In this document: positions 1 to 64,000 of the stretch, one piece after another
How positions within the stretch are numbered: position 1 is the stretch's first letter
How the letters are laid out: every line of letters starts with the position of its first letter
From: Desulfobacteraceae bacterium
GTDB lineage: Bacteria > Desulfobacterota > Desulfobacteria > Desulfobacterales > Desulfosalsimonadaceae
DNA length: 64,000 bases
Direction: 5' to 3'
Assembly: GCA_011390465.1 (NCBI GenBank)
Contig: JAABSH010000001.1
Span: 1 to 64,000 of the forward strand
Position numbers and translations under genes: made by a program
Notes under the pieces: model-generated
What the model was told of the DNA's origin: nothing
Databases searched by the model: none
What the model saw: only the letters and a program-made list of their open reading frames with translations

Positions 1-445
1 ATTAAAATAAATAAGCCCATATTAATCGTATCCTGAAATTAACTTAAAGACCCAATTTTTTTCGTCACTATTTAGTTTTCAAAGATCAATGGTGTTACAC
101 TCTGGTATCAAAAATGGCGTTTGTTACGCTTTTTGAAAAGAACAATTTTTTCGCCCCGTGAGGCAATCTGATATTTATATGCTTAAAAATTTTCTATGTC
201 AATCTTTTTTTTGACTCTCTGAAATTTTTTTAAGCGGTTTCTTTCTGCGTCAAATTGTTTCCGGCAAAAAGATTATGCGGTTCTACATGCCGCCCCTTTC
301 TTTGTCAACCCTTAATTCAAAAAAATTCCTTTTTTTATAAATATCCCTTTATCTCTGATTTTACCGGCTCAGCGCACCCTTAAGACCGTTATCAGACCTT
401 GCTGTTTTTTTTAGGGATAAATAACTGATTGTATTATTTATAACC
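1..445. other. AT-rich intergenic region with no recognised gene
   Basis: This is an AT-rich stretch beyond the 3' end of the biotin genes, with runs of T and A. I see no open reading frame with a plausible start and ribosome binding site, no tRNA and no clear repeat. It may hold promoters for a gene left of the window, but no convincing -35/-10 pair stands out. Confidence 0.5.
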
Positions 446-464
446 CCAAAAACCCCTTAGGGGC
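446..464 (-). terminator. Probable intrinsic terminator after bioD
   Basis: On the minus strand a CCCC-TAA-GGGG hairpin is followed directly by TTTTT, about 20 nt past the bioD stop codon. The stem is only 4 bp but all G-C. It would end the guaB-to-bioD direction of transcription. Confidence 0.5.
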
Positions 465-479
465 AATCAATTTCATCGG

Positions 480-1127
480 CTAAAACGCAGCGAATTTTCC
501 AAAAAATTGATGATATGCTTTTTGCAGGCCGTCGCGATCAACAGAAGCAAGCCGGTCAAGCACTGCCACCACCGGCACCCGGCCATACGTTTCAACGGCA
601 TCCCTGTTTATCCGGTTCCTTGCACCGTTCATCACCACCCCGGCCACGGGAATCGCCCGCTGGCGCAGCGCCATTAGAGACAAGAGGGTATGATTGATGG
701 TGCCAAGGGTACTGCGGGCCACCAGCAGCACGGGCAGCTTCAGATGCAGGATCAGATCCAGCATAAACGCGTTCCGGTTCAGGGGAACCATCAGTCCCCC
801 TGCCCCTTCCACAATCAGGCGGGGACAGGTTGATGGGTCCGGCAGGGTGACTTTTTCCAGGTCAATATGGATGCCGTCAATGGCAGCAGCGGCATGAGGC
901 GACAACGGTTGCGAAAGCCGGTAAGTTTCCGGCAGAAAATGCCCCTTCGGCAGGCGGGTTTTTTGACGCACCCAGGCCGTATCCGTGGAATCCAGGGTCC
1001 CGCTTTGCACTGGTTTCCAGTAAACCGCTTTTGTTCCGGCCACCAGGATGGCGCTGACAACGGTTTTGCCCACTTCTGTGTCCGTTCCGGCAACAAAAAG
1101 CCGGTCCGGCAGATCAGCAACCACCAT
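480..1127 (-). CDS. bioD: Dethiobiotin synthetase
   Basis: This enzyme closes the ureido ring of dethiobiotin from 7,8-diaminopelargonic acid, CO2 and ATP, the penultimate step of biotin synthesis, in the cytosol. The 215-residue length is normal for the family. The P-loop GTDTEVGKT lies at residues 14-22, the KPVQSG substrate-binding motif at 38-43, and the VEGAGGLMVP segment, which carries the second ATP/Mg loop, at about 106-114. It is the last gene of the minus-strand run, 24 nt after bioF, and is followed by a short terminator hairpin. BioA and BioB are not in the window. Confidence 0.95.
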   Translation of the reverse strand: MVVADLPDRLFVAGTDTEVGKTVVSAILVAGTKAVYWKPVQSGTLDSTDTAWVRQKTRLPKGHFLPETYRLSQPLSPHAAAAIDGIHIDLEKVTLPDPSTCPRLIVEGAGGLMVPLNRNAFMLDLILHLKLPVLLVARSTLGTINHTLLSLMALRQRAIPVAGVVMNGARNRINRDAVETYGRVPVVAVLDRLASVDRDGLQKAYHQFFGKFAAF

Positions 1128-1151
1128 AAGGACGCTCCAGCCGGATGATCA

Positions 1152-2327
1152 TTATTTCCGACGCTGCCATTTTTCCATCAACTCGACCAGACGGTCAATG
1201 TGGTGCCGGGCATGCGAAACAGACAAGGATATGCGTATCCGCGAGGCCCCTTCCGGCACCGTGGGCGGCCGGATGGCGGTAATAAGGATGCCGTTTTCTT
1301 CAAGAAAACCGGACAGGTCAAGCGCATCCTGCGCTTTTCCGATCAATACCGGAACAATCTGGGTGGCGGAATTGCCGGTTTCCCATCCCTGATCATGAAG
1401 GCACTGGCGCAGGTATTGGGCATTTTTCTGAAGCAATCGCCGTTCTTCGTCCATTTCCGGAATGATTTCAAGGGCCCCGTCCACCGCTCCCATCACTGCC
1501 GGGGGCAGAGCAGTGCTGTAAATCAGACCGGCACAGAAATTCACCATATAGTGTTTCAGATTTTCAGCGCACGCAAAGTAAGCGCCAAAAGCACCGCCGG
1601 CTTTTCCAAAGGTGCCGATGACAAGATCAATGTCATGCCCGCAGCTCAGCCCCATGCCCTTGCTCCCGAAGACACCTGTGGCATGGGCATCATCCACGAT
1701 CAGAAACGCATTGTATTGTTTTGCCAGATGGACAATGCCCGCCAGATCCGCTACATCCCCGTCCATGCTGAACACGGATTCCGTCACGATAAAAATCCGG
1801 CTGACATGATTATCTAAAGGCTGTTCAAGCAATTGCGACAGATGGGTCAGATCATTGTGCCGGTAAACCTTCACACGGCACCGGGCCAGGCGGCAGGCCT
1901 GAATCAGGCTGTTATGGTTCAATGCGTCGGAAAAGATCAAAGAATTTTGATCCGCAAGCGCCGGTATGGCGGAAATATTTGCCTGAAATCCAGTGGCCAG
2001 CACCAGCGCCGCCGGGGTCTTCTTCAACCGGGCCAGCTTGGTTTCTATTTTCCTGTAAAAATCATAGTTTCCGCAAATCAGGCGGGAAGCAGTGGCACCG
2101 GCCCCGTATTGACGGATAAATTCAATGGCCCGCTCCTGAAGCCGGGGGTGCCGGGCCAGCCCCAGGTAATCATTGGAACAGAAATTTATCATGGTCCGGC
2201 CGCTGGCCTTAATTTCAGGGCTGTTCAGCGGTGTGACATCCCGGAGACGGCGAAGACGCCGGTTTTTTATCCGTTGATCCAGGGCCGCCTCAATAAAACC
2301 GTATTTATCCTGGCAGCAGAAGTCCAT
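1152..2327 (-). CDS. bioF: 8-amino-7-oxononanoate synthase
   Basis: This PLP enzyme condenses pimeloyl-thioester with L-alanine to give 8-amino-7-oxononanoate (KAPA), the first ring-forming precursor in biotin synthesis. At 391 residues it has the usual size of an alpha-oxoamine synthase. SNDYLGL is at 51-57, the DDAHATG cofactor-binding motif at 212-218, and the PLP lysine is K242 in TFGKAGG. The start codon immediately follows the stop of the upstream aminotransferase gene, so the two are probably translationally coupled; bioD follows 24 nt later. Confidence 0.95.
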   Translation of the reverse strand: MDFCCQDKYGFIEAALDQRIKNRRLRRLRDVTPLNSPEIKASGRTMINFCSNDYLGLARHPRLQERAIEFIRQYGAGATASRLICGNYDFYRKIETKLARLKKTPAALVLATGFQANISAIPALADQNSLIFSDALNHNSLIQACRLARCRVKVYRHNDLTHLSQLLEQPLDNHVSRIFIVTESVFSMDGDVADLAGIVHLAKQYNAFLIVDDAHATGVFGSKGMGLSCGHDIDLVIGTFGKAGGAFGAYFACAENLKHYMVNFCAGLIYSTALPPAVMGAVDGALEIIPEMDEERRLLQKNAQYLRQCLHDQGWETGNSATQIVPVLIGKAQDALDLSGFLEENGILITAIRPPTVPEGASRIRISLSVSHARHHIDRLVELMEKWQRRK

Positions 2328-3461
2328 TTATCCGTAAAACGCTTTTATGCGGTCCACCACAAAGGCAATCTGCTCCTCAGACAGTTCCGGATACACCGGC
2401 AGGGCCAGGGTATGGCCGGCGGCATATTCAGAGACAGGAAAATCACCAGGGCCATATCCCAGATCCGCAAAACACTGCTGAAGATGAAGGGGCACGGGAT
2501 AATAAATTTCACAGCCAATGCCGCTCTGGATCAAAAAATCTCTCAACCCATCCCTTTTTTCAGGCACCTGAATGACAAACTGATTGTAAATATGCCGGTT
2601 CTGCTTCTCTATCGGTATCCGGATCATATGGCTTAAACCAGCGGTTTCGATCAGGGCCTTATACTGTGCGGCATTTTTCTGACGGGCGGCCGTCCATTGA
2701 TCCAGATATTTCAGCTTGATGGATACAATGGCGGCCTGAAGCGCGTCCAGCCGGAAATTGCCGCCAATGGCAGAGTGATAATATTTGGGATGGCCTCCGT
2801 GCACCCTCAGAATTTTCAGGGTTTCATAGCGGTCCGCGGAATTGGTGGTCACAATGCCGCCATCGCCAAACCCGCCGAGGTTTTTCGACGGGAAAAATGA
2901 AAAACATCCGAAATCCCCCATGGCGCCGGCCCGTTTTCCCTGATATTCCGACCCGATGGCCTGGGCCGCATCTTCAATTACCAGCAGATGATATTTTTCC
3001 GCTATCTCCAGAACAGGCGCCATCTCCGCACACTGGCCATACAAATGCACCGGAATAATGGCTTTTACACTGCGGCGTGCCGCCGCCGGCATGGCGGCAA
3101 GAACCGCTTCAATACTTTCCGGTGCGATATTATAGGTTTCCGGCTCGATATCCGCGAACACCGGAATCGCGCCCAACCGGCTCACGGCCCCGGCAGTGGC
3201 AAAAAACGTATACGGCGTGGTCATCACCCGGTCTCCCGGGCCGATACCGGCCGCCATTAATGACAGCAGCAGCCCGTCCGTGCCGGAAGAAACCCCCACG
3301 GCATATGCTGACGAACAATATTCGGCAATTTCCGCCTCCAGCTGCTCCACATAGGGGCCGAGGATAAAATACTGGCTTTCATATATTTTTTCAGTAACCG
3401 CAAGGCACTCGGCTTTTATGGACTGATACTGGGCTTTTAAATCAAGCAACGGAACCTGCAT
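2328..3461 (-). CDS. DegT/DnrJ/EryC1/StrS-family PLP aminotransferase
   Basis: This is a 377-residue fold-type I aminotransferase of the sugar-aminotransferase family. The SSGTDGL cofactor-phosphate motif is at 58-64, EDAAQAIG at 163-170, and the PLP lysine K193 sits in SFFPSKNLGG. Family members usually aminate nucleotide-linked keto-sugars for LPS or antibiotic sugars. Here the gene is directly upstream of bioF with no gap, the context where bioA could be expected, while no sugar-nucleotide genes are near. The substrate cannot be told from sequence alone. The family call is firm; any role in biotin synthesis is inference. Confidence 0.88.
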   Translation of the reverse strand: MQVPLLDLKAQYQSIKAECLAVTEKIYESQYFILGPYVEQLEAEIAEYCSSAYAVGVSSGTDGLLLSLMAAGIGPGDRVMTTPYTFFATAGAVSRLGAIPVFADIEPETYNIAPESIEAVLAAMPAAARRSVKAIIPVHLYGQCAEMAPVLEIAEKYHLLVIEDAAQAIGSEYQGKRAGAMGDFGCFSFFPSKNLGGFGDGGIVTTNSADRYETLKILRVHGGHPKYYHSAIGGNFRLDALQAAIVSIKLKYLDQWTAARQKNAAQYKALIETAGLSHMIRIPIEKQNRHIYNQFVIQVPEKRDGLRDFLIQSGIGCEIYYPVPLHLQQCFADLGYGPGDFPVSEYAAGHTLALPVYPELSEEQIAFVVDRIKAFYG

Positions 3462-3491
3462 AACAATATCCTTTTCACTAAAACGCGGGCG

Positions 3492-4007
3492 TTAAAAATA
3501 ATAAGTCATATGGAGCATGGAGGTTGTCCCGAACCGGACATCAGATCCCAGAAACTCTCCGACCCCAAGCTGAAGCCCGATATTTCCGCCGATACTGAAT
3601 TTTTCACTGAAGCGGTATTCAGCACCCAGGTGCGGATTCAGGGTCACGGCAATATCTGATCCGTCTTCATCCACATAATCAATAAACAAATCACCACCCA
3701 CATAGGGCCTTAGCTGTTCATCAGAGAGATAATAATCAAATCCGGCACCAATGGTAAAAAGAAAAAGGTCATCGCCGTGGTCCATGTCCGCAAGGCCAAA
3801 CCCCATCCGCGGGGTGATGGAAAAATCTCCCATATCCATCTTTAGTCCCACCAGACCCTCTTCAATATCCAAAGGCGACATGCGCGTTGACGCCTGCAGC
3901 CCCAGGTCATAGGCTGCCCCTATGGAAACAAACCCCATAAAAAAGCTCTGGCACAGCAAAAATGCCCCCATAATCATCCAATATTTTGTATTGATCCTCT
4001 GCTTCAT
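3492..4007 (-). CDS. Small outer-membrane beta-barrel protein
   Basis: This is a 171-residue exported protein of unknown function. The N-terminus has a signal-like hydrophobic stretch (about residues 10-30, containing AFLLCQSFFMGFVSIGAAY). The rest alternates polar and hydrophobic residues with Gly and aromatics and ends in a C-terminal aromatic residue (TYYF), the signature of BAM-inserted barrels. The size suggests eight strands, as in OmpA/OmpX-like proteins. The ATG follows a good AGGAGG sequence. It lies between dnaE and the aminotransferase gene, with no evident functional link. Confidence 0.7.
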   Translation of the reverse strand: MKQRINTKYWMIMGAFLLCQSFFMGFVSIGAAYDLGLQASTRMSPLDIEEGLVGLKMDMGDFSITPRMGFGLADMDHGDDLFLFTIGAGFDYYLSDEQLRPYVGGDLFIDYVDEDGSDIAVTLNPHLGAEYRFSEKFSIGGNIGLQLGVGEFLGSDVRFGTTSMLHMTYYF

Positions 4008-4018
4008 TGTTTTCCTCC

Positions 4019-7000
4019 TTAGACTGATTTACCTTTTGCAGAATTCCTGAATCTTCCCCGGATCACTTTTTTGCCGTTATTCTCCGCCGGATCCGGTATC
4101 TGCTGAATCGGTGCGCACTGGGTGGTCACTGCCGGGTATCCCAGCAGCCGGTTCACTTCATTTACCAGTGCGCTGCCGGGCCGCAGTTTCATTTCTCCGG
4201 GCAGTTCAATAATGGTTTCCGTTTTTTCAGGGACTTTCACATGGAGAAACCCCTTGCACTGACCGGGATAGTGTTTCAGCACCGCGTGAAGATCGGTTAA
4301 TGCTTTTGTATCGGTTTTCAGCGCGTCAATGGCCAGATGAACACTGGCGGACCACAGGGCCTCCACCTGGGCCATGGGTACGATATGTTCGGCAATGATT
4401 TTGGCAAATTTTTCATTTTTCTGAAGCCTGCCCTGAACAAACACCGGCGCATCCTCGATCAGGATATCCCGGCTCTGCTCATAAACTGAGGCGAACACCG
4501 TGACTTCCACTGATCCGTTAATGTCTTCCAGATCCACAAACGCCATGGTATTGCCCCGCTTGTCCATGATCATTTTGCTGGCGCGAATCATCCCGCCGAT
4601 ACGGACCGCAGCCCCGTCCAGAACCCCTTCTTCGGTTATGGCAAGGGCGTTGGTGCTGGCAAATTTATCGATCAGCTCCTGATAGGCATCCAGGGGATGA
4701 CCGGTAATATAAAACCCGATGGCCTCTTTTTCCAGATTCAATTTCTGCTTTTCATCCCATTCCTCAATTTCCGGCAAGGCCGGCGGGTTCAGCTCTTTGC
4801 GGCCGGAAGCATCCCCGAACAGGCTCATCTGCGGATCTGCGGCCTCTTTCTGAACTCTCTGGCCGTAATCCAGCGCATCCTCCACCGCCGCCATCATCTG
4901 GGAACGCCGGGCGCCGGTGGAATCAAAGGCCCCGCACTGAATCAGGCTCTCCAGGACCCGTTTGTTGACTTTCCGCACATCCACCCGCTGGCAGAACTCA
5001 AACAGGGAATTGAAATCTCCCTGCTGACGGGTTTCAACAATGGAGTCAATGGCGGATTCTCCCACATTTTTCACGGCAGCCAGTCCGAACCGGATGGCAT
5101 CCCCGGAAACGGAAAATCCTTTCTGGCTTTCATTAATATCCGGCGGCAGCACCGAAATATTGTGATTGCGGCATTCCGCAATATATTTCACCACATTGTC
5201 CAGGGTGTTCATTTCCGAGGTCAGCACGGCTGCCATGTATTCCACCGGAAAATGGGCCTTTAAATAAGCGGTCTGAAATGCAATGAGCGCATAGGCGGCA
5301 CTGTGGGATTTGTTGAATCCGTAACCTGCGAATTTTTCGATCAGCCCGAACAGTTCAGCGGCTTTTTCTTTGGGAATGTTGTTTTTTACCGCCCCGTCCA
5401 CAAACCGGTCCAGCTGTTTGGCCATGACCTCGGGAATTTTTTTGCCCATGGCCTTTCGCAGGCCGTCGGCTTCGGCCATGGAATAATTTGCCAGCTGGCT
5501 GGCAATTTTCATGACCTGTTCCTGATACAGAATCACCCCATAGGTGGGCTTTAAAATGGGCGCCAGCTCAGGCACCAGATAGCTTACTTCCCGCCGGCCA
5601 TGCTTGCAGTCCACATAATCATCCACCATGCCGCTGCCCATGGGACCGGGCCGGTAAAGGGCCACGAGGGCGGTTACTTCGGCAAAATTTTCCGGTTTCA
5701 GGCGAATGATCAAATCCTTCATTCCCGTGCTTTCCAGCTGAAATACGGCTGAGGTATCTCCGGCCGCCAGAAGCGCGTAGGTTTTTTTATCCGTTAAATC
5801 CAGATGGGCCAGATCCGGCGGGGTTTTGCCCTGATCTTTGATGATTCTCAGGGCATCGGCAATGATGGTAAGGTTGCGCAACCCCAGGAAATCAAACTTT
5901 ACCAGTCCGATATTCTCCACTTTTTTCATATCAAGCTGGGTCAGCACTTCCCCGCGTTTTCCCCGATACAGGGGAAGATATTCCACCAGTGGCTTGTCCC
6001 CGATCACCACCCCGGCCGCGTGGGTGGAGGCATGACGGTTCAACCCTTCCAGGGTTTTTGAAATTTCAATGAGATCCGCAAATTCCCGGTTGTTTTCAAC
6101 CTTTTCCCTGAGCCGGGGTTCTTTTTCCAGGGCTTTTTCAATGGTAATGTTTAAATCTTCCGGCACCAGCTTGGCAATGATATCCACCTCGCTCAGGGGA
6201 ATGTCCAGGGCCCGGCCCACGTCCCGGATCACGGCCCGGGCTTTCATTTTTCCGAAGGTAATGATCTGGGCCACGTAATCCCCGCCGCCGTACCGGTCCA
6301 CCACGTAATGATACACCGCTTCCCGGCCGTTGATGCAAAAATCCACATCAATATCCGGCATGCTGATGCGGGACGGATTCAAAAACCGTTCAAAAATAAG
6401 ACCATGCTCAATGGGATCCAGATCGGTAATGCTCAGGGAATAAGCCACCAGGGAGCCCGCGGCAGACCCCCGGCCCGGACCGACGGGAATACCGTTTTTC
6501 TTCGAATATTCGATAAAATCGGCAACAATGAGAAAATAGCCCGGAAATCCCATGTCATTGATCACGGATATTTCATAATCCACCCGTTCTTTATAGACCG
6601 TTTCATCAGCGTCTGGGTTTTTGGCCCGGACAATGGCCATTTTTTCCGCAAACCCGGCACGGACTTTTTCCTCAAAAAGCTGGGCTTCGGATTTTTCAGT
6701 GGTTAAATCAAATTTCGGAAAATGAAACGTGTTAAAGTCAAAATCCACATGGCATCGCTCCGCAATGGCCAAGGTGTTTTCAATGGCCCCGGGATAATCC
6801 GCGAAATCCGCAATCATGGTAGCACTGGATTTAAAATACAGTTCATCCGTACTGAATCTAAACCGATTGGCATCTTTTACCGTGCGGCCGGTCTGGATGC
6901 ATAACAGCACATCATGGGCTTTGACATCTTCCTGGTTCAGGTAATGGCAGTCATTGGTGGCCACCATGGGGATACCCAGACGGTGATGCATGTCCAGCAA

Positions 7001-7588
7001 ACCCTGATTGACGATTTCCTGATCCGGAATGCCGTTATGCTGGGCTTCCAGAAAAAAATTATTCTCACCAAACAGGTCCACAAAAAATTTTGCCGCCGCG
7101 TCCGCCGCCTCAGTTTTTCCGGCCCTCAGCAACATGGGAATTTCGCCTTTTAAACAGGCGGACAATCCAATGAGCCCGCTGCTGTGTTCGGCCAGAATCT
7201 GCTTGTCAATGCGGGGCCGGTGATAAAACCCCTCCAGGCTGGCTTTGGTGGCCAGGGCGCAGAGATTTTTATATCCTTCCTGATTTTCCGCCAAAAGTAC
7301 CAGGTGGGACACGCCTTTGTGGTCCGCGGGGGTCTTGTCGTAAAGGGTCCGGGGGGCCACATAGCACTCGCACCCGATCAGGGGCTTGATTCCCGCCTGC
7401 CGGGCCTGCTGAAAAAAATCCACCACGCCGAACATGGTGCCGTGGTCCGTAATGGCCACCGACGGCATGCCGTCGGCCCGGGCCTTTTCCAGCAGAGCGC
7501 CAATGCGGATGGCCCCGTCCAGCAGGCTGTATTCCGTATGAACGTGCAAATGGACAAATTTACCGGGACTTTTGGTTTCAGGCATCAT
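4019..7588 (-). CDS. dnaE: DNA polymerase III subunit alpha
   Basis: This is the catalytic subunit of the replicative polymerase. The 1189 residues have the order of a DnaE1-type protein: an N-terminal PHP domain beginning with HLHVHTEYSLLDG (about 13-25), the palm with the catalytic PDIDVDF motif near residue 412, thumb/fingers, helix-hairpin-helix elements, and a C-terminal OB domain (around residue 990-1060) followed by the tau-binding region. Typical length is 1150-1190. The start lies 5 nt after the guaB stop, so the two genes are probably cotranscribed. No proofreading domain is present, as is normal for DnaE. Confidence 0.97.
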   Translation of the reverse strand: MMPETKSPGKFVHLHVHTEYSLLDGAIRIGALLEKARADGMPSVAITDHGTMFGVVDFFQQARQAGIKPLIGCECYVAPRTLYDKTPADHKGVSHLVLLAENQEGYKNLCALATKASLEGFYHRPRIDKQILAEHSSGLIGLSACLKGEIPMLLRAGKTEAADAAAKFFVDLFGENNFFLEAQHNGIPDQEIVNQGLLDMHHRLGIPMVATNDCHYLNQEDVKAHDVLLCIQTGRTVKDANRFRFSTDELYFKSSATMIADFADYPGAIENTLAIAERCHVDFDFNTFHFPKFDLTTEKSEAQLFEEKVRAGFAEKMAIVRAKNPDADETVYKERVDYEISVINDMGFPGYFLIVADFIEYSKKNGIPVGPGRGSAAGSLVAYSLSITDLDPIEHGLIFERFLNPSRISMPDIDVDFCINGREAVYHYVVDRYGGGDYVAQIITFGKMKARAVIRDVGRALDIPLSEVDIIAKLVPEDLNITIEKALEKEPRLREKVENNREFADLIEISKTLEGLNRHASTHAAGVVIGDKPLVEYLPLYRGKRGEVLTQLDMKKVENIGLVKFDFLGLRNLTIIADALRIIKDQGKTPPDLAHLDLTDKKTYALLAAGDTSAVFQLESTGMKDLIIRLKPENFAEVTALVALYRPGPMGSGMVDDYVDCKHGRREVSYLVPELAPILKPTYGVILYQEQVMKIASQLANYSMAEADGLRKAMGKKIPEVMAKQLDRFVDGAVKNNIPKEKAAELFGLIEKFAGYGFNKSHSAAYALIAFQTAYLKAHFPVEYMAAVLTSEMNTLDNVVKYIAECRNHNISVLPPDINESQKGFSVSGDAIRFGLAAVKNVGESAIDSIVETRQQGDFNSLFEFCQRVDVRKVNKRVLESLIQCGAFDSTGARRSQMMAAVEDALDYGQRVQKEAADPQMSLFGDASGRKELNPPALPEIEEWDEKQKLNLEKEAIGFYITGHPLDAYQELIDKFASTNALAITEEGVLDGAAVRIGGMIRASKMIMDKRGNTMAFVDLEDINGSVEVTVFASVYEQSRDILIEDAPVFVQGRLQKNEKFAKIIAEHIVPMAQVEALWSASVHLAIDALKTDTKALTDLHAVLKHYPGQCKGFLHVKVPEKTETIIELPGEMKLRPGSALVNEVNRLLGYPAVTTQCAPIQQIPDPAENNGKKVIRGRFRNSAKGKSV

Positions 7589-7593
7589 AATGA

Positions 7594-9057
7594 TTATTCA
7601 ATACTGTAGTTGGGCGCTTCTTTGGTGATAATGACATCATGGGCATGGCTTTCCCGCAAGCCCGCGGCGCTGATTTTGATAAACCGCGCCTTTTCCCGGA
7701 GCTCTTCAATGGTGCGGCATCCCACATACCCCATGCCGGATTTGAGGCCCCCCACCAGCTGGAAAATATTTTCCGCCAGGGTTCCCCGGTACGGCACCCG
7801 GCCCACGATGCCTTCGGGCACCAGCTTGTCTCCGTCTGTTTCGTCTCCCTGATAGTAGCGATCCTTGCTGCCCTGTTTCATGGCTTCCACAGACCCCATG
7901 CCGCGGTAGGACTTATAACTCCGGCCCTGAAAAATAATTTTTTCTCCCGGGCTTTCCTCGGTGCCGGCAAAAAGCCCGCCGATCATCACGCAATGGGCCC
8001 CGCCGCCGATGGCCTTGGTAATGTCGCCGGAAAATTTAATGCCGCCGTCGGCAATGATGGGCACGCCGGTCTGATTGGAAATGGAACGGCAGTTTAAAAT
8101 GGCGGTCAGCTGGGGCACCCCAATGCCGGCCACAATGCGGGTGGTGCAGATGGAGCCCGGACCAATGCCGATTTTCACGGCATCCACGCCGGCATTGATC
8201 AAATCTTCCGCCCCTTTGGCAGTGCCCACATTACCGGCAATCACATCCACATCCGGATAAGTGCTTTTCAGATATTTGACCGTATTGATCACGTTGGCGG
8301 AATGGCCATGGGATGTATCAATCAAAAGAACATCCACGCCGGCTTTTACCAGTCCTTCGGCCCGATCTTTCATATCCGCGCCCACGCCAACGGCGGCCCC
8401 CACCCGGAGCCTGCCGATGCTGTCTTTGGAAGAACGGGGGTATTTCCGTATTTTTTCAATATCCTTGATGGTAATCATGCCGGAGAGCTGATCCCCGTTT
8501 TTCACCACCAGGAGTTTTTCAATGCGGTGCTGGTGCAGCAGTTTTTTGGATGCTTCCAGATCAATACCTTCGGAAACCGTAATCAGGTTTTCTTTGGTCA
8601 TGACTTCGGACACTTTTTTTTCCAAATTGGTTTCAAACCGGAGATCCCGGTTGGTGACAATGCCCACCAGTCGCTTTCCCTGGGTAACCGGCACCCCGGA
8701 AATCCGAAACTGCTGCATCAGTTTCAGCACCTCCCGGATGGGTTTATCCGGCGTCGTGGTGACGGGATCCACAATCATGCCGCTTTCTGATTTTTTCACA
8801 TGCTTGACTTCCAGGCATTGGGACTCAACACTCATGTTCCGGTGAATAAAACCGATCCCCCCTTCCCGGGCCGCGCTGATGGCAGTGGCTGCCTCGGTCA
8901 CCGTATCCATGGCAGCCGTGACAATGGGAATATTCAAATCAATATTGCGGCTCAGCCGCGTGCTGGTGTTCACTTCACTGGGAAGCACATCCGAATAATT
9001 GGGAAGAAGCAGCACATCATCAAATGAATAGGCTTCTTCAGGTGGTCTTTTTATCAT
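7594..9057 (-). CDS. guaB: Inosine-5'-monophosphate dehydrogenase
   Basis: This enzyme oxidises IMP to XMP with NAD+, the committed step of GMP synthesis. The 487 residues comprise a split TIM barrel with two CBS domains inserted at about residues 95-205. The catalytic cysteine lies in GPGSICTTR and the mobile-flap region in YRGMGS and the following segment. The ATG is preceded by GGAGG at a spacing of about 6 nt. It heads the minus-strand run with dnaE directly behind it. guaA is not in the window. Confidence 0.97.
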
Positions 9058-9253
9058 AACGCCTCCAAAATATTTGATATCACCGGATTTTCCGGTTTAT
9101 GAATACAATTTGCGAACAATCTTGACAAACTAAATACCACTATAATAATAATTCCTACAACGATTAAATTTCATTTTTCCTCCGGCGCACAGGGCCTTTT
9201 CCATCAGCTCTCTGCCGGGACAAGGCAGCAGAATCAAGGTAAAAGAGACGCGC

Positions 9254-9862
9254 ATGCTGATTTCCATTAATCCGCAAAATCCGCAACCCCGGCTGATTTC
9301 CCAGGCGGTTTCCGTACTCCGGGACGGCGGGATTATTATATATCCCACCGATACCATTTACGGTATCGGCTGTGATATCATGAACAAAAAAGCCATTGAA
9401 AAAATATACTGGATTAAAAACCGGGACAAAAAAAAACCTTTCAGCTTTATCTGTTCAGATCTGAAAAACATCAGCGATTACGCCAAAGTATCCAATTACG
9501 CGTATAAAACCATGAAACGACTGCTGCCGGGACCGTACACGTTTATCCTGGAAGGCTCCCGCATGGTGCCGAAAATCATGCTGACCAAACGGAAAACCGC
9601 CGGCATCCGCGTTCCGGATCATGAAATCTGCCTGAATCTGGTACAGGCGCTGGGACATCCCATCATCTCCACCAGTGCAGACCTGCCGGATAAGGTGATG
9701 ATTGCGGACCCTTCCCTGCTGCACGACCACTACGGCGCCAGCATCGACCTGGTCATTGACGGCGGCCCGGTGTCCCATGAGCCGTCCAGTGTTGTTTCCC
9801 TGATCGGCGATGAACCTGAAATCCTGCGCAAGGGGCTGGGGGACACCAGCATTTTTCAATAA
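9254..9862 (+). CDS. YrdC/Sua5/YciO-family L-threonylcarbamoyladenylate synthase-like protein
   Basis: This 202-residue protein has the YrdC fold. The N-terminal segment DGGIIIYPTDTIYGIGCD (about 25-42) and the KPFSFICSDL motif near 63-72 are typical. True TsaC/Sua5 enzymes make the threonylcarbamoyl-AMP used for the t6A37 modification of ANN-reading tRNAs. The length and motif spelling are closer to the YciO branch, whose role is less certain. It is divergent from guaB across a 196-nt gap and convergent with sppA. Confidence 0.85.
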   Translation: MLISINPQNPQPRLISQAVSVLRDGGIIIYPTDTIYGIGCDIMNKKAIEKIYWIKNRDKKKPFSFICSDLKNISDYAKVSNYAYKTMKRLLPGPYTFILEGSRMVPKIMLTKRKTAGIRVPDHEICLNLVQALGHPIISTSADLPDKVMIADPSLLHDHYGASIDLVIDGGPVSHEPSSVVSLIGDEPEILRKGLGDTSIFQ

Positions 9863-9886
9863 CACGCTATTGCCGCCGGCATCCGG

Positions 9887-10810
9887 CTACCTGCCGCCGG
9901 CATCCGGTTGATACAAATACCCGCCGCCAAGGTTATCGCTCATCAGCCCGGCTTCTTTTTCCGCCACCAGGGCCGTAAGCTGCTGCGCCACAGCATCCAC
10001 CAGGTATTTTATAAACGGCAGCTGTTTTTCAGGCGGATACACGGTTGTGATCTCTCCGGTTATCCCGCCCAGACGGCCGGCCCATTCCACGGCATCTTCA
10101 AAATTTCCCAGACGGTCAATTAAATTCAGATCCTTTGCGGTTTCCCCGGTAAAAATCCGGCCGTCTGCTATTTCCCGCACCGTTTCCACCGGCAGGTGGC
10201 GGGTTTGGGCCACATCCCCGATAAACTGGCGGTGAACGGTATCGGAAAATTTCTGAAGAATCTGTCTTTCTTTTTCCGTCATTTCCCGGACCGGCGATGC
10301 AATATCCTTGTATTCCCCGCTTTTCACCACCACCTGCCGAAGCCCGATTTTCTGAAACAGGGTTTCAAAATTCGTGTATCCCAGAATCACCCCGATGCTG
10401 CCGGTAATGGTACCGGGACTGGCCACAATACCATCTGCCGCAGCGGCAATGTAATATCCCCCGGAAGCGGCAATGGCCCCAAGAGAGGCAATAACGTTTT
10501 TCTGCTCCCGGGTTTTCCGGATTTCCTGAAATATTTCCTGGGAGGGTCCGACGCCGCCGCCCGGGGAATCAATGCGGACCACAATGGATTTTACAGCGCT
10601 GTTTTTCCGGAAATTTCTGATCTGCTCCAGAACCTGCCGGGAATCGGCGATAACACCGGTGATTTCAATCACTCCCACTTTCTGGCCAAATCCCAGATCC
10701 GACCGGTTCGAAGAAAAAATATCCAGCAGCGATAAAATCACCATGCTGCCCGTTACAATAGCGGTAAAAATCAGCAAAAAGAAAAGATAGGGATGTCGCC
10801 TGGAAAACAT
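9887..10810 (-). CDS. sppA: Signal peptide peptidase SppA, S49 family
   Basis: This membrane-anchored serine protease degrades cleaved signal peptides. At 307 residues it is the short, single-domain form. A membrane segment spans residues 9-29. The Ser nucleophile is in the IAASGGYYIA motif and the general-base Lys is in the GEYKDIASPVREM segment, together making the Ser/Lys dyad known for the family. The gene follows rpsA on the same strand. A strong hairpin with a T tract lies just upstream of its ribosome binding site, so readthrough from rpsA may be limited. Confidence 0.92.
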   Translation of the reverse strand: MFSRRHPYLFFLLIFTAIVTGSMVILSLLDIFSSNRSDLGFGQKVGVIEITGVIADSRQVLEQIRNFRKNSAVKSIVVRIDSPGGGVGPSQEIFQEIRKTREQKNVIASLGAIAASGGYYIAAAADGIVASPGTITGSIGVILGYTNFETLFQKIGLRQVVVKSGEYKDIASPVREMTEKERQILQKFSDTVHRQFIGDVAQTRHLPVETVREIADGRIFTGETAKDLNLIDRLGNFEDAVEWAGRLGGITGEITTVYPPEKQLPFIKYLVDAVAQQLTALVAEKEAGLMSDNLGGGYLYQPDAGGR

Positions 10811-10832
10811 GGGAAATGTCCTTTAAAAAGAG

Positions 10833-10864
10833 ATAGGGATGAGACAAAACTGTCCCATCCCTAT
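10833..10864 (-). terminator. Terminator-like hairpin between rpsA and sppA
   Basis: On the minus strand ATAGGGATGGGACA pairs with TGTCTCATCCCTAT (14 bp including one G-U) around a short loop and is followed by CTCTTTTT. The sppA Shine-Dalgarno AAAGGA begins right after the T tract. It probably ends most rpsA transcripts. A third copy of the CATCCCTAT arm occurs within the first codons of sppA (10787-10795), which would allow an alternative pairing. Confidence 0.65.
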
Positions 10865-10983
10865 TTAACCCGTATCCGGCAAAACACCGGCAAATTGAAT
10901 GCAAGCATCGAAACTCAATTGAAACTCAACATCCATTCATGCCGATATCATGCCACCGTTGGCCTAGTCAAAAACAGAAGCGG

Positions 10984-12894
10984 TTATTCCGCATCCTCCT
11001 GATCCGGGGTTTCCCCGGAGTCTGCGGAAGGTTCTGCGGATACTGCTTCCTTTTCCCCGGCTTCACTGGCCGCCGCTTTTTCCGCTTCTGCCTGCCGTGC
11101 CTGATCGTTTAGCTTTTCCTGAAGGTTTTCTTTCAGGATGGCGCCGAAACTGGACGGCGCGGGCTGGGATTTGTTCACATATTCTTCGAGCATGGACTGG
11201 TCATCTTCGTCATTGCCCAGCCGTTTCACCGACAACCCGATCCGGCGGTCTTCGGTATTGATGTTCATGACTTTGGCGGACAAAGTGTCCCCGACCTCAT
11301 ACTGGCCCACCGGAGTCTTGATCTTTTCCTTGCTGATCTCGGACACATGCACCAGACCTTCAATGCCTTCTTCCAGTTCCACAAAAATACCAAAATCCGT
11401 GATATTGGTAATGGTCCCGTTGATCTCAGTACCGGTGGGGTAACGTTCCGCCACGGTCTTCCAGGGATCATCCTCCAGCTGCTTGATGCCCAGGGAAAAC
11501 CGTTCATTGGATTTGTCAATATCCAGCACTTTGGCCTGAACCACATCCCCTTTCTGATACAGCTCGGAGGGGTGCTTAATCCGCTTGATCCAGGAAATAT
11601 CCGAAATATGCACCAGGCCGTCGATATCATCGTCAATACCGATAAAAATACCGAAATCCGTGATGTTTTTAATTTTGCCTTCAATGGTGGAACCAATGGG
11701 ATATTTCTCACTGATCATTTCCCAGGGATTGGGGGTAATCTGCTTCATGCCCAGAGAAATGCGCCGGCTTTCCGGACGGATATCCAGCACGATCGCCTCA
11801 ACGATTTCGCCGGCGGAAACGACTTTTGAAGGATGACGCACTTTTCGGGTCCAGGACATTTCAGACACATGAATCAGGCCTTCAATCCCTTCTTCCACTT
11901 CCACAAATGCGCCGTAATCCGTAAGGCTGACCACTTTGCCGTTAACCCGGGTGCCCACGGGATATTTTTCCGCTGCCGTGGTCCAGGGATCCGGCACCAG
12001 CTGCTTCATGCCCAGGGAAACCCGTTCATTTTCCCGGTCAAAAGACAGAACCTTCACATTGATGGTATCGCCGATATTGTAAAGTTCGGACGGATGTTTC
12101 ACCCGTCCCCAGGAAATATCCGTGATGTGCAGCAGGCCGTCCACGCCGCCAAGATCCACAAAAATACCATATTCCGTAATATTTTTAACCACGCCTTCCA
12201 TCACGCTGCCTTCTTCAATGGAAGCCAGGGTGGCGGCCCGTTTGGATTCTCTTTCGGCTTCCAGAATGGCCCGCCGGGAAAGCACAATATTGTTTCTTTT
12301 GCGATTGAATTTTAAAATTTTAAAATCAAAGGACTTGCCCACCATTTCATCCAGATTGCGAATGGGACGCAAATCCGCCTGAGAGCCGGGCAAAAACGCC
12401 TGAACGCCGACATCCACGGAAAAACCGCCCTTGACACGGTTGGTCACCACCCCTTCCACGGTGCCGTCCGCCTCATGAATGTCTTTGATGGCTTCCCATA
12501 CCTTAACTTTGGCGGCTTTCTCCTTTGACAGGATGACCCGCTCTTCGTCTTCATCCCAGACTTCAATCATGACCTCAACCTGATCATTGAGGTTCACATC
12601 CACTTTCCCGTTTTCATCTTTAAATTCATGAATGGGAATCTGACCTTCTGATTTGTAGCCGACATCCACCAGAACATGATCTCTGTCCACAGAAATAATG
12701 GTGCCGATAACCACCTCTCCTTCTTCAAACTGCTTGAGGCTTTCTTCATACATGGCCATCAAGTCTTCCATGCTTTGATCGGAATCGTCGTCCGCTGCCA
12801 GTGTTTTTGCTGTCACCTGCGTGGCTTCTTCCATCTCCGCATCTGCCGGGGTCTGCACTTCTTCAGAATTGTTTACAAAATTTTCCATTAACAT
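10984..12894 (-). CDS. rpsA: 30S ribosomal protein S1
   Basis: S1 binds mRNA on the small ribosomal subunit and helps initiate translation of structured or weak-SD messages. The 636-residue protein has six S1/OB repeats; the last four are near-identical in motif form (for example DYGAFVEVEEGIEGLIHVSEMSW). After the last repeat comes a C-terminal Ala/Glu/Ser-rich acidic tail of roughly 70 residues, making it longer than the E. coli protein. An acidic N-terminal extension of about 50 residues precedes the first repeat. It lies downstream of cmk, the common bacterial order. Confidence 0.96.
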   Translation of the reverse strand: MLMENFVNNSEEVQTPADAEMEEATQVTAKTLAADDDSDQSMEDLMAMYEESLKQFEEGEVVIGTIISVDRDHVLVDVGYKSEGQIPIHEFKDENGKVDVNLNDQVEVMIEVWDEDEERVILSKEKAAKVKVWEAIKDIHEADGTVEGVVTNRVKGGFSVDVGVQAFLPGSQADLRPIRNLDEMVGKSFDFKILKFNRKRNNIVLSRRAILEAERESKRAATLASIEEGSVMEGVVKNITEYGIFVDLGGVDGLLHITDISWGRVKHPSELYNIGDTINVKVLSFDRENERVSLGMKQLVPDPWTTAAEKYPVGTRVNGKVVSLTDYGAFVEVEEGIEGLIHVSEMSWTRKVRHPSKVVSAGEIVEAIVLDIRPESRRISLGMKQITPNPWEMISEKYPIGSTIEGKIKNITDFGIFIGIDDDIDGLVHISDISWIKRIKHPSELYQKGDVVQAKVLDIDKSNERFSLGIKQLEDDPWKTVAERYPTGTEINGTITNITDFGIFVELEEGIEGLVHVSEISKEKIKTPVGQYEVGDTLSAKVMNINTEDRRIGLSVKRLGNDEDDQSMLEEYVNKSQPAPSSFGAILKENLQEKLNDQARQAEAEKAAASEAGEKEAVSAEPSADSGETPDQEDAE

Positions 12895-13057
12895 TTTTCT
12901 CCTTTAGCCGATTTTTTTTATACTGACCGGCATTGGTTTCCAATCAGTATAACCAAATTTAAATAGCAGACCTTTTTTTTAAAAACAAGATATAATTTCG
13001 ACGGCTTTGTAAAATTACGAAAAAGCAGGGCAGCAGGGAGGGGTTAATTTTTTCCTG

Positions 13058-13735
13058 TTATTTTTTTTGTAATTTTTTTTGGACATGCCCCATCATCTGA
13101 TCAATAACCGCATCAACACCATAGCGGGTGGAATCAATCAAAAAGGCATCATCCGCGGGTTTTAAGGGGGCAACCGCGCGGGTGGCATCGCTGGTATCCC
13201 GCTGCTGCATCTCTTTTTCCACGTCCGCGTATGCCTGAGGGATATTTTTTGCTTCCAGCTCGCGGCAGCGGCGGGCGGCCCGGGTTTTTATGTCCGCGGT
13301 CAGAAAAAATTTTACATCTGCTTCCGGAAAAACCACCGTGCCCATGTCCCGGCCTTCAAACACGGCCGCTTTTTCCGCCCCCAGCCTGCGCTGAATTCCC
13401 ATCAGCGCTTCGCGCACCACCGGGCGGGCGGATACGGCAGACGCCATCAGGGACATCTCCGGCGTGCGGATGGCCTCTGAAATGTCTGTTTTCCCGGAAA
13501 AAAGGCTTACGCCCCCATCATGACGGACAAATTTAAAATCCAGTCCCTGACACAAATCGGCAAGGGCCGGGTCATCATCCGGGACAATGCCTTTTCTGGC
13601 CGCCTCAAACGCCACGCCCCGGTAAAGGGCCCCCGTGTCAATATATCGGTATCCCAGCCGATCCGCCAGGGTCCGGCTGACCGTTGTTTTTCCGGCCCCG
13701 GCCGGACCGTCAATGGTAATGACCAGTTTTTGCAT
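13058..13735 (-). CDS. cmk: Cytidylate kinase
   Basis: This enzyme phosphorylates CMP and dCMP with ATP. The start chosen here (MQKLVITIDG) is five codons inside the longest frame because AAGGGTG lies about 6 nt upstream of it and the family normally begins right before the P-loop. That gives 225 residues. The P-loop GPAGAGKTT is near the N-terminus, and RYIDTGALYR, the nucleotide-specificity segment, and EGRDMGTVVFP are present. It sits between hisC (9 nt upstream of the longer frame) and rpsA. Confidence 0.95.
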   Translation of the reverse strand: MQKLVITIDGPAGAGKTTVSRTLADRLGYRYIDTGALYRGVAFEAARKGIVPDDDPALADLCQGLDFKFVRHDGGVSLFSGKTDISEAIRTPEMSLMASAVSARPVVREALMGIQRRLGAEKAAVFEGRDMGTVVFPEADVKFFLTADIKTRAARRCRELEAKNIPQAYADVEKEMQQRDTSDATRAVAPLKPADDAFLIDSTRYGVDAVIDQMMGHVQKKLQKK

Positions 13736-13759
13736 CAATTCACCCTTCAATTCGATTTT

Positions 13760-14848
13760 TTACACCACCACATCCGCCAGTGCATCAAGAAACCGTTTAT
13801 TTTCCCTGCGAATGCCCACATTCACCCGGATATACGAGGGATACCCATAAGAAACCATTGACCGGACAATCACGCCTTTTTGCAGCATCTGTTCAAACAC
13901 TTCATCAGCATCTTTTTTCACATCAATGAGAAAAAAATTGGACTGGGTGGGAAAACAATCCACTCCCATGGCTTTCAACCGATCCTGAAGAAATGCCAGC
14001 TCGGCGTGAACCAGGGTGCGGGTCTGATCCAAAAAATCATCATCCTCCAGGGCCGCCGCCGCCCCGGCCTGGGCCAGCAGGTTGGTGTTAAACGGTTCCC
14101 TGACCCGGTTGCACATGGCCGCCATGGCCGCCGGCATGATGCCGTAGCCAATGCGAATGCCCGCAAGACCGTAAGCCTTGGAAAAGGTTCTCAGCACAAC
14201 AACAGGCCGGTCTTCGGCAATCTGCGTCAGACCGTCTAAACAATCCGGGGCCGTGGCAAACTCAACGTACGCCTCATCAAGCACCACCACGATCTCCGGG
14301 GGCAGGTTCTGAAAAAATTCATTAAAAGCATCCGTGGTAATATAACTGCCGGTGGGGTTGTTGGGATTGGTGATAAATATCATGCGCGTCCGATCCGTGA
14401 CCGCAGCCGCCATGGCCGCCAGATCAATCTCCAGATGCCTCAGCGGCACAAATACCGGCACGGCATTTACGGTGTTAACATAAATTTCGTACATGAGAAA
14501 CGACGGATCCGTCATAATTGCCTCGTCTCCCGGCGACAGATAAACCCGGGTCAGCATGCCGATCACATCATCAGATCCGTTGCCAAGCACAATGCGCTGT
14601 TTCGGCATGGCCAGTTTGTCAGAAAGCTTTGACACCAGGCCATACCCGCTGCCGTCCGGATACCGGTGCAGATTTCCCATTGCCGCCTGCATGGCAGCCA
14701 CTGCTTTCGGAGACGGGCCCAGAGGATTTTCATTGGACGCCAGCTTGATGGAATCTTTGATGCCGTATTCCCGTTCCAGTTCCTCAATGGGCTTGCCGGG
14801 TTTATACGGCTTTAAACGCAATATGTTTTCCGCAATTTTCAGTTTCAT
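13760..14848 (-). CDS. hisC: Histidinol-phosphate aminotransferase
   Basis: This PLP enzyme transaminates imidazole-acetol phosphate to L-histidinol phosphate; close relatives also act on aromatic 2-oxo acids. The 362 residues are typical. ASNENPLGPS is near residues 37-46, the ITNPNNPTGS motif near 160, and the PLP lysine is in RTFSKAYGLAGIRIGYG. Two other histidine genes in the window, hisD (47.4 kb) and a PHP-type histidinol phosphatase (59.6 kb), are unlinked, so the pathway is scattered rather than in one operon. Confidence 0.93.
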   Translation of the reverse strand: MKLKIAENILRLKPYKPGKPIEELEREYGIKDSIKLASNENPLGPSPKAVAAMQAAMGNLHRYPDGSGYGLVSKLSDKLAMPKQRIVLGNGSDDVIGMLTRVYLSPGDEAIMTDPSFLMYEIYVNTVNAVPVFVPLRHLEIDLAAMAAAVTDRTRMIFITNPNNPTGSYITTDAFNEFFQNLPPEIVVVLDEAYVEFATAPDCLDGLTQIAEDRPVVVLRTFSKAYGLAGIRIGYGIMPAAMAAMCNRVREPFNTNLLAQAGAAAALEDDDFLDQTRTLVHAELAFLQDRLKAMGVDCFPTQSNFFLIDVKKDADEVFEQMLQKGVIVRSMVSYGYPSYIRVNVGIRRENKRFLDALADVVV

Positions 14849-15019
14849 TCTTTTTTTCCAAAACCTTTATTTTTGGGTTAATTCATTGCAATTTGGGGTA
14901 CAATCAGAGATCGCATGCATATTATCCCTTCACAAAAATTCCGGTTCTCCGTGAGGACCCGGAATTTAAGGTTTCCAGCACCTTATCGCGACGGCTGAAG
15001 AAGGCCGCCAGAGAGCAAC

Positions 15020-15988
15020 TCACGACGCGGCGCCAGTTGGCCGCGTTTTCCAGCGCCGGTGCACCCAGAACCACTGTTCCGGATACCGGCGAATCATTTC
15101 TTCCAGCACCTGGTTATATTGCCGGGTGTTGGCTGCCACATCCGCAGCCCGATCCCCGGTCCGGATCAGGGGTATTTCAGGGCCGATAGTTACCACAAAC
15201 CGGCCTCCTTCCCTGATCAAAAAGATGGGCACCACCGGGGCTTCCGTATAAAGGGCGATCAGGGCCAGCCCGGCATTGGTGCTGGCGGGTTTGCCAAAAA
15301 AATCCACAAACACCCCGGCCCGGGCACTGGCGTTCTGATCCAGCAGGATACCGATGAGTTCTTTTTTCCTCAGCCCGCTTAATATCGGGCGCATGGCGGT
15401 TTTTTTGGCATACATCCGGGCCCCGAAACGGCTCCGCAGATCCTTAAAAAACCTATCCAGGGGTTTAAAATCCATGGGGCGGTAAATGGCGCTGATGGGG
15501 TAGCCGAGGATGGCCACGCACATGACAAGCAGTTCCCAGTTTCCCATGTGACCGGTTAAAACCAGCACGCCGCGGCCTTTTTTATGGGCGGCCCGGAGAT
15601 GGGAAAGCCCCGAAACCCGGAAATTTTTCAAAAAATCCGTCTCCCGGAAATGCAGCATCCGGCCGATTTCAAAAACCACAAGCACCAAATGGCAAAAAAC
15701 CCGGCGGGCCAGGATCCGGATGGCGGCAGGACTTTTTTCACGCCCAAACACATGGCGCAAATTTTCAATGGCCACCTCCCGGTGCCGCCGGTCCGTCATA
15801 AACCACACCCGTCCCAGCCACCCGGCCATTTTCTCCACGGTTTCAGGGGGAATGCGGCCAATCAGAAAAAAAACCATTGTTATAATTCTATATATTGCTG
15901 TCTCCACCCGCAGCAGCCCTTTTTGGCCGGTTATTTCACACGGCCTTTTTATATGGTCGTTCACAGGATTATCCGGCCCGGTCTCCAC
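15020..15988 (-). CDS. Lysophospholipid acyltransferase of the LpxL/HtrB family
   Basis: This inner-membrane enzyme of lipid A assembly transfers a secondary acyl chain to a lipid A precursor. The 322-residue protein has an N-terminal hydrophobic anchor (TAIYRIITMVFFLIG), the HxxxxE catalytic box in TGHMGNWE, the DQNA segment, and the conserved C-terminal WFWVHRRWKTRP motif. The first roughly 25 residues before the anchor look nonconserved, so the true start may lie further in. The acyl chain and acceptor cannot be told from sequence. Confidence 0.9.
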   Translation of the reverse strand: METGPDNPVNDHIKRPCEITGQKGLLRVETAIYRIITMVFFLIGRIPPETVEKMAGWLGRVWFMTDRRHREVAIENLRHVFGREKSPAAIRILARRVFCHLVLVVFEIGRMLHFRETDFLKNFRVSGLSHLRAAHKKGRGVLVLTGHMGNWELLVMCVAILGYPISAIYRPMDFKPLDRFFKDLRSRFGARMYAKKTAMRPILSGLRKKELIGILLDQNASARAGVFVDFFGKPASTNAGLALIALYTEAPVVPIFLIREGGRFVVTIGPEIPLIRTGDRAADVAANTRQYNQVLEEMIRRYPEQWFWVHRRWKTRPTGAAS

Positions 15989-16122
15989 CGACCCGATCCG
16001 GGACTAAAAAGTCAGCGGTTATCACAGTCTTTTTGTTTCCGCAATGAAGAACCATTTTCCCGATAGCCCGGCCCTGCCTGAAACACACGGCCACTTTAAA
16101 CCGCCCCTCTCTTTAAAAAATG

Positions 16123-16151
16123 TTGACATTAAATGCCGGATCAATTACTTG
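16123..16151 (+). promoter_or_regulatory. Candidate sigma-70 promoter of the HdrD-like selenoprotein gene
   Basis: A perfect TTGACA (16123-16128) is followed after 17 nt by TACTTG. A further AT-rich segment lies downstream, about 90 nt before the start codon. The -35 is convincing and the -10 is weak. Confidence 0.4.
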
Positions 16152-16240
16152 TTTTAAAAACATATACTCATAATATATATTTTTAAGCAACTTACAGCAT
16201 TTTATCAATAAAAGAAATTCAGAACGGAGGGTTTTATCGC

Positions 16241-17560
16241 ATGACTGAACAAACGATTAAACTCGGAGGAAAGAAAAAAAGCACCTTCATGGACAAGGTG
16301 AAAGAAATTCTTCCGGAAGGCGGAAACCTTAATCTGTGCCTGACCTGCGGCGCCTGTTCATCCGGGTGTCCGGCCACGGGACTTGAAAATATGGACCCGC
16401 GCAAATTTCTCCGCATGGCAGCCCTGGGAATGGACGAAGAAATTACCAGTACCCCCTGGGTCTGGATGTGCAGCATGTGCCAGCGCTGCATCTATGTATG
16501 CCCCATGAAAATTGATATTCCTCAGCTGGTTTATAACGCCCGGGCCTCCTGGCCAAGAGAAGACCGGCCCAAAGGCATTATGGGATCCTGCGACATGGCC
16601 CTGCGGAATGACAGCGGCAGCGCCATGGGCACTTCTCCGGACGATTTTACCTTTGTGGTGGAAGACATTCTTGAAGAATATCGTGAATCCCAGCCGGAAT
16701 TCAAGGACATGGAAGCGCCCATTGACAAGGAAGGGGCGGAATTTTTTCTGAACCAGAACTCCCGGGAGCCGGTGACGGAACCCGATGAGATGGTGCCTCT
16801 GTGGAAAATCCTCCACCTGGTCGGCGCGAACTGGACATACGGCTCCAAAGGCTGGGGCGGAGAAAACTACTGCATGTTTCTGGCGGAAGATGAATCCTGG
16901 AAACACCTGGTGCAGCTATCCACAGATCAGGCCCATGCCCTGGGGTGCAAAACCTTTCTCAACACCGAGTGAGGGCACGTGACTTTCGCAGTCCGGGCCG
17001 GACTGAAAAAATTCAACATCGAACACCAGTTTGAAGTTAAAAATATCTATGAATATTATGCCAAATGGATCCGGGAAGGCAAACTCAAGGTAAATTCCGA
17101 CTGGAACAAGGATCTCAAAATCAAATTTACCGTTCAGGATCCCTGCCAGATTGTTCGCAAAAGCTATGGCGACGCCATTGCCGAAGATTTGCGGTTTGTG
17201 GTCAAATCCATTGTGGGCGAAGAAAACTTTGTGGACATGACCCCGAACCGTTCCAACAATTACTGCTGCGGCGGCGGTGGCGGGTTTCTGCAATCCGGAT
17301 ATAAAGAAGAACGCCTGGAATACGGCCGGCTGAAAGACGAACAGATCAAAGCCACGGGGGCGGATTACTGCATTGCCGGCTGCCACAACTGCCACGCGCA
17401 GATTCATGAATTAAGTGAACATTACGGCGGCAATTACCCGGTGGTACATCTCTGGACCCTGATCTGCCTGTCCCTGGGCATTCTTGGCCCCAATGAACGG
17501 GAATACCTGGGCGATGACCTGAAAGAAGTAAACGTGTTTCATCCGGAAACTGCCATGTAA
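16241..17560 (+). CDS. HdrD/DsrK-like iron-sulfur selenoprotein (in-frame UGA at 16970)
   Basis: Read through the TGA at 16970-16972, this is one 439-residue protein with selenocysteine at 244. The frame is the same on both sides. N-terminally, Cys33/36/39/43 and Cys77/80/83/87 form two CxxCxxCxxxCP [4Fe-4S] sites. C-terminally, Cys302, the Cys342-Cys343-Gly pair and Cys381xxCys384 make a CCG domain, which in HdrB/HdrD binds a noncubane cluster. Sec sits in NTE-U-GH, where related proteins have NTECGH. A hairpin with a GGC loop follows the UGA. The ATG has GGAGG upstream and a terminator follows at 17604. No membrane segment or other subunit gene is adjacent. A role in thiol/disulfide-coupled electron transfer is inferred; the partner is unknown. 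Confidence 0.88.
16989..17005 (+). promoter_or_regulatory. Bacterial SECIS-like hairpin in the HdrD-like gene
   Basis: CAGTCCG (16989-16995) pairs perfectly with CGGACTG (16999-17005) around a GGC loop. The loop starts 24 nt after the UGA, within the distance known for bacterial SECIS elements, and its first base is G, the position recognised by SelB in the studied cases. It is inside the coding frame. Confidence 0.75.
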
Positions 17561-17603
17561 CTTAAAAATGGCGGTATGTTATCATATTTTTCCAGTTCCG
17601 AAT

Positions 17604-17641
17604 AAAACAGCCGGGCATAAAAAATCATGCCCGGCTGTTTT
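17604..17641 (+). terminator. Intrinsic terminator after the HdrD-like gene
   Basis: AAAACAGCCGGGCAT and ATGCCCGGCTGTTTT form a 15-bp perfect stem around an 8-nt A-rich loop, flanked by A and T runs. It would work on both strands and isolates the selenoprotein gene as a single transcription unit. Confidence 0.85.
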
Positions 17642-17706
17642 CAAAATGCGCTTCTTTGAACAAAACTCAAAACTTCCGGCAAAACCGCCAGAACAAAAGA
17701 GGTGCC

Positions 17707-18078
17707 ATGAGCGACATCATCATTCCCACCATAGAAGAGCTCACCCGTCGCCGGATGGCGTCTTTAACCCTTTCGGAAAAGGCCATTCTTGAACACCCCA
17801 AAGAATACCGCGAAATCAAACAATTAATCCGCCACATCATCTCCCGTCCCATTGACATCAGTGATTATTATAAAACTGCCCGAACGCTCGGCCGGCTTCT
17901 GGAAAAAATGACCGAATCCGGCGATCAATCCCTTTTCCACTACTATTATACCAATATTGACCCCACCCGGAAAGGCGAGGCCCGATATTTCAGGGCAAAC
18001 TGTCTGGATCTGGCGGATCAGTTAAACTGCATCGATGAAATGCGGCACCGCAGGCGCAACATCCGTGTGATTCATTGA
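17707..18078 (+). CDS. Hypothetical protein, 123 residues
   Basis: I do not recognise this family. The start at MSDIIIPTIEELTRRR is chosen because AAGAGGTG lies 6 nt upstream; the longer frame adds 17 poorly structured residues. The protein is soluble, charged and apparently helical, with no signal peptide, membrane segment or metal-binding motif. The C-terminus is basic (MRHRRRNIRVIH). It is followed 31 nt later by an MFS transporter gene. Codon use matches the neighbours, so it is probably real. Confidence 0.7.
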   Translation: MSDIIIPTIEELTRRRMASLTLSEKAILEHPKEYREIKQLIRHIISRPIDISDYYKTARTLGRLLEKMTESGDQSLFHYYYTNIDPTRKGEARYFRANCLDLADQLNCIDEMRHRRRNIRVIH

Positions 18079-18109
18079 CAGAAAACGGAAAACAACAACG
18101 GAACGGCCT

Positions 18110-19375
18110 GTGACAACTCAAGAGCCGCTGTCCCAACAGGAACGAAGCTGGATATTATATGATGTGGGCAATTCCGCTTTTGTTCTGGTGATGGTCACGG
18201 CAATCATGCCAATTTTTTTTAAAGATTATGCAGCCGCCGGCATGCCCGCGGCCACCACCACCGCGCACTGGGGCATGGCCAATGCCGCAGCGTCTCTGAT
18301 TCTTGCCATCCTGGCACCGATCCTGGGCACCCTTGCAGATTACCAGCATTTTAAAATCCGGTTTTTTGCTTTTTTTCTGGTGCTGGGACTTGTCCTTACC
18401 CTGATGTTGACATCTGTCGGCCAGGGGCAGTGGCTGCTGTGCCTGTGCCTCTATGTGATTGCCCGGGTGGGCTGGGCCGGTGCCAATGTCTTTTATGATG
18501 CCTTTATTGTTGACGTGGCGCCCGGAAACAGAATGGATCAAATATCCGCCAGCGGATATGCATGGGGATATATCGGCAGCGTGGTGCCGTTTCTGATGAT
18601 CATCGCCCTGATCCTGACGGCGCCATCCGGCGGGGGGCTGCCGGTTTTTCAGACAAAAATCGGTTTTGTCATTGTGGCGGTGTGGTGGCTGATCTTTTCC
18701 ATCCCCATGTTGCGCCATGTCCGGCAGCGATATTATATCCGGCCCATGGCGGCGCCGATTTTGCAAGGCTTCAGGCGGTTAAAACAGACCCTGGCGGAGA
18801 TCAAGCAATTCAAGCAGGCTTTTTTGTTTCTGCTTGCCTATTTTTTCTATATTGACGGGGTGGGCACGGTCATCACCATGTCAACCGCCTATGGCCGGGA
18901 TCTCGGATTCAGCGTTTTCATGCTGATTGCCGTTATTCTGTTCATCCAAATCATTGCGTTTCCCTTTGCCCTTGTTTACGGAAAACTGGCAAAAACCTTT
19001 ACCACAAAAACCATGCTTCAGGCCGGCATCATTATTTATGGCGTCATTACCCTGATTGCCTTTATGCTTCCGGAAATTAAATCCCTTTTTTACAAAAACC
19101 TGACATTCTGGATCATCGCCTTTCTGGTGGGATCTTCCATGGGCGGCATCCAGGCCTTGAGCCGCAGTTTTTTCGGCCGGCTGATACCAGCCGAAAAAAG
19201 TGCTGAATTTTTTGGCTTTTACAATGTTTTTGGAAAATTTGCCGCCATCACCGGCCCGTTTCTGATGGGCAGCGTTGGGGCGGTTACCGGTCATTCCCGG
19301 TGGGGGGTGTTAAGTATTCTGATCCTTTTTACGGCCGGGTTCTGGATACTGCATCACATCGGAGAAGCCTCATAG
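18110..19375 (+). CDS. MFS transporter, UMF1/Atg22-like
   Basis: This 421-residue inner-membrane protein has about 12 hydrophobic segments. The N-terminal SWILYDVGNSAFVLVMVTAI and the later GGIQALSRSFFGRLIP-type segment resemble the UMF1 family related to the yeast vacuolar effluxer Atg22. Bacterial members have no settled substrate. It begins with GTG at 18110. The DUF374 gene follows by 92 nt. Confidence 0.8.
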   Translation: MTTQEPLSQQERSWILYDVGNSAFVLVMVTAIMPIFFKDYAAAGMPAATTTAHWGMANAAASLILAILAPILGTLADYQHFKIRFFAFFLVLGLVLTLMLTSVGQGQWLLCLCLYVIARVGWAGANVFYDAFIVDVAPGNRMDQISASGYAWGYIGSVVPFLMIIALILTAPSGGGLPVFQTKIGFVIVAVWWLIFSIPMLRHVRQRYYIRPMAAPILQGFRRLKQTLAEIKQFKQAFLFLLAYFFYIDGVGTVITMSTAYGRDLGFSVFMLIAVILFIQIIAFPFALVYGKLAKTFTTKTMLQAGIIIYGVITLIAFMLPEIKSLFYKNLTFWIIAFLVGSSMGGIQALSRSFFGRLIPAEKSAEFFGFYNVFGKFAAITGPFLMGSVGAVTGHSRWGVLSILILFTAGFWILHHIGEAS

Positions 19376-19467
19376 CACAGGCGCCCGGAACAGGAGTATC
19401 CTCTTCGTTTACAACCCTGTACCCAAAAACCGCACAACCTTATAATCAACAGAATCAAAAGGAGACC

Positions 19468-20163
19468 ATGGGAAAGCTTACCAAAACATTACTGACATCC
19501 AGCCCGTTTCAGGGCTTTGTATACCGGTGCATTCGTCTGTATTCCGCAACATTTCGGTTCACTGTTGAGAACGAAGCCCCATGGATGGCCCGTGTAAAAA
19601 ACGGCGGCAACGTACTGCTGTGCGTCTGGCATCAGCAGTTTTTTTCCGCGATCCGGTATTTTAAAAATTACAAACCCTATGCCCCGGCCCTGATGATCAG
19701 CAAAAGCGCGGACGGGGATCTGATTGCCGGGGTGGCCAGCCGGACCGGGTGGCGGCCGGCCCGGGGCAGTTCTTCCCGGGGCGGAAAATCCGCCATGATG
19801 GAGGTCATGGAAAAACTAAAAGAAACCGGCCTGGCCGCCCACATCATGGACGGCCCCCGGGGGCCCATGGGCAAGGTCAAAGCCGGCGCCATCAGCATTG
19901 CCCTGGCGGCAGATGCCGTTATTGTGCCATTTTATGTTTCAGCGGACAAGGCCTGGTATTTCAACAGCTGGGATAAATTTTTCATTCCCAAGCCTTTTGC
20001 CCGGGTGACGTTGCACTATGATAACATGATTTCCCTGTCACCGCCGGATTCGGATACCGAATTTGAAGTCCTCCGGCAAAGTGTCGAAACACAAATGCGG
20101 CCGGGATTAATTCAAAATCCCTCAGCCAGAAAAAAACAGCCCAAGCCCAAAAAAAACAATTAA
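19468..20163 (+). CDS. DUF374 acyltransferase-like protein
   Basis: This 231-residue protein is related to lysophospholipid acyltransferases (DUF374). The start MGKLTKTLL is chosen because AAAGGAG stands 6 nt upstream; the frame is open for 56 more codons upstream but overlaps the MFS gene. The conserved HQQFFSAI segment, the RGGKSAMMEVMEKLKETG region and the MDGPRGP box are visible. It is probably peripheral on the inner membrane. In other Gram-negatives the family is linked to LPS or lipoprotein genes. The C-terminus is Lys-rich (about 15 residues). Confidence 0.8.
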   Translation: MGKLTKTLLTSSPFQGFVYRCIRLYSATFRFTVENEAPWMARVKNGGNVLLCVWHQQFFSAIRYFKNYKPYAPALMISKSADGDLIAGVASRTGWRPARGSSSRGGKSAMMEVMEKLKETGLAAHIMDGPRGPMGKVKAGAISIALAADAVIVPFYVSADKAWYFNSWDKFFIPKPFARVTLHYDNMISLSPPDSDTEFEVLRQSVETQMRPGLIQNPSARKKQPKPKKNN

Positions 20164-20221
20164 AAAACAGAACACCCGGCAGGTATTTATTTGATCAGGC
20201 GCTTCTGCTTAAAAAAGAAAA

Positions 20222-20335
20222 TCTGCTTATCCGGTTCGCTCAAGTTCAGCCATCGAAATCGAAATCGGGATCGGGATCGGGATCGAAATCGCTATCGAGC
20301 CCGATCCCGATTTCGATCCCGATAAAAACACGGCA
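20222..20335. repeat. Dispersed intergenic repeat with expanded ATCGGG/ATCGAA hexamers
   Basis: The left flank CTGCTTATCCGGTTCGCTCA and the right flank CCGATAAAAACACGGC also occur, with only a few changes, at 45698-45753. In this copy the middle has grown into a series of GGGATC and GAAATC hexamers. ATCGGGATCGAAATCG (20276-20291) and its exact complement (20308-20323) form a 16-bp inverted repeat that would fold as a strong hairpin. The function is unknown. Confidence 0.75.
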
Positions 20336-20402
20336 GCTTAAGAAAAGCAGATAACCCTAAAATTCAATCTGGTTATCAATTTCCCTCGAGTTCCGTCGCA
20401 GC

Positions 20403-20552
20403 ATGAAAGACCGGATCATCTGCACAGCCGCCTATCTTGCCAAAACACTCCCCGGACCGGCGGCCCTGGCCCTGGAAACCATCCACCGCAGCCGTCGGTT
20501 TGAGCGATGGCAAACAAATAATACAGTTGACAAATCAGACCATTCCATTTAG
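20403..20552 (+). CDS. Possible 49-residue small protein
   Basis: An ATG-to-TAG frame of 49 codons begins MKDRIICTAAYLAKTLPG. Codon choice in its first 35 codons (GCC, CTG, ACC) resembles neighbouring genes, and the segment is helix-prone with a basic end (HRSRRFERW). No good Shine-Dalgarno is visible and I recognise no family. It may be a decayed gene fragment instead. Confidence 0.25.
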   Translation: MKDRIICTAAYLAKTLPGPAALALETIHRSRRFERWQTNNTVDKSDHSI

Positions 20553-20642
20553 TTTTCAGTGTTTATAAAATCAAATGCGCAGGCGGGAAACTTTCCGGCT
20601 GATAAAAGAAAAATGCGATTTCCATTTTAAGGATACCCCCCA

Positions 20643-21983
20643 ATGGCAGAAATTGCTCCATTTCGCGGCATACTTTACAATCCAGAAAAAATAAAAATCC
20701 TGTCCGAGGTGGTCACCCCGCCGTATGACGTGATTTCAGATGCCGAACGGGACGCGTTTTATGCACGCCATCCCAACAATGTGATCCGTCTGGATAAAGG
20801 CCGGCCAAGGGATACGGATACGAAAACGGAAAACACCCACACCCGGGCCGCAGCCTATTTTCAAAACTGGCTCCAGCAGGCGATCTTGAAGCAGGATGCC
20901 GAACCAGCCCTTTATCTTACGGCGGTGACTTTTCCCATGGAAAAAACACCGCAAACCCGTTTCGGTCTGATCGCCCGGGTCCGGCTGGAACCCTTTGACA
21001 AGGGCATCATTCTGCCCCATGAAACCACCTTTTCCAAAGTCAAAACCGAACGCCTGGCCCTGATAAAAGCCTGCCATGCCAACTTCAGCCAGATTTTTTC
21101 CATTTTTTCCGACCCGGAAAATATCCTCGGCCAGGTGATTCGTCATGCGGAAACCCGGGCGCCGGCGTTTGATTTTACCGATGACGACCACCACCATCAC
21201 CGGCTGTGGCGAATTACCGATCCAATGCTTCACCAGGCAGTGGCAGATGCGTTTTACGAAAAAAAACTGTTTATTGCGGACGGTCATCACCGGTATGAAA
21301 CCGCTCTGAATTACCGCGCCTGGCTGACAGCCCAAAATGGCCCTTTAGACAGCAGCCATCCGGCCAATTTCACCATGATGTATCTGTGCGCGGTCCAGGA
21401 TCCGGGCCTGGTGATTCTGCCCACCCACCGCCTGATCAAAACCCTGCCCCAAACGACGATGGACCATTTTTTTGAAAAGGCCGGCCCCTGGTTTGACATT
21501 GAGACCTTCCCCTTTGATCCCCAAGCCCCCCAAGCCCCGGAAACTGCCGTAAAAACCCTGACCCAGGCAATGACGGCTGATATTAAAGCTCACAAATTCG
21601 GTATTTTTATGAAAAACAGCCGCCGCTTTCATGTGCTTTGCCTGAAATCCGGTATCATGGACAAGACGTTTGCCAATGACATTGCCGGCCCGCTGAAGGA
21701 ACTGGACGTGATCGTGCTGACCCGGCTGATTTTCGCTAAAATTCTTGATTTTGACGAGCAGATGCTGGACGACCATGACCTGATCAATTTCACCAGCAAA
21801 ACAGGCGATGCGGTTCGCGCCATTGCAGCGGGTTCCCATGACATGGCGTTTATTCTGAACCCCACCACCAATGCGCAGGTGACCCGGGTCGCGGAAAAAG
21901 GCTTGATCATGCCGCGAAAATCAACCTATTATTTTCCCAAAGCCCTGTCCGGGATGGTCATGCGGTCTTTAACACCGCCTTAA
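20643..21983 (+). CDS. DUF1015 family protein
   Basis: This 446-residue cytosolic protein belongs to the uncharacterised DUF1015 family. The N-terminal FRGILYNPEKI...VVTPPYDVIS signature and the central FIADGHHRYETAL motif (about residue 215-227), which resembles ParB/Srx-like nucleotide-binding sequences, are clear. The segment before it is His-rich (DDDHHHHRLW). No function is established. It is directly upstream of panC and metK, but the link is not explained. Confidence 0.85.
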   Translation: MAEIAPFRGILYNPEKIKILSEVVTPPYDVISDAERDAFYARHPNNVIRLDKGRPRDTDTKTENTHTRAAAYFQNWLQQAILKQDAEPALYLTAVTFPMEKTPQTRFGLIARVRLEPFDKGIILPHETTFSKVKTERLALIKACHANFSQIFSIFSDPENILGQVIRHAETRAPAFDFTDDDHHHHRLWRITDPMLHQAVADAFYEKKLFIADGHHRYETALNYRAWLTAQNGPLDSSHPANFTMMYLCAVQDPGLVILPTHRLIKTLPQTTMDHFFEKAGPWFDIETFPFDPQAPQAPETAVKTLTQAMTADIKAHKFGIFMKNSRRFHVLCLKSGIMDKTFANDIAGPLKELDVIVLTRLIFAKILDFDEQMLDDHDLINFTSKTGDAVRAIAAGSHDMAFILNPTTNAQVTRVAEKGLIMPRKSTYYFPKALSGMVMRSLTPP

Positions 21984-22028
21984 CCCGGCATCATCTGATA
22001 ATATTCCAACCCTAAGGAAGCAGCAGCC

Positions 22029-22883
22029 ATCGATATCATTGCCCAATTACAGGAAATGTCCGCCTGGTCGGCCCGGCAGCGGCACCAGGGCAGCCGCATT
22101 GCCCTGGTGCCGACCATGGGATTTCTGCACGACGGTCATCTTGCCCTGATGAAAGAAGCCGGCCGCCTGGCGGACAAGGTGGCCATCAGCATTTTTGTCA
22201 ATCCCACCCAGTTCGGCCCGGGGGAAGACTTTGACACCTATCCCCGCAATCTTGACCGGGACCTGGACCTGGCCCGGGAAGCGGGCGTGGACGCGGCCTT
22301 TGTCCCCCGGACAGAGGATTTCTATCTCCAGGGGTTTGATACCTTCATTGACCAGAAAAAACTGCCGAATCATTTGTGCGGCCTGTCCCGCACCGGACAT
22401 TTCAGAGGCATGATGACCATTGTGGCAAAACTCTTTAATGTGGTAAACCCGGATATGGCGGTTTTCGGTGAAAAGGATTTTCAGCAGCTGGCCATTATCC
22501 GGCGCATGGTGGCAGATCTCAATTTCAACATCCGCATCATCGGCCATCCCATTGTAAGGGAATCCGATGGTCTGGCCATGAGCTCCCGCAACACGAACCT
22601 GACACCGGAACAGCGCAAAACCGCGCTCTGTCTGATCACTGCGCTGAAAACCGCCCAAGCCCTTATGGAGAAAAAAGAATTTCATGCAGATATCCTGATC
22701 CACAAGGCAAAAACCATCATCACCGCGCATCCGGACACAAGCATTGATTATATTGCCATCTGTGATCCCGATACCCTGGAGGACATTCCCTTTGTCGACC
22801 GGCCCGCGCTCATGGCCCTTGCCGTTACCGTCGGCACCACCCGGTTAATTGACAACATACGCCTGACACCGGCACAGGAATAA
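22029..22883 (+). CDS. panC: Pantoate--beta-alanine ligase, probable AUC start
   Basis: PanC joins pantoate and beta-alanine using ATP to make pantothenate. The adenylate-forming motifs VPTMGFLHDGH, FVNPTQFGPGEDF, FGEKDFQQL and the C-terminal MSSRN signature are present. The first ATG (22056) cuts off the first beta-strand. Homology (IDIIAQLQEM before SAWS) and an AAGGAAG sequence 9 nt upstream both point to translation from ATC at 22029. An in-frame TAA at 21999 and no ATG, GTG or TTG between leave no normal alternative. From ATC the protein has 284 residues. The enzyme call is firm; the start is inference. Confidence 0.9.
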   Translation: MDIIAQLQEMSAWSARQRHQGSRIALVPTMGFLHDGHLALMKEAGRLADKVAISIFVNPTQFGPGEDFDTYPRNLDRDLDLAREAGVDAAFVPRTEDFYLQGFDTFIDQKKLPNHLCGLSRTGHFRGMMTIVAKLFNVVNPDMAVFGEKDFQQLAIIRRMVADLNFNIRIIGHPIVRESDGLAMSSRNTNLTPEQRKTALCLITALKTAQALMEKKEFHADILIHKAKTIITAHPDTSIDYIAICDPDTLEDIPFVDRPALMALAVTVGTTRLIDNIRLTPAQE

Positions 22884-22927
22884 ATTGATCGGATTAATAA
22901 AATTTTGAAAAAATATCGCCTCATCCA

Positions 22928-22978
22928 ATGCCGGAAAGGACCGGCCTGTTATTTTTACCGCTGCCCCGATTCCGGCAT
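22928..22978 (+). promoter_or_regulatory. Structured leader of metK
   Basis: ATGCCGGAA (22928-22936) and TTCCGGCAT (22970-22978) form a perfect 9-bp inverted repeat enclosing 33 nt, with GGACCGGCC inside. It stops 27 nt before metK. Its position is suitable for a methionine- or SAM-responsive leader, but I could not match it to a known SAM riboswitch consensus, and there is no T tract. Confidence 0.3.
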
Positions 22979-23005
22979 CAACCTTAATCGCCAAAGGAGT
23001 GATCA

Positions 23006-24175
23006 ATGACTCAGCAAAACCTTCTGTTTACCTCCGAATCCGTTACTGAAGGGCATCCGGACAAAGTGGCGGATGCCATTTCCGATGCGGTTCTGGACGC
23101 CATTATGGATCAGGACAAAAAATGCCGGGTGGCATGTGAAAGCCTGGTGACCACGGGCCTGGTGTTTGTTGCCGGCGAAATTACCACGGACTGTTACGTG
23201 GATATCCCCCAGGTGGCCCGGGAAACCATCCGGGAAATCGGCTACAGTTCCTCACGCATGGGCTTTGACTGGCAGACCTGTGCGGTGCTCACCAGCATTG
23301 ATCACCAGTCCGCGGACATTGCCCAGGGCGTAAACATAGGAGAAGGCCTTTATAAAGACCAGGGCGCCGGGGACCAGGGCCTGATGTTCGGGTTTGCCTC
23401 TGATGAAACCGCCGAACTCATGCCCATGCCCATCATCTTTGCCCACAAGCTGACCAAACGGCTGGCCACGGTCCGGAAAAACGGCTCCATCGATTTTCTG
23501 CGGCCGGACGGCAAGTCTCAGGTGACCATTGAATATGACAACGGCATTCCAAGACGGGTGGATACGGTGGTGGTTTCCACCCAGCACAAGGAAGACGTCA
23601 CCTATGATGAAGTCCGGGAAGCCGTGATTGAAGAGGTCATTAAAAAAGTCATTCCCAGGGAAATGGTGGACGGGGACACCCGGTACTTTATCAATCCCAC
23701 GGGAAAATTTGTCATCGGCGGGCCCATGGGCGACTGCGGACTCACCGGCCGGAAAATTATTGTGGATACCTACGGCGGCCAGGGAAGCCACGGGGGTGGC
23801 TGTTTTTCCGGAAAAGATCCGTCCAAGGTGGACCGGAGCGCCTCTTACATGGGCCGCCATATTGCCAAAAATCTGGTGGCCGCGGGACTGGCCAAAAAAT
23901 GCGAAATTCAGGTGGCCTATGCCATCGGCGTGGCAGAACCCGTGTCCATTATGGTGAATTTTCTCAATACAGGAAAAATCCCGGAATCAAAAGCCGTGGA
24001 AATTGTGAACAAAGTTTTTGATCTGCGGCCGGCCGCCATTATTGAATACCTGAATCTTTTGCGGCCCATTTATAAAAAAACCAGTGCGTATGGGCATTTT
24101 GGCAGAAATGATCCGGATTTTACCTGGGAAAAAACCAACAAGGCCGATGAAATAAAAAATCTTGCCGGGATATAG
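23006..24175 (+). CDS. metK: S-adenosylmethionine synthase
   Basis: MetK makes SAM from methionine and ATP, releasing phosphate and pyrophosphate. The 389 residues carry [22 protein letters not shown] near the N-terminus, the [12 protein letters not shown] loop near 120-131, and GGAFSGKD-type sequence as [17 protein letters not shown]. The ATG is preceded by AAAGGAGTG. An array of 11-bp repeats begins within the last codons and runs past the stop. Confidence 0.97.
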
Positions 24176-24244
24176 CCAGGATATAATCAGGATATAATCA
24201 GGATATAGCCAGGATATAACCAGGATATAGCCAGGATATAACCA
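24168..24244. repeat. Tandem array of seven 11-bp units
   Basis: Seven head-to-tail copies of GGATATARYCA (variants GGATATAGCCA, GGATATAATCA, GGATATAACCA) begin in the last codons of metK; a degenerate eighth unit follows. There are no spacers, so this is a minisatellite-type array and not a CRISPR. It lies in the gap to the convergent mobB gene; the rest of that gap (to 24485) shows nothing recognisable. Confidence 0.9.
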
Positions 24245-24485
24245 GAATATAAGACGATGTTAACACTCTTGTTATAATGCGCTACTGACATATCCTGCCG
24301 GTCCGCTTTCAACTTCAACAGCCGCTGGTCATGCGCGATTGCGTCAGATTCAATTTCGCGGCCGGCGGCTTTTTTATCAGCGCTCCGTGGGAAAGTCACG
24401 GGATGGCAGCCCCGAATGAAGACACCGGCGGGCATTTTGAATAGCGGAAAGAAGCTCTCCGCAAACGCCGCCAAAAAAAATTGCC

Positions 24486-25010
24486 CTATCCTGGCAAAAA
24501 AGTTTTCATAATAAACTCAGCAAGGCTTTCAATGGCTTCCAGGCCAAACACCGGCACCGCTGTATCCCTCTCATCCAGGGTTTCGTCCGTTACCATGGCA
24601 ACCAGGGTGCGATGATTCAGACAGACCGGGGTGGTGATATTGTCAAACGGCCGGGGCCGGAACACTTCGATTTTCGGCAGACTGCTGTTTTTAAAGCCTT
24701 CCGCCAGCACCAGGTCCATGCCCGCCAGACAGGATTCAAAGGTCGCCAGCATCTCGGATTCATCCGGCACCGCTTTTGGCTGGCGCCGGACCAGCATCAG
24801 CTTGTCCGGGGATGAGACCAGCACCGCATCCGCGCCGGCCGTAAAATGCCGCCAGCTGTCCTTGCCTTTTTGGTCAAACTGAATCTCATGATGCGCATGT
24901 TTAATGGTTCCCACCCGGATATTTTTTTTTTTCAGCACCTCAAGGAGCTTCTCAATCAGCGTGGTCTTGCCGGCATCTGAATATCCTGTAATTGCGACAA
25001 TGGGTATCAT
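24486..25010 (-). CDS. mobB: Molybdopterin-guanine dinucleotide biosynthesis adaptor MobB
   Basis: MobB is a GTP-binding helper of MobA in forming the guanine dinucleotide form of the molybdenum cofactor used by formate dehydrogenases and related enzymes. At 174 residues it is of standard size. The P-loop GYSDAGKTTL lies at 8-17, the TIKHAHHEIQFD segment near 37-48, and DLVLAEGFKNSSLPKIEVFR near 115-134. The gene is alone; mobA and other cofactor genes are not in the window. Confidence 0.93.
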   Translation of the reverse strand: MIPIVAITGYSDAGKTTLIEKLLEVLKKKNIRVGTIKHAHHEIQFDQKGKDSWRHFTAGADAVLVSSPDKLMLVRRQPKAVPDESEMLATFESCLAGMDLVLAEGFKNSSLPKIEVFRPRPFDNITTPVCLNHRTLVAMVTDETLDERDTAVPVFGLEAIESLAEFIMKTFLPG

Positions 25011-25499
25011 CTTATCTGTTTTCCACCTAAGTTGATCGTTTTAAATTTTGAAATTAATGAATTTTAATTTAAATTAAGGACGTTGGACAATTTTTAGATT
25101 TCAAAATTTAAAACCCGTCGGGATTGCCGATCTTACCGCATCTACGGCGTCAAATGCGTCACCGCATAATCGTCGTACTTCAAGTGCCCGGGAACAAGTC
25201 AGATGCGGTGCCCTGTGAACGCTTGCAAAAAATCAGGTTATGCCGCCGCCCGGGCATACCCGGAGAAATTCTCACTTAATGCTGGTTTGCTGAAATTGTC
25301 AAGGCCCAAGTCAGGGCAGCGGGCAGGGTGAAGCTGCTGCCGGTGGGCTCTTTTTTATCCTGCCGTGACGGCTTCGTAAAAAGCTTTTCATGGTTGTACC
25401 AATCCTGACCGCGCGGTCTTGACTTTTCGGCTGAATCCTGAAAATTTAGTTTTTCTCTGACCTGAAAATACAAAAACCAGCCAGCAGCCCTTATGGACA
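25011..25499. other. Intergenic region with inverted repeats
   Basis: This gap lies between the divergent mobB and apbE genes. ACCGCATCT (25135-25143) is repeated inverted as AGATGCGGT (25201-25209), and GCCCGGG occurs twice nearby, suggesting a REP-like element or a decayed mobile fragment. GACGGCTTCGTAAAAAGC near 25366 resembles GACGGCTTTGTAAAATTACG upstream of rpsA near 12999. No gene was recognised. Confidence 0.45.
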
Positions 25500-25505
25500 A
25501 TGCCC

Positions 25506-26663
25506 ATGAACAAAAAAAAATTTTATAATTTCATCGCCCAAAAAAAAACTGCCTGGGTGCTTTTCATGATCCTGGCAGTCTCTGGAATTTTTTATTTTAC
25601 CATTCTTTCGCAACAGCCTCCGATTAAGGCAACAATCGCACCGGAGCAGACAGCAGCCGATACTGTTCACCGGGGCAATGGATGGTGGGAAACAAGCCGC
25701 CTGATCTATCATGGCATTCCGGCCCGATGTGTTTTTAAACCTGCTCCGGAATCAGAAATTACGCCGGGTGCGCTTGCTGAAGAAATATGGCGGGAATTTG
25801 ACCGCATCGGTGCCATTTTTAACCCGTTTGATCCGGATTCGGAAATTTACCGGTTAAACCATTTTTCCGGCAGCGCAACGGATTCTTTGGTTGTATCCGA
25901 TGATGTCCTAACGGTGCTGTCCGTTTCCCGAAAACTCTGGCAGGACACCGGGGGCCAGTTTGATCCGACCATGTGGCAAATCAAACACCTCTGGCAGACA
26001 GCGGAAAAAAATCAACAGATACCTTCCGCAAAAGCGATTGCAGACGCCCGCCGGCAAACCGGTTTGGATCAGGTGGTGTGGGATGAAACAAATAAAAACC
26101 GGATTGCCTTTAAAACCCATCCGGTAAAATTTGATTTTGGCGGCATTGTAAAAGGGTATGCCGTGGACCGGGTGCAGCAGATTCTCACAGACCATGGCGC
26201 AGCCGCCGGACTGGTACAACTGGGCGGGGAAGTCAGCACGTTCGGCAAAAATGATGAAAATCCCTGGCGGGTGGGGATCCAGCACCCCAAACAACTGGAC
26301 CAGATATGGGGAGTGATTTCATCAAACGACAGGCTTCAGGTTTCCACCAGCGGCAATTACCGCCAGCCCATTGTGATTGACGGCACCTCTTTTTATCATA
26401 TTTTCAGCCCCCACACCGGCAGACCGGTGTCTGAAAAAGTGCTTGGGGTCACCACGGCAAGCTTTGACGACAGCCATTCCAATGCCTGGCTGGACGGCCT
26501 TGCCACGGCCATTACGGTGGTCGGAGCAGAAAAAGGCCTTTTATTGGCGAAAGGACTGAACTGCGATGCCGTCATCCTTTATGAAAAAGATGACGGCACC
26601 ATTGGCGAAATAATTACATCCGGTTTTTCAAAATACTATCAGCGCTATACCACAGCCGATTAA
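25506..26663 (+). CDS. apbE: FAD:protein FMN transferase, ApbE family
   Basis: ApbE attaches FMN covalently to Thr in target proteins such as the NqrBC/RnfDG subunits, on the outer face of the inner membrane. The 385-residue protein has an N-terminal membrane anchor (about residues 16-36), the DFGGIVKGYAVDR flavin-binding region near 215, and HIFSPHTGRPV near 299. ATG at 25506 is chosen; a second in-frame ATG lies two codons upstream and neither has a good Shine-Dalgarno. No rnf or nqr gene is adjacent. The gene is convergent with the exported PKD/FN3 protein. Confidence 0.9.
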   Translation: MNKKKFYNFIAQKKTAWVLFMILAVSGIFYFTILSQQPPIKATIAPEQTAADTVHRGNGWWETSRLIYHGIPARCVFKPAPESEITPGALAEEIWREFDRIGAIFNPFDPDSEIYRLNHFSGSATDSLVVSDDVLTVLSVSRKLWQDTGGQFDPTMWQIKHLWQTAEKNQQIPSAKAIADARRQTGLDQVVWDETNKNRIAFKTHPVKFDFGGIVKGYAVDRVQQILTDHGAAAGLVQLGGEVSTFGKNDENPWRVGIQHPKQLDQIWGVISSNDRLQVSTSGNYRQPIVIDGTSFYHIFSPHTGRPVSEKVLGVTTASFDDSHSNAWLDGLATAITVVGAEKGLLLAKGLNCDAVILYEKDDGTIGEIITSGFSKYYQRYTTAD

Positions 26664-26679
26664 CTTCAACCCATTTATT

Positions 26680-29109
26680 TTAATTGCAAAAGCCAGTGTC
26701 AAATCTGCTGTAGCCGCTTGCCCCCCAGGAATTCCGGGCTTTTACCCAGTAATAATAGGTGTTGCCGCAGGATCCTTTGGTATCTTCAAAGGCTGTTCCC
26801 GTGACATAACCAATACGAATCGGATTGCCGCCCTCGGACACCAGCTTTGTCGCCTGCCAGATTTCATACCCTGCAATACCACCGGATAGTGATGCTTCCC
26901 AACTGACAGACACCTTTCCGGAAACCGTGCCATCTGTTGCGACAACATCAGTCGGCGCCGCCGGTGGCACAGACGGGGTGCCCACATAGCCGGTGGCAAA
27001 CTTGCTGAACCTGCTGATGCCCCAGGAATTCCGGGCTTTGACCCAATAATAATAGAGAGTGCCTTCCTGTACGTTTGAATCCTCATAAAAAGTTTCCGAC
27101 ACCGTGGCAATTTTATCCAGATTAAAATCCAGATATGCCGGTATCGTTGCCCGGTAAATTTCATACACCAGGGTTCCGGACGATTCAGCCCAGGCAATGG
27201 TCACTCCATTGCCTTCCCCTTCAGATGCCTCTACATTATTTGGAACGGGAGGCTTGGTGCCGAAATCTCCTCTGTAACCGGTGGTAAACATGCTGAATTT
27301 GCTGACGCCATCCGCATTTCTGGCTTTTACCCAGTAATAATAGCGGGTACCAGCCTGGGCATTCGTATCACTATAAGACAAACCTGTTATGGATGCCGCA
27401 ATCTGCTTTGGGGTCGCACCGGTCCAGGCGGGCATTTCAGAACGAAAAATCATATAAGAATCCGCACCAGTGGATACATTCCAGCTCACTTCTATACCAT
27501 CGGCAGATGCATTTGCCGTTACGCCTGTGGGAGCAGTGGGCGGGTCCTCCTGGGCAGATCCAGAATCATTGACTGTAACGGTAACCGTTGCCGTATCTGT
27601 AGCACCGTCATCATCCGTTACGGTTAAAGCAAATGTCAGCATTGTCGCATCGCTGACCTCCGGCGCTTTAAAGGTGGGTTTCACCGCAGACGCGTTGAAT
27701 GTTACATCCGGTCCGGCGGTCTGGGTCCACTGGCGATTCACAATATTACCATCAGTATCTGTGGAACCGGAACTGTCAAGAAATACCGTGGCGCCTTCGG
27801 TCACGTTCTGATTATCTCCCGCATCCGCCCGGGGGGAATCGTTGGTTCCTGGTATGACCGTAATTTTTACATAATCCGTATCTGATTCACTGCCATTATC
27901 AGTCACAGTCAACGTATAAATAACCCATCCTTCTTTGCTGGGGGCGGTAAAAGAAGGTGTCACACCACTTAACGTTGCTGGAAACGTCCCGACACCGCCG
28001 GAAGCATTCCATTGATAAGAAACCATTGAACCTTCAGGATCTGTTGACCCGGATCCATCCAGAGTTACTTTCTGGCCAAAGGTAACCGTCTGATCTAAGC
28101 CGGCATCCGCGTTTGGTTTGGCATTATTCCATGATACACTGACTGTTACACTGTCCGTGTCCTTGTCGCCTTGATTGTCCGTAACTGTCAGATGGAAAAC
28201 CAGCCTGTCATTCCCCCCGTTTAAATCCGGCGCCTGAAACGTGGGTTGTGCTGTCTTGTGGTTTGAAAGGGAAACGGTGGCCCCCTCAACCTGGTCCCAT
28301 AAAAAGCTAACCGCCCCCCCGTCCGGATCAGAACCCTGACCACGAAGGGTTACAATGGAATTTTCATTCACATTCTGATCATCCCCGGCATAGGCCATGG
28401 GTGCCAGGCTGGTGCATCCGGCGCTGTCCTGGCCTGAGGCAAAGACATCGTAGCCCTGCGCCATCCAGTCATCCAGGCCATCGTTCATATAAGACACCAA
28501 ATTAAATCCCTGTCCGGCCAGATAAGTGGCAGCAGACAGGCTTTTGGTCCCTGTCTGATCATAAATCAGAATATCATGGTTTTTAAAGTTGTTTAAATTC
28601 GTGGTGCTGGTGGAAAAATTATTCGCCCCGCTGTTCCAGACGTAATTCTTGGCACACAGCATGTGACTCTGGGCATAGTCAGATGCACTGCTTACATCCA
28701 GAACCAATAGGTTCTGACTGCCATCAATCAAATTTTTTGCTTCATGAAGGCTGACCAGGTCTGTTTTTACCTTAAAATAAGCCGTCACGGTTTTACTGGT
28801 ATTCATTGTTAAAGTGGCGGGGTTGGCGCTTCCCCCCAGATCACCACCCCACCGGTCGAATTTATACTGTCCCAACGGAACGGCCTGCATTGTCAATCTG
28901 GTGCCGCTGGAATACCCGCATGAACCTGTATATACCGTTCCATTTACTTTTACATTTCCTGTTCCCGCTGGACTGACAATCACGGTCAGATTAGAAGACC
29001 CTCACCCGGCGGCATCATTGGCTATGACGGTATGAAATGCCATTATGGCAAGTAACGACATAAAAAAAATCATACTCTGGGACCGGCAGTTCCATTTTTT
29101 TACCATCAT
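26680..29109 (-). CDS. Exported multidomain rhodanese-like/PKD/FN3 protein, interrupted by in-frame TGA
   Basis: From ATG at 29109, with AAGGAG 6 nt upstream, a signal peptide (residues 1-30, ending TVIA) is followed at codon 36 by TGA (29002-29004); the same frame then runs uninterrupted to 26680, 809 residues if read through. The remainder has an InlB-like bacterial repeat (about 40-115), a rhodanese-like domain (about 120-230), three PKD domains (230-510) and three fibronectin type III domains (515-805). The rhodanese active-site Cys is absent; ILIYDQTGTKS stands where a Cys-containing loop is expected. FN3 units share a repeated YYYWVKARN motif. It may be a nonsense mutant, a selenoprotein or a restart from GTG 28983 without signal peptide. 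The domain calls are firm; expression is not. Confidence 0.75.
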
Positions 29110-29454
29110 TTTACTCCTTAGATAAAAATACTTCAAAATTCATTAAAATTTAAAGCCCTGTAAATCAAAACGCAGGCAATCATAAAAAAACACCACTTGC
29201 TTGTCAAACAGTAAAACCAATGCAAAACACTGCCAATGCAAAACACTATAGATAAAAATTAAAATAGCGCTTTGCAAAAGCCCTTGATAAACAAATTGAT
29301 AAACAAATTGATAAACGAGACAGATCGTATCTATCACATTGTGACAGACAAAGAAACAATAAAATAAAAAAGAAAAACAGTCTATGGCAAAATTTATAAA
29401 CACTGTTTTATGAAAATTTCATTGTTATGACTTGAAAAATAATGTTTACATATA
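29110..29454. other. AT-rich intergenic region with short direct repeats
   Basis: Three copies of TTGATAAACAAA (29284-29319, the last ending CGAG) and two copies of CCAATGCAAAACACT (29217-29231, 29233-29247) lie between the divergent exported-protein and metF genes. The minus-strand open frame here is largely these repeats and AT-rich sequence, so I do not call a gene. Confidence 0.6.
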
Positions 29455-29483
29455 TTGACAGCGTTTTTTGTTTTTTGTAGAAT
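29455..29483 (+). promoter_or_regulatory. Sigma-70-type promoter of the metF-hdrA-mvhD operon
   Basis: TTGACA (29455-29460), a 17-nt spacer, then TAGAAT (29478-29483) give a near-consensus promoter about 88 nt upstream of the first metF gene. It is the best promoter match in the window and implies strong basal transcription of the cluster. Confidence 0.7.
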
Positions 29484-29570
29484 CAAAACCACTTTATCAT
29501 GCGTGGTGTGCTGACAGATCTTCCATCATACCCATTAACGATCGTAAAAGCCTGATTTCCGGAGGATAAA

Positions 29571-30440
29571 ATGGATCTGAAACATAAACTGGAGGCTGGT
29601 GAATTTTCCATTCTTGCTGAAATCGACCCCCCCAAAGGCACAGCCGCCGGTCCCATGATTGACAGCGCTGCAAAGGTAAAAGAAGAGATCGCCGCCTTTG
29701 TGGTCCCTGAAATGAGCAACGCGGTCATGCGCATGAGCGCCCTGGGGGCGGCCATGCTGCTCCAGAAAAGACGCATGGAAACCATCATGCAGGTCTGCTG
29801 CCGGGACCGGAACCGGATCGCGCTTCAGGCGGATCTTCTGGCAGCATCTGCCTGCGGCATCAAAAATATCATGGCCGTCACCGGCGAAGATCCGAGCTTT
29901 GGGGATCACCACCAGGCTTCAGCAGTTTACGACATTGATATTGACACCCTTCTCACCGCCATCCAGGGCCTTAAAAACGGCAAAGACATGGCCGGTATTG
30001 AACTTGCCGGGGCCCCGGAATTTCTGGTGGGCGCCACTGTAAACAGCGGTCTTGCCGGCGCTGATCTGGACCGGGAAATTGACGCCATGAATCGCAAAAT
30101 AGATGCCGGGGCTCGGTTTTTCATTACGCCCCCCCTGTTTGACGTATCCGCCATTGAACCCTTTATGAACAAAATCCCCACGGACGGCATTTATATCCTT
30201 CCCACCGTGGTGCTGCTAAAATCCCTGGGCATGGCCCGGTATATGGCAAGAAACATGAAAAATGTGTATATCCCCGACGAACGGGTCCAACAAATACAGA
30301 AGGCACCGGATAAAGTGCGGGAATGCATCCGGATTGCCAAAGATACGGTATCATCGATTAAAGATAACGGATTTCCCGGAACTGTAATTTCCACCATCGG
30401 ATGGGAAGACAAGCTCTATGATATCATTCACGGGGTTTAA
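29571..30440 (+). CDS. metF: Methylenetetrahydrofolate reductase family protein (first copy)
   Basis: MetF reduces methylene-THF to methyl-THF in the methyl branch of the Wood-Ljungdahl pathway and in methionine synthesis. This 289-residue TIM-barrel protein has AEIDPPKG near the N-terminus in place of the family's EXXPP motif, CCRDRNRIALQADLLAA near 77-93 and MAVTGEDPSFGDH near 103-115. It starts the operon, with GGAGG upstream, and the hdrA gene follows by 16 nt. A second, diverged metF lies at 36.1 kb in the same operon, so the two are probably specialised. Whether this copy is the catalytic one cannot be judged. Confidence 0.87.
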   Translation: MDLKHKLEAGEFSILAEIDPPKGTAAGPMIDSAAKVKEEIAAFVVPEMSNAVMRMSALGAAMLLQKRRMETIMQVCCRDRNRIALQADLLAASACGIKNIMAVTGEDPSFGDHHQASAVYDIDIDTLLTAIQGLKNGKDMAGIELAGAPEFLVGATVNSGLAGADLDREIDAMNRKIDAGARFFITPPLFDVSAIEPFMNKIPTDGIYILPTVVLLKSLGMARYMARNMKNVYIPDERVQQIQKAPDKVRECIRIAKDTVSSIKDNGFPGTVISTIGWEDKLYDIIHGV

Positions 30441-30456
30441 ATTTTAGGAGAATGGC

Positions 30457-33400
30457 ATGAATCTGAAGTCCGCATCCCCTCACAGCGAACCTGAAAAAAA
30501 GACGGTCGGGGCCGCCATGGTGGTCGGGGCCGGTATCGCCGGCATGCAGTCCGCCATTGATCTGGCCAATTCCGGCTATTATGTTTATCTTCTGGAAAAA
30601 TCCACCGCCATCGGCGGTCTCATGGCCCAGCTGGACAAAACCTTTCCCACCAATGACTGTACCATGTGAGTCATCTCCCCCAAACTGGTCGAGGTCGGCC
30701 GGCATCTGAACATTGAGCTTAAAACCGGAACGGAAATTCTGGCGCTCGAAGGAGCACCCGGCAATTTCAAGGCAAAAATCCGCCAGGAAGCCCGGTATGT
30801 GGATCTTGCCAAATGCACCAGCTGCGGCGAATGCGCCAAAGTCTGCCCCATCCAAGTTCCGGACGAACAGGACAGAGGCCTTTCCAATCGCAAGGCCATT
30901 TTCAAAAAATACCCCCAGGCCATCCCCGGGGCCTATGCCATCAGCAAACGCGGCACCGCTCCCTGCAAAGCCACCTGTCCGGCCCATGTCAGCATCCAGG
31001 GGTATATTGCCCTCATCAATGAAGGCAAATATTTTGAAGCCCTCAAACTGTTCAAGCAGGATCATCCGTTTCCGGGAATCTGCGGCCGGGTTTGCCACCA
31101 TCCCTGTGAAGGGGTCTGCACCCGGGGCGATTATGACGAATCCCTGGCCATCCGCGAACTGCACCGGTTCCTGGCGGACTGGGAGCAAAATCAGGCATCC
31201 CCCTATGTACCGGCAGTTTCTGAAACCCGATCCGAAAAAGTGGCGGTGGTCGGGGCCGGGCCGGCCGGCCTTGCGGCGGCCTATTTCCTCACACTTCGGG
31301 GATACCAGGTGACCATTTTTGAAAAACTGCCCGTGGCCGGCGGCATGATGGCCGTGGGCATTCCCGAATACCGCCTGCCGAGAAATATTCTGGCCGCGGA
31401 AATCGAAACCATCCAAAAAATGGGCGTTGTCATCAAAACCAACACCACCTTTGGCAAGGACATCACCCTGGAAAGCCTCAAGACGGATGGATTTTCCGCG
31501 GTCTTCATGGCCATCGGCCTCCACGGGGGCCGGCGCCTGGGTGTTGAAAACGAAGACGCAGACGGCGTGCTTCAGGGCGTTGACTTTCTGCGGGATGTGG
31601 CCATGGGCAGGGAAGTCGCCATTGGCAAAGAGGTGCTGGTAATCGGCGGCGGCAACGTGGCCATTGATGTTGCCCTGTGCGCCCGGCGAAAAGGCGCGGA
31701 AAATGTCACCCTGGTCTGCCTGGAATCCCGGGACGAAATGCCGGCATGGGAACATGAAATCCAGGAAGCCCTGGAAGGAGAAGTAAAAATTGTCAACAGT
31801 TTTGGGCCAAAAGATTTTTTTATTGATAAAAGCAACCGGGTATCCGGCATTGAGTTTAAAACCTGCACCGCGGTATTTGACGAAAACGGAAAATTCAACC
31901 CCCAGTTTGATGAAGCTGCGTGCGAGGCGTTTTTCGGGGACACCATTATTATCGCTATTGGTCAGTCCACCAATACGGACTATCTTGCGGATCAGAATAT
32001 CGCCCTTTCCCGGGTGGGAGGACTCACCGCAGATCCCGTGACCCTACAGACCCCCACCCCCTGGGTATTTGCCGGCGGTGATGCCTTTTACGGCCCCAAA
32101 TCCGTGGTGGACGCGGTGGCCTGCGGCAAGGAAGCCGCAGAAAGCATTCACCGGTTCATCAACAATCTGGATCTCGCCGAAGGCCGCAAAAAAACCTGGG
32201 AATATGAAAAACCCGACATCAAAAACGAGCCCCTGAAACCCCGGACACCGATCCGGTGCCTGGATCCAAAAGCCCGGGAATGCAACTTTCTGGAAGTGTC
32301 CTTTGGGTACGATGAAACCGAAGCCAAAAATGAAGCCGGGCGGTGCCTGAAATGCGGCATCTGCTCCGAATGTTATCAATGCCTGGATGCCTGCATGGCC
32401 GAGGCCATTGATCACAACCAGCAGGCAGTGGAAGAAACCGTTGAGGTCGGGTCTGTTATTCTGTGTCCGGGCAATGACGTTTTCGATCCATCCGTGCTGG
32501 ATGATATTTATCATTATACCACCCATCCCAATGTGCTGACCAGCCTGGAATTTGAACGCATCCTGTCTGCTTCCGGCCCCACCATGGGGCATCTGGTGCG
32601 GCTGTCCGATGAAAAAGAACCGCAAAAAATCGCCTGGCTCCAGTGCATCGGTTCCCGGGACACCAATCGCTGCGGCAACGATTACTGCTCATCGGTCTGC
32701 TGCATGTATGCCATCAAAGAGGCCATTATCGCCAAGGAGCATTCCAAACACGATCTTGACACCGCCATCTTTAACATGGACATCCGTTCTTTTGGCAAAG
32801 ACTATGAAAAATACTATCTCCGGGCCAAAGAGGACGGCGGGGTGCGGTTTATCAAAGCCCGCATCCATACCATTGATCCCATACCGGAAACCGACAACCT
32901 GCTGCTCCGGTACGCGGATGAAGCCGGCACGCTCCATGATGAGGAATTCGACATGGTGGTGCTTTCCGTGGGGCTCCAGGTGTCTGAATCCGCCATTCGC
33001 ACCGCCAATCTGCTAAACATCGAGCTTAACAAAAATAATTTTGCCGTGACCGGGCCGTTTAATCCCACGGAAACCAGCCGGCCCGGGGTTTTTGCCTGCG
33101 GCATTTTCCAGGGACCCAAAGATATTCCTTCCTCGGTCACCGAAGCCAGCGCCGCAGCCTGCGCCGCCGGCCGGTATATGGCAAAGGCCCGGGGCACCCG
33201 CATCAAGCAGGTGGACATCCCGGATGAAATTGATGTGAGCGGTCCCCCGCGCATCGGTGTGTTTGTCTGTGACTGCGGCATCAACATTGCCGGTGTGGTG
33301 GATGTGCCTGATGTCACGGAATACGCCCGAACCCTGCCCAATGTCGTGTATTCCGGCGAGAATCTCTTTACGTGCAGTCAGGACGCCCAGGACCAGATGA

Positions 33401-34917
33401 AGGAAATCATCAAAGAACACCGGCTCAACCGCATTGTGGTCTCTTCCTGTACCCCCCTGACCCATGAACCCATTTTCATGGACACCCTGGAAAAATGCGG
33501 ATTGAACAAATATTTGTTTGAAATGGCCAATATCCGGAACCAGGATTCCTGGGTCCATGCAAACAATCCGGCAAAAGCCACTAAAAAAGCCAAAGACCTG
33601 GTCCGGATGTCCGTGGCCCGGGCCGGGTCTCTCAAACCACTGCATGAGCGCAGGATTCCGGTTACCTACCGGGCCCTTATCGTGGGGGGCGGCGTTGCCG
33701 GGATGAATGCAGCGTTAGGTATTGCAGACCAGGGATTTGAGGTGGTGCTGGTGGAAAAAGAAGCGGATCTGGGCGGGCTTTCCAGACGGCTTACCCGCAC
33801 CATTGAAGGCGCGGACATTCCGGAATATCTTTCCCGTCTCGTTGAAAAGGTTAAACATCATCCCGGGATCCAGGTCCTCACCCAGTCTCTGATTGTGGAT
33901 TTTTCAGGTTTTAAAGGCAACTTTAAAACAGAAGTCCTGGTCGGACCGGGCATGTATGAACGTAAAATTGATTCCGGCGTGGTTATTCTGGCCACCGGCG
34001 GCAAGGAATACACGCCCAAAGAATTTCTCTACGGCCAGCATCCCGGCGTCATGACCCAGATCGAGCTGGCCGGCCGCCTTGAAGAAGACGGGGCCACAAC
34101 GGGTCTCGACCAGGTGGTCATGATCCAGTGCGTGGGATCCCGGAACAAAGAAAACCCCAATTGTTCCCGCGTCTGCTGCCAGGCTGCCATTAAAAATGCC
34201 ATCCATATCAAAGCGCTGAACCCGGATACCCAGGTATTTATTCTTTACCGTGATATCCGCACCTACGGGCTCATGGAAAAATATTACACCAGGGCCAGGG
34301 AGCTGGGGGTGTTCTTCTTCCGGTTCAAAGAAGCCGATCCGCCGGAAGTCACCCAATCGGGGGACGTGCTCACCGTCACCTTCACCGACCCTATCCTGGA
34401 CCGGAAACTCTCCGTGGACACGGACATTCTGGCCCTGAGCGCCGGCGTCCAGGCCGAGGACACCGAGGAACTGGCTTCTATCATGAAGCTGGGCCGGAAT
34501 GCGGAAAATTATTTTATTGAGGCCCATGTCAAGCTCCGACCCGTGGAAATGGCCACTGAGGGCATTTTTGTCTGCGGCACGGCCCACAGTCCCAAGCTGA
34601 TCAGTGAAACCATTGCCCAGGCCCAGGCTGCGGCATCCCGGGCCATCACCTTCCTGAGCCAGCCGTTTCTGACCCTCTCAGCGGTTACGGCCCGGGTGAA
34701 TTCGGAACTCTGCGCGTCCTGTCTGATCTGCGTCCGAACCTGCCCCTATAATGTGCCCCGAATCAACGAGGAAGGCGTCAGTTATATCGACGACGCCCTG
34801 TGTCAGGGCTGCGGGGCCTGCGTTGCCGAATGCCCGGCCAAGGCCATTGAACTGAACTGGTATGAAGACAACCAATTATTAAGCAAGGTGGATGCCTTAC
34901 TGGAAGGAGTGTTATGA
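30457..34917 (+). CDS. hdrA: Giant HdrA-type flavoprotein with GltD-like insert, selenoprotein (UGA at 30667)
   Basis: Read through the TGA at 30667-30669 this is one 1486-residue protein with Sec71 in NDCTM-U-VISPK, where HdrA proteins have a conserved Cys. Order: N-terminal FAD-binding GAGIAG (24-29), Sec motif, [4Fe-4S] Cys120/123/126/130, a GltD/NfnB-like insert with its own GAGPAG (about 266) and GGGNVA (about 398) sites for FAD and NAD(P)H, a CxxCxxC cluster near 630, then a second HdrA-like module (GVFVCDCG near 934, GGGVAG near 1074) and two C-terminal [4Fe-4S] sites (about 1419 and 1449). HdrA is the flavin-bifurcating subunit of heterodisulfide reductases. The insert suggests NAD(P)H as a donor or acceptor. 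The stop overlaps the mvhD start (ATGA). No hdrB or hdrC follows. Confidence 0.9.
30685..30702 (+). promoter_or_regulatory. Bacterial SECIS-like hairpin in hdrA
   Basis: CTGGTC (30685-30690) pairs with GGCCGG (30697-30702), with two G-U pairs, around the loop GAGGTC. The loop begins 22 nt after the UGA and its first base is G. It is inside the coding frame, as in known bacterial selenoprotein mRNAs. Confidence 0.65.
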
Positions 34918-35345
34918 GCCAGGAGTTTGATCCCGTTATCTTAGCGTTCTGCTGCAATTACTGAGGGTATCCGTCTGCGGACCTGGCAGGTTCGATGCGA
35001 TTTACCTATCCCACCAGCATTAAAATTGTCCGTGTGCCCTGCGCCGGCAAGGTAGATGTCATTCACATTCTCCGGGCATTTGAAAAAGGGGCGGACGGCG
35101 TGTGCGTTATCGGGTGCCTGGAAGGCGACTGCCATTTTAAATCCGGGAATTTCCGGGCCCGAAAGCGGGTGGAACAGGTGCAGAAAATTCTCGATGCCGT
35201 GGGCATCGGCGGAGACCGTGCCCAAATGTTCAATCTTTCCGCCGGTGATGCGCCGCTGTTTGCCAAATACGCCAATGAAATGCATGAAAAAATAATGGCC
35301 CTGGGCCCGAGTCCCTTTAAACTCAAAAAAAACAAAGCGGCGTAA
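34914..35345 (+). CDS. mvhD: MvhD/HdrA-associated electron-transfer subunit, selenoprotein (UGA at 34962)
   Basis: MvhD is a small [2Fe-2S] protein that passes electrons from a hydrogenase, formate dehydrogenase or other donor to HdrA. The true start is ATG 34914, overlapping the hdrA stop. Translation then meets TGA at 34962-34964 in FCCNY-U-GYPSADLAGS, where the family has FCCNWC. With Sec17 read through the protein has 143 residues, normal for MvhD. Other ligand-like cysteines are Cys13, Cys14, the VPCAGKVD cysteine and GCLEGDC. Starting at the internal ATG (34995) would lose the N-terminal ligands. A GGC-loop hairpin follows the UGA. Confidence 0.9.
34978..34994 (+). promoter_or_regulatory. 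Bacterial SECIS-like hairpin in mvhD
   Basis: CGGACCT (34978-34984) pairs with AGGTTCG (34988-34994), including one G-U, around the loop GGC. The loop begins 21 nt after the UGA. The stem length and loop are the same as in the HdrD-like gene at 16989, which strengthens both calls. Confidence 0.75.
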
Positions 35346-35401
35346 CACCGCCGGTGAACCTGAATTAAAAAAAACCGCTACTATAAGGAAAGGGCGAATC
35401 C

Positions 35402-36070
35402 ATGATTGTTGCAGAAAAAAAGCCGGTGGAGGAGATTATTGGCTATGTCAAAGACTGTCAGAAAATTCTCATCTTGGGCTGCAATGAATGCGTTACGGTT
35501 TGCGAAGCCGGCGGCAAAAAGGAAGTCGGTGTGCTTGCATCCACCCTCCGGATGTATTTTCTGAACCAGGGCAAAGACGTCAAAATTGACGAAATTACCC
35601 TGGAGCGGCAGTGTGACCATGAATACCTGGAAGAAATTCGGGATGTGGCGGATGAATACGACGGCATTGTTTCCCTTGCCTGCGGGGTGGGGGTCCAGTT
35701 TATGGCGGAAAAATACCATTCCGTCCCCATCTACCCGGGGGTAAACACCTGCTTTCTGGGGGCCACGGAGCAACGCGGCCTGTGGACCGAACGCTGCCAG
35801 GCCTGCGGCAACTGCATGCTGGCCCTTACCGGCGGCATCTGCCCGGTGTCCCGGTGCGCCAAACGCCTGCTGAACGGACCCTGCGGCGGGTCATCCAATG
35901 GAAAATGCGAAATCAGCAAAGACATCGACTGCGCGTGGCAGCTGATCATCGACCGGCTCAAAGCCCTGGGCCGGCTTGAAGATTATGAAAAAATCTGCGA
36001 CATCAAGGACTGGTCAACCGATCGCGCCGGGGGGCCCAGAAAAGTGGTCAGGGAGGATGTTCAAATATGA
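35402..36070 (+). CDS. metV: MetV-type methylenetetrahydrofolate reductase C-terminal domain protein
   Basis: This 222-residue zinc/iron-sulfur protein is the MetV partner of MetF in acetogens and sulfate reducers (MTHFR C-terminal domain family). The GCNECVTVCEAGG motif is near residues 24-36, and a Cys-rich segment CQACGNCML...GGICPVSRCAKRLLNGPCGG near 138-170 supplies ligands. It probably links the flavin of MetF to HdrA/MvhD. Its stop overlaps the start of the second metF (ATGA), a sign of tight coupling. An AAGGAAAGGG sequence precedes the ATG. Confidence 0.87.
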   Translation: MIVAEKKPVEEIIGYVKDCQKILILGCNECVTVCEAGGKKEVGVLASTLRMYFLNQGKDVKIDEITLERQCDHEYLEEIRDVADEYDGIVSLACGVGVQFMAEKYHSVPIYPGVNTCFLGATEQRGLWTERCQACGNCMLALTGGICPVSRCAKRLLNGPCGGSSNGKCEISKDIDCAWQLIIDRLKALGRLEDYEKICDIKDWSTDRAGGPRKVVREDVQI

Positions 36071-36999
36071 GCCTGAAAACACCCAGCAAACTCGAAAAAA
36101 TGCTTTCACAGGGGCACCTGGCTGTCACATCCGAATGCGGACCGCCCCGGGGCAGCGACCCGGAAGCGATCCGCAAAAAAGCCGGCTTGATCAAAGATTA
36201 TGTGGACGCGGTAAATGTCACGGACAACCAGACATCCGTGACCCGCATGTCCAGTCTGGCGGCCTGCATTCATCTCAAACTCATGGGCGTGGAACCCATT
36301 TTCCAGATGGTTACCCGGGACCGAAACCGGATCGCCATCCAGAGCGATATTCTGGGAGCGGCCTCTTTTGACATTTTCAACATGCTCTGCCTGTCCGGGG
36401 ACCACCAGAGTTTCGGGGACAACCCCAAGGGCCAGAATGTGCATGATCTGGATTCCATGCAGCTCGTTCAGACCGTCCGCTTCATGCGGGATGAAGGCAA
36501 ATTTCTGGGCGGCGGGGATATCTCCCGGCCGCCGAAAATATTTGTGGGCGCCGCCGCCAACCCTTTTGCCGATCCTTTTGAAATCCGGGTGCCGCGGCTG
36601 GCCAAAAAAATTGCCGCGGGCGCTGAATTCATTCAGACCCAGTGCATCTACAACCTGGATAAATTCGAAGAATGGATAAAAGGCGTCTGTGACCGGGGGC
36701 TTCATGAAAAAACAGCTATTCTTGCCGGTGTCACCCCTTTAAAATCCGCGGGCATGGCCAAATTCATGAAAAACCGGGTGCCGGGCATGGATGTGCCGGA
36801 TGAGGTGGTCAAACGAATGGCGGACACGCCCAAGGACAAACAGGCGGATGAAGGCATCGCCATCTGCATTGAGACCATTGAACGGCTGAAATCCGTTGAA
36901 GGCGTCAAAGGATTTCATATTATGGCCATTGAATGGGAGGAAAAGGTTCCGGAAATTGTTGAACGCGCCGGATTATATCCCCGGCCGGAAACAGGTTGA
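36067..36999 (+). CDS. metF: Methylenetetrahydrofolate reductase (second copy, MetV partner)
   Basis: This 310-residue MetF contains TSECGPPRGSD near residues 20-30 (EXXPP-like), VNVTDNQTSVTRMSS, TRDRNRIAIQSDILGAA near 80-96 and LCLSGDHQSFGDNPKGQ near 105-121. It reads methylene-THF to methyl-THF reduction. It overlaps metV by 4 nt and so is probably made stoichiometrically with it, as in the MetVF pairs of acetogens. It is clearly different from the first copy at 29.6 kb; both have the DRNR-A-QSD/QAD core but differ elsewhere. Confidence 0.92.
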   Translation: MSLKTPSKLEKMLSQGHLAVTSECGPPRGSDPEAIRKKAGLIKDYVDAVNVTDNQTSVTRMSSLAACIHLKLMGVEPIFQMVTRDRNRIAIQSDILGAASFDIFNMLCLSGDHQSFGDNPKGQNVHDLDSMQLVQTVRFMRDEGKFLGGGDISRPPKIFVGAAANPFADPFEIRVPRLAKKIAAGAEFIQTQCIYNLDKFEEWIKGVCDRGLHEKTAILAGVTPLKSAGMAKFMKNRVPGMDVPDEVVKRMADTPKDKQADEGIAICIETIERLKSVEGVKGFHIMAIEWEEKVPEIVERAGLYPRPETG

Positions 37000-37095
37000 T
37001 TTCAGCAGGGATTAACTTAAAGCCAAAACAACCGGGTTATTGTGGCGGGTGCTTCCAATGCGCCCATCTTGTGGTGATATAAAAGGAGGGAAAAT

Positions 37096-37485
37096 ATGAG
37101 CGAAAAAAAAAGAATTCTTGTGGTTGATGATGAGCCGGATTTCGTCTCCATTGTAAAAAAGAATCTGGAAAAAGCGGGTTTTGATGTGGAAGTCGCTTAT
37201 GACGGCGTGGAAGGAATTGAAAAAGTAAAAGCCAATCCGCCGGACGCCATTGTACTGGATGTCATGATGCCGGAAAAAGACGGCTACAAAACCTGTTCCG
37301 AGCTTAAAAGCGATGACAAGTACAGCAGCATTCCCATTCTGCTGCTGACCGCGGTGGCGGACCACGTCAGCTCCACCCGCTACTCCCATTATGACGGCAT
37401 GAGCACGGAGGCAGATGATTATCTGCCCAAGCCGGCGTCAGCAGATGATATTCTGGATTCCATCAAAAGCCTTTTAAATATGTAA
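37096..37485 (+). CDS. Single-domain response regulator receiver protein
   Basis: This is a 129-residue CheY-like receiver with no output domain. DDE acidic residues are at 12-14, the phosphoacceptor Asp in IVLDVMMPEKDGY near residue 55, the Thr in LLLTAV near 84, and the Lys in PKPAS near 115. It lies 96 nt after metF on the same strand with a strong AAAGGAGGG site, so it may be part of the same transcript. No sensor kinase is adjacent; the partner is unknown. Confidence 0.9.
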   Translation: MSEKKRILVVDDEPDFVSIVKKNLEKAGFDVEVAYDGVEGIEKVKANPPDAIVLDVMMPEKDGYKTCSELKSDDKYSSIPILLLTAVADHVSSTRYSHYDGMSTEADDYLPKPASADDILDSIKSLLNM

Positions 37486-37501
37486 ATTATCCTTTCACTT
37501 C

Positions 37502-37552
37502 AGAGCCGCTGAAACCGGGGCAAACTGATGCCGCCGCTGTTTCAGCGGTTCT
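37502..37552. other. Long inverted repeat between the receiver gene and aroE
   Basis: AGAGCCGCTGAAAC (37502-37515) and GTTTCAGCGGTTCT (37539-37552) pair over 14 bp with one G-U around a 23-nt loop. No T tract follows, so it is not a clear terminator. It may stabilise the upstream message or separate aroE from the operon. Confidence 0.5.
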
Positions 37553-37627
37553 GTTGATGGATCGCACGGCCCCCGGGTTTATGGAATTGCATTTCCTGCA
37601 AACCGTTTCGGGAAAGGATGTTTCTCT

Positions 37628-38503
37628 TTGGCGGGAAAAAGTCACGACTTCACGCTTCACCAGTCCTCTTACGGCAAAGAACATCTGGTTTTCTGTATTC
37701 TCAGCGACCAGCGGGTCTTTTCCTCAAAAGCTCCGGATATTTATAACCAGGTGATGCGGCAGACCGGTATCAACGGCTCCTATGTGCCGCTGATGGTGGA
37801 TCCCGACAAAATCGGCCAGGCCATGGTCAGCCTGCGAACCTTTCACATTGCCGGCGCCAGTGTGACCGTCCCTTTCAAGGAAGCCGTTATTCCGTTTATG
37901 GATTCCGTATCTGAAAGCGCCGCCATAATCGGTGCTGTCAACACCATTGCCCGGAACAAAGACAAACTCAAAGGCTACAACACCAACGCCATCGGTCTGA
38001 TGGATGCTTTTGAAGACATCGAATTTGACCCGGCCGGCAAAAACGCCCTGATCATAGGGGCCGGCGGTGCGGCAAAGGCCGCGGCTTTTGTGCTGAAATG
38101 GCTGAAAGCGGATAAAATATTCGTGGTCAGCCAAAGCGAGGCCAGATCCCGGCAGGTGGCAATCCAGGCCAGCGGTGAATTTCTGAGCCTTGAAGATCTT
38201 TTGGATCAAACGCTCCCGGTTGACCTGCTGATCAACGCCTCCACGGTTTCCAGCCGGGAGGATTCCGCGAAATACGCGGACATGGCGGAAAAACTGTCCC
38301 TGTCCCACCGGTGCCGGCTGATTCTTGATTTCAACTACGGCCGGAAACAAAATTTCTGGCAGGAAAAAGCAAAGAAAAACCACGTCCAGTTCCAAGACGG
38401 CCTGCTGACCCTGATCCACCAGGCCAGAAACACCCTGGCCCTGTGGACCGGCCTGGAAATTGAAACGGATGTATTTAAAAAAGCCATGGAGGCGGCGGTT
38501 TAG
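37628..38503 (+). CDS. aroE: Shikimate dehydrogenase
   Basis: AroE reduces 3-dehydroshikimate to shikimate with NADPH. The gene starts with TTG at 37628, with GGAAAGGA about 10 nt upstream; 291 residues. The substrate-binding SVTVPFKEA with its catalytic Lys, GAVNTIARN, GYNTNAIGLMDAF and the NADP-binding GAGGAAKAA are visible. The N-terminus CILSDQRVFSSKAPDIYNQVMRQTGINGSYVPL aligns with the family, although SDQRVFSSKAP differs from the usual GxPxxHSxSP. aroB and a DAHP synthase lie 3-6 kb downstream on the other strand. Confidence 0.9.
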   Translation: MAGKSHDFTLHQSSYGKEHLVFCILSDQRVFSSKAPDIYNQVMRQTGINGSYVPLMVDPDKIGQAMVSLRTFHIAGASVTVPFKEAVIPFMDSVSESAAIIGAVNTIARNKDKLKGYNTNAIGLMDAFEDIEFDPAGKNALIIGAGGAAKAAAFVLKWLKADKIFVVSQSEARSRQVAIQASGEFLSLEDLLDQTLPVDLLINASTVSSREDSAKYADMAEKLSLSHRCRLILDFNYGRKQNFWQEKAKKNHVQFQDGLLTLIHQARNTLALWTGLEIETDVFKKAMEAAV

Positions 38504-38864
38504 GGGGGAGGTTGAAGGCAATAAGCCTGCGGTGCTTTTGTTAATCACTGTAATTTTTAATCTTTCAACTGCGGATCAATAATGTTTTGGCTCAATATGC
38601 TATATAAAATTCGGTTACTTTAATCCCATTGCAACACAGCCGAGCGAAGGCGGTTTCCATGGAGAAAGGGAGCAAACTGTTTAAGCAGGTCCCTAAGCCG
38701 CCGACATCAAGCTTACCCCAGTCCCGTCAAATCCTGAGATTATCGAACAGCCAAAAACCAGCGAGTTTTTGATCCCGCCATCAAACAACAAAATAATGTT
38801 GTTTTTATGCCATTGTTTTGATATTTTTTATATTCAAAATAAATGCACATAAAAGGAGAAATAA
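38504..38864. other. Intergenic region before the toxin-antitoxin pair
   Basis: Mostly featureless. AAACAAC (38783-38789) and GTTGTTT (38798-38804) form a 7-bp inverted repeat in an AT-rich segment about 65 nt before the antitoxin start, a fit for an autoregulatory operator. TTGTTT-17 nt-TATTTT near 38799 could be the promoter. No other gene was recognised. Confidence 0.45.
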
Positions 38865-39122
38865 ATGCATCAAAATATTGCATCAAAAAATACCCGATTG
38901 AATGTTCAAATCCCGTTTGAGCTGAAAAACAAACTTGTCTGGGCGGCGAGTGTTGAAGGGAAAAAACTGTCCGTTCTGGTCAGGGAATCACTTGAAAATC
39001 GACTACAACATATAGAAAAAAAGGCATTTGAAGACAAAATGAAAGCAGCCTATCTGGCTCTTGCGGAAGAGAACACTAACATCACAACAGATTTTGCATA
39101 TTCGGACGCTGAAAATCTTTAA
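38865..39122 (+). CDS. Ribbon-helix-helix antitoxin-like protein
   Basis: This 85-residue protein begins with TRLNVQIPFELKNKLVWAASVEGKKLSVLVRESLENRL, the beta-strand/helix/helix pattern of a CopG/RHH DNA-binding domain. The C-terminal half is acidic and probably binds the toxin. It has AAAGGAG upstream of ATG and lies 27 nt before the MazF-type gene. Antitoxins of this form repress their own operon; the inverted repeat upstream is a candidate operator. Confidence 0.8.
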   Translation: MHQNIASKNTRLNVQIPFELKNKLVWAASVEGKKLSVLVRESLENRLQHIEKKAFEDKMKAAYLALAEENTNITTDFAYSDAENL

Positions 39123-39149
39123 CCGGAAACAAAAACCAAAGAGCAACAA

Positions 39150-39503
39150 ATGGAAAACCTGCGCATCAAACGGGGAGATGTCTATTATGCGGGCCTTGAT
39201 CCGGTAACCGGGCATGAGACGGGAAAGACAAGGCCCGTGCTGATTATTCAAAACGATATCGGCAACCAGTTTTCTCCAACGACCATCGTGGCGGTTATTA
39301 CGGAATATACTTTAAAAAAAGCATCTTATCCTATTTGCGTGCCTGTTAAAAAACAAGATGGCTTATCAAAAGAGTCCATCGTGAACTTATCCCAAATCCG
39401 AACAATCGATAAAAAACGGCTTACCGCCCCCAAACTCGCAACACTTTCGGAATCCATTATGAAAAAGGTTGATGCAGCCATCATAAACAGCCTTGGACTT
39501 TGA
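39150..39503 (+). CDS. MazF/PemK-type mRNA interferase toxin
   Basis: This 117-residue protein has the full MazF-like pattern: IKRGDVYYAGLDPVTGHETGKTRPVLIIQND at 4-35 and a C-terminal LSQIRTIDKKRL segment. Members cleave mRNA at short sequence motifs; the target cannot be read from sequence. It follows its RHH antitoxin, the usual order. AT content is higher than in the flanking metabolic genes, as often seen for modules acquired by transfer. Confidence 0.9.
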   Translation: MENLRIKRGDVYYAGLDPVTGHETGKTRPVLIIQNDIGNQFSPTTIVAVITEYTLKKASYPICVPVKKQDGLSKESIVNLSQIRTIDKKRLTAPKLATLSESIMKKVDAAIINSLGL

Positions 39504-39732
39504 TATTTTCATTTGATCCGATAAAAGCCGCGTGAGCCACGGCATTGAAAGCATTTGGCACTGCTCAGAAAAAATCTTATAGGGTGTCCGGAATCAATCA
39601 GAACCACAGGCCGATTTCAGCCGGAATCAGTGCCTGGCATCACCCGAAAAAGCTGAAGGCACGATAAAATTATTCCCGCATTCGGATGTACGCGAAAAGA
39701 CTTTTGAACATCGAATTCGGTTTATTTGGCCT

Positions 39733-41010
39733 TTACAACAATTTTTCCGCAAACACCTCCCGGATTTTATTGTTCAGTTCAATCATGCGGATAGGTTTGG
39801 CAAGAAAAGCTTTAACGGCCGGCTGATCCGTGATTTCGGAATCGATTAAGTCAGAGTGGCCGGAACATACAATCACCGGGATATCCGGCCGGACTTTGGT
39901 CATCTCATCGATCAGCTCACGGCCCGACATCCGGGCCATGATAAGATCGGTAATCACCAGATCAAACTGATCCGGATGCCGGCGGAACGCTTCTATGGCA
40001 TTTAAGGGATTGACAAAGGTCGTCACCGTGTATCCGTAATGGGAAAGCATCTGTTTGCCCAGCCGGACCAGGGCGATTTCATCATCCACAAAAAGAATTC
40101 GGGCCGTGCCCTTTCTGGTGTCTTCTGTGGCTCTGAGCTCGGCCGGGGCCGTGCAGACATCCACTGTGGGCAATAAAATTTTAACATCAGGCGGGCCAGA
40201 TGCCGCCTCCGATGCCGTTCCCGCAACCGTCAATGCCCCGCCGTGAAACCGGATGATCTCACGCACCGCATCTTCTGAAAGGTTGTTTTTGTCCGCATGC
40301 AACAGGCGTGTTTCACTATCCGGAGCAATGGAAGACCTCTCAACCGCTGCTGCCGCGTCATGGCCGCTGCTGCCGATTTTCAGACAGGCGTATTGACCAG
40401 GTGCCACCGCATTTTCCGGCTCAGTTTTGTCAGCTTTAACAACAACCGGTTCAAGACTGACACGGAGGTTTCCCCTGAAGTCCGGAATCCTGAGACCGGC
40501 ATCTGTCAGCACCTGCACCAGCGCGCTATAAAGCGGCACCAGATTTCCCATCACAATATCCGGTTCCAGATCCAGATGGTGATGAATCTCAACACCCGCC
40601 GGCAACTGATCTGCCGCCTGCTGAAGAGCCTCTTCCACCATCCGGGTTAAATGGATGGGGCGTTTGCTGTCTGTCGTTTTTGACAACGCCTGTATCTGCC
40701 GGACAATTCCCTGGGCGCGCAAAGAAGCGGTTCTGATTTCCGCCAGCCAGTCCCGGGCGGGATCCCACTGGGGAAGGTCGTTTAACGCCATTTCCGTGTT
40801 ACCCAGGATAATACCTAAAATATTGTTAAAATGATGGGAAATACTGCTGATCAGGGTGGTGGCGGCCAATGCCCGGTGCAGCTGCTTGCGCTGATTTTCT
40901 TTTTCCTTACAGTCCAAAAGCGCGGCCCGGCTTTGGGCCAGGGCCTGCTCAAGGGCCTGAACCTGTTTTTCCAGTTCTTTTTTTGACAACCCGGACAATT
41001 TATACCTCAA
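39733..41010 (-). CDS. Hybrid histidine-kinase-like protein with degenerate ATPase domain
   Basis: This 425-residue cytosolic protein has an N-terminal coiled coil (about 8-48), a HisKA segment with H-box SSISHHFNNILGIILGN (about 56-72), a region at the place of the HATPase domain (about 115-290), and a C-terminal receiver with acidic DDE, DLVITDLIM and the KP motif (about 305-420). The ATPase region lacks a clear N-box Asn, the FEPFFTTK segment and the GTGLGL box, so kinase activity is doubtful. It may act as a phosphatase or as a receiver scaffold. It follows aroB on the same strand without an evident link. Confidence 0.8.
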   Translation of the reverse strand: MRYKLSGLSKKELEKQVQALEQALAQSRAALLDCKEKENQRKQLHRALAATTLISSISHHFNNILGIILGNTEMALNDLPQWDPARDWLAEIRTASLRAQGIVRQIQALSKTTDSKRPIHLTRMVEEALQQAADQLPAGVEIHHHLDLEPDIVMGNLVPLYSALVQVLTDAGLRIPDFRGNLRVSLEPVVVKADKTEPENAVAPGQYACLKIGSSGHDAAAAVERSSIAPDSETRLLHADKNNLSEDAVREIIRFHGGALTVAGTASEAASGPPDVKILLPTVDVCTAPAELRATEDTRKGTARILFVDDEIALVRLGKQMLSHYGYTVTTFVNPLNAIEAFRRHPDQFDLVITDLIMARMSGRELIDEMTKVRPDIPVIVCSGHSDLIDSEITDQPAVKAFLAKPIRMIELNNKIREVFAEKLL

Positions 41011-41216
41011 CGGTTTTAGCGTTCCGCAACCTGATTTTTCCCAACCAGATTTTGGCCTGCATGATTTCTTGAAAACCCTGCATTATTCTGTAAAAATAAG
41101 GTATAATAGCGAAAAAAGGATTAAACATCAACGTCTTATTGGGTCACAGCAATGATTTTTCAAATTGAGCTGCCCGCAATGCAAAAAAGAACGCATTGAT
41201 CCGCCGGCGTTTCAGA

Positions 41217-42263
41217 TTATCTGAAAAGCACCGTATCCATCACCTCCCGGAGCTCTGAAACGGCAATCTTTTCCACCACCGCACAGCCCATGGCGCGCAA
41301 CAGCACAAAACAGATTCCGTCGCCAACGCGTTTTTTATCCCGTAAAAGGGCGTCCAGCACCTTTTCCGGATCCATCTCAAGGTCTTTTCCAATGTCCGTG
41401 GGCAGCCTGAACGCCTGAAGCAAACGCCTGAGCCGGTCCACATCCGCAAGGGAAAGCATTTTCCGGTTCACGGACAGCATGGCCGCCACCATCATTCCGA
41501 TGCTCACGGCCTCGCCATGGGGGATGCCGCAAATCTTTTCCACGGCATGGCCAAAGGTATGTCCGAAATTGAGCTTGCGGCGTTCACCTTTTTCAATTTC
41601 ATCCTGATTGACAATGGCGGCTTTAATGGCCACGGAATCATAAATAACCTGCTCCAGCACATCCGGTTCCAGGGCCATGGCGCGGGCAGCGGTTTTTTCA
41701 AGCCGCGAAAAATACCCCGCATCAAAGATGGCGCCGTGCTTTACAATTTCCGCAAACCCGCAGGCCAGCTCACGGGGGGGAAGGGTTTTCAGGACAAAAG
41801 GATCGCACACTACAACCCCGGGCTGGCTAAACACCCCCACCATATTTTTATAGCCACTGAAATTCACCCCGGTTTTGCCGCCCACACTGGCATCCACCTG
41901 GGCCAGCAGGGTGGTGGGCGCATAACCGAAATCCACTCCCCGCAGCCAGGTGGACGCGGCAAACCCGGTGATGTCGCAGACAATGCCCCCGCCAATGCCC
42001 AGCAGAAACACCGACCGGTCCGCGGCCAGCGCAATGAGCTGCTGATAAATAGCGGTTACGGTTTCAAGGGTTTTAACGGCTTCTCCGGTGCCGATCCGGA
42101 TCACAGGGGCTTCTGGGAAATCCCGGCCATAAATGTCCGCGACGGTTTCATCGGTAATAATAATCGTCCGCCGGTCTGTGAGATAGCGGGGAAGATGCTG
42201 AATCCGCTCCCCGATCAGAATACTGGATTTTCCCGTGCCGCCGGCAATGGTAATCTGCTTCAT
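41217..42263 (-). CDS. aroB: 3-dehydroquinate synthase
   Basis: AroB cyclises DAHP to 3-dehydroquinate, the second step of the shikimate pathway, using NAD+ and a divalent metal. The 348 residues have GIGGGIVCDITGFAAS near 88-103, PTTLLAQVDASVGGKTGVN near 116-134, and the metal-binding Glu/His residues around AEIVKHGAI and NFGHTFGHAVE. The gene starts 12 nt after the DAHP synthase stop, forming an aroF-aroB operon. Confidence 0.95.
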   Translation of the reverse strand: MKQITIAGGTGKSSILIGERIQHLPRYLTDRRTIIITDETVADIYGRDFPEAPVIRIGTGEAVKTLETVTAIYQQLIALAADRSVFLLGIGGGIVCDITGFAASTWLRGVDFGYAPTTLLAQVDASVGGKTGVNFSGYKNMVGVFSQPGVVVCDPFVLKTLPPRELACGFAEIVKHGAIFDAGYFSRLEKTAARAMALEPDVLEQVIYDSVAIKAAIVNQDEIEKGERRKLNFGHTFGHAVEKICGIPHGEAVSIGMMVAAMLSVNRKMLSLADVDRLRRLLQAFRLPTDIGKDLEMDPEKVLDALLRDKKRVGDGICFVLLRAMGCAVVEKIAVSELREVMDTVLFR

Positions 42264-42275
42264 CCCGCCTCCTTT

Positions 42276-43295
42276 CTATGATTCAACCGAATTCTCTATC
42301 AGCTGCTCAATGTCCCGCACCTGACGGCACAGAGACGCAAACTGAGCCGGGTACAGGGACTGGGCCCCGTCGCTGCAGGCATTGGCCGGATCATGATGCA
42401 CTTCCACCATAATGCCATGAGCCCCGGCCGCCACCGCCGCCCGGGCAAGGGGCATCACCTGATCGCGAAACCCGGCCGCATGACTGGGATCCACCATCAC
42501 CGGCAGATGGCTTTCCCGCTGCACCACCGGCACCGCGGAAAGATCCAGGGTGTTTCGGCTGTGCCGGACAAAGGTGCGTACGCCCCGTTCGCACAGAATA
42601 ATATCGGGATTGCCTTCCGCCATGATATATTCCGCGGCCATAAGCCACTCATCAACCGTGGCGGACATGCCGCGTTTCAAAAATACGGGTTTTTTCGCCT
42701 GCCCGGCCCGGCGGAGCAGACTGAAATTCTGCATATTCCGGGTGCCGATCTGAACGATATCCGCATACGCCTCCACCAGATCAAAACAGGCCAGGTCCAT
42801 CACCTCCGTCACCACCGGCAGGTCAAACGTCTCCCGCACTTTGGCAAGTATTTTTAACCCTTCTTCACCCAGACCCTGGAAAGAATAGGGCGATGTCCGG
42901 GGTTTAAAAGCCCCGCCCCGAAACATATCGCCGCCGGCTTTTTTCACCTGTTCGGCAATGGTCATGGCCTGGCGTTCGCTTTCAACCGCACAGGGCCCGG
43001 CCATAATGGTCAGGCGGCCGCTGCCGATGGTGACATTTTTGACCCGGATTTCCGTTCCTGAGGGTTTTGTTTCCCGGCTGACCAGCTTGTAAGGGCGTGT
43101 GACGGCAATGGTCTGCTGCACCCCGGGCAAATCCGAAAACCAGGCATCTTCCAGAGGGCCTTTGTTAAAAAGCACTGCAATGGACACCCGGTCCCCACCG
43201 GGAATGGAGCGGGCCTGACACCCCTTTGATGTCACAACCTTCACCACTTCATTGATCTGTTCAGCACTGGCGTCCTGACGCATCACAATCAGCAT
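42276..43295 (-). CDS. aroF: 3-deoxy-7-phosphoheptulonate (DAHP) synthase, AroA-beta type
   Basis: This is the first enzyme of aromatic amino-acid synthesis, joining phosphoenolpyruvate and erythrose 4-phosphate. The 339-residue protein has an N-terminal ferredoxin-like regulatory domain (1-70) typical of the beta-type found in Thermotoga and Bacillus relatives, then the barrel with AGPCAVESE, GGAFKPRTSPYSFQG, KRGM and VDPSHAAG. The N-terminal domain usually mediates Tyr/Phe feedback. The ATG is preceded by AGGAGG. A hairpin followed by T residues stands in its leader (43358-43386). Confidence 0.94.
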   Translation of the reverse strand: MLIVMRQDASAEQINEVVKVVTSKGCQARSIPGGDRVSIAVLFNKGPLEDAWFSDLPGVQQTIAVTRPYKLVSRETKPSGTEIRVKNVTIGSGRLTIMAGPCAVESERQAMTIAEQVKKAGGDMFRGGAFKPRTSPYSFQGLGEEGLKILAKVRETFDLPVVTEVMDLACFDLVEAYADIVQIGTRNMQNFSLLRRAGQAKKPVFLKRGMSATVDEWLMAAEYIMAEGNPDIILCERGVRTFVRHSRNTLDLSAVPVVQRESHLPVMVDPSHAAGFRDQVMPLARAAVAAGAHGIMVEVHHDPANACSDGAQSLYPAQFASLCRQVRDIEQLIENSVES

Positions 43296-43352
43296 ATTAT
43301 CCTCCTTTTACTGTTTTTTATCAAATCCTTGGCATCTCAGCTGCCCCACAAA

Positions 43353-43386
43353 CAAAAACCGCGGGGCACTTCAAGTACCCCGCGGT
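43353..43386 (-). terminator. Attenuator-like terminator in the aroF leader
   Basis: On the minus strand ACCGCGGGG (43386-43378) pairs with CCCCGCGGT (43366-43358) over 9 perfect bp, with an inner ACTT/AAGT element, followed directly by TTTTTGTTT. It lies in the divergent gap between aroF and the phosphofructokinase gene, so the only transcript it can stop on this strand is that of aroF itself. Confidence 0.65.
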
Positions 43387-43400
43387 CATCACGTTTAATA

Positions 43401-43429
43401 CATATAGATCAAATCCCCATGCATGTCAA
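43401..43429 (-). promoter_or_regulatory. Candidate sigma-70 promoter of aroF-aroB
   Basis: On the minus strand TTGACA (43429-43424) is followed after 17 nt by TATATG (43406-43401). Transcription would begin a few nt before the attenuator-like hairpin. The same sequence also holds a nine-codon frame MHGDLIYMY, which could be a leader peptide if transcription starts further upstream. Confidence 0.5.
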
Positions 43430-43488
43430 TTTGATATTTCAAAACCCTTGCATCCGGCGGCAATTCCCTGATTATCTTCATTGTTCTC

Positions 43489-43517
43489 TTGACAGGGCAC
43501 GGACATTTGGTGATATT
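43489..43517 (+). promoter_or_regulatory. Candidate promoter of the PPi-phosphofructokinase gene
   Basis: TTGACA (43489-43494), a 17-nt spacer and GATATT (43512-43517) lie 74 nt before the ATG at 43591. The -35 is perfect and the -10 matches 4 of 6. Confidence 0.45.
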
Positions 43518-43590
43518 TATGGCTATAAGAAAATACGACATCAACCGATTGCGACACTGTCAACACCGACACCCATTGCAGGAGAAGACC

Positions 43591-45693
43591 ATGCCGAACA
43601 ATACTGAAACCGGGCAAAATGCCTTTCTGGAAACTCCCGAGGTTCAAAAAGTTATCACCCCGTTTACCACGGATTATCATGAACGGTTGAATTTCAAACC
43701 ACCGGCCTGCGATGCATTTAACGCCCAGGCCACCCGGCTTGCGGTGGATCCCCAGTTTGAATTTTATATCCATTCCGCGGCAAAAGACGCCCTGCCCCAT
43801 ATTATCGGCAATAAAGTCCAGCGGGTCATGCCGGAGGACACACCGGATGATGCGTTTAAAAAAGAATTTGCCAAAAAACGCACCATTGGCATTGTTTTTT
43901 CCGGCGGCCCGGCTCCGGGCGGCCATAATGTGATTGCCGGCCTTTTTGACGCCATGAAAAAAGCCAACCCGGAAAACCGTCTGCTGGGATTTATTTTAGG
44001 CCCTGACGGCATCCTTGAAAACGATGTGGTGGAACTGAACCAGGAAATTATCGATGCCCACAGAAATCTGGGCGGGTTTTCCATGATCAAAACCGGCCGC
44101 ACCAAAATCGACTCCAAAGATAAAATGACCCTGGCCCGGGAAAACTGCAAAAAGCTGGGCCTGGATGCCATTGTGGTGGTGGGCGGCGACGATTCCAACA
44201 CCAATGCCGCGTTTCTGGCCCAGGAACTTTTCGACGACCATATTCAGGTGATCGGCGTGCCCAAAACCATTGACGGGGACATTCAGGTAAAAGACAAAAA
44301 CAACCACATTCTGTGCGCCATGTCTTTCGGGTTTCACACGGCGGCCAGATCTTTTGCCTCCAACATCAGCAATCTGTGCACGGATTGCAGCTCAGACGTA
44401 AAATACTGGCATGTATGCAAAGTCATGGGCCGGGTGGCCAGCCATCTGGCCCTTGAAGTGGCCCTTCAGGTCCATCCGAACCTTTGCATGATCGGCGAAG
44501 AAATGGCGGATTATATTGATTCGGAACGTATCAAAAAAGCAGAAGCCGAGGGCACCACGGATTATACCGCCTACGGCATGACCCTGCGCCATCTTTCCCG
44601 GGTGATCTGCAATGCCATTGTCCGGCGGGCGGAAGCGGGAAAAAATTACGGCGTCATTGTCATTCCCGAGGGACTTCTGGAGTTTATCAATGAAATCCAG
44701 GTTTTTATCATAAAACTCAACACCATCATCGCGGACTACAACCAGACCCATGACACGGATTTTCATTCAGATTTCATCACGCTGGACGAGAAACTGGATT
44801 ATCTCCGGCGCCTGGCCCGCTATTCCCGGGAGCATTCGGCTTTCACCATCTGGAACACCAGAGATGACGACCTTTTCAGCGACATTCCGGCCTTTTTCCA
44901 GGAAGGCCTGCTCACGGAACGGGACAGCCACGGCAATTTTCAGTTTTCCCAGGTGGAAACCGAAAAAGTGGTGATGGGACTGGTAAAAGATTATCTTAAA
45001 ATCCGGCAGGAGCAGGGGCGCTATAAAATCGGCCTCAAGCCGGAATGGTACCGAAAAACCCTGAAGCGGGAAGGATTTGATCCGGATTATTACGGCCCGG
45101 TTCTGTTCAAGAACTATCAGAGCGATGATCCCTATCTTTTGGCAAAAGATTCCCTGATTTCCATCAAAACCCTGAACCAGGAACTGGTGCGCTGCAAGGT
45201 CATCGGCAAAAATGATGATATTCCGCCGGTGATCCTGCGGATTTTCAAGGCAACAGTGCCGAAATTCAAAACCCAGGTGCATTTCTACGGATATGACGGC
45301 CGGGGCAATGATCCCACCTGGTTTGACTCCACCTACACCTACAATCTGGGACTGACGGTATTTTCCCTGATTGCCGCGGGCGCCACCGGCCAGATGGCGG
45401 CCATTCAAAATCTTGAAAAAGATTTTGAAAACTGGGAACCCATCGGCATTCCCATTGCCCCGCTCATGCACCTGGAAGAAAGAAAAGGAAAACTGGCCCT
45501 TGTGATTGAACGCACTGTGGTGGATCTTGATTCCCCGGCGTTCAAAGCAGTGGAAGCCATTCGGGACAAATGGCTGGCCGCGGAACCCGGACCGGATCAG
45601 TACCGGTTTCCCGGCCCCATCCGGTTTTCCGGCGGCAGCGTGGACAGCAAACCCCTGACACTGACACTGAACAATCTGGGCGTTGAAAAATAA
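43591..45693 (+). CDS. pfp: Diphosphate--fructose-6-phosphate 1-phosphotransferase
   Basis: This enzyme reversibly phosphorylates fructose 6-phosphate using pyrophosphate instead of ATP. The start at MPNNTETGQN is chosen because CAGGAG lies 9 nt upstream; 700 residues, longer than the 550-residue plant-type beta subunit. GGPAPGGHN, GGDDSNTNAA and PKTIDGDI are the substrate motifs; the second Asp in GGDDS and the Lys in PKTIDGD are the residues that mark PPi- rather than ATP-dependent enzymes. Reversibility fits a gluconeogenic, autotrophic or fatty-acid-using organism. A bidirectional terminator follows. Confidence 0.93.
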   Translation: MPNNTETGQNAFLETPEVQKVITPFTTDYHERLNFKPPACDAFNAQATRLAVDPQFEFYIHSAAKDALPHIIGNKVQRVMPEDTPDDAFKKEFAKKRTIGIVFSGGPAPGGHNVIAGLFDAMKKANPENRLLGFILGPDGILENDVVELNQEIIDAHRNLGGFSMIKTGRTKIDSKDKMTLARENCKKLGLDAIVVVGGDDSNTNAAFLAQELFDDHIQVIGVPKTIDGDIQVKDKNNHILCAMSFGFHTAARSFASNISNLCTDCSSDVKYWHVCKVMGRVASHLALEVALQVHPNLCMIGEEMADYIDSERIKKAEAEGTTDYTAYGMTLRHLSRVICNAIVRRAEAGKNYGVIVIPEGLLEFINEIQVFIIKLNTIIADYNQTHDTDFHSDFITLDEKLDYLRRLARYSREHSAFTIWNTRDDDLFSDIPAFFQEGLLTERDSHGNFQFSQVETEKVVMGLVKDYLKIRQEQGRYKIGLKPEWYRKTLKREGFDPDYYGPVLFKNYQSDDPYLLAKDSLISIKTLNQELVRCKVIGKNDDIPPVILRIFKATVPKFKTQVHFYGYDGRGNDPTWFDSTYTYNLGLTVFSLIAAGATGQMAAIQNLEKDFENWEPIGIPIAPLMHLEERKGKLALVIERTVVDLDSPAFKAVEAIRDKWLAAEPGPDQYRFPGPIRFSGGSVDSKPLTLTLNNLGVEK

Positions 45694-45697
45694 GGGT

Positions 45698-45753
45698 TTC
45701 TGCTTAGCCGGTTCGCTCAAACTCAGCCATCGATACCGATAAAAACACGGCCG
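45698..45753. repeat. Short copy of the dispersed intergenic repeat
   Basis: CTGCTTAGCCGGTTCGCTCA and, after ATCGATA, CCGATAAAAACACGGC match the flanks of the element at 20222-20335. This copy lacks the hexamer expansion. It lies right after the stop of the phosphofructokinase gene. Confidence 0.75.
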
Positions 45754-45814
45754 ATTGAGTTAATCAGAGGAAAGTCAAAGTAAAATTTTCTTTCCCCCCC
45801 CATCATCAGAAAAC

Positions 45815-45859
45815 AAAAACCCCGTCTGCCGGATGCAAATCCGGCAGACGGGGTTTTTT
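45815..45859. terminator. Bidirectional terminator between pfp and mrp
   Basis: AAAACCCCGTCTGCCGGAT and its complement form a stem of about 19 bp around a GCAA-type loop, with A and T runs outside. The genes on both sides point toward it, so it would serve both. Confidence 0.9.
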
Positions 45860-45881
45860 ATACCCGTTATAGACGGTATCT

Positions 45882-46724
45882 TTACATATTCAGCTTTTTC
45901 ACAATATTGTCCACTACCGCGGAAAATGCAAGCGCTGCCCGTGAATCCGGACTTTCTTCCACAAACGACCGGCCCGCGTCTCCGGCCTGCACAATTTTCG
46001 GATCAAAGGGAATTTTGCCCAGAAAACCGATGTTAAAGCGGGTTGCGGTGGTTTCGCCGCCGCCGGAGCCGAATAAATCCGCGGTTTTGCCGCAATGGGG
46101 ACAAACATAACCGCTCATGTTTTCAATGATACCGACAATATCCTTATTGATCTTGACGCAAAAATTGATGGATTTCCGCACATCAGACAAGGCCACTTCC
46201 TGGGGCGTGGTAACGATAATGGCTTTTGCATCGGGAATGGTCTGGGCCACGCTCAGGGGTTCATCCCCTGTACCCGGCGGAGAATCCACAATGAGAAAAT
46301 CCAGCTCGCCCCAGTCAATATCAGTGATAAACTGATTTATGGCTGAATGTTTGAGGGGGCCGCGCCAGATGACGGCATCATCTTTATTGGGCATAAAACA
46401 TTCCATGGAAATCGCCTTGAGATTTTCCGAATAAATCATGGGCTCCAGCTTGGAGCCCTGGGATGCCATTACTTCCCCTTTTAATCCCAGCATCCGGGGC
46501 ACATCCGGGCCGTGCAGATCCACATCCATGATGCCGACCTTGTATCCTTTTTTGGCCAGGGCCAGGGAAAGATTGACGGACACACTGCTTTTGCCCACCC
46601 CCCCTTTGCCGCTCATGACAAGCAGTTTGTTTTTTATTTTTGATAACGCATTCTTCACTTCCGCGGCCTGCTTTTGCTTTGCCGCATCCTGAGAAGGGCA
46701 GGAACCTGACTGAGAATTTTCCAT
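45882..46724 (-). CDS. mrp: Mrp/NBP35-family iron-sulfur carrier ATPase
   Basis: This 280-residue P-loop protein (ApbC/Mrp) is thought to carry [4Fe-4S] clusters to apoproteins. The deviant Walker A GKGGVGKSS lies near 40-48, DVDLHGPDVPRMLG near 72-85 and the DSPPGTGDE segment near 152-160. A CPHCG motif near 207 supplies the two cysteines that hold the bridging cluster. The gene is preceded by the UPF0251 gene on the same strand, a pairing also seen in archaea and other anaerobes. Confidence 0.92.
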   Translation of the reverse strand: MENSQSGSCPSQDAAKQKQAAEVKNALSKIKNKLLVMSGKGGVGKSSVSVNLSLALAKKGYKVGIMDVDLHGPDVPRMLGLKGEVMASQGSKLEPMIYSENLKAISMECFMPNKDDAVIWRGPLKHSAINQFITDIDWGELDFLIVDSPPGTGDEPLSVAQTIPDAKAIIVTTPQEVALSDVRKSINFCVKINKDIVGIIENMSGYVCPHCGKTADLFGSGGGETTATRFNIGFLGKIPFDPKIVQAGDAGRSFVEESPDSRAALAFSAVVDNIVKKLNM

Positions 46725-46857
46725 ACTATATCTCCTTACTGTAAATATAAAATCAAAACCGTTAAACTATCATAACCCTTTTATTACACTGGTAAATGCT
46801 CTATGCGCAGGCGGCGATTCGCTTTCAGCCGCCCGTTCGCCTCGCTTTTTCGGGATC

Positions 46858-47274
46858 TTATTTGCCGCTTACCCGGAAAACACCGGGATGCCGGCACGAC
46901 GGGCAGGCCCGCGGCCTTCCCGTGCCCGGATCTTCATGCCATTCATATTCGCAGTTTTCACAGGCAAAAAGCCGTTCCGTAGAACTGATTTCATAATTGC
47001 CGCCTTCCACGTTAATGGCTTTGCCGTTGATCAGGGCATCTGCCACGATCCGCCGGGCATGCTCAATAATTCTGCCGAATGTGGCTCTGGAAACCCCCAT
47101 CATCTGGCCCGCCTCTTCATGGGACAGCCCTTCCAGATCCGCCAGGCGCAATGATTCGCGCTCATCAATGGTCAGCCGGATTTCTTCCAGCTCAAGCATT
47201 GGAATACCCCTGGGCTTAAAATAACAGACTCCGGGGTTGTAAGCGACAAAACGTTTTTTATGCGGTCTCCCCAT
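46858..47274 (-). CDS. UPF0251 (DUF134) helix-turn-helix protein with zinc-ribbon tail
   Basis: This 138-residue protein begins MGRPHKKRFVAYNPGVCYFKPRG, the UPF0251 signature, followed by a sigma-70-region-4-like HTH (LADLEGLSHEEAGQMMGVSRATFGRIIEHARRIVADAL, about 44-80). The C-terminus adds CENCEYEWHEDPGTGRPRACPSC, a rubredoxin/zinc-ribbon-like pair of CxxC motifs. Function is not established; a DNA-binding regulator is likely. It stands directly upstream of mrp. Confidence 0.88.
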   Translation of the reverse strand: MGRPHKKRFVAYNPGVCYFKPRGIPMLELEEIRLTIDERESLRLADLEGLSHEEAGQMMGVSRATFGRIIEHARRIVADALINGKAINVEGGNYEISSTERLFACENCEYEWHEDPGTGRPRACPSCRHPGVFRVSGK

Positions 47275-47390
47275 ATCCCACCTTTAATTTTGAGCATATT
47301 CTCAAAGTATTAAAATTAATCTCTCCCCCGGACCTTGTCAAGTTCATTCTGAACAATTCCCAACCCGACAGGATCTGTTAATCCAGAGGC

Positions 47391-48689
47391 TCAAACACAC
47401 CGTACTTTCACGGAACCGGCATGGGCACCCAGGCCTTCCACATTGGCAAGACACATCACACCGCCGGCTTCCCGGTCAAAAGCAGATTTTGAATAATGCA
47501 GCAGACTGGTCTGCTTCATAAACGTATCCACGGACAATGCAGAAGAAAACCGGGCAGTTCCGGCAGTGGGCAGCACATGATTCGGCCCGGCCGCGTAATC
47601 GCCCACCGGCTCCGGCGTATACGCGCCCAGAAACACTGCCCCGGCATTCCGGATGCGGTCAACATAATCAAACGGCGATGCCACCATCAGCTCCAGATGT
47701 TCCGGTGCAATCCGGTTGGACAGGTCAATGGCGGTTTCAATATCCGGCACCACCATGATGCATCCAAAGGCTTCAAAAGATTTTTCCGCAATGGGTTTTC
47801 GCGCAAGCTGATCCAGCTGCCGGCGGACGGCACTCAGGGTTTTTTCCGCAACAGCTTCGGATGGGGTAATCAGCACGGAAGAGGACAAAACATCATGCTC
47901 GGCCTGGGACAAAAGATCAGCGGCAATGAATTCAGGATTGGCCTGCTCATCGGCAATAACAAGAATTTCACTGGGGCCGGCGATCATGTCGATGCCCACG
48001 GTGCCGGCGACCATTTTTTTGGCAAGGGTCACATAAATGTTTCCCGGCCCTACGATCACATCCACCTTTTTAATGGTTTCCGTGCCATAGGCCAGGGCAG
48101 CCACGGCCCAGGCACTGCCGGCCTTGTAAATAATATCCACGCCGACATTTTTTGCCGCCACCAGAAGGTGCGGATTCACTGTTCCTTCTTTTGTGGGCGG
48201 GGTCACCATGGCAATGTGCGGCACGCCGGCGATTTTCGCGGGGATCACGCCCATGAGCACCGATGACACCAGGGGCGTCATCCCGCCTTTGGCACCTGGC
48301 ACATAAACACCGGCCGCATCCACGGCATTGACCAGCTGGCCCAGCATCACACCGGGACGGGGGGTGGTAATCCAGGAATTCCGAAGCTGTCGTTGATGAA
48401 AATCCCGAATCTGTTCCGCGGAACACGCCAGCGCTTTTCTAAATTCGCTGTCAACCTGGCTTTCCGCGGCATCCATCTCCGCATCCGACACCCTTAAATC
48501 CGAAGCCGCCAGGGACGGCGCATCAAAACGGCGGGTATACGCCAGCACGGCATCATCGCCCCGGGCTTTGACATCCGCCAGAATTTCAGATACCGCTGTC
48601 ACATCCTCCTGCCTGAAATCCAGCCCCCTTGCGGTAATGGCAGATATGCAGGCTTCTGCCGCTGAAGAGGGATAACGCATTATTTTCAT
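47391..48689 (-). CDS. hisD: Histidinol dehydrogenase
   Basis: HisD oxidises L-histidinol to L-histidine in two NAD+-dependent steps and needs zinc. The 432 residues are typical. VDAAGVYVPGAKGGMTPLVSSVLMGVIPAKIAGV, GPGNIYVTLAKK, DMIAGPSEILVIAD and the QAEHD zinc/catalytic motif are visible, together with the C-terminal GPNHVLPT segment. It is a single gene on its strand, divergent from serC. Confidence 0.96.
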   Translation of the reverse strand: MKIMRYPSSAAEACISAITARGLDFRQEDVTAVSEILADVKARGDDAVLAYTRRFDAPSLAASDLRVSDAEMDAAESQVDSEFRKALACSAEQIRDFHQRQLRNSWITTPRPGVMLGQLVNAVDAAGVYVPGAKGGMTPLVSSVLMGVIPAKIAGVPHIAMVTPPTKEGTVNPHLLVAAKNVGVDIIYKAGSAWAVAALAYGTETIKKVDVIVGPGNIYVTLAKKMVAGTVGIDMIAGPSEILVIADEQANPEFIAADLLSQAEHDVLSSSVLITPSEAVAEKTLSAVRRQLDQLARKPIAEKSFEAFGCIMVVPDIETAIDLSNRIAPEHLELMVASPFDYVDRIRNAGAVFLGAYTPEPVGDYAAGPNHVLPTAGTARFSSALSVDTFMKQTSLLHYSKSAFDREAGGVMCLANVEGLGAHAGSVKVRCV

Positions 48690-48818
48690 TTTAATTTCCT
48701 GGTAAAAAAGATTCTGTGTAAATTTATTTTTATTTATGCTAATCTTTACAGGATGTCAACGATTCCCTATGAAGTTGTTTTTTATCTGTATTTATATGGT
48801 GTTATTAGGAGGAGAGAA

Positions 48819-49907
48819 ATGTCTGACAACCGAATTTATAATTTCAATGCCGGCCCGGCCACGCTGCCCCTGCCGGTCTTGGAAGAAATCCAGGAATCTT
48901 TTTTAAATTACAAATCCAGCGGCATGTCCATCACGGAAATCAGCCACCGGTCGTCCTGGTTTGATGAGGTGATCAATGACGCCGTCGCAAGGACCCGGCG
49001 GCTTCTGGGCCTGAGCGATCACTATCAGGTGCTCTTTATCCAGGGCGGCGCGTCCATGCAGTTTGCCATGGTGCCCATGAACTTTTTAGGAGACGGGGAC
49101 ACTGCGGATTACGTCAACACCGGCACCTGGTCCACCAAAGCCATCAAGGAAGCCAAGCTCCTGGGCAAATCCCATAATGTGGTGGCTTCTTCTGAAGACC
49201 GGAATTTTGCCTATATTCCAAAAAATATTTCCTTCAGCAAAGACGCGGTGTATGCCCATATCACCTCCAACAACACCATCAAGGGAACTCAGTGGGCGGA
49301 TTTTCCCGACACCGGCGACGTCCCCATTATTTCCGATATGTCTTCGGATTTTATGTGCCGGCCCCTGGAAATGAAAAAATTCGGCATGATTTATGCCGGG
49401 GCCCAGAAAAATATCGGTCCGGCCGGGGTCTGCATGGTCATCGTCCGGGAGGATCTGCTGGCGCGATGCCCGGACATCTTGCCGTCCATGCTGAATTACA
49501 AAACATTTGCGGATAAAAATTCCATGTACAACACGCCGCCGTGTTTTTCCATTTACTGTATTCAGCTGGTCCTCAAATGGCTGGAGGAAACCATCGGCGG
49601 CCTTGGGGCCATGGAAACAATCAACCGGGAAAAAGCCGCACTGCTCTATGATTTCATGGACAATACGGATTTTTACAATGCCACCGCCGACAAAGACAGC
49701 CGGTCCCTGATGAACGTCACCTTCCGCCTGCCCAGCGAGGAGCTTGAAAAACAATGCATCAAAGAAGCCACGGAAAACGGCATGGGCGGATTAAAAGGGC
49801 ACCGGTCCGTGGGCGGCTGCCGGGCATCCATCTACAATGCCATGCCCGTTGACGGCGTCAAGGCCCTGGTGGCGTTTATGAAAGCATTTGAAAAGAAAAA
49901 CGGCTGA
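48819..49907 (+). CDS. serC: Phosphoserine aminotransferase
   Basis: SerC transaminates 3-phosphohydroxypyruvate to phosphoserine in serine synthesis. The start MSDNRIYNFNAGPATLP is supported by AGGAGGAGA 6 nt upstream; the longer frame adds 22 hydrophobic residues that overlap the promoter region. That gives 362 residues. The N-terminal FNAGPATLP, SHRSSWF, GGASMQFAM and the PLP-lysine region GAQKNIGPAG are all present. A terminator hairpin follows at 49946. Confidence 0.96.
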   Translation: MSDNRIYNFNAGPATLPLPVLEEIQESFLNYKSSGMSITEISHRSSWFDEVINDAVARTRRLLGLSDHYQVLFIQGGASMQFAMVPMNFLGDGDTADYVNTGTWSTKAIKEAKLLGKSHNVVASSEDRNFAYIPKNISFSKDAVYAHITSNNTIKGTQWADFPDTGDVPIISDMSSDFMCRPLEMKKFGMIYAGAQKNIGPAGVCMVIVREDLLARCPDILPSMLNYKTFADKNSMYNTPPCFSIYCIQLVLKWLEETIGGLGAMETINREKAALLYDFMDNTDFYNATADKDSRSLMNVTFRLPSEELEKQCIKEATENGMGGLKGHRSVGGCRASIYNAMPVDGVKALVAFMKAFEKKNG

Positions 49908-49945
49908 CAGCCGGCTGGACAGATTTCAATTTGATAGATTTTCAT

Positions 49946-49977
49946 AAAAAAAGCCGCTCTCAAGGGCGGCTTTTTTT
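49946..49977 (+). terminator. Intrinsic terminator after serC
   Basis: AAAAAAGCCGC and GCGGCTTTTTT pair around TCTCAAGG, with a run of seven T downstream, about 40 nt after the serC stop. Confidence 0.9.
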
Positions 49978-50041
49978 ATGATCCACTTTTTTTATAATCT
50001 ACCCGGTGTGCTTCTGCGGTTTGATACAAATCAGACATACA

Positions 50042-50944
50042 ATGCATCAGCAACGCAATAAAAAATCCATTCTCACTGTTTATGTCGGCCTGGCAGCCAA
50101 TTTTTTTCTGGCAGCCGTGAAAACCGGTATCGGCATTGTCGGACACAGCCCGGCGCTGTTGGCAGACGGCATCAATTCCACTTCAGATGTGGCTTACGGC
50201 ATTGTGGTGGGAGTTTTTATGAAACTGTCCAGCAAACCGCCGGATGATGAGCACCCCTATGGCCACGCGCAGATGGAGAGCATTGCCGCGGTTGTGGTAG
50301 GGGCATTTGTCATTACCACGGCCATTGCCATTTTCTGGCATTCCCTTATCAGCGTATACCAGCTCTATTTTGACAAAAAAATCAGCAGCGGAGCGTCTCT
50401 GGCTGCTCTGTATGTCGCTGCTTTTACAGTGGGCCTGAAAATTCTGCTCACCCTTTGGACCTTTGCCATTGGCCGTGAAACAAAAAATACAGCAGTACAG
50501 GCCCTGGGGTATGATCACCGAAACGATATTTTTTCCGCGCTGGCAGCAACTTTGGGTATTTTTTTCGGCCGGCTCGGATATCCCTGGATCGATCCCCTGG
50601 CCGGGGCACTGGTTTCCCTGATTATTCTGCACACCGGCATTGAAATCATCCGCGACTCCTCCTCCGACTTAATGGACACGCTGCCGGGAATGCACCTGGC
50701 CACTCAGATTAAAAATTATGTCATGCCGATTCCGGGAATTCGGGATATTAAGGAAATTCATGCCCACCGGTTCGGGCCCTATCTGGTGGTAAACATCAAA
50801 ATCTGCATAAACGGCAGTCTTACGATTTTTGAAGCAGATAAAATTGCCTGCCAAGTGGAACAGAAATTAATGACGCATATTGATTTTATGCGAAAAGTCC
50901 ATGTGCAGTATCACCCGGAAATCTGGTGCGCGCCTGAAGCATAA
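50042..50944 (+). CDS. Cation diffusion facilitator family transporter
   Basis: This 300-residue inner-membrane protein exports divalent cations such as zinc, iron or manganese against protons. Six hydrophobic segments lie within residues 10-215; the LLADGINSTSDVAYG segment (about 39-53) and DHRNDIFSALAA (about 158-169) carry the two HxxxD/DxxxD-type metal-site residues of the family. The C-terminal cytosolic domain (about 220-300) ends the protein. The start at MHQQRNK is chosen on length; a GTG lies 12 codons upstream and no clear Shine-Dalgarno supports either. The metal is not certain. Confidence 0.88.
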   Translation: MHQQRNKKSILTVYVGLAANFFLAAVKTGIGIVGHSPALLADGINSTSDVAYGIVVGVFMKLSSKPPDDEHPYGHAQMESIAAVVVGAFVITTAIAIFWHSLISVYQLYFDKKISSGASLAALYVAAFTVGLKILLTLWTFAIGRETKNTAVQALGYDHRNDIFSALAATLGIFFGRLGYPWIDPLAGALVSLIILHTGIEIIRDSSSDLMDTLPGMHLATQIKNYVMPIPGIRDIKEIHAHRFGPYLVVNIKICINGSLTIFEADKIACQVEQKLMTHIDFMRKVHVQYHPEIWCAPEA

Positions 50945-50978
50945 CCCTGCAAACGGATTGCAAAAAAAATTGCCCAAT

Positions 50979-51010
50979 AAAAAAGGCCGCTCAAATGAGC
51001 GGCCTTTTTT
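50979..51010. terminator. Bidirectional terminator between the CDF gene and fadA
   Basis: AAAAAAGGCCGCTCA and TGAGCGGCCTTTTTT form a 15-bp perfect stem with an AA loop region. It ends the plus-strand CDF transcript and the minus-strand beta-oxidation operon. Confidence 0.9.
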
Positions 51011-51038
51011 AATTATTTAATTTTCTCAAAAGAAAAAA

Positions 51039-52247
51039 TTAGTCACACAATTCAAACAATGCCGCAGCTCCCATGCCGCCGCCGATACACATGGACTCAA
51101 CCGCGTATTTGGCGCCGCGTTCCTGCATCTGGGTCACGATCTGAGCGCAGAGTTTGGCACCGGTGCATCCCAGGGGATGACCAAGGGCGATGGCACCGCC
51201 ATTGACATTGATAATGCGTTTGTCACTGGTGGATTCCCACAGCTCTCTTTTGTCATAAAGCCCCAATGTCTGCATGGCGTAGATACACTGGGAGGCAAAG
51301 GCTTCATTGAGTTCCCAGAGGTTGATATCTTCCACTTTCATTCCCGTCATTTTCAGCAGCTTGGGCACCGCGTGAGCAGGACCAACGCCCATTTCATCTG
51401 CCCGACAGCCGGCCACGGTATAGGCAACCAGTTTGGCAATGGGTTTAAGGTCAAACTTTTTCACGGCTTCTTCACTCATGACCATACTGACGGCGGCACC
51501 GTCCGTGGTCTGGGAAGAATTCCCCGCCGTAACCGAACCATTGGCCGCAAACACCGCCCGCAGTTTGGCCAGACCTTCCATGGTGGTGCTTTCACGGATA
51601 CCGTCATCAAAATCCTGAATAAACGTTTGTTTTTCATAAATACCATTTTTTTCGACGTATTTGACGGCTTCCGTGGGAACGATTTCCTTGTAGAGTTTTT
51701 TGGCCTTTGCGTTTGAGGCCTTCATCTGTGAATGATAACCAAATTCATCCTGCATTTCACGGGTGATTTTATAACGGTTGGCAACGTTTTCCGCGGTGAT
51801 GCCCATGGAAACATACACATCCGGGTTTTCTTTGGACCATTCGGGATGAGGGCGCGGCATATTGCCGCCCATGGGAACAATCGACATGGACTCCACACCG
51901 CCGCCGATGGCCACATCAGACCATCCGGATTTAACGCGCATGGCCTGAAGGGCGATGCCTTCCAGCCCGGAGGCACAGAACCGGTTTACCGTGGCACCGC
52001 AGGTTTCATCCGGAAATTTGGCCATCTGGGCAATGACCCGGCCAATATTAAGGCCTTGTTCGGCTTCGGGAAACGCGCAGCCAATCATCAAATCTTCAAC
52101 ATCTTTTTTTTCCACACCCGGTGTTCTTGCCATCAGCTCATTGATCGCCTGAAGCAGCAAATCTTCCGGCCGCGTCTGGGCAAATGCGCCTTTTCCTCTG
52201 CGGCAACCGGGAGTCCTGACTGAACTTACAATATATGCTTCTCTCAT
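51039..52247 (-). CDS. fadA: Acetyl-CoA C-acyltransferase (thiolase)
   Basis: This enzyme cleaves 3-ketoacyl-CoA with CoA in fatty-acid beta-oxidation. The 402 residues have the acyl-accepting Cys in NRFCASGLEGIA (about 90), the GGAIALGHPLGCTGA His region and the second catalytic Cys in CIGGGMGAA near the C-terminus. It lies 37 nt downstream of the fadB-type gene, so the two probably form a multienzyme complex. The pair suits an organism oxidising long-chain fatty acids, or syntrophic beta-oxidation in reverse. Confidence 0.93.
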   Translation of the reverse strand: MREAYIVSSVRTPGCRRGKGAFAQTRPEDLLLQAINELMARTPGVEKKDVEDLMIGCAFPEAEQGLNIGRVIAQMAKFPDETCGATVNRFCASGLEGIALQAMRVKSGWSDVAIGGGVESMSIVPMGGNMPRPHPEWSKENPDVYVSMGITAENVANRYKITREMQDEFGYHSQMKASNAKAKKLYKEIVPTEAVKYVEKNGIYEKQTFIQDFDDGIRESTTMEGLAKLRAVFAANGSVTAGNSSQTTDGAAVSMVMSEEAVKKFDLKPIAKLVAYTVAGCRADEMGVGPAHAVPKLLKMTGMKVEDINLWELNEAFASQCIYAMQTLGLYDKRELWESTSDKRIINVNGGAIALGHPLGCTGAKLCAQIVTQMQERGAKYAVESMCIGGGMGAAALFELCD

Positions 52248-52284
52248 AGATATTTCCTCCTGGAAGTTTCTATTTTTCTTTTTA

Positions 52285-54693
52285 TTAAAGGAATAACGGT
52301 TTGCCTGTTTTCATGATGTGCTCAGCCATTTTCTGTGTATTTTCCGTCCGCCACAGATCAACAAAGGCTTCTCTTTCAAGCTTCATCAGGTGTTCTTCCG
52401 TCACAGGTGTACCCTGTTTCACATCGCCGCCGGCCATACATACCGCTGCTTTCTTGGCAATAAATTCCATGTGCGGGGTAATGTAGCCGCCGGATTTCAT
52501 GTTGTTCATTTCCGCCCACAGCATGCCCTGGGCTTCGCGGCCGAATACGACACGTTTGGATTTTCTTGGCGGTGCATAACCGTCATCCACCATTTTGAGA
52601 ACTTCTTTTTTGGCTTCACCGATAAGGTTGTCTTTATTGGCAACGATTCGGTCCGTGGGTCTTAAGAAACCGTTCTTGCGGGCGTCTGCGGCAGAAGAGG
52701 AAACTTTTGCCTGGGCCACGCACATAAACGCCTGAATAAAAAATCCGCCCAAATCGGTCACTTTGGCAGCCGGCGGCACGGATTCGATATAGTTTCTCCA
52801 CAGATGGATCATGCCGCAACCGCCAGGCACCAGACCGGCACCGATTTCAACCAGCCCCATGAAAAGGTCGGCATGGGCCACAATTCTGTCCGCAGACATG
52901 CAGGTTTCACAGCCTCCACCCAGGGTCAGCCCGTAAGGAGCCGCCACAACAGGATACGGAGAGTACTTGGTGCCCATAATTCCTTCATGAACGCCTTTGA
53001 TAAAAGAATCAATCTCATCAAACTTGCCAGCCTTTGCCAGACCCAGCATATACGCCAGGTCGCCGCCCGCGGAGAATGCACCGGGCATGCCGCCGGCCTG
53101 ATTGCCGATTACAAGGCCCACGCCGTTTTCTTCAACATATTTGCCGGCTTCCTGCATAAAATCGAGCATTTCACCATTGAGGGCGTTCATTTTTGAATGG
53201 AATTCAATGTTGAATACGCCGTCGCCCAGGTCAATCAAAGAGCAGGTCGGTACGGATTTCACCACTTTGTTGTTGGCGCGGAGATCGGCCAGAACAATGG
53301 CTTTTTCGTTGGTCTTCATTTCCTTGTATGCACCGGCGGCAAAATCAAAAAACATTCTTTTGGTGCCTTCCAGCTTATAAAAGGATGTGGCGCCGGATGC
53401 GAGCATTTTCTTCACGTTTTCCGGAACGGCCATGCCGTCGGCTTCCATCTTGGCCACGGATTTTTCAACCCCAATGGCATCCCACTGCTCAAACGGGCCC
53501 ATTTCAAAATTATAGCCCCATTTCATGGCATTGTCGATTTCAACAACCGTGTCGGAAATTTCGGGAATCCGGTTAGCGGAATAGATACAAGCCGCTGCCG
53601 TCACCTTCCATGCATATTTGGCGCCTTTGTCATCGCCGTAAACAATTGTCTGGAGTTTTTCAGCGGTTGTTTCACATTTTTTGGCTGCATCCAGGCACGG
53701 GAACGTTGGTCTGTCAAGATCAACATATTCACCGGTGGTCGGATCAATAACCTTGCGCAGGGTTTTCCATTCCGGGGTCAGTTCTTTTTTATAAAAACCA
53801 CCTTTGGTTTTGTTGCCCAGCTGGTTATTTTCCACCAATTTTTTGACAAAATCCGGAACAATAAACGTATCCCGTTCTTCATCATCAACACACAAATCAT
53901 AGGTGTTCTGGGAAACATGACTCATGGTGTCCAGGCCGACGAGATCGGAGGTCTTGAAAATAGCGGTTTTGGGCCGTCCCATGGGTGCGCCGAAAATCGC
54001 ATCCACTTCCGGGATGGTCAGGCCGTCTTCCAGCATGATCTGCATGGCCTTGCCGATGCCATGGATACCGATCCGGTTACCCACGAAATTGGGGGTATCT
54101 TTGGCCCAGACAATCCCTTTGCCTAACATTTTTTCGCCAAAGCCGGCGACAAAATCCAGCACTTCAGGAAGGGTTTTTTCACCGGGAATGAGTTCCAGCA
54201 GGTGCATGTAGCGCACAGGATTGAAAAAGTGGGTTCCCATAAAATGCTGGCACATTTCCGCGTTCAAATCCGCGGACATGTCTTTCAGGGGAATACCGGA
54301 CGTATTTGAGCTGACAATGGTACCGGGCTTTCTCACGCCTTCAATGCGTTTGAACAGTTCTTTTTTAATTTTGAGATTTTCCACAACCACTTCGACAATC
54401 CAGTCCATATCGGCCAGTTTGTCAAAATCATCTTCCAGGTTTCCGGTGGAAATCATGGGGACATCATTTTTTTTGTCATAAAACAGCGGCGGTTTTGATT
54501 TGATTGCGGCGTTCAAACCGTTATCCACCATTCTGTTTCTGGCTTTGGGGTCTTTTTTTTCTTCATCGGTCAAGTCAAACGGAACGATGTCTAAAAGCAA
54601 GACTTCCACACCGGCACTGGCCATCAGGGCTGCAATCCCTCCGCCCATGATCCCTGAACCGATAACGGCTACCTTTTTAATTCTTCTTTGCAT
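52285..54693 (-). CDS. fadB: 3-hydroxyacyl-CoA dehydrogenase/enoyl-CoA hydratase fusion
   Basis: This 802-residue bifunctional enzyme carries the two middle reactions of beta-oxidation. The dehydrogenase domain comes first: VIGSGIMGGGIAALMASAG at about 11-29 binds NAD and HFMGTHFFNPVRYMHLLELI carries the catalytic His. The hydratase/isomerase domain follows (about 480-760), with GGDLAYMLG and GGGCETCMSADRIVAHADLFMGLVEIGAGLVPG. The order resembles FadN of Bacillus, opposite to E. coli FadB. The thiolase gene follows directly. Confidence 0.92.
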   Translation of the reverse strand: MQRRIKKVAVIGSGIMGGGIAALMASAGVEVLLLDIVPFDLTDEEKKDPKARNRMVDNGLNAAIKSKPPLFYDKKNDVPMISTGNLEDDFDKLADMDWIVEVVVENLKIKKELFKRIEGVRKPGTIVSSNTSGIPLKDMSADLNAEMCQHFMGTHFFNPVRYMHLLELIPGEKTLPEVLDFVAGFGEKMLGKGIVWAKDTPNFVGNRIGIHGIGKAMQIMLEDGLTIPEVDAIFGAPMGRPKTAIFKTSDLVGLDTMSHVSQNTYDLCVDDEERDTFIVPDFVKKLVENNQLGNKTKGGFYKKELTPEWKTLRKVIDPTTGEYVDLDRPTFPCLDAAKKCETTAEKLQTIVYGDDKGAKYAWKVTAAACIYSANRIPEISDTVVEIDNAMKWGYNFEMGPFEQWDAIGVEKSVAKMEADGMAVPENVKKMLASGATSFYKLEGTKRMFFDFAAGAYKEMKTNEKAIVLADLRANNKVVKSVPTCSLIDLGDGVFNIEFHSKMNALNGEMLDFMQEAGKYVEENGVGLVIGNQAGGMPGAFSAGGDLAYMLGLAKAGKFDEIDSFIKGVHEGIMGTKYSPYPVVAAPYGLTLGGGCETCMSADRIVAHADLFMGLVEIGAGLVPGGCGMIHLWRNYIESVPPAAKVTDLGGFFIQAFMCVAQAKVSSSAADARKNGFLRPTDRIVANKDNLIGEAKKEVLKMVDDGYAPPRKSKRVVFGREAQGMLWAEMNNMKSGGYITPHMEFIAKKAAVCMAGGDVKQGTPVTEEHLMKLEREAFVDLWRTENTQKMAEHIMKTGKPLFL

Positions 54694-54998
54694 AGTTACC
54701 TCCTGAAATATATTATGTTAAGCAATAAATGCACAAACCCCATAAAACCATTTTTCAAGCAAAGTCAAATAACTACCAAAGACTTTACAGGGGTGTCAAG
54801 AAAAATTTGTACACTGACTTTTTATCGTTATCAAACAATATCAAATACTTACTCTTTTATCCCTTGGCCGGGAATTCCCGGCCGGACGTATCTGGTCTTG
54901 ATCCGCATTGAAATTCATTTTAATTCAGGTAAATTTCATTTATATTTGCGAATGCAAACATCGCTAAAATAAAACGCCTGTCTTGGAAAGGACTTCAA
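54694..54998. other. Divergent intergenic region between fadB and lolA
   Basis: About 300 nt of AT-rich sequence that must contain promoters for the beta-oxidation operon (minus) and the lolA-nadA pair (plus). GGAGG stands just before the fadB ATG. I see no clear repeat, RNA gene or regulator palindrome. Confidence 0.5.
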
Positions 54999-55754
54999 AT
55001 GAAAAATTTTATGTTTTTTGGGGTAATTTTTATATGGTGCGCCGTTATGGCGGGTATTGTCACCCCTCAGGCAGCTGCCCAGGAACCCGACCGGGATGCC
55101 GCCCGGAAAACCGCAGACGAAACACCGCAACCCGCGGCTTCAGAAATTTCCCACGAAATGCTGCTTCAAAAGCTGGAAAAACGGTACAATGCCGCGGATT
55201 TTTCCGCGGATTTTTTTCAGGAATCCACCTTAAAAGCCATGGATATAACAGACACGGCGTCCGGAAAGGTATGGTTCAAGCATCCGGGCATGATGCGCTG
55301 GGAATATGAAACCCCGGAAAATTATGCGATTATTTCAGACGGTACCACGTTGTGGATTTACCGGCCGGAAGACAATCAGGTGGTGATCGGGGATGCCATG
55401 ACTTATTTCAGCAACGGCAAGGGCGCCAGCTTTCTGTCCAATTTCAGCCTGATTCAGGATGCCTATGCCGTCAGCCTTGCTGAGCCGGCAACCCAGAACA
55501 CAGAAAACCAGAACACCGCAAACCAGGATGGTTACACCCTGAAACTGGTGCCGATCCAGAAACAGCTGGACCTGGCGGCCATTTTTCTGAACATTGACAA
55601 CCCGAGCCTTGATATCACCAGCGTCCGGACGCTAAACGACTATGAGGACGAAACCCGCATCCTGTTCAAAAATCTGCGGTTTGAGGCACTGGATGCCGGG
55701 CTGTTTAAGTTCAACATTCCGCCGGGCGCGGACATATTAAAACTGGATGAATAA
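54999..55754 (+). CDS. lolA: Outer-membrane lipoprotein carrier protein LolA-like
   Basis: LolA ferries lipoproteins through the periplasm to the outer membrane. The 251-residue precursor has a signal peptide (about 1-29, ending AAAQ) and a mature domain with SADFFQESTLKAMDITDTASGKVWFKHPGMMRWEYETPE, the conserved LolA strand pattern. A Gln/Asn-rich insert with repeated QNT/NQ units lies near residues 166-178. The Shine-Dalgarno GGAAAGGA precedes the ATG. nadA follows 46 nt later on the same strand. Confidence 0.88.
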   Translation: MKNFMFFGVIFIWCAVMAGIVTPQAAAQEPDRDAARKTADETPQPAASEISHEMLLQKLEKRYNAADFSADFFQESTLKAMDITDTASGKVWFKHPGMMRWEYETPENYAIISDGTTLWIYRPEDNQVVIGDAMTYFSNGKGASFLSNFSLIQDAYAVSLAEPATQNTENQNTANQDGYTLKLVPIQKQLDLAAIFLNIDNPSLDITSVRTLNDYEDETRILFKNLRFEALDAGLFKFNIPPGADILKLDE

Positions 55755-55800
55755 AAATAACAAAAATTTTATTTTTACCAAAAGACATGCTTAAAGAGAT

Positions 55801-56709
55801 ATGACCATGAATCAGGACATTACAAAAAAAATCAAACAACTGGCCAAAGAAAAAAACGCCATTATTCTGGCCCACAACTATGAGCCCCCGGAAATTCAGG
55901 ATATTGCCGATCTGTGCGGGGATTCTCTGGAACTCAGCATTAAAGCGTCTCAGACCAACGCGGACATTATTGTTTTCTGCGGGGTCCGGTTCATGGCGGA
56001 AACAGCCGCTATTCTGTCGCCGGACAAAACCATCCTGCTGCCAAATCCGGATGCGGGATGCCCCATGGCAGATATGGTCTCTCCTGAAGATTTAAAAGCA
56101 AAAATCGCGTTGAATCCGTCCATACCGGTGGTCACCTATGTAAATTCAACCGCCGCGGTCAAGGCCCTCACCACTATCTGCTGTACATCCGCCAACGTGG
56201 TGCGGGTGGCCGCCAGCATCGAACAAAATGAAATGCTCATGGTGCCGGACCGGAACCTGGCCGCATATGCAGCCTCAAAAACAGACAAACTCATCCACAA
56301 ATGGAATGGGTATTGTCCGTATCATGACGCGCTCACCCCGGCACAGGTTGAAAAACAGCGGCAGGCCCACCCGGACGCCCTGTTTATGGCCCATCCGGAA
56401 TGCCGGATGGATGTGCTGAAGATGGCCGACAGGGTTGCCAGCACCTCCGGCATGCTGCGCATTGCAAAAGAATCCGAAAAAACATCCTTTATTGTGGGAA
56501 CAGAAGTGGGGCTGCTGTATCCGCTCAAAAAAGCCAACCCGGACAAAACCTTTTACCCGGCATCGCGTGCCATGCAATGCGTGGACATGAAAAAAATCAC
56601 CCTGGCGGATGTAGTGGCAAGCCTTGAAAACAACACCGGCCAAGTCCGGGTGCCCGAAGAAATCCGGGTGCCGGCCCTGGCCTCGGTGGAGCGGATGATT
56701 CGGTTATAA
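55801..56709 (+). CDS. nadA: Quinolinate synthase
   Basis: NadA condenses iminoaspartate and dihydroxyacetone phosphate into quinolinate, the NAD precursor, with a [4Fe-4S] cluster. The 302 residues are typical of the short form. [45 protein letters not shown] and the cysteines in [21 protein letters not shown]...[14 protein letters not shown] and MQCVDMKK include the cluster ligands. Its TAA stop overlaps the stop of the convergent yebC gene. nadB is not in the window. Confidence 0.95.
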
Positions 56710-57450
56710 TGATTCCATCACCTCATCCGGAATATCCGCATTGGTATAGACTTTCTGAACATCATCATTGTCATCCAGCGCATCCATCAGTTTCAGCATG
56801 GTTTCCGCTTCCTTGCCTTCCAGGCTCACGTAATTCTGGGGCAGCATGGTGACTTCGGAATCCACAATGGGCACCCCGGCGGTTTCCAGGGCTTCCTTGA
56901 CTGCTTCAAAATCATCCGGTGCGGTGATGATTTCAAAATTATCGTCATCCTCGTCTTTCACATCCTCGGCACCGGCATCCAGGGCCGTCAGCATGAGTTC
57001 CTCTTCATCCGCGTCCGCCTTTGCCACGGCCAGCCAGCCTTTTTTATCAAACATCCATGCCACGCATCCGTTTTCACCCAGGTTTCCGTTATATTTGCTG
57101 AAAAGATGGCGCACATCCGCAACGGTCCGGTTTTTGTTGTCGCTCAAAGATTCTACCAGCACGGCCACGCCGCCCGGGCCGTATCCTTCATAGGTGGTTT
57201 CCTCATAATTCACGCCTTCAAGATCACCCGTTCCTTTTTTAATGGCCCGCTCGACCTTGTCCTTGGGCAGGTTGCATCCCTTGGCTTTTAAGAGTACCTG
57301 CCGCAGCCGGGGATTGGCGTTGGGATCACCGCCGCCGAGACGGGCCGCCACAATAATTTCCTTGACCACCTTTGTAAAAATCTTTCCCCGCTTGGCATCT
57401 TCCGCGCCTTTTTTGTGTTTTATATTTGCCCACTTGCTATGTCCCGACAT
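56704..57450 (-). CDS. yebC: YebC/PmpR-family DNA-binding or translation factor
   Basis: This 248-residue protein begins [28 protein letters not shown], the family signature. It has DNA-binding relatives in Pseudomonas; YebC proteins are also reported to aid ribosomes at proline-rich stretches. The acidic middle (about 145-175) is typical. It is the last gene of the minus-strand run radA-rlmE-yebC; its stop overlaps that of nadA on the opposite strand by 3-6 nt. Confidence 0.94.
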
Positions 57451-57474
57451 GTATTTTTCCCTCCTGTGTTTTCG

Positions 57475-58089
57475 TCAAATCCTGGTCAACCCGATCATAT
57501 AAATTTCCTTGCTTTCCTTGCGGCAGCTCCGGGGTTTGAAAATTTTATGGGTTTTAAAACTGCCGTCTACCGCATTTTTAAATGTTTCAAAATCCTCTCC
57601 CTGGAAAATCTTGCACACAAAAGCCCCCCCCACGGCCAAACTTTTTTGCGCGATGGCCAGGGCCGCCATGCACAGATCAAAAGACCGGGCCGCATCCACG
57701 TCCTTGCGCCCGGTAGTGGCCGGCGCCATATCGCTTAACACAATATTATAGCCTGAACCAATTTTTTCTTCCAGAGTTTCTTTTTCCATTTCCGCCAGCG
57801 CCAGCACATCATCTATCATCATACGGGTGTTTGCGGGAAACTTTTCCGTCACTTTTTTAAGATCCACTCCCACAACCCGGCCGTCAGCCCCCACAAGGGT
57901 TGCGGCATATTTGGCCCAGGAACCGGGCGCACACCCCAGATCCAGAACCCGGTCCCCGGCAGCGATCAATTTGAATTTCTGCTGGATTTCCTTGAGCTTA
58001 TAAACAGACCGGGCCGGAAAATGCTCTTTTTTTGCCTTTTGCGCGTAATAATCGGTCTGATAGGTATTTTTGGGTTTTCTTTTCGCCAT
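57475..58089 (-). CDS. rlmE: 23S rRNA (uridine-2'-O)-methyltransferase
   Basis: RlmE (FtsJ/RrmJ) methylates U2552 of the A-loop in the 23S rRNA of the 50S subunit. The 204 residues include YKLKEIQQKFKLI, the SAM-binding VLDLGCAPGSWAKYAATLVG, and the K-D-K-E-type residues in SDMAPATTG and the final GEDFETF segment. The start ATG overlaps the radA stop by one base (TAATG), so the two are translationally coupled. Confidence 0.95.
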   Translation of the reverse strand: MAKRKPKNTYQTDYYAQKAKKEHFPARSVYKLKEIQQKFKLIAAGDRVLDLGCAPGSWAKYAATLVGADGRVVGVDLKKVTEKFPANTRMMIDDVLALAEMEKETLEEKIGSGYNIVLSDMAPATTGRKDVDAARSFDLCMAALAIAQKSLAVGGAFVCKIFQGEDFETFKNAVDGSFKTHKIFKPRSCRKESKEIYMIGLTRI

Positions 58090-59465
58090 TAAAACAGATT
58101 ATCCATGACTTCCGATAACTTATCAATGCCAATCAACTGAATATCATTTTTATTCGTCAATTGCTTTAAACTGTTTTTCGGGACAATACACCGGGTGAAT
58201 CCCATTTTGCGGATTTCCGAAATACGGCTCTCCAGGTGGGAGACGCCCCGCACTTCGCCGGAAAGCCCGACCTCTCCGATGGGAATCAGGCCCTCGGAAA
58301 CGGGACGATCTAAAAAACTGGAGGCCACCGCCGCCACAATGCCCAGATCAACCGCGGGTTCTGATACTTTCACCCCGCCGGCCACATTCATAAAAATATC
58401 CTGCCCGGCCAGATTCAGGCCCAGTTTTTTTTCCATCACCGCCACCAGCAGCGATACCCGGTTGTAATCCAGGCCCAGCACGGTCCTGCGGGGCGTGCCA
58501 AACCCCGCGCTGCTGATCAGGGCCTGCAATTCCACCAGAATGGGCCGGGTCCCTTCAATGCAGGCGGTGACCACGGAACCCGGGGTATCCGCGGCCCGCT
58601 CCGCCAGAAAAATGGCAGACGGATTTCTGACCTCTGCCAGTCCGGTCTCCGTCATTTCAAACACACCGATTTCATTGGTGGAGCCGAACCGGTTTTTCAC
58701 GGCCCTGAGAATCCGGAACTCATGGTTCTGGTCCCCTTCAAAATACAGCACCGTATCCACCATGTGCTCCATAATCCGGGGGCCGGCAATGGATCCGTCT
58801 TTTGTCACATGACCGATCAGAAACGTGGGGATGCCGCTCTTTTTGGCCATGACCATCAGTTTCATGGTGGCCTCCCGCACCTGGCTGACACTGCCCGGGG
58901 CGGACGGAGCCTCCGGGCTGAACATGGTCTGGATGGAATCCACCACCAGGGCATCGGGCTCGACAGATTCCGTCATTTCCAGAATCGCGTCAATATTAAT
59001 TTCAGACACCACCAGCATCCCCGGAGATATGGCTGCCAGCCGGCGGCTGCGCATTTTGATCTGGCGGACAGACTCTTCTCCGGACACATACAGGATTTTT
59101 TTGTCCTGCCGGGCCAGCCCGTGGATCACCTGAAGCAGCAGCGTGGATTTGCCGATGCCGGGATCGCCGCCGATGAGCACCAGACTGCCGGCCACCATCC
59201 CGCCGCCCAGAACGCGGTCAAACTCATGAATGCCGGTCAGGACGCGGTCCTCCTCTTCATCCAGTGCCACTGCGTCAATGGGCACGGGCTCGGGTTTTGC
59301 CAAAAACTGACCGTTGCGGCCGCCGTAATTTCCCCGGCCGCCGGCCGGCGCACTGCGCTCCTCCACAAAAGAATCCCAGCCCCCGCATTCCGGGCACCGG
59401 CCAAGCCATTTGGGGGTTTTATACCCGCATTCCCGGCAGCAGTAAATTATTTTTGTTTTTTTCAT
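58089..59465 (-). CDS. radA: DNA repair protein RadA
   Basis: RadA promotes branch migration in recombination. The 458-residue protein has an N-terminal zinc finger (CCRECGYKTPKWLGRCPECGGW, about 10-31), a RecA-like ATPase with Walker A GGDPGIGKSTLL near 97-108, the family-specific KNRFG motif near 258 and a C-terminal Lon-like domain. The order radA-rlmE-yebC runs in one operon, divergent from the PHP phosphatase. Confidence 0.95.
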   Translation of the reverse strand: MKKTKIIYCCRECGYKTPKWLGRCPECGGWDSFVEERSAPAGGRGNYGGRNGQFLAKPEPVPIDAVALDEEEDRVLTGIHEFDRVLGGGMVAGSLVLIGGDPGIGKSTLLLQVIHGLARQDKKILYVSGEESVRQIKMRSRRLAAISPGMLVVSEINIDAILEMTESVEPDALVVDSIQTMFSPEAPSAPGSVSQVREATMKLMVMAKKSGIPTFLIGHVTKDGSIAGPRIMEHMVDTVLYFEGDQNHEFRILRAVKNRFGSTNEIGVFEMTETGLAEVRNPSAIFLAERAADTPGSVVTACIEGTRPILVELQALISSAGFGTPRRTVLGLDYNRVSLLVAVMEKKLGLNLAGQDIFMNVAGGVKVSEPAVDLGIVAAVASSFLDRPVSEGLIPIGEVGLSGEVRGVSHLESRISEIRKMGFTRCIVPKNSLKQLTNKNDIQLIGIDKLSEVMDNLF

Positions 59466-59569
59466 TGCTTGATTCCGGTTCAGATTATGCGTATAATTTT
59501 TTTATTTATTTTCTTACAACCGGCAACACAGAAATTGGAAGCTGGATATGACATCCATTTTACTTATTC

Positions 59570-60385
59570 ATGCTTGATTACCACGTTCACACATCCCTTT
59601 GCAACCATGCAAACGGCACCATGGACCAGTATATCCGGAAAGCCATCAGCGCCGGGCTCTCGGAAATCTGTTTTCTGGATCATCTGACCCTTCATAAACG
59701 GGGACGGCACATGTCCATGACCCCGGCGGATGTGCCGCTTTACTACCAGAGTGTGCGCCGCCTGGGGCAGACGTATAAAAACGACATTCAGGTAAAAGCC
59801 GGCCTGGAGGTGGATTACGACCCGGAAAACGCCGCCTTTATTGAAAAAATTATTCAACCCCTGGATTTTGATGTTATCGGCGGCTCTGTTCATTTTATTG
59901 ATGCCATCAACATTGTCAGTTCCAAAGACACTGAATTGCGGGAGCAGGAATCCATAGACGTGATCTGCACCCGTTATCTTTTTCTGATGGAAGAAATGGT
60001 GGAAAATATGGACCTGGACATTATCTGCCACCTGGATGTCACCAAAAAATTCGGCCGTCGGCCAGGGGCCGGGGTGCAAAAAAAATTTAACGCGCTCTTG
60101 ACCGCTGTCCGCGAAAAAAATCTATCGGTTGAATTAAATACCAGCGGCGCTGACCACGCAGCCGGGGAATTTTATCCAGCCCCGGACCTGGTTAAAACCT
60201 GCCGCGAAAAAAATATCCGGATGACCCTGGGATCTGACGCCCATGCGCCTGAACAGGTGGCCCGGCACTTCAGCCATGCCATTTCTCTGCTGAAAGCTGC
60301 GGGGCTTAAAAGCATTTCCGGATTTCACCGGCGGGTGCCCTATGATGTGCCGCTGCCCGGGAGCCAAAAACCGCAAACAACCTGA
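59570..60385 (+). CDS. hisK: PHP-domain histidinol-phosphatase
   Basis: This 271-residue PHP protein probably dephosphorylates histidinol phosphate. DYHVHTSLCNHANGTMDQYIRKAISAG begins the metal-binding fold; further ligands are in FLDHLTLH, EVDYDPEN, GSVHFID and TLGSDAHAPE. HisC and HisD are elsewhere in the window, so the assignment is plausible, but PHP proteins also include polymerases' accessory and other phosphoesterases. The start at ATG 59570 lacks a good Shine-Dalgarno. The transglycosylase gene follows at 13 nt. Confidence 0.8.
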   Translation: MLDYHVHTSLCNHANGTMDQYIRKAISAGLSEICFLDHLTLHKRGRHMSMTPADVPLYYQSVRRLGQTYKNDIQVKAGLEVDYDPENAAFIEKIIQPLDFDVIGGSVHFIDAINIVSSKDTELREQESIDVICTRYLFLMEEMVENMDLDIICHLDVTKKFGRRPGAGVQKKFNALLTAVREKNLSVELNTSGADHAAGEFYPAPDLVKTCREKNIRMTLGSDAHAPEQVARHFSHAISLLKAAGLKSISGFHRRVPYDVPLPGSQKPQTT

Positions 60386-60398
60386 AACGGAGGTATGT

Positions 60399-61343
60399 GT
60401 GAAAAAAAATCAGCCCCTGCCAGTAAACAGTGGATCCGGGCTCAGCAACCGGAAACCCGGCCGGCTTGTTGTCCTTTGTCTTGTTTTTCTTGTTTTTCTT
60501 GTCTGCGCTGCTTTGCCTGCGGATGCCCGCGCTGCTGATGCCGGCATCAGCTTTCAGTCCCTCAAGGCTCAGTTAATCAGCGATAAAGCCGCGGGCCTCC
60601 CCGAAGGCCGAATCAATGATATCTATAGCAATTCCGGGGTTTTTTTTGATATCAAAGGGGTTTCATCCTATTTCCGGCACCAGGAAAGCAAACTGAATTA
60701 TGATCAGTTTCTGTCTGCCACCTCCATCCGGAAAGCAGCCGATTACATGCGCAGAAATCATGCCGCACTTTTAAAAGCGGAAATGGATTACGGTGTTGAC
60801 AAGGAAGTGATTACCGCCATCCTGCTGGTGGAAACCCGGCTGGGGGCGTATGTGGGCAACCGGCCGGTGCTCAGCATCCTGTCTACCATGGCAGCCCTTG
60901 CGGACAAAAAAATCCGGGACCGGTTCTGGGAAAAAATTCCGGAAAAAAACCGGGTGACAAGGGCGGAATACGAAAAAAAAGCCGCTCAAAAAGCAAAATG
61001 GGCCTACAGGGAACTTGTCGCCTTTCTCACCTATGTGGAAAAAGAAGGCATGGCTCCCCGGGCCATTAACGATATCAACGGATCTTATGCCGGCGCCATG
61101 GGGCTTGCCCAGTTTATGCCCAGCAATATCCTTATCCTGGCCAAAGACGGTAACAACGATGGCAGCATCAACCTGTTTCATCACGAAGACGCCATTAGCA
61201 GCATTGCCAATTACCTGAGGCATTATGGATGGGAGCCCGGCATTTCACGGGAAGCGGCCGGGAAAGTGGTTTATCACTACAACCACAGTTCCTATTATGT
61301 GGATACGGTTTTAAAAATCGCTGAAAAACTGAAAACATCCTGA
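60399..61343 (+). CDS. Lytic murein transglycosylase, MltB-like
   Basis: This enzyme cleaves peptidoglycan glycan strands in the periplasm. The start GTG at 60399 is chosen because CGGAGG lies 5 nt upstream; the longer ATG frame overlaps the preceding gene. That gives 314 residues, with a signal peptide (about 20-45, ending ADARAAD). The catalytic Glu is in AILLVETRLGAYVG and the substrate groove in NGSYAGAMGLAQFMPSN. No lipobox Cys follows the signal, so it is probably soluble, unlike E. coli MltB. Confidence 0.9.
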   Translation: MKKNQPLPVNSGSGLSNRKPGRLVVLCLVFLVFLVCAALPADARAADAGISFQSLKAQLISDKAAGLPEGRINDIYSNSGVFFDIKGVSSYFRHQESKLNYDQFLSATSIRKAADYMRRNHAALLKAEMDYGVDKEVITAILLVETRLGAYVGNRPVLSILSTMAALADKKIRDRFWEKIPEKNRVTRAEYEKKAAQKAKWAYRELVAFLTYVEKEGMAPRAINDINGSYAGAMGLAQFMPSNILILAKDGNNDGSINLFHHEDAISSIANYLRHYGWEPGISREAAGKVVYHYNHSSYYVDTVLKIAEKLKTS

Positions 61344-61361
61344 CAAGACCAAAGGAGTTGA

Positions 61362-61574
61362 ATGGAAATTAAAACCACTGTCTTCATCGTCGCCCTGACC
61401 ATACCGTTTTTTCTGCTGACCATCTGGATGCTGGTGGACATCTCCATGAAAAAATTCCGCACCCCGGCGGAAAAGGGCGCGTGGTGGATTATTACCCTGA
61501 CCCCTTTTATCGGCTGGCTCATCTATCTGATTTTCGGGTTCCGGCGGGGCAAAAAACCGGATACCGCCTGCTAA
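61362..61574 (+). CDS. Small two-helix membrane protein, cardiolipin-synthase N-terminal-like
   Basis: This 70-residue protein has two membrane helices (about 7-26 and 43-59) and a basic loop. The WMLVDISMKK...WWIITLTPFIGWLIYLIFGFRRG pattern matches the N-terminal domain (PLDc_N-like) of cardiolipin synthases, found alone in many small proteins. The role is unknown. It has AAAGGAG upstream of ATG and follows the transglycosylase gene by 18 nt. Confidence 0.75.
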   Translation: MEIKTTVFIVALTIPFFLLTIWMLVDISMKKFRTPAEKGAWWIITLTPFIGWLIYLIFGFRRGKKPDTAC

Positions 61575-61582
61575 AATACTAT

Positions 61583-61611
61583 TTGACAAAATTTCTTCGT
61601 CCAAATATGTA
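61583..61611 (+). promoter_or_regulatory. Candidate promoter of tRNA-Glu(CUC)
   Basis: TTGACA (61583-61588) followed after 17 nt by TATGTA lies 70 nt upstream of the tRNA gene. The -35 is perfect and the -10 is weak. Confidence 0.4.
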
Positions 61612-61680
61612 TGGGATCGATTTTGATTGATCCTGCCGGAAGATCAAATTTCCGTGCGGTTTCAGCATATTTCCAGAAAT

Positions 61681-61756
61681 GGCCCCATCGTCTAGTGGTT
61701 CAGGACGCCGGCCTCTCACGCCGGTAACACGGGTTCGAATCCCGTTGGGGTCACCA
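61681..61756 (+). tRNA. tRNA-Glu, anticodon CUC
   Basis: The sequence folds as a full cloverleaf: 7-bp acceptor stem GGCCCCA/TGGGGTC (one G-U), an anticodon loop CTCTCAC with anticodon CTC, T loop GTTCGAATC and encoded CCA at the 3' end. CTC reads GAG. A second glutamate tRNA with anticodon UUC is 1.5 kb away on the opposite strand. Confidence 0.97.
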
Positions 61757-61794
61757 CTTTTTTTCCTGCTTACCATCTGTTTAAAGTAAATTTA

Positions 61795-63084
61795 ATGCAC
61801 AAATCACGATCCGGATTCACGGGATCCAGGTTCAGGACCACTGTCATACGAAAAAAATTTTCCGGGCCCATCTTTTTTGGTTTTATCGCGTTCATCTTAA
61901 TTTTTATATCCCTATCCGGTTTTATATCCCTATCCGGGTGCCGGGCAAATTTTGATGCCGCAAAAACCAGAATCCACGAAAACGCCAAAATCCAAAAAAT
62001 CGGAGCGGTCACAGTGGTTGAAGTCTTTGGCACACATTGGGAAATGGGAAACGGATACGGCCAGGTGTTAAAGGAATCCCTTGTTGAAACATTGGAAATT
62101 CTGAAACAATATTTCATAGATCAGCACCAGATTCCCTATGATGAAATGGCAGCTCATGCTGATGCTTTTTTCTCCCGTTATTCAAATGACTACCAGCAGT
62201 TTATTCATGGCATGGCAAAAGGGTCCGGGCTTAGCCTCGATGATTGCAAAATTTTAAATGGCATGGAAACCCTGCCAGAGCTGTTAACTGAAAAATCTGA
62301 ACTGCCCGCCTGTGCGTTTCTTGCGGTCCCGCCGCCCCTGACACAGCAAAACAGCACCATTATCGGCCGGAATTATGATTTTCCGCAACCTTTTGATCTA
62401 ATTGCGAAAAACCTCACTGTCACGGTATTGCACGCAAATCATGCCGTAACGTCAGCAATTATCAGCATGCCCGGGCAGATATACTGCCCGTCCTGCATCA
62501 ACGCGCATGGCGTTTTTATTGAGCTCAACAACGGCATGCCGTCAGGCGGTTCCTGGGTGAACAGGGACAGGGAAAGCCTTTTGATCCGGTTGTTGAAGGT
62601 GTCTCAAACCGCTTCTGACCTGAACCAGGCCGATAGCCAACTGCAAGCCATTGAATCGGATTATTCCCTGATTATCAATGTGGCAGACAAAAAAAATACC
62701 CGGTCTTACGAGTTTTCTTCCACCATGGGGATGAAATCGGTTATCCCGAATCTCAATAGCCCGTTTGTATCCACAAACTTTTATTTACACCCGGAATGGA
62801 CCGACATTCCCACGCCAACAGACGAAAATACCTGGGTGGGGGTAACGCGCCGGAAAAATCTTTTATCCCTTGCCAAAATTGACAAACAGACCGATGCCCT
62901 TCATTCCGTTGAATCCGTTATGAAAATCATGGATCAGGATATGGAAAACGGGGGTGGGAGATGGGATTTTACCATTTATCAGATGGTTTTTGACACATCC
63001 ACCTGCCGGCTGTTCTTGAAAGTCAATATGGATACGCAGCAATGGGTTGAAATTCCACTGAAAAAATTGTTAAACCCTGCGTAA
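61795..63084 (+). CDS. C45/choloylglycine-hydrolase-type lipoprotein
   Basis: This 429-residue protein resembles acyl-CoA:6-aminopenicillanate acyltransferases and related linear-amide hydrolases of the Ntn fold. The N-terminal hydrophobic helix (25-48) ends in a lipobox LSGC with Cys49, so it is probably membrane-anchored. The putative nucleophile is Cys173 in LPACAFLAV, followed by IIGRNYDFPQP; the family usually self-cleaves just before this Cys. INAHGVFIELNNG continues the fold. The substrate is unknown. The signal helix has an 18-bp tandem duplication (61902-61937). The gene sits between two glutamate tRNA genes. Confidence 0.78.
   Translation: MHKSRSGFTGSRFRTTVIRKKFSGPIFFGFIAFILIFISLSGFISLSGCRANFDAAKTRIHENAKIQKIGAVTVVEVFGTHWEMGNGYGQVLKESLVETLEILKQYFIDQHQIPYDEMAAHADAFFSRYSNDYQQFIHGMAKGSGLSLDDCKILNGMETLPELLTEKSELPACAFLAVPPPLTQQNSTIIGRNYDFPQPFDLIAKNLTVTVLHANHAVTSAIISMPGQIYCPSCINAHGVFIELNNGMPSGGSWVNRDRESLLIRLLKVSQTASDLNQADSQLQAIESDYSLIINVADKKNTRSYEFSSTMGMKSVIPNLNSPFVSTNFYLHPEWTDIPTPTDENTWVGVTRRKNLLSLAKIDKQTDALHSVESVMKIMDQDMENGGGRWDFTIYQMVFDTSTCRLFLKVNMDTQQWVEIPLKKLLNPA
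61902..61937 (+). repeat. 18-bp perfect tandem duplication in the lipoprotein signal
   Basis: TTTTATATCCCTATCCGG occurs twice back to back and encodes a doubled FISLSG. The second copy supplies the L-S-G of the lipobox before Cys49; the first ends in G-F instead. A slippage duplication of this length keeps the frame. Confidence 0.9.
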
Positions 63085-63201
63085 TTGATCACAGACGGCA
63101 TGCCGGGTTTTCCCGAAACGCCCCAATCCCAAGGTCCGGGTAACTGCCTGCCCGATATGAAATCCGGATGAAAATTCAACCGGAACAAAGGCATAAAAAC
63201 C

Positions 63202-63231
63202 AAAAAAGCACTCAGGAAAACCTGAGTGCTT
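63202..63231 (-). terminator. Terminator after the tRNA-Lys/tRNA-Glu pair
   Basis: On the minus strand AAGCACTCAGG and CCTGAGTGCTT pair over 11 bp around TTTT, followed by a T run, just past the 3' end of tRNA-Glu. Confidence 0.85.
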
Positions 63232-63237
63232 AAAAAA

Positions 63238-63315
63238 TGGCGTCCCCAAGGGGATTCGAACCCCTGTCGCCGGCGTGAAAGGCCGGTGTCCTGGACCGGG
63301 CTAGACGATGGGGAC
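63238..63315 (-). tRNA. tRNA-Glu, anticodon UUC
   Basis: On the minus strand the cloverleaf has acceptor stem GTCCCCA/TGGGGAC, an anticodon loop CTTTCAC with anticodon TTC, T loop GTTCGAATC and encoded CCA. It reads GAA (and GAG by wobble). The two-base variable differences from the UUC/CUC sibling are in the D arm, where this copy has CCCGGTCC. Confidence 0.97.
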
Positions 63316-63330
63316 GCAAGCTTTGTTTTT

Positions 63331-63406
63331 TGGTGGGTCGTATTGGGCTCGAACCAATGACTCTCTCCTTAAAAGGGAGATACTCTACCGACTGAGTTAA
63401 CGACCC
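63331..63406 (-). tRNA. tRNA-Lys, anticodon UUU
   Basis: On the minus strand the cloverleaf has acceptor stem GGGTCGT/ACGACCC, an anticodon loop CTTTTAA with anticodon TTT, T loop GTTCGAGCC and encoded CCA. It lies 15 nt upstream of tRNA-Glu in the same orientation and is presumably in the same transcript. Confidence 0.97.
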
Positions 63407-63437
63407 AATGTTTTCACCGCGTCTACATAAAATGTGA

Positions 63438-63466
63438 TTGATATATGGTTATCCATATGATGTCAA
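63438..63466 (-). promoter_or_regulatory. Promoter of the tRNA-Lys/tRNA-Glu unit
   Basis: On the minus strand TTGACA (63466-63461), a 17-nt spacer and TATCAA (63443-63438) lie about 30 nt before the tRNA-Lys gene. The -35 is perfect and the -10 matches 4 of 6. Confidence 0.5.
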
Positions 63467-63516
63467 CCAAAAAATAACACATTTTTTCCTTTTTTCAACC
63501 ACAATTACCGAGGGAA

Positions 63517-64000
63517 TCACTTTCTCCAGAATTCCGGCACCAGAAAAATAATCACCGTGTAAATTTCCAGCCGACCCAGCAGCATACACCAGATCAGCAG
63601 CCATTTTCCCAGAACCGGTATGCCGGCAAAATTTCCCACCGGCCCCACCAGGTTCAGGCCCGGACCGATATTTCCAATGGATGCGGCCACCGCGGAGACG
63701 GCCGTCACCAAATCCACGCCCATCCCTGCCAGCAGCACCGCGCACAGGGCAAATATGCCCATGTAAAGCGCCAGAAATCCAAGAATGCTGCGGATCACAT
63801 CATCTGAAACCCTTTTCCCGCCAAGCTTGACCGTGGTCACGGCATGCGGGTGCAGCAGATTGAAAAGTTCCTTGTAGCAGTATTTAAAACAGATCATGAT
63901 GCGCATGCATTTCATGCCGCCCCCGGTAGAACCGGCAGAGGCACCGAGAAACATTAAAATCAGCAGAATCAGTTTGGACATGCCCGGCCACTGATTAAAA
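63517..64000 (-). CDS. trkH: TrkH-type potassium transporter, C-terminal part (truncated by the window)
   Basis: The frame is open to the window edge, so only the last 160 residues are seen. FNQWPGMSKLILLILMFLGASAGSTGGGMKCMRIMI matches the last pore-loop filter region (STGGGMKxxR) of TrkH/KtrB transporters. IGNIGPGLNLVGP is the final filter-like loop, and LLIWCMLLGRLEIYTVIIFLVPEFWR is the typical C-terminus. These proteins take up K+ with a NAD-binding TrkA partner. Confidence 0.93.
   Translation of the reverse strand, partial: FNQWPGMSKLILLILMFLGASAGSTGGGMKCMRIMICFKYCYKELFNLLHPHAVTTVKLGGKRVSDDVIRSILGFLALYMGIFALCAVLLAGMGVDLVTAVSAVAASIGNIGPGLNLVGPVGNFAGIPVLGKWLLIWCMLLGRLEIYTVIIFLVPEFWRK

Follow-up and report, generated by a model that had tools for sequence, protein, structure and literature searches.

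The first 64,000 nucleotides of contig JAABSH010000001.1 (Desulfobacteraceae bacterium, assembly GCA_011390465.1), i.e. the whole stretch analysed here and hereafter called the window, harbour on the minus strand a gene for a large, probably exported protein, the reading frame of which is crossed by a TGA at codon 36 (Table 1). A Shine-Dalgarno sequence precedes the start codon at 29109, a second ATG follows at 29106, and 773 open codons lie between the TGA and the stop at 26680-26682, with the protein ending in FDTGFCN. A hairpin, composed of CTGAC (28989-28985), the loop CGTGATT (28984-28978) and GTCAG (28977-28973), starts 12 nt past the TGA. The Shine-Dalgarno sequence, the ATG at 29109, the TGA with its 773 further codons and the hairpin had been described in an earlier, sequence-only reading of the same DNA, and each was recovered at its position. 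That reading had also placed a signal peptide upstream of the TGA and several folded domains behind it; the former agrees with a signal-peptide-like start, judged, as all signal peptides in this study, via hydropathy and by eye, and the latter correspond to Flg_new_2, rhodanese-like, PKD and fibronectin-III (fn3) domains in Pfam. In the mechanical ORF list of the window, the downstream ORF opens at GTG 28983, i.e. past the TGA.

In its own genome (G000), the gene sits between apbE and metF-hdrA, and the order metK, ApbE-like gene, selenocysteine (Sec) genes, metF and hdrA is also found in G004 and G008, with the neighbour labels based on reading of the sequences, except for the ApbE of the window (Pfam). 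The HdrA-type gene carries a TGA of its own in the motif NDCTM-U-VISPK (CxxU) and is split in the mechanical ORF list; a CxxU site is listed for HdrA selenoproteins in PMC13188914.

Table 1. Features of the locus, with the loci carrying the C-terminal tail discussed in the text
Feature	Position	Strand	Basis
CDS, predicted exported selenoprotein (codon 36 TGA read as Sec)	26680..29109	-	sequence; kept in relatives
Shine-Dalgarno sequence AAGGAG	29114..29119	-	direct reading
Predicted signal peptide with c-region, MMVKKWNCRSQSMIFFMSLLAIMAFHTVIANDAAG	29005..29109	-	prediction; signal-peptidase-I-like sites
In-frame TGA, predicted Sec codon	29002..29004	-	TGA conservation and SECIS
bSECIS-type hairpin CTGAC-CGTGATT-GTCAG	28973..28989	-	bSECIS rules (PMC13188914); absent from the window's own minimum-energy fold
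N-terminal InlB-B-repeat-like (Flg_new_2) domain	28768..28947	-	Pfam PF18998
Single Cys of the Flg_new_2 domain (residue 29, with Sec = 1), candidate Sec partner	codon 28918-28920	-	Cys counts
Rhodanese-like domain, Asp replacing the catalytic Cys (YDQTG)	28459..28749	-	Pfam PF00581, alignment, Foldseek
Three PKD and three C-terminal fibronectin-III stretches	26683..28389	-	Pfam
HdrA-type gene	30457..34917	+	reading of the sequence
In-frame TGA of the HdrA-type gene	30667..30669	+	
GGCFI-tail loci	L147-L152, L154, L156, L157, L159, L162, L169, L171-L173		

The in-frame TGA among relatives

To find relatives, 60 related genomes were searched with the part of the protein downstream of the TGA as query, so that nothing in it would bias the search towards a stop. 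All ten loci that reach the N-terminus with upstream DNA, i.e. the window's own, L002, L003, L004, L005, L007, L008, L010, L012 and L022, combine a hydrophobic start with a TGA at the same position; L006 comes close to the TGA position but is cut by a contig end and stands outside these ten. The genome of the window has a second gene of the family (L033). Profiles of the N-terminal module were also used, one of 19 modules against 291 genomes of the order and one of 26 modules against 389 genomes of the class. With the latter, which was built from TGA-bearing members, all 32 stop-crossing matches at the Sec column among those listed cross a TGA, and none of them a TAA or TAG. No relative was found in the viral contigs searched, and a short DNA pattern for A-G-TGA gave 1,284 matches in the own genome and was of no use.

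The resulting set comprises 33 genes from 17 genomes in five family-level groups, with a maximum of five copies in G144, four in G015, three each in G004 and G008, two each in G000, G006, G012, G014 and G194, and one each in G001, G003, G007, G009, G016, G087, G257 and G644. Since later members were found with tools expecting the module or a TGA, the presence of TGA in 33/33 genes is no independent evidence; this is given by the ten loci from the post-TGA query and by the 32 class-wide matches listed.

Seen alone, the window shows just one stop in a long open frame, and a recent nonsense mutation, an assembly or sequencing error or a phase-variable stop in an intact gene, all of which the earlier reading had allowed for, would produce the same picture. 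These origins are hardly credible given the relatives, as every one that reaches the site in the search with the post-TGA query carries the TGA, at 23-56 % identity to the window copy in the N-terminal module, and the same TGA recurs in MAG assemblies of several projects. Among the named relatives, 11 are MAGs that bear the labels Desulfobacteraceae, Desulfococcaceae, Desulfobacterales, Deltaproteobacteria or Desulfonema limicola, and the TGA is visible in seven of these 11 loci (nine genes); three others start downstream of the TGA and the fourth, L113, lies below the 150-codon limit of the script. One member of the set, L008 in G014, has a frame that ends 140 codons past the TGA, with homology continuing in another frame.

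Cys homologues are usual for selenoprotein families. In this family they are nearly absent, with one found: the best-scoring stop-free match across the Sec column, among the matches listed, is a copy in G144 (G144:C9) with Cys near the site. Its spacer to the LTV motif is one residue shorter, the motif contains GTA and GAC, leaving four of the five core pairs and a degraded hairpin, and the domain Cys described below is missing. The outcomes that the sequence-only reading had set against readthrough were looked for; the Cys copy is a paralogue in another genome, with its degraded hairpin. Among the same-genus matches read, none has Cys at the site, and a distant one (G006:C43) has a signal peptide with neither Sec nor Cys, as is also the case for the weaker matches in G165 and G194:C24, both with a signal-peptide-like start. 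In addition, weak non-Sec domain relatives in G094, G207 and G110 look like lipoproteins and have a Cys in that region, and the match in G244 is internal. These non-Sec relatives are the part of the weak matches that was read; other weak matches include G150 and G102.

The hairpin and the selenocysteine machinery

According to the bSECIS rules in PMC13188914, such elements have a loop of 3-9 nt with a G in its first two positions, a stem of 4-16 bp, a distance of 16-37 nt between UGA and loop and a minimum free energy of at most -7.5 kcal/mol. In the window, the apical loop starts 17 nt after the TGA. All 33 genes possess a hairpin with a 7-nt loop CGTGNNN, a stem of 5-7 bp and a spacing of 17-26 nt, i.e. 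within the rules on loop, stem, G and distance, as found by scripts that sought loops starting with CGTG. The spacing is 17 nt in most genes and reaches 26 nt where residues are inserted, so the distance varies in codon steps and the form of the hairpin is kept. An outer sixth pair (28990/28972) is U.U in the window and paired in 31 of the 33 genes. What had been called a weak SECIS-like shape is thus a constant feature of the family.

Codon choice is a stronger test of the hairpin than covariation. Pairs 1 to 5 are formed in all 31 copies compared and pair 6 in 29, the exceptions being the window and L008. While the five core pairs were observed in 31/31 copies, 2,000 synonymous resamplings gave them in a mean of 4.66 copies and a maximum of 13, and the codons of the motif are close to fixed (GTG 31/31, GTC 30/31, CTG 30/31), with mixed usage further down the same genes. 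In the covariation alignment (33 rows, 18 distinct), three of the six pairs have changed on both sides, and 98.1 % of the cells are paired vs 93.6 % in shuffles and at most 53.7 % in slid controls. Of 500 shuffles, none reached the covariation score and one had as many pairs with changes on both sides, while 232 reached the measure of further pair types, i.e. without excess; the relatedness of the sequences weakens this shuffle control.

When used as a search pattern on 395 genomes of the phylum, the hairpin gave 32 places, spread over 28 genomes, compared with eight for the reversed control. Thirty of these places were read as loci, and the two others are a known member and an unread one. In five loci an open frame continues past an in-frame TGA; all five belong to the family, and L141 (G644) is a new member. 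L135 also has a TGA, but with a second stop.

Folding of 55 nt around the TGA placed the hairpin fully within the minimum-energy structure of 18 of 31 copies and partly in one, with the remaining 12, including the window copy, lacking it. The 45 nt of the window copy reach -7.6 kcal/mol through another structure, and L002, L003, L022 and L033 reach -9.8 to -12.1 kcal/mol with the hairpin in the fold. Compared with shuffles, two of these five copies show a gain in stability, namely L002 (z -0.90) and L033 (z -1.93), and three show none (the window copy, L003 and L022). As the LTVxVS motif of the protein is partly the SECIS itself, the data suggest an RNA element that shapes the protein it belongs to.

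The genome of the window encodes SelA, SelB (twice over cut-off) and a SelD whose own frame contains a TGA, as well as two tRNA-Sec genes (anticodon TCA). A tRNA-Sec is present in all 30 genomes tested, including 15 of the 17 with the family. The two SelB and two tRNA-Sec genes of G000 lie at C59:7475-9367, C108:97974-99977 and C53:104684-104777, with one pair adjacent on C108. A second tRNA-Sec over cut-off occurs in six of the 30 genomes. A tie between the family and this second tRNA-Sec is unsupported: G004 and G144 carry family members but no second tRNA-Sec over cut-off, and G020 and G058 show the reverse, with no family match in the 60-genome search for G058 and none there or among the class-wide matches listed for G020. 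G130, likewise with a second tRNA-Sec, gave a single weak match in the 291-genome profile search.

Some readthrough is needed to explain the frame, and it could also be imagined as insertion of another amino acid, i.e. Trp via a near-cognate or suppressor tRNA, or as programmed readthrough. Several observations make this extremely improbable: the hairpin follows the bSECIS rules on loop, stem and distance, SelA, SelB, SelD and tRNA-Sec are present, the sole clear replacement at the site is Cys, and an HdrA-type gene with CxxU lies next door. We therefore consider, based on TGA conservation in MAGs of several projects, a hairpin of bSECIS form with compensatory changes, the codon constraint and the Sec machinery, that the TGA is very probably decoded as Sec in an exported protein (probability roughly 0.93). 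Readthrough, of which the sequence-only reading had said merely that it could not be dismissed, thus finds stronger support than was claimed for it.

The predicted N-terminus and the domains behind it

All 33 proteins have a signal-peptidase-I-like small-x-small site 0-2 residues before Sec; the window has such sites directly before Sec and five residues earlier (VIA|ND). Therefore, going by predicted cleavage, the first residue of the mature protein should be Sec itself or one only a few residues away. The same site bears on the question of whether the TGA is the true stop of a short leader ORF, with the large protein starting at GTG 28983 without a signal. This GTG does open the downstream ORF and is invariant in 31/31 copies, but no Shine-Dalgarno sequence is seen before it, its position within the hairpin loop accounts for it, and an unrelated leader would not keep an in-frame signal-peptidase-I-like site just before the TGA in 33/33 genes. 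A start at 28983 is therefore very unlikely.

Signal peptides can be told apart by a strict lipobox pattern ([LVI][ASTVI][GAS]), a relaxed PS00013-like pattern and the signal-peptidase-I-like small-x-small pattern. As in bacterial lipoproteins, a Cys-like residue is predicted to stand at the start of the mature chain, or close to it, behind a signal peptide, and it might be asked whether Sec replaces the lipoprotein-signal Cys and serves as a lipidation site or other covalent anchor, which would be compatible with Sec decoding. The lipoprotein look of the weak non-Sec domain relatives in G094, G207 and G110, with their Cys in that region, points the same way. However, the strict lipobox was found before Sec in none of the 33 proteins and the relaxed pattern in seven, 11 have a charged residue at -3, and, in contrast to lipoproteins, the c-region fits signal peptidase I in 33/33. 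On the lipobox counts, lipidation was dropped as the main explanation, and we regard it as improbable.

The domain behind Sec offers a candidate partner. In 30 of the 31 proteins compared, residues 2-95 from Sec include Cys; 28 of them have a single one there, and L141 has none. The background of 0.87 % Cys after residue 95 would give 56 % per protein (binomial P 3.7e-7, ignoring relatedness). This Cys is found at residues 22-43 in 24 of the 31 proteins and elsewhere beside Sec (L002), at U+3 (L022), before the last strand (L097, L098, L099) or, in the first copy of L089, at another position. A U...C pair at one fixed position was dropped owing to this shifting, so only the weaker claim of a movable partner is left, and a selenenylsulfide between it and Sec is a tentative reading that we hold at somewhat less than even odds.

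Further downstream, the catalytic Cys of the rhodanese-like domain is replaced by Asp (YDQ[TNS]G) in nine of nine aligned members, with YDQDG in L036, which makes ordinary sulfurtransferase activity unlikely for the aligned members. An invariant Cys in [SG]H[MLI]LCA[KR]NY lies in this domain, and a second one (CTS) past it. Among 50 Foldseek matches listed, nearly all are of rhodanese type, and the AlphaFold2 model has a mean pLDDT of 81.4 and a pTM of 0.65. The module profile gave nothing convincing against solved structures (best E 0.0087). In the 18 of 33 proteins scanned, the downstream domains vary, i.e. PKD repeats, fn3, SdrD B-like, DUF5719 and several rhodanese domains, which suggests a module that heads repeat proteins of the surface or periplasm. 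L094 passes the cut-offs of the NCBIfam models for GlpE and choice-of-anchor U. Matches to PF16683 (transglutaminase elicitor family) lie near two Sec proteins, at L033:509-3091 (+) and L042:7573-9930 (-).

Many exported-looking proteins, among them several Sec proteins, end in a glycine- or serine-rich stretch followed by GGCFI and about 4-10 more residues (loci in Table 1). This tail resembles a short signal for sorting or attachment at the C-terminus. It is not specific to a Sec system, since none of the 16 listed frames with the tail has a Sec start.

Returning to Sec decoding, we propose that the hairpin 12 nt downstream directs Sec insertion at the TGA, that the signal peptide would then export the protein and that signal peptidase I would cut it, which would put Sec among the first three or so residues of the mature extracytoplasmic protein (at most about residue 6 in the window), at the edge of the InlB-B-repeat-like domain. 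Most likely, Sec and the single domain Cys would form a reversible Se-S bond, or Sec would attack an outside thiol or sulfane-sulfur substrate, which would give a long repeat protein of the surface or periplasm a redox-active head. Insertion, cleavage site, pairing and function are all deduced here from sequence. It is tempting, if speculative and on balance unlikely, to go further and see the signal peptide, Sec and InlB-B-repeat module as a portable N-terminal 'Sec head' on different surface repeat architectures, the free N-terminal Sec of which, with amine and selenol on one residue, would tether the proteins covalently, either to one another or to the cell surface, or exchange electrons or sulfur extracellularly. 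If true, attachment via lipoproteins or sortase would have a selenium-based counterpart here.

Relation to known selenoproteins

With other bSECIS selenoproteins, such as FdhA, SelD and HdrA, the family shares the in-frame UGA, a hairpin 16-37 nt downstream that has a G within the first two positions of its loop, and SelB with tRNA-Sec. The place of Sec differs: theirs belongs to a thioredoxin-like or metalloenzyme active site, whereas here it is predicted directly past a signal peptide, at a beta domain of a large repeat protein. The rhodanese-like domain of many family members recalls the rhodanese-like selenoproteins (forms 1-5 in Table 1 of PMC13188914, as well as NF041203 and NF045694 TsoB). 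In these, that table places Sec in rhodanese-related motifs, while here Asp occupies the catalytic position and Sec lies about 145 residues upstream in another domain; the proteins scanned score far below the cut-offs of NF041203 and NF045694. Proteins with InlB B-repeats (Flg_new_2, PF18998) and PKD or fn3 domains have the same domains, and non-Sec relatives exist in the same bacterial order, but those read lack Sec, and the N-terminal Sec module and hairpin mark the present family.

No selenoprotein model of NCBIfam 20.0 was over cut-off in the eight of 33 proteins scanned, nor NF049953 in 13 genomes. Table 1 of the 2026 catalogue PMC13188914, through which the families of Haft and Tolstoy 2025 and of Zhang and Gladyshev 2007 were compared, contains no family of such kind, and among the papers listed in our literature search there was none on an exported repeat-protein family with N-terminal Sec. 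Taken together, the genes very probably form a family of bacterial selenoproteins, absent from the catalogues searched, in which exported repeat proteins would carry Sec at the start of the mature chain or close to it.

ORF callers for which TGA is a stop would place the start past it, so that the signal peptide is lost and export is hidden; the mechanical ORF list of the window exemplifies this predicted annotation error. Most selenoproteins catalogued in PMC13188914 are redox enzymes, the Sec of which belongs to an active-site motif. Here, Sec appears to lie at the predicted start of the mature chain, or close to it, in long exported repeat proteins that number as many as five per genome, and the family may thus offer a simple system to test whether an N-terminal Sec survives export and what it binds.
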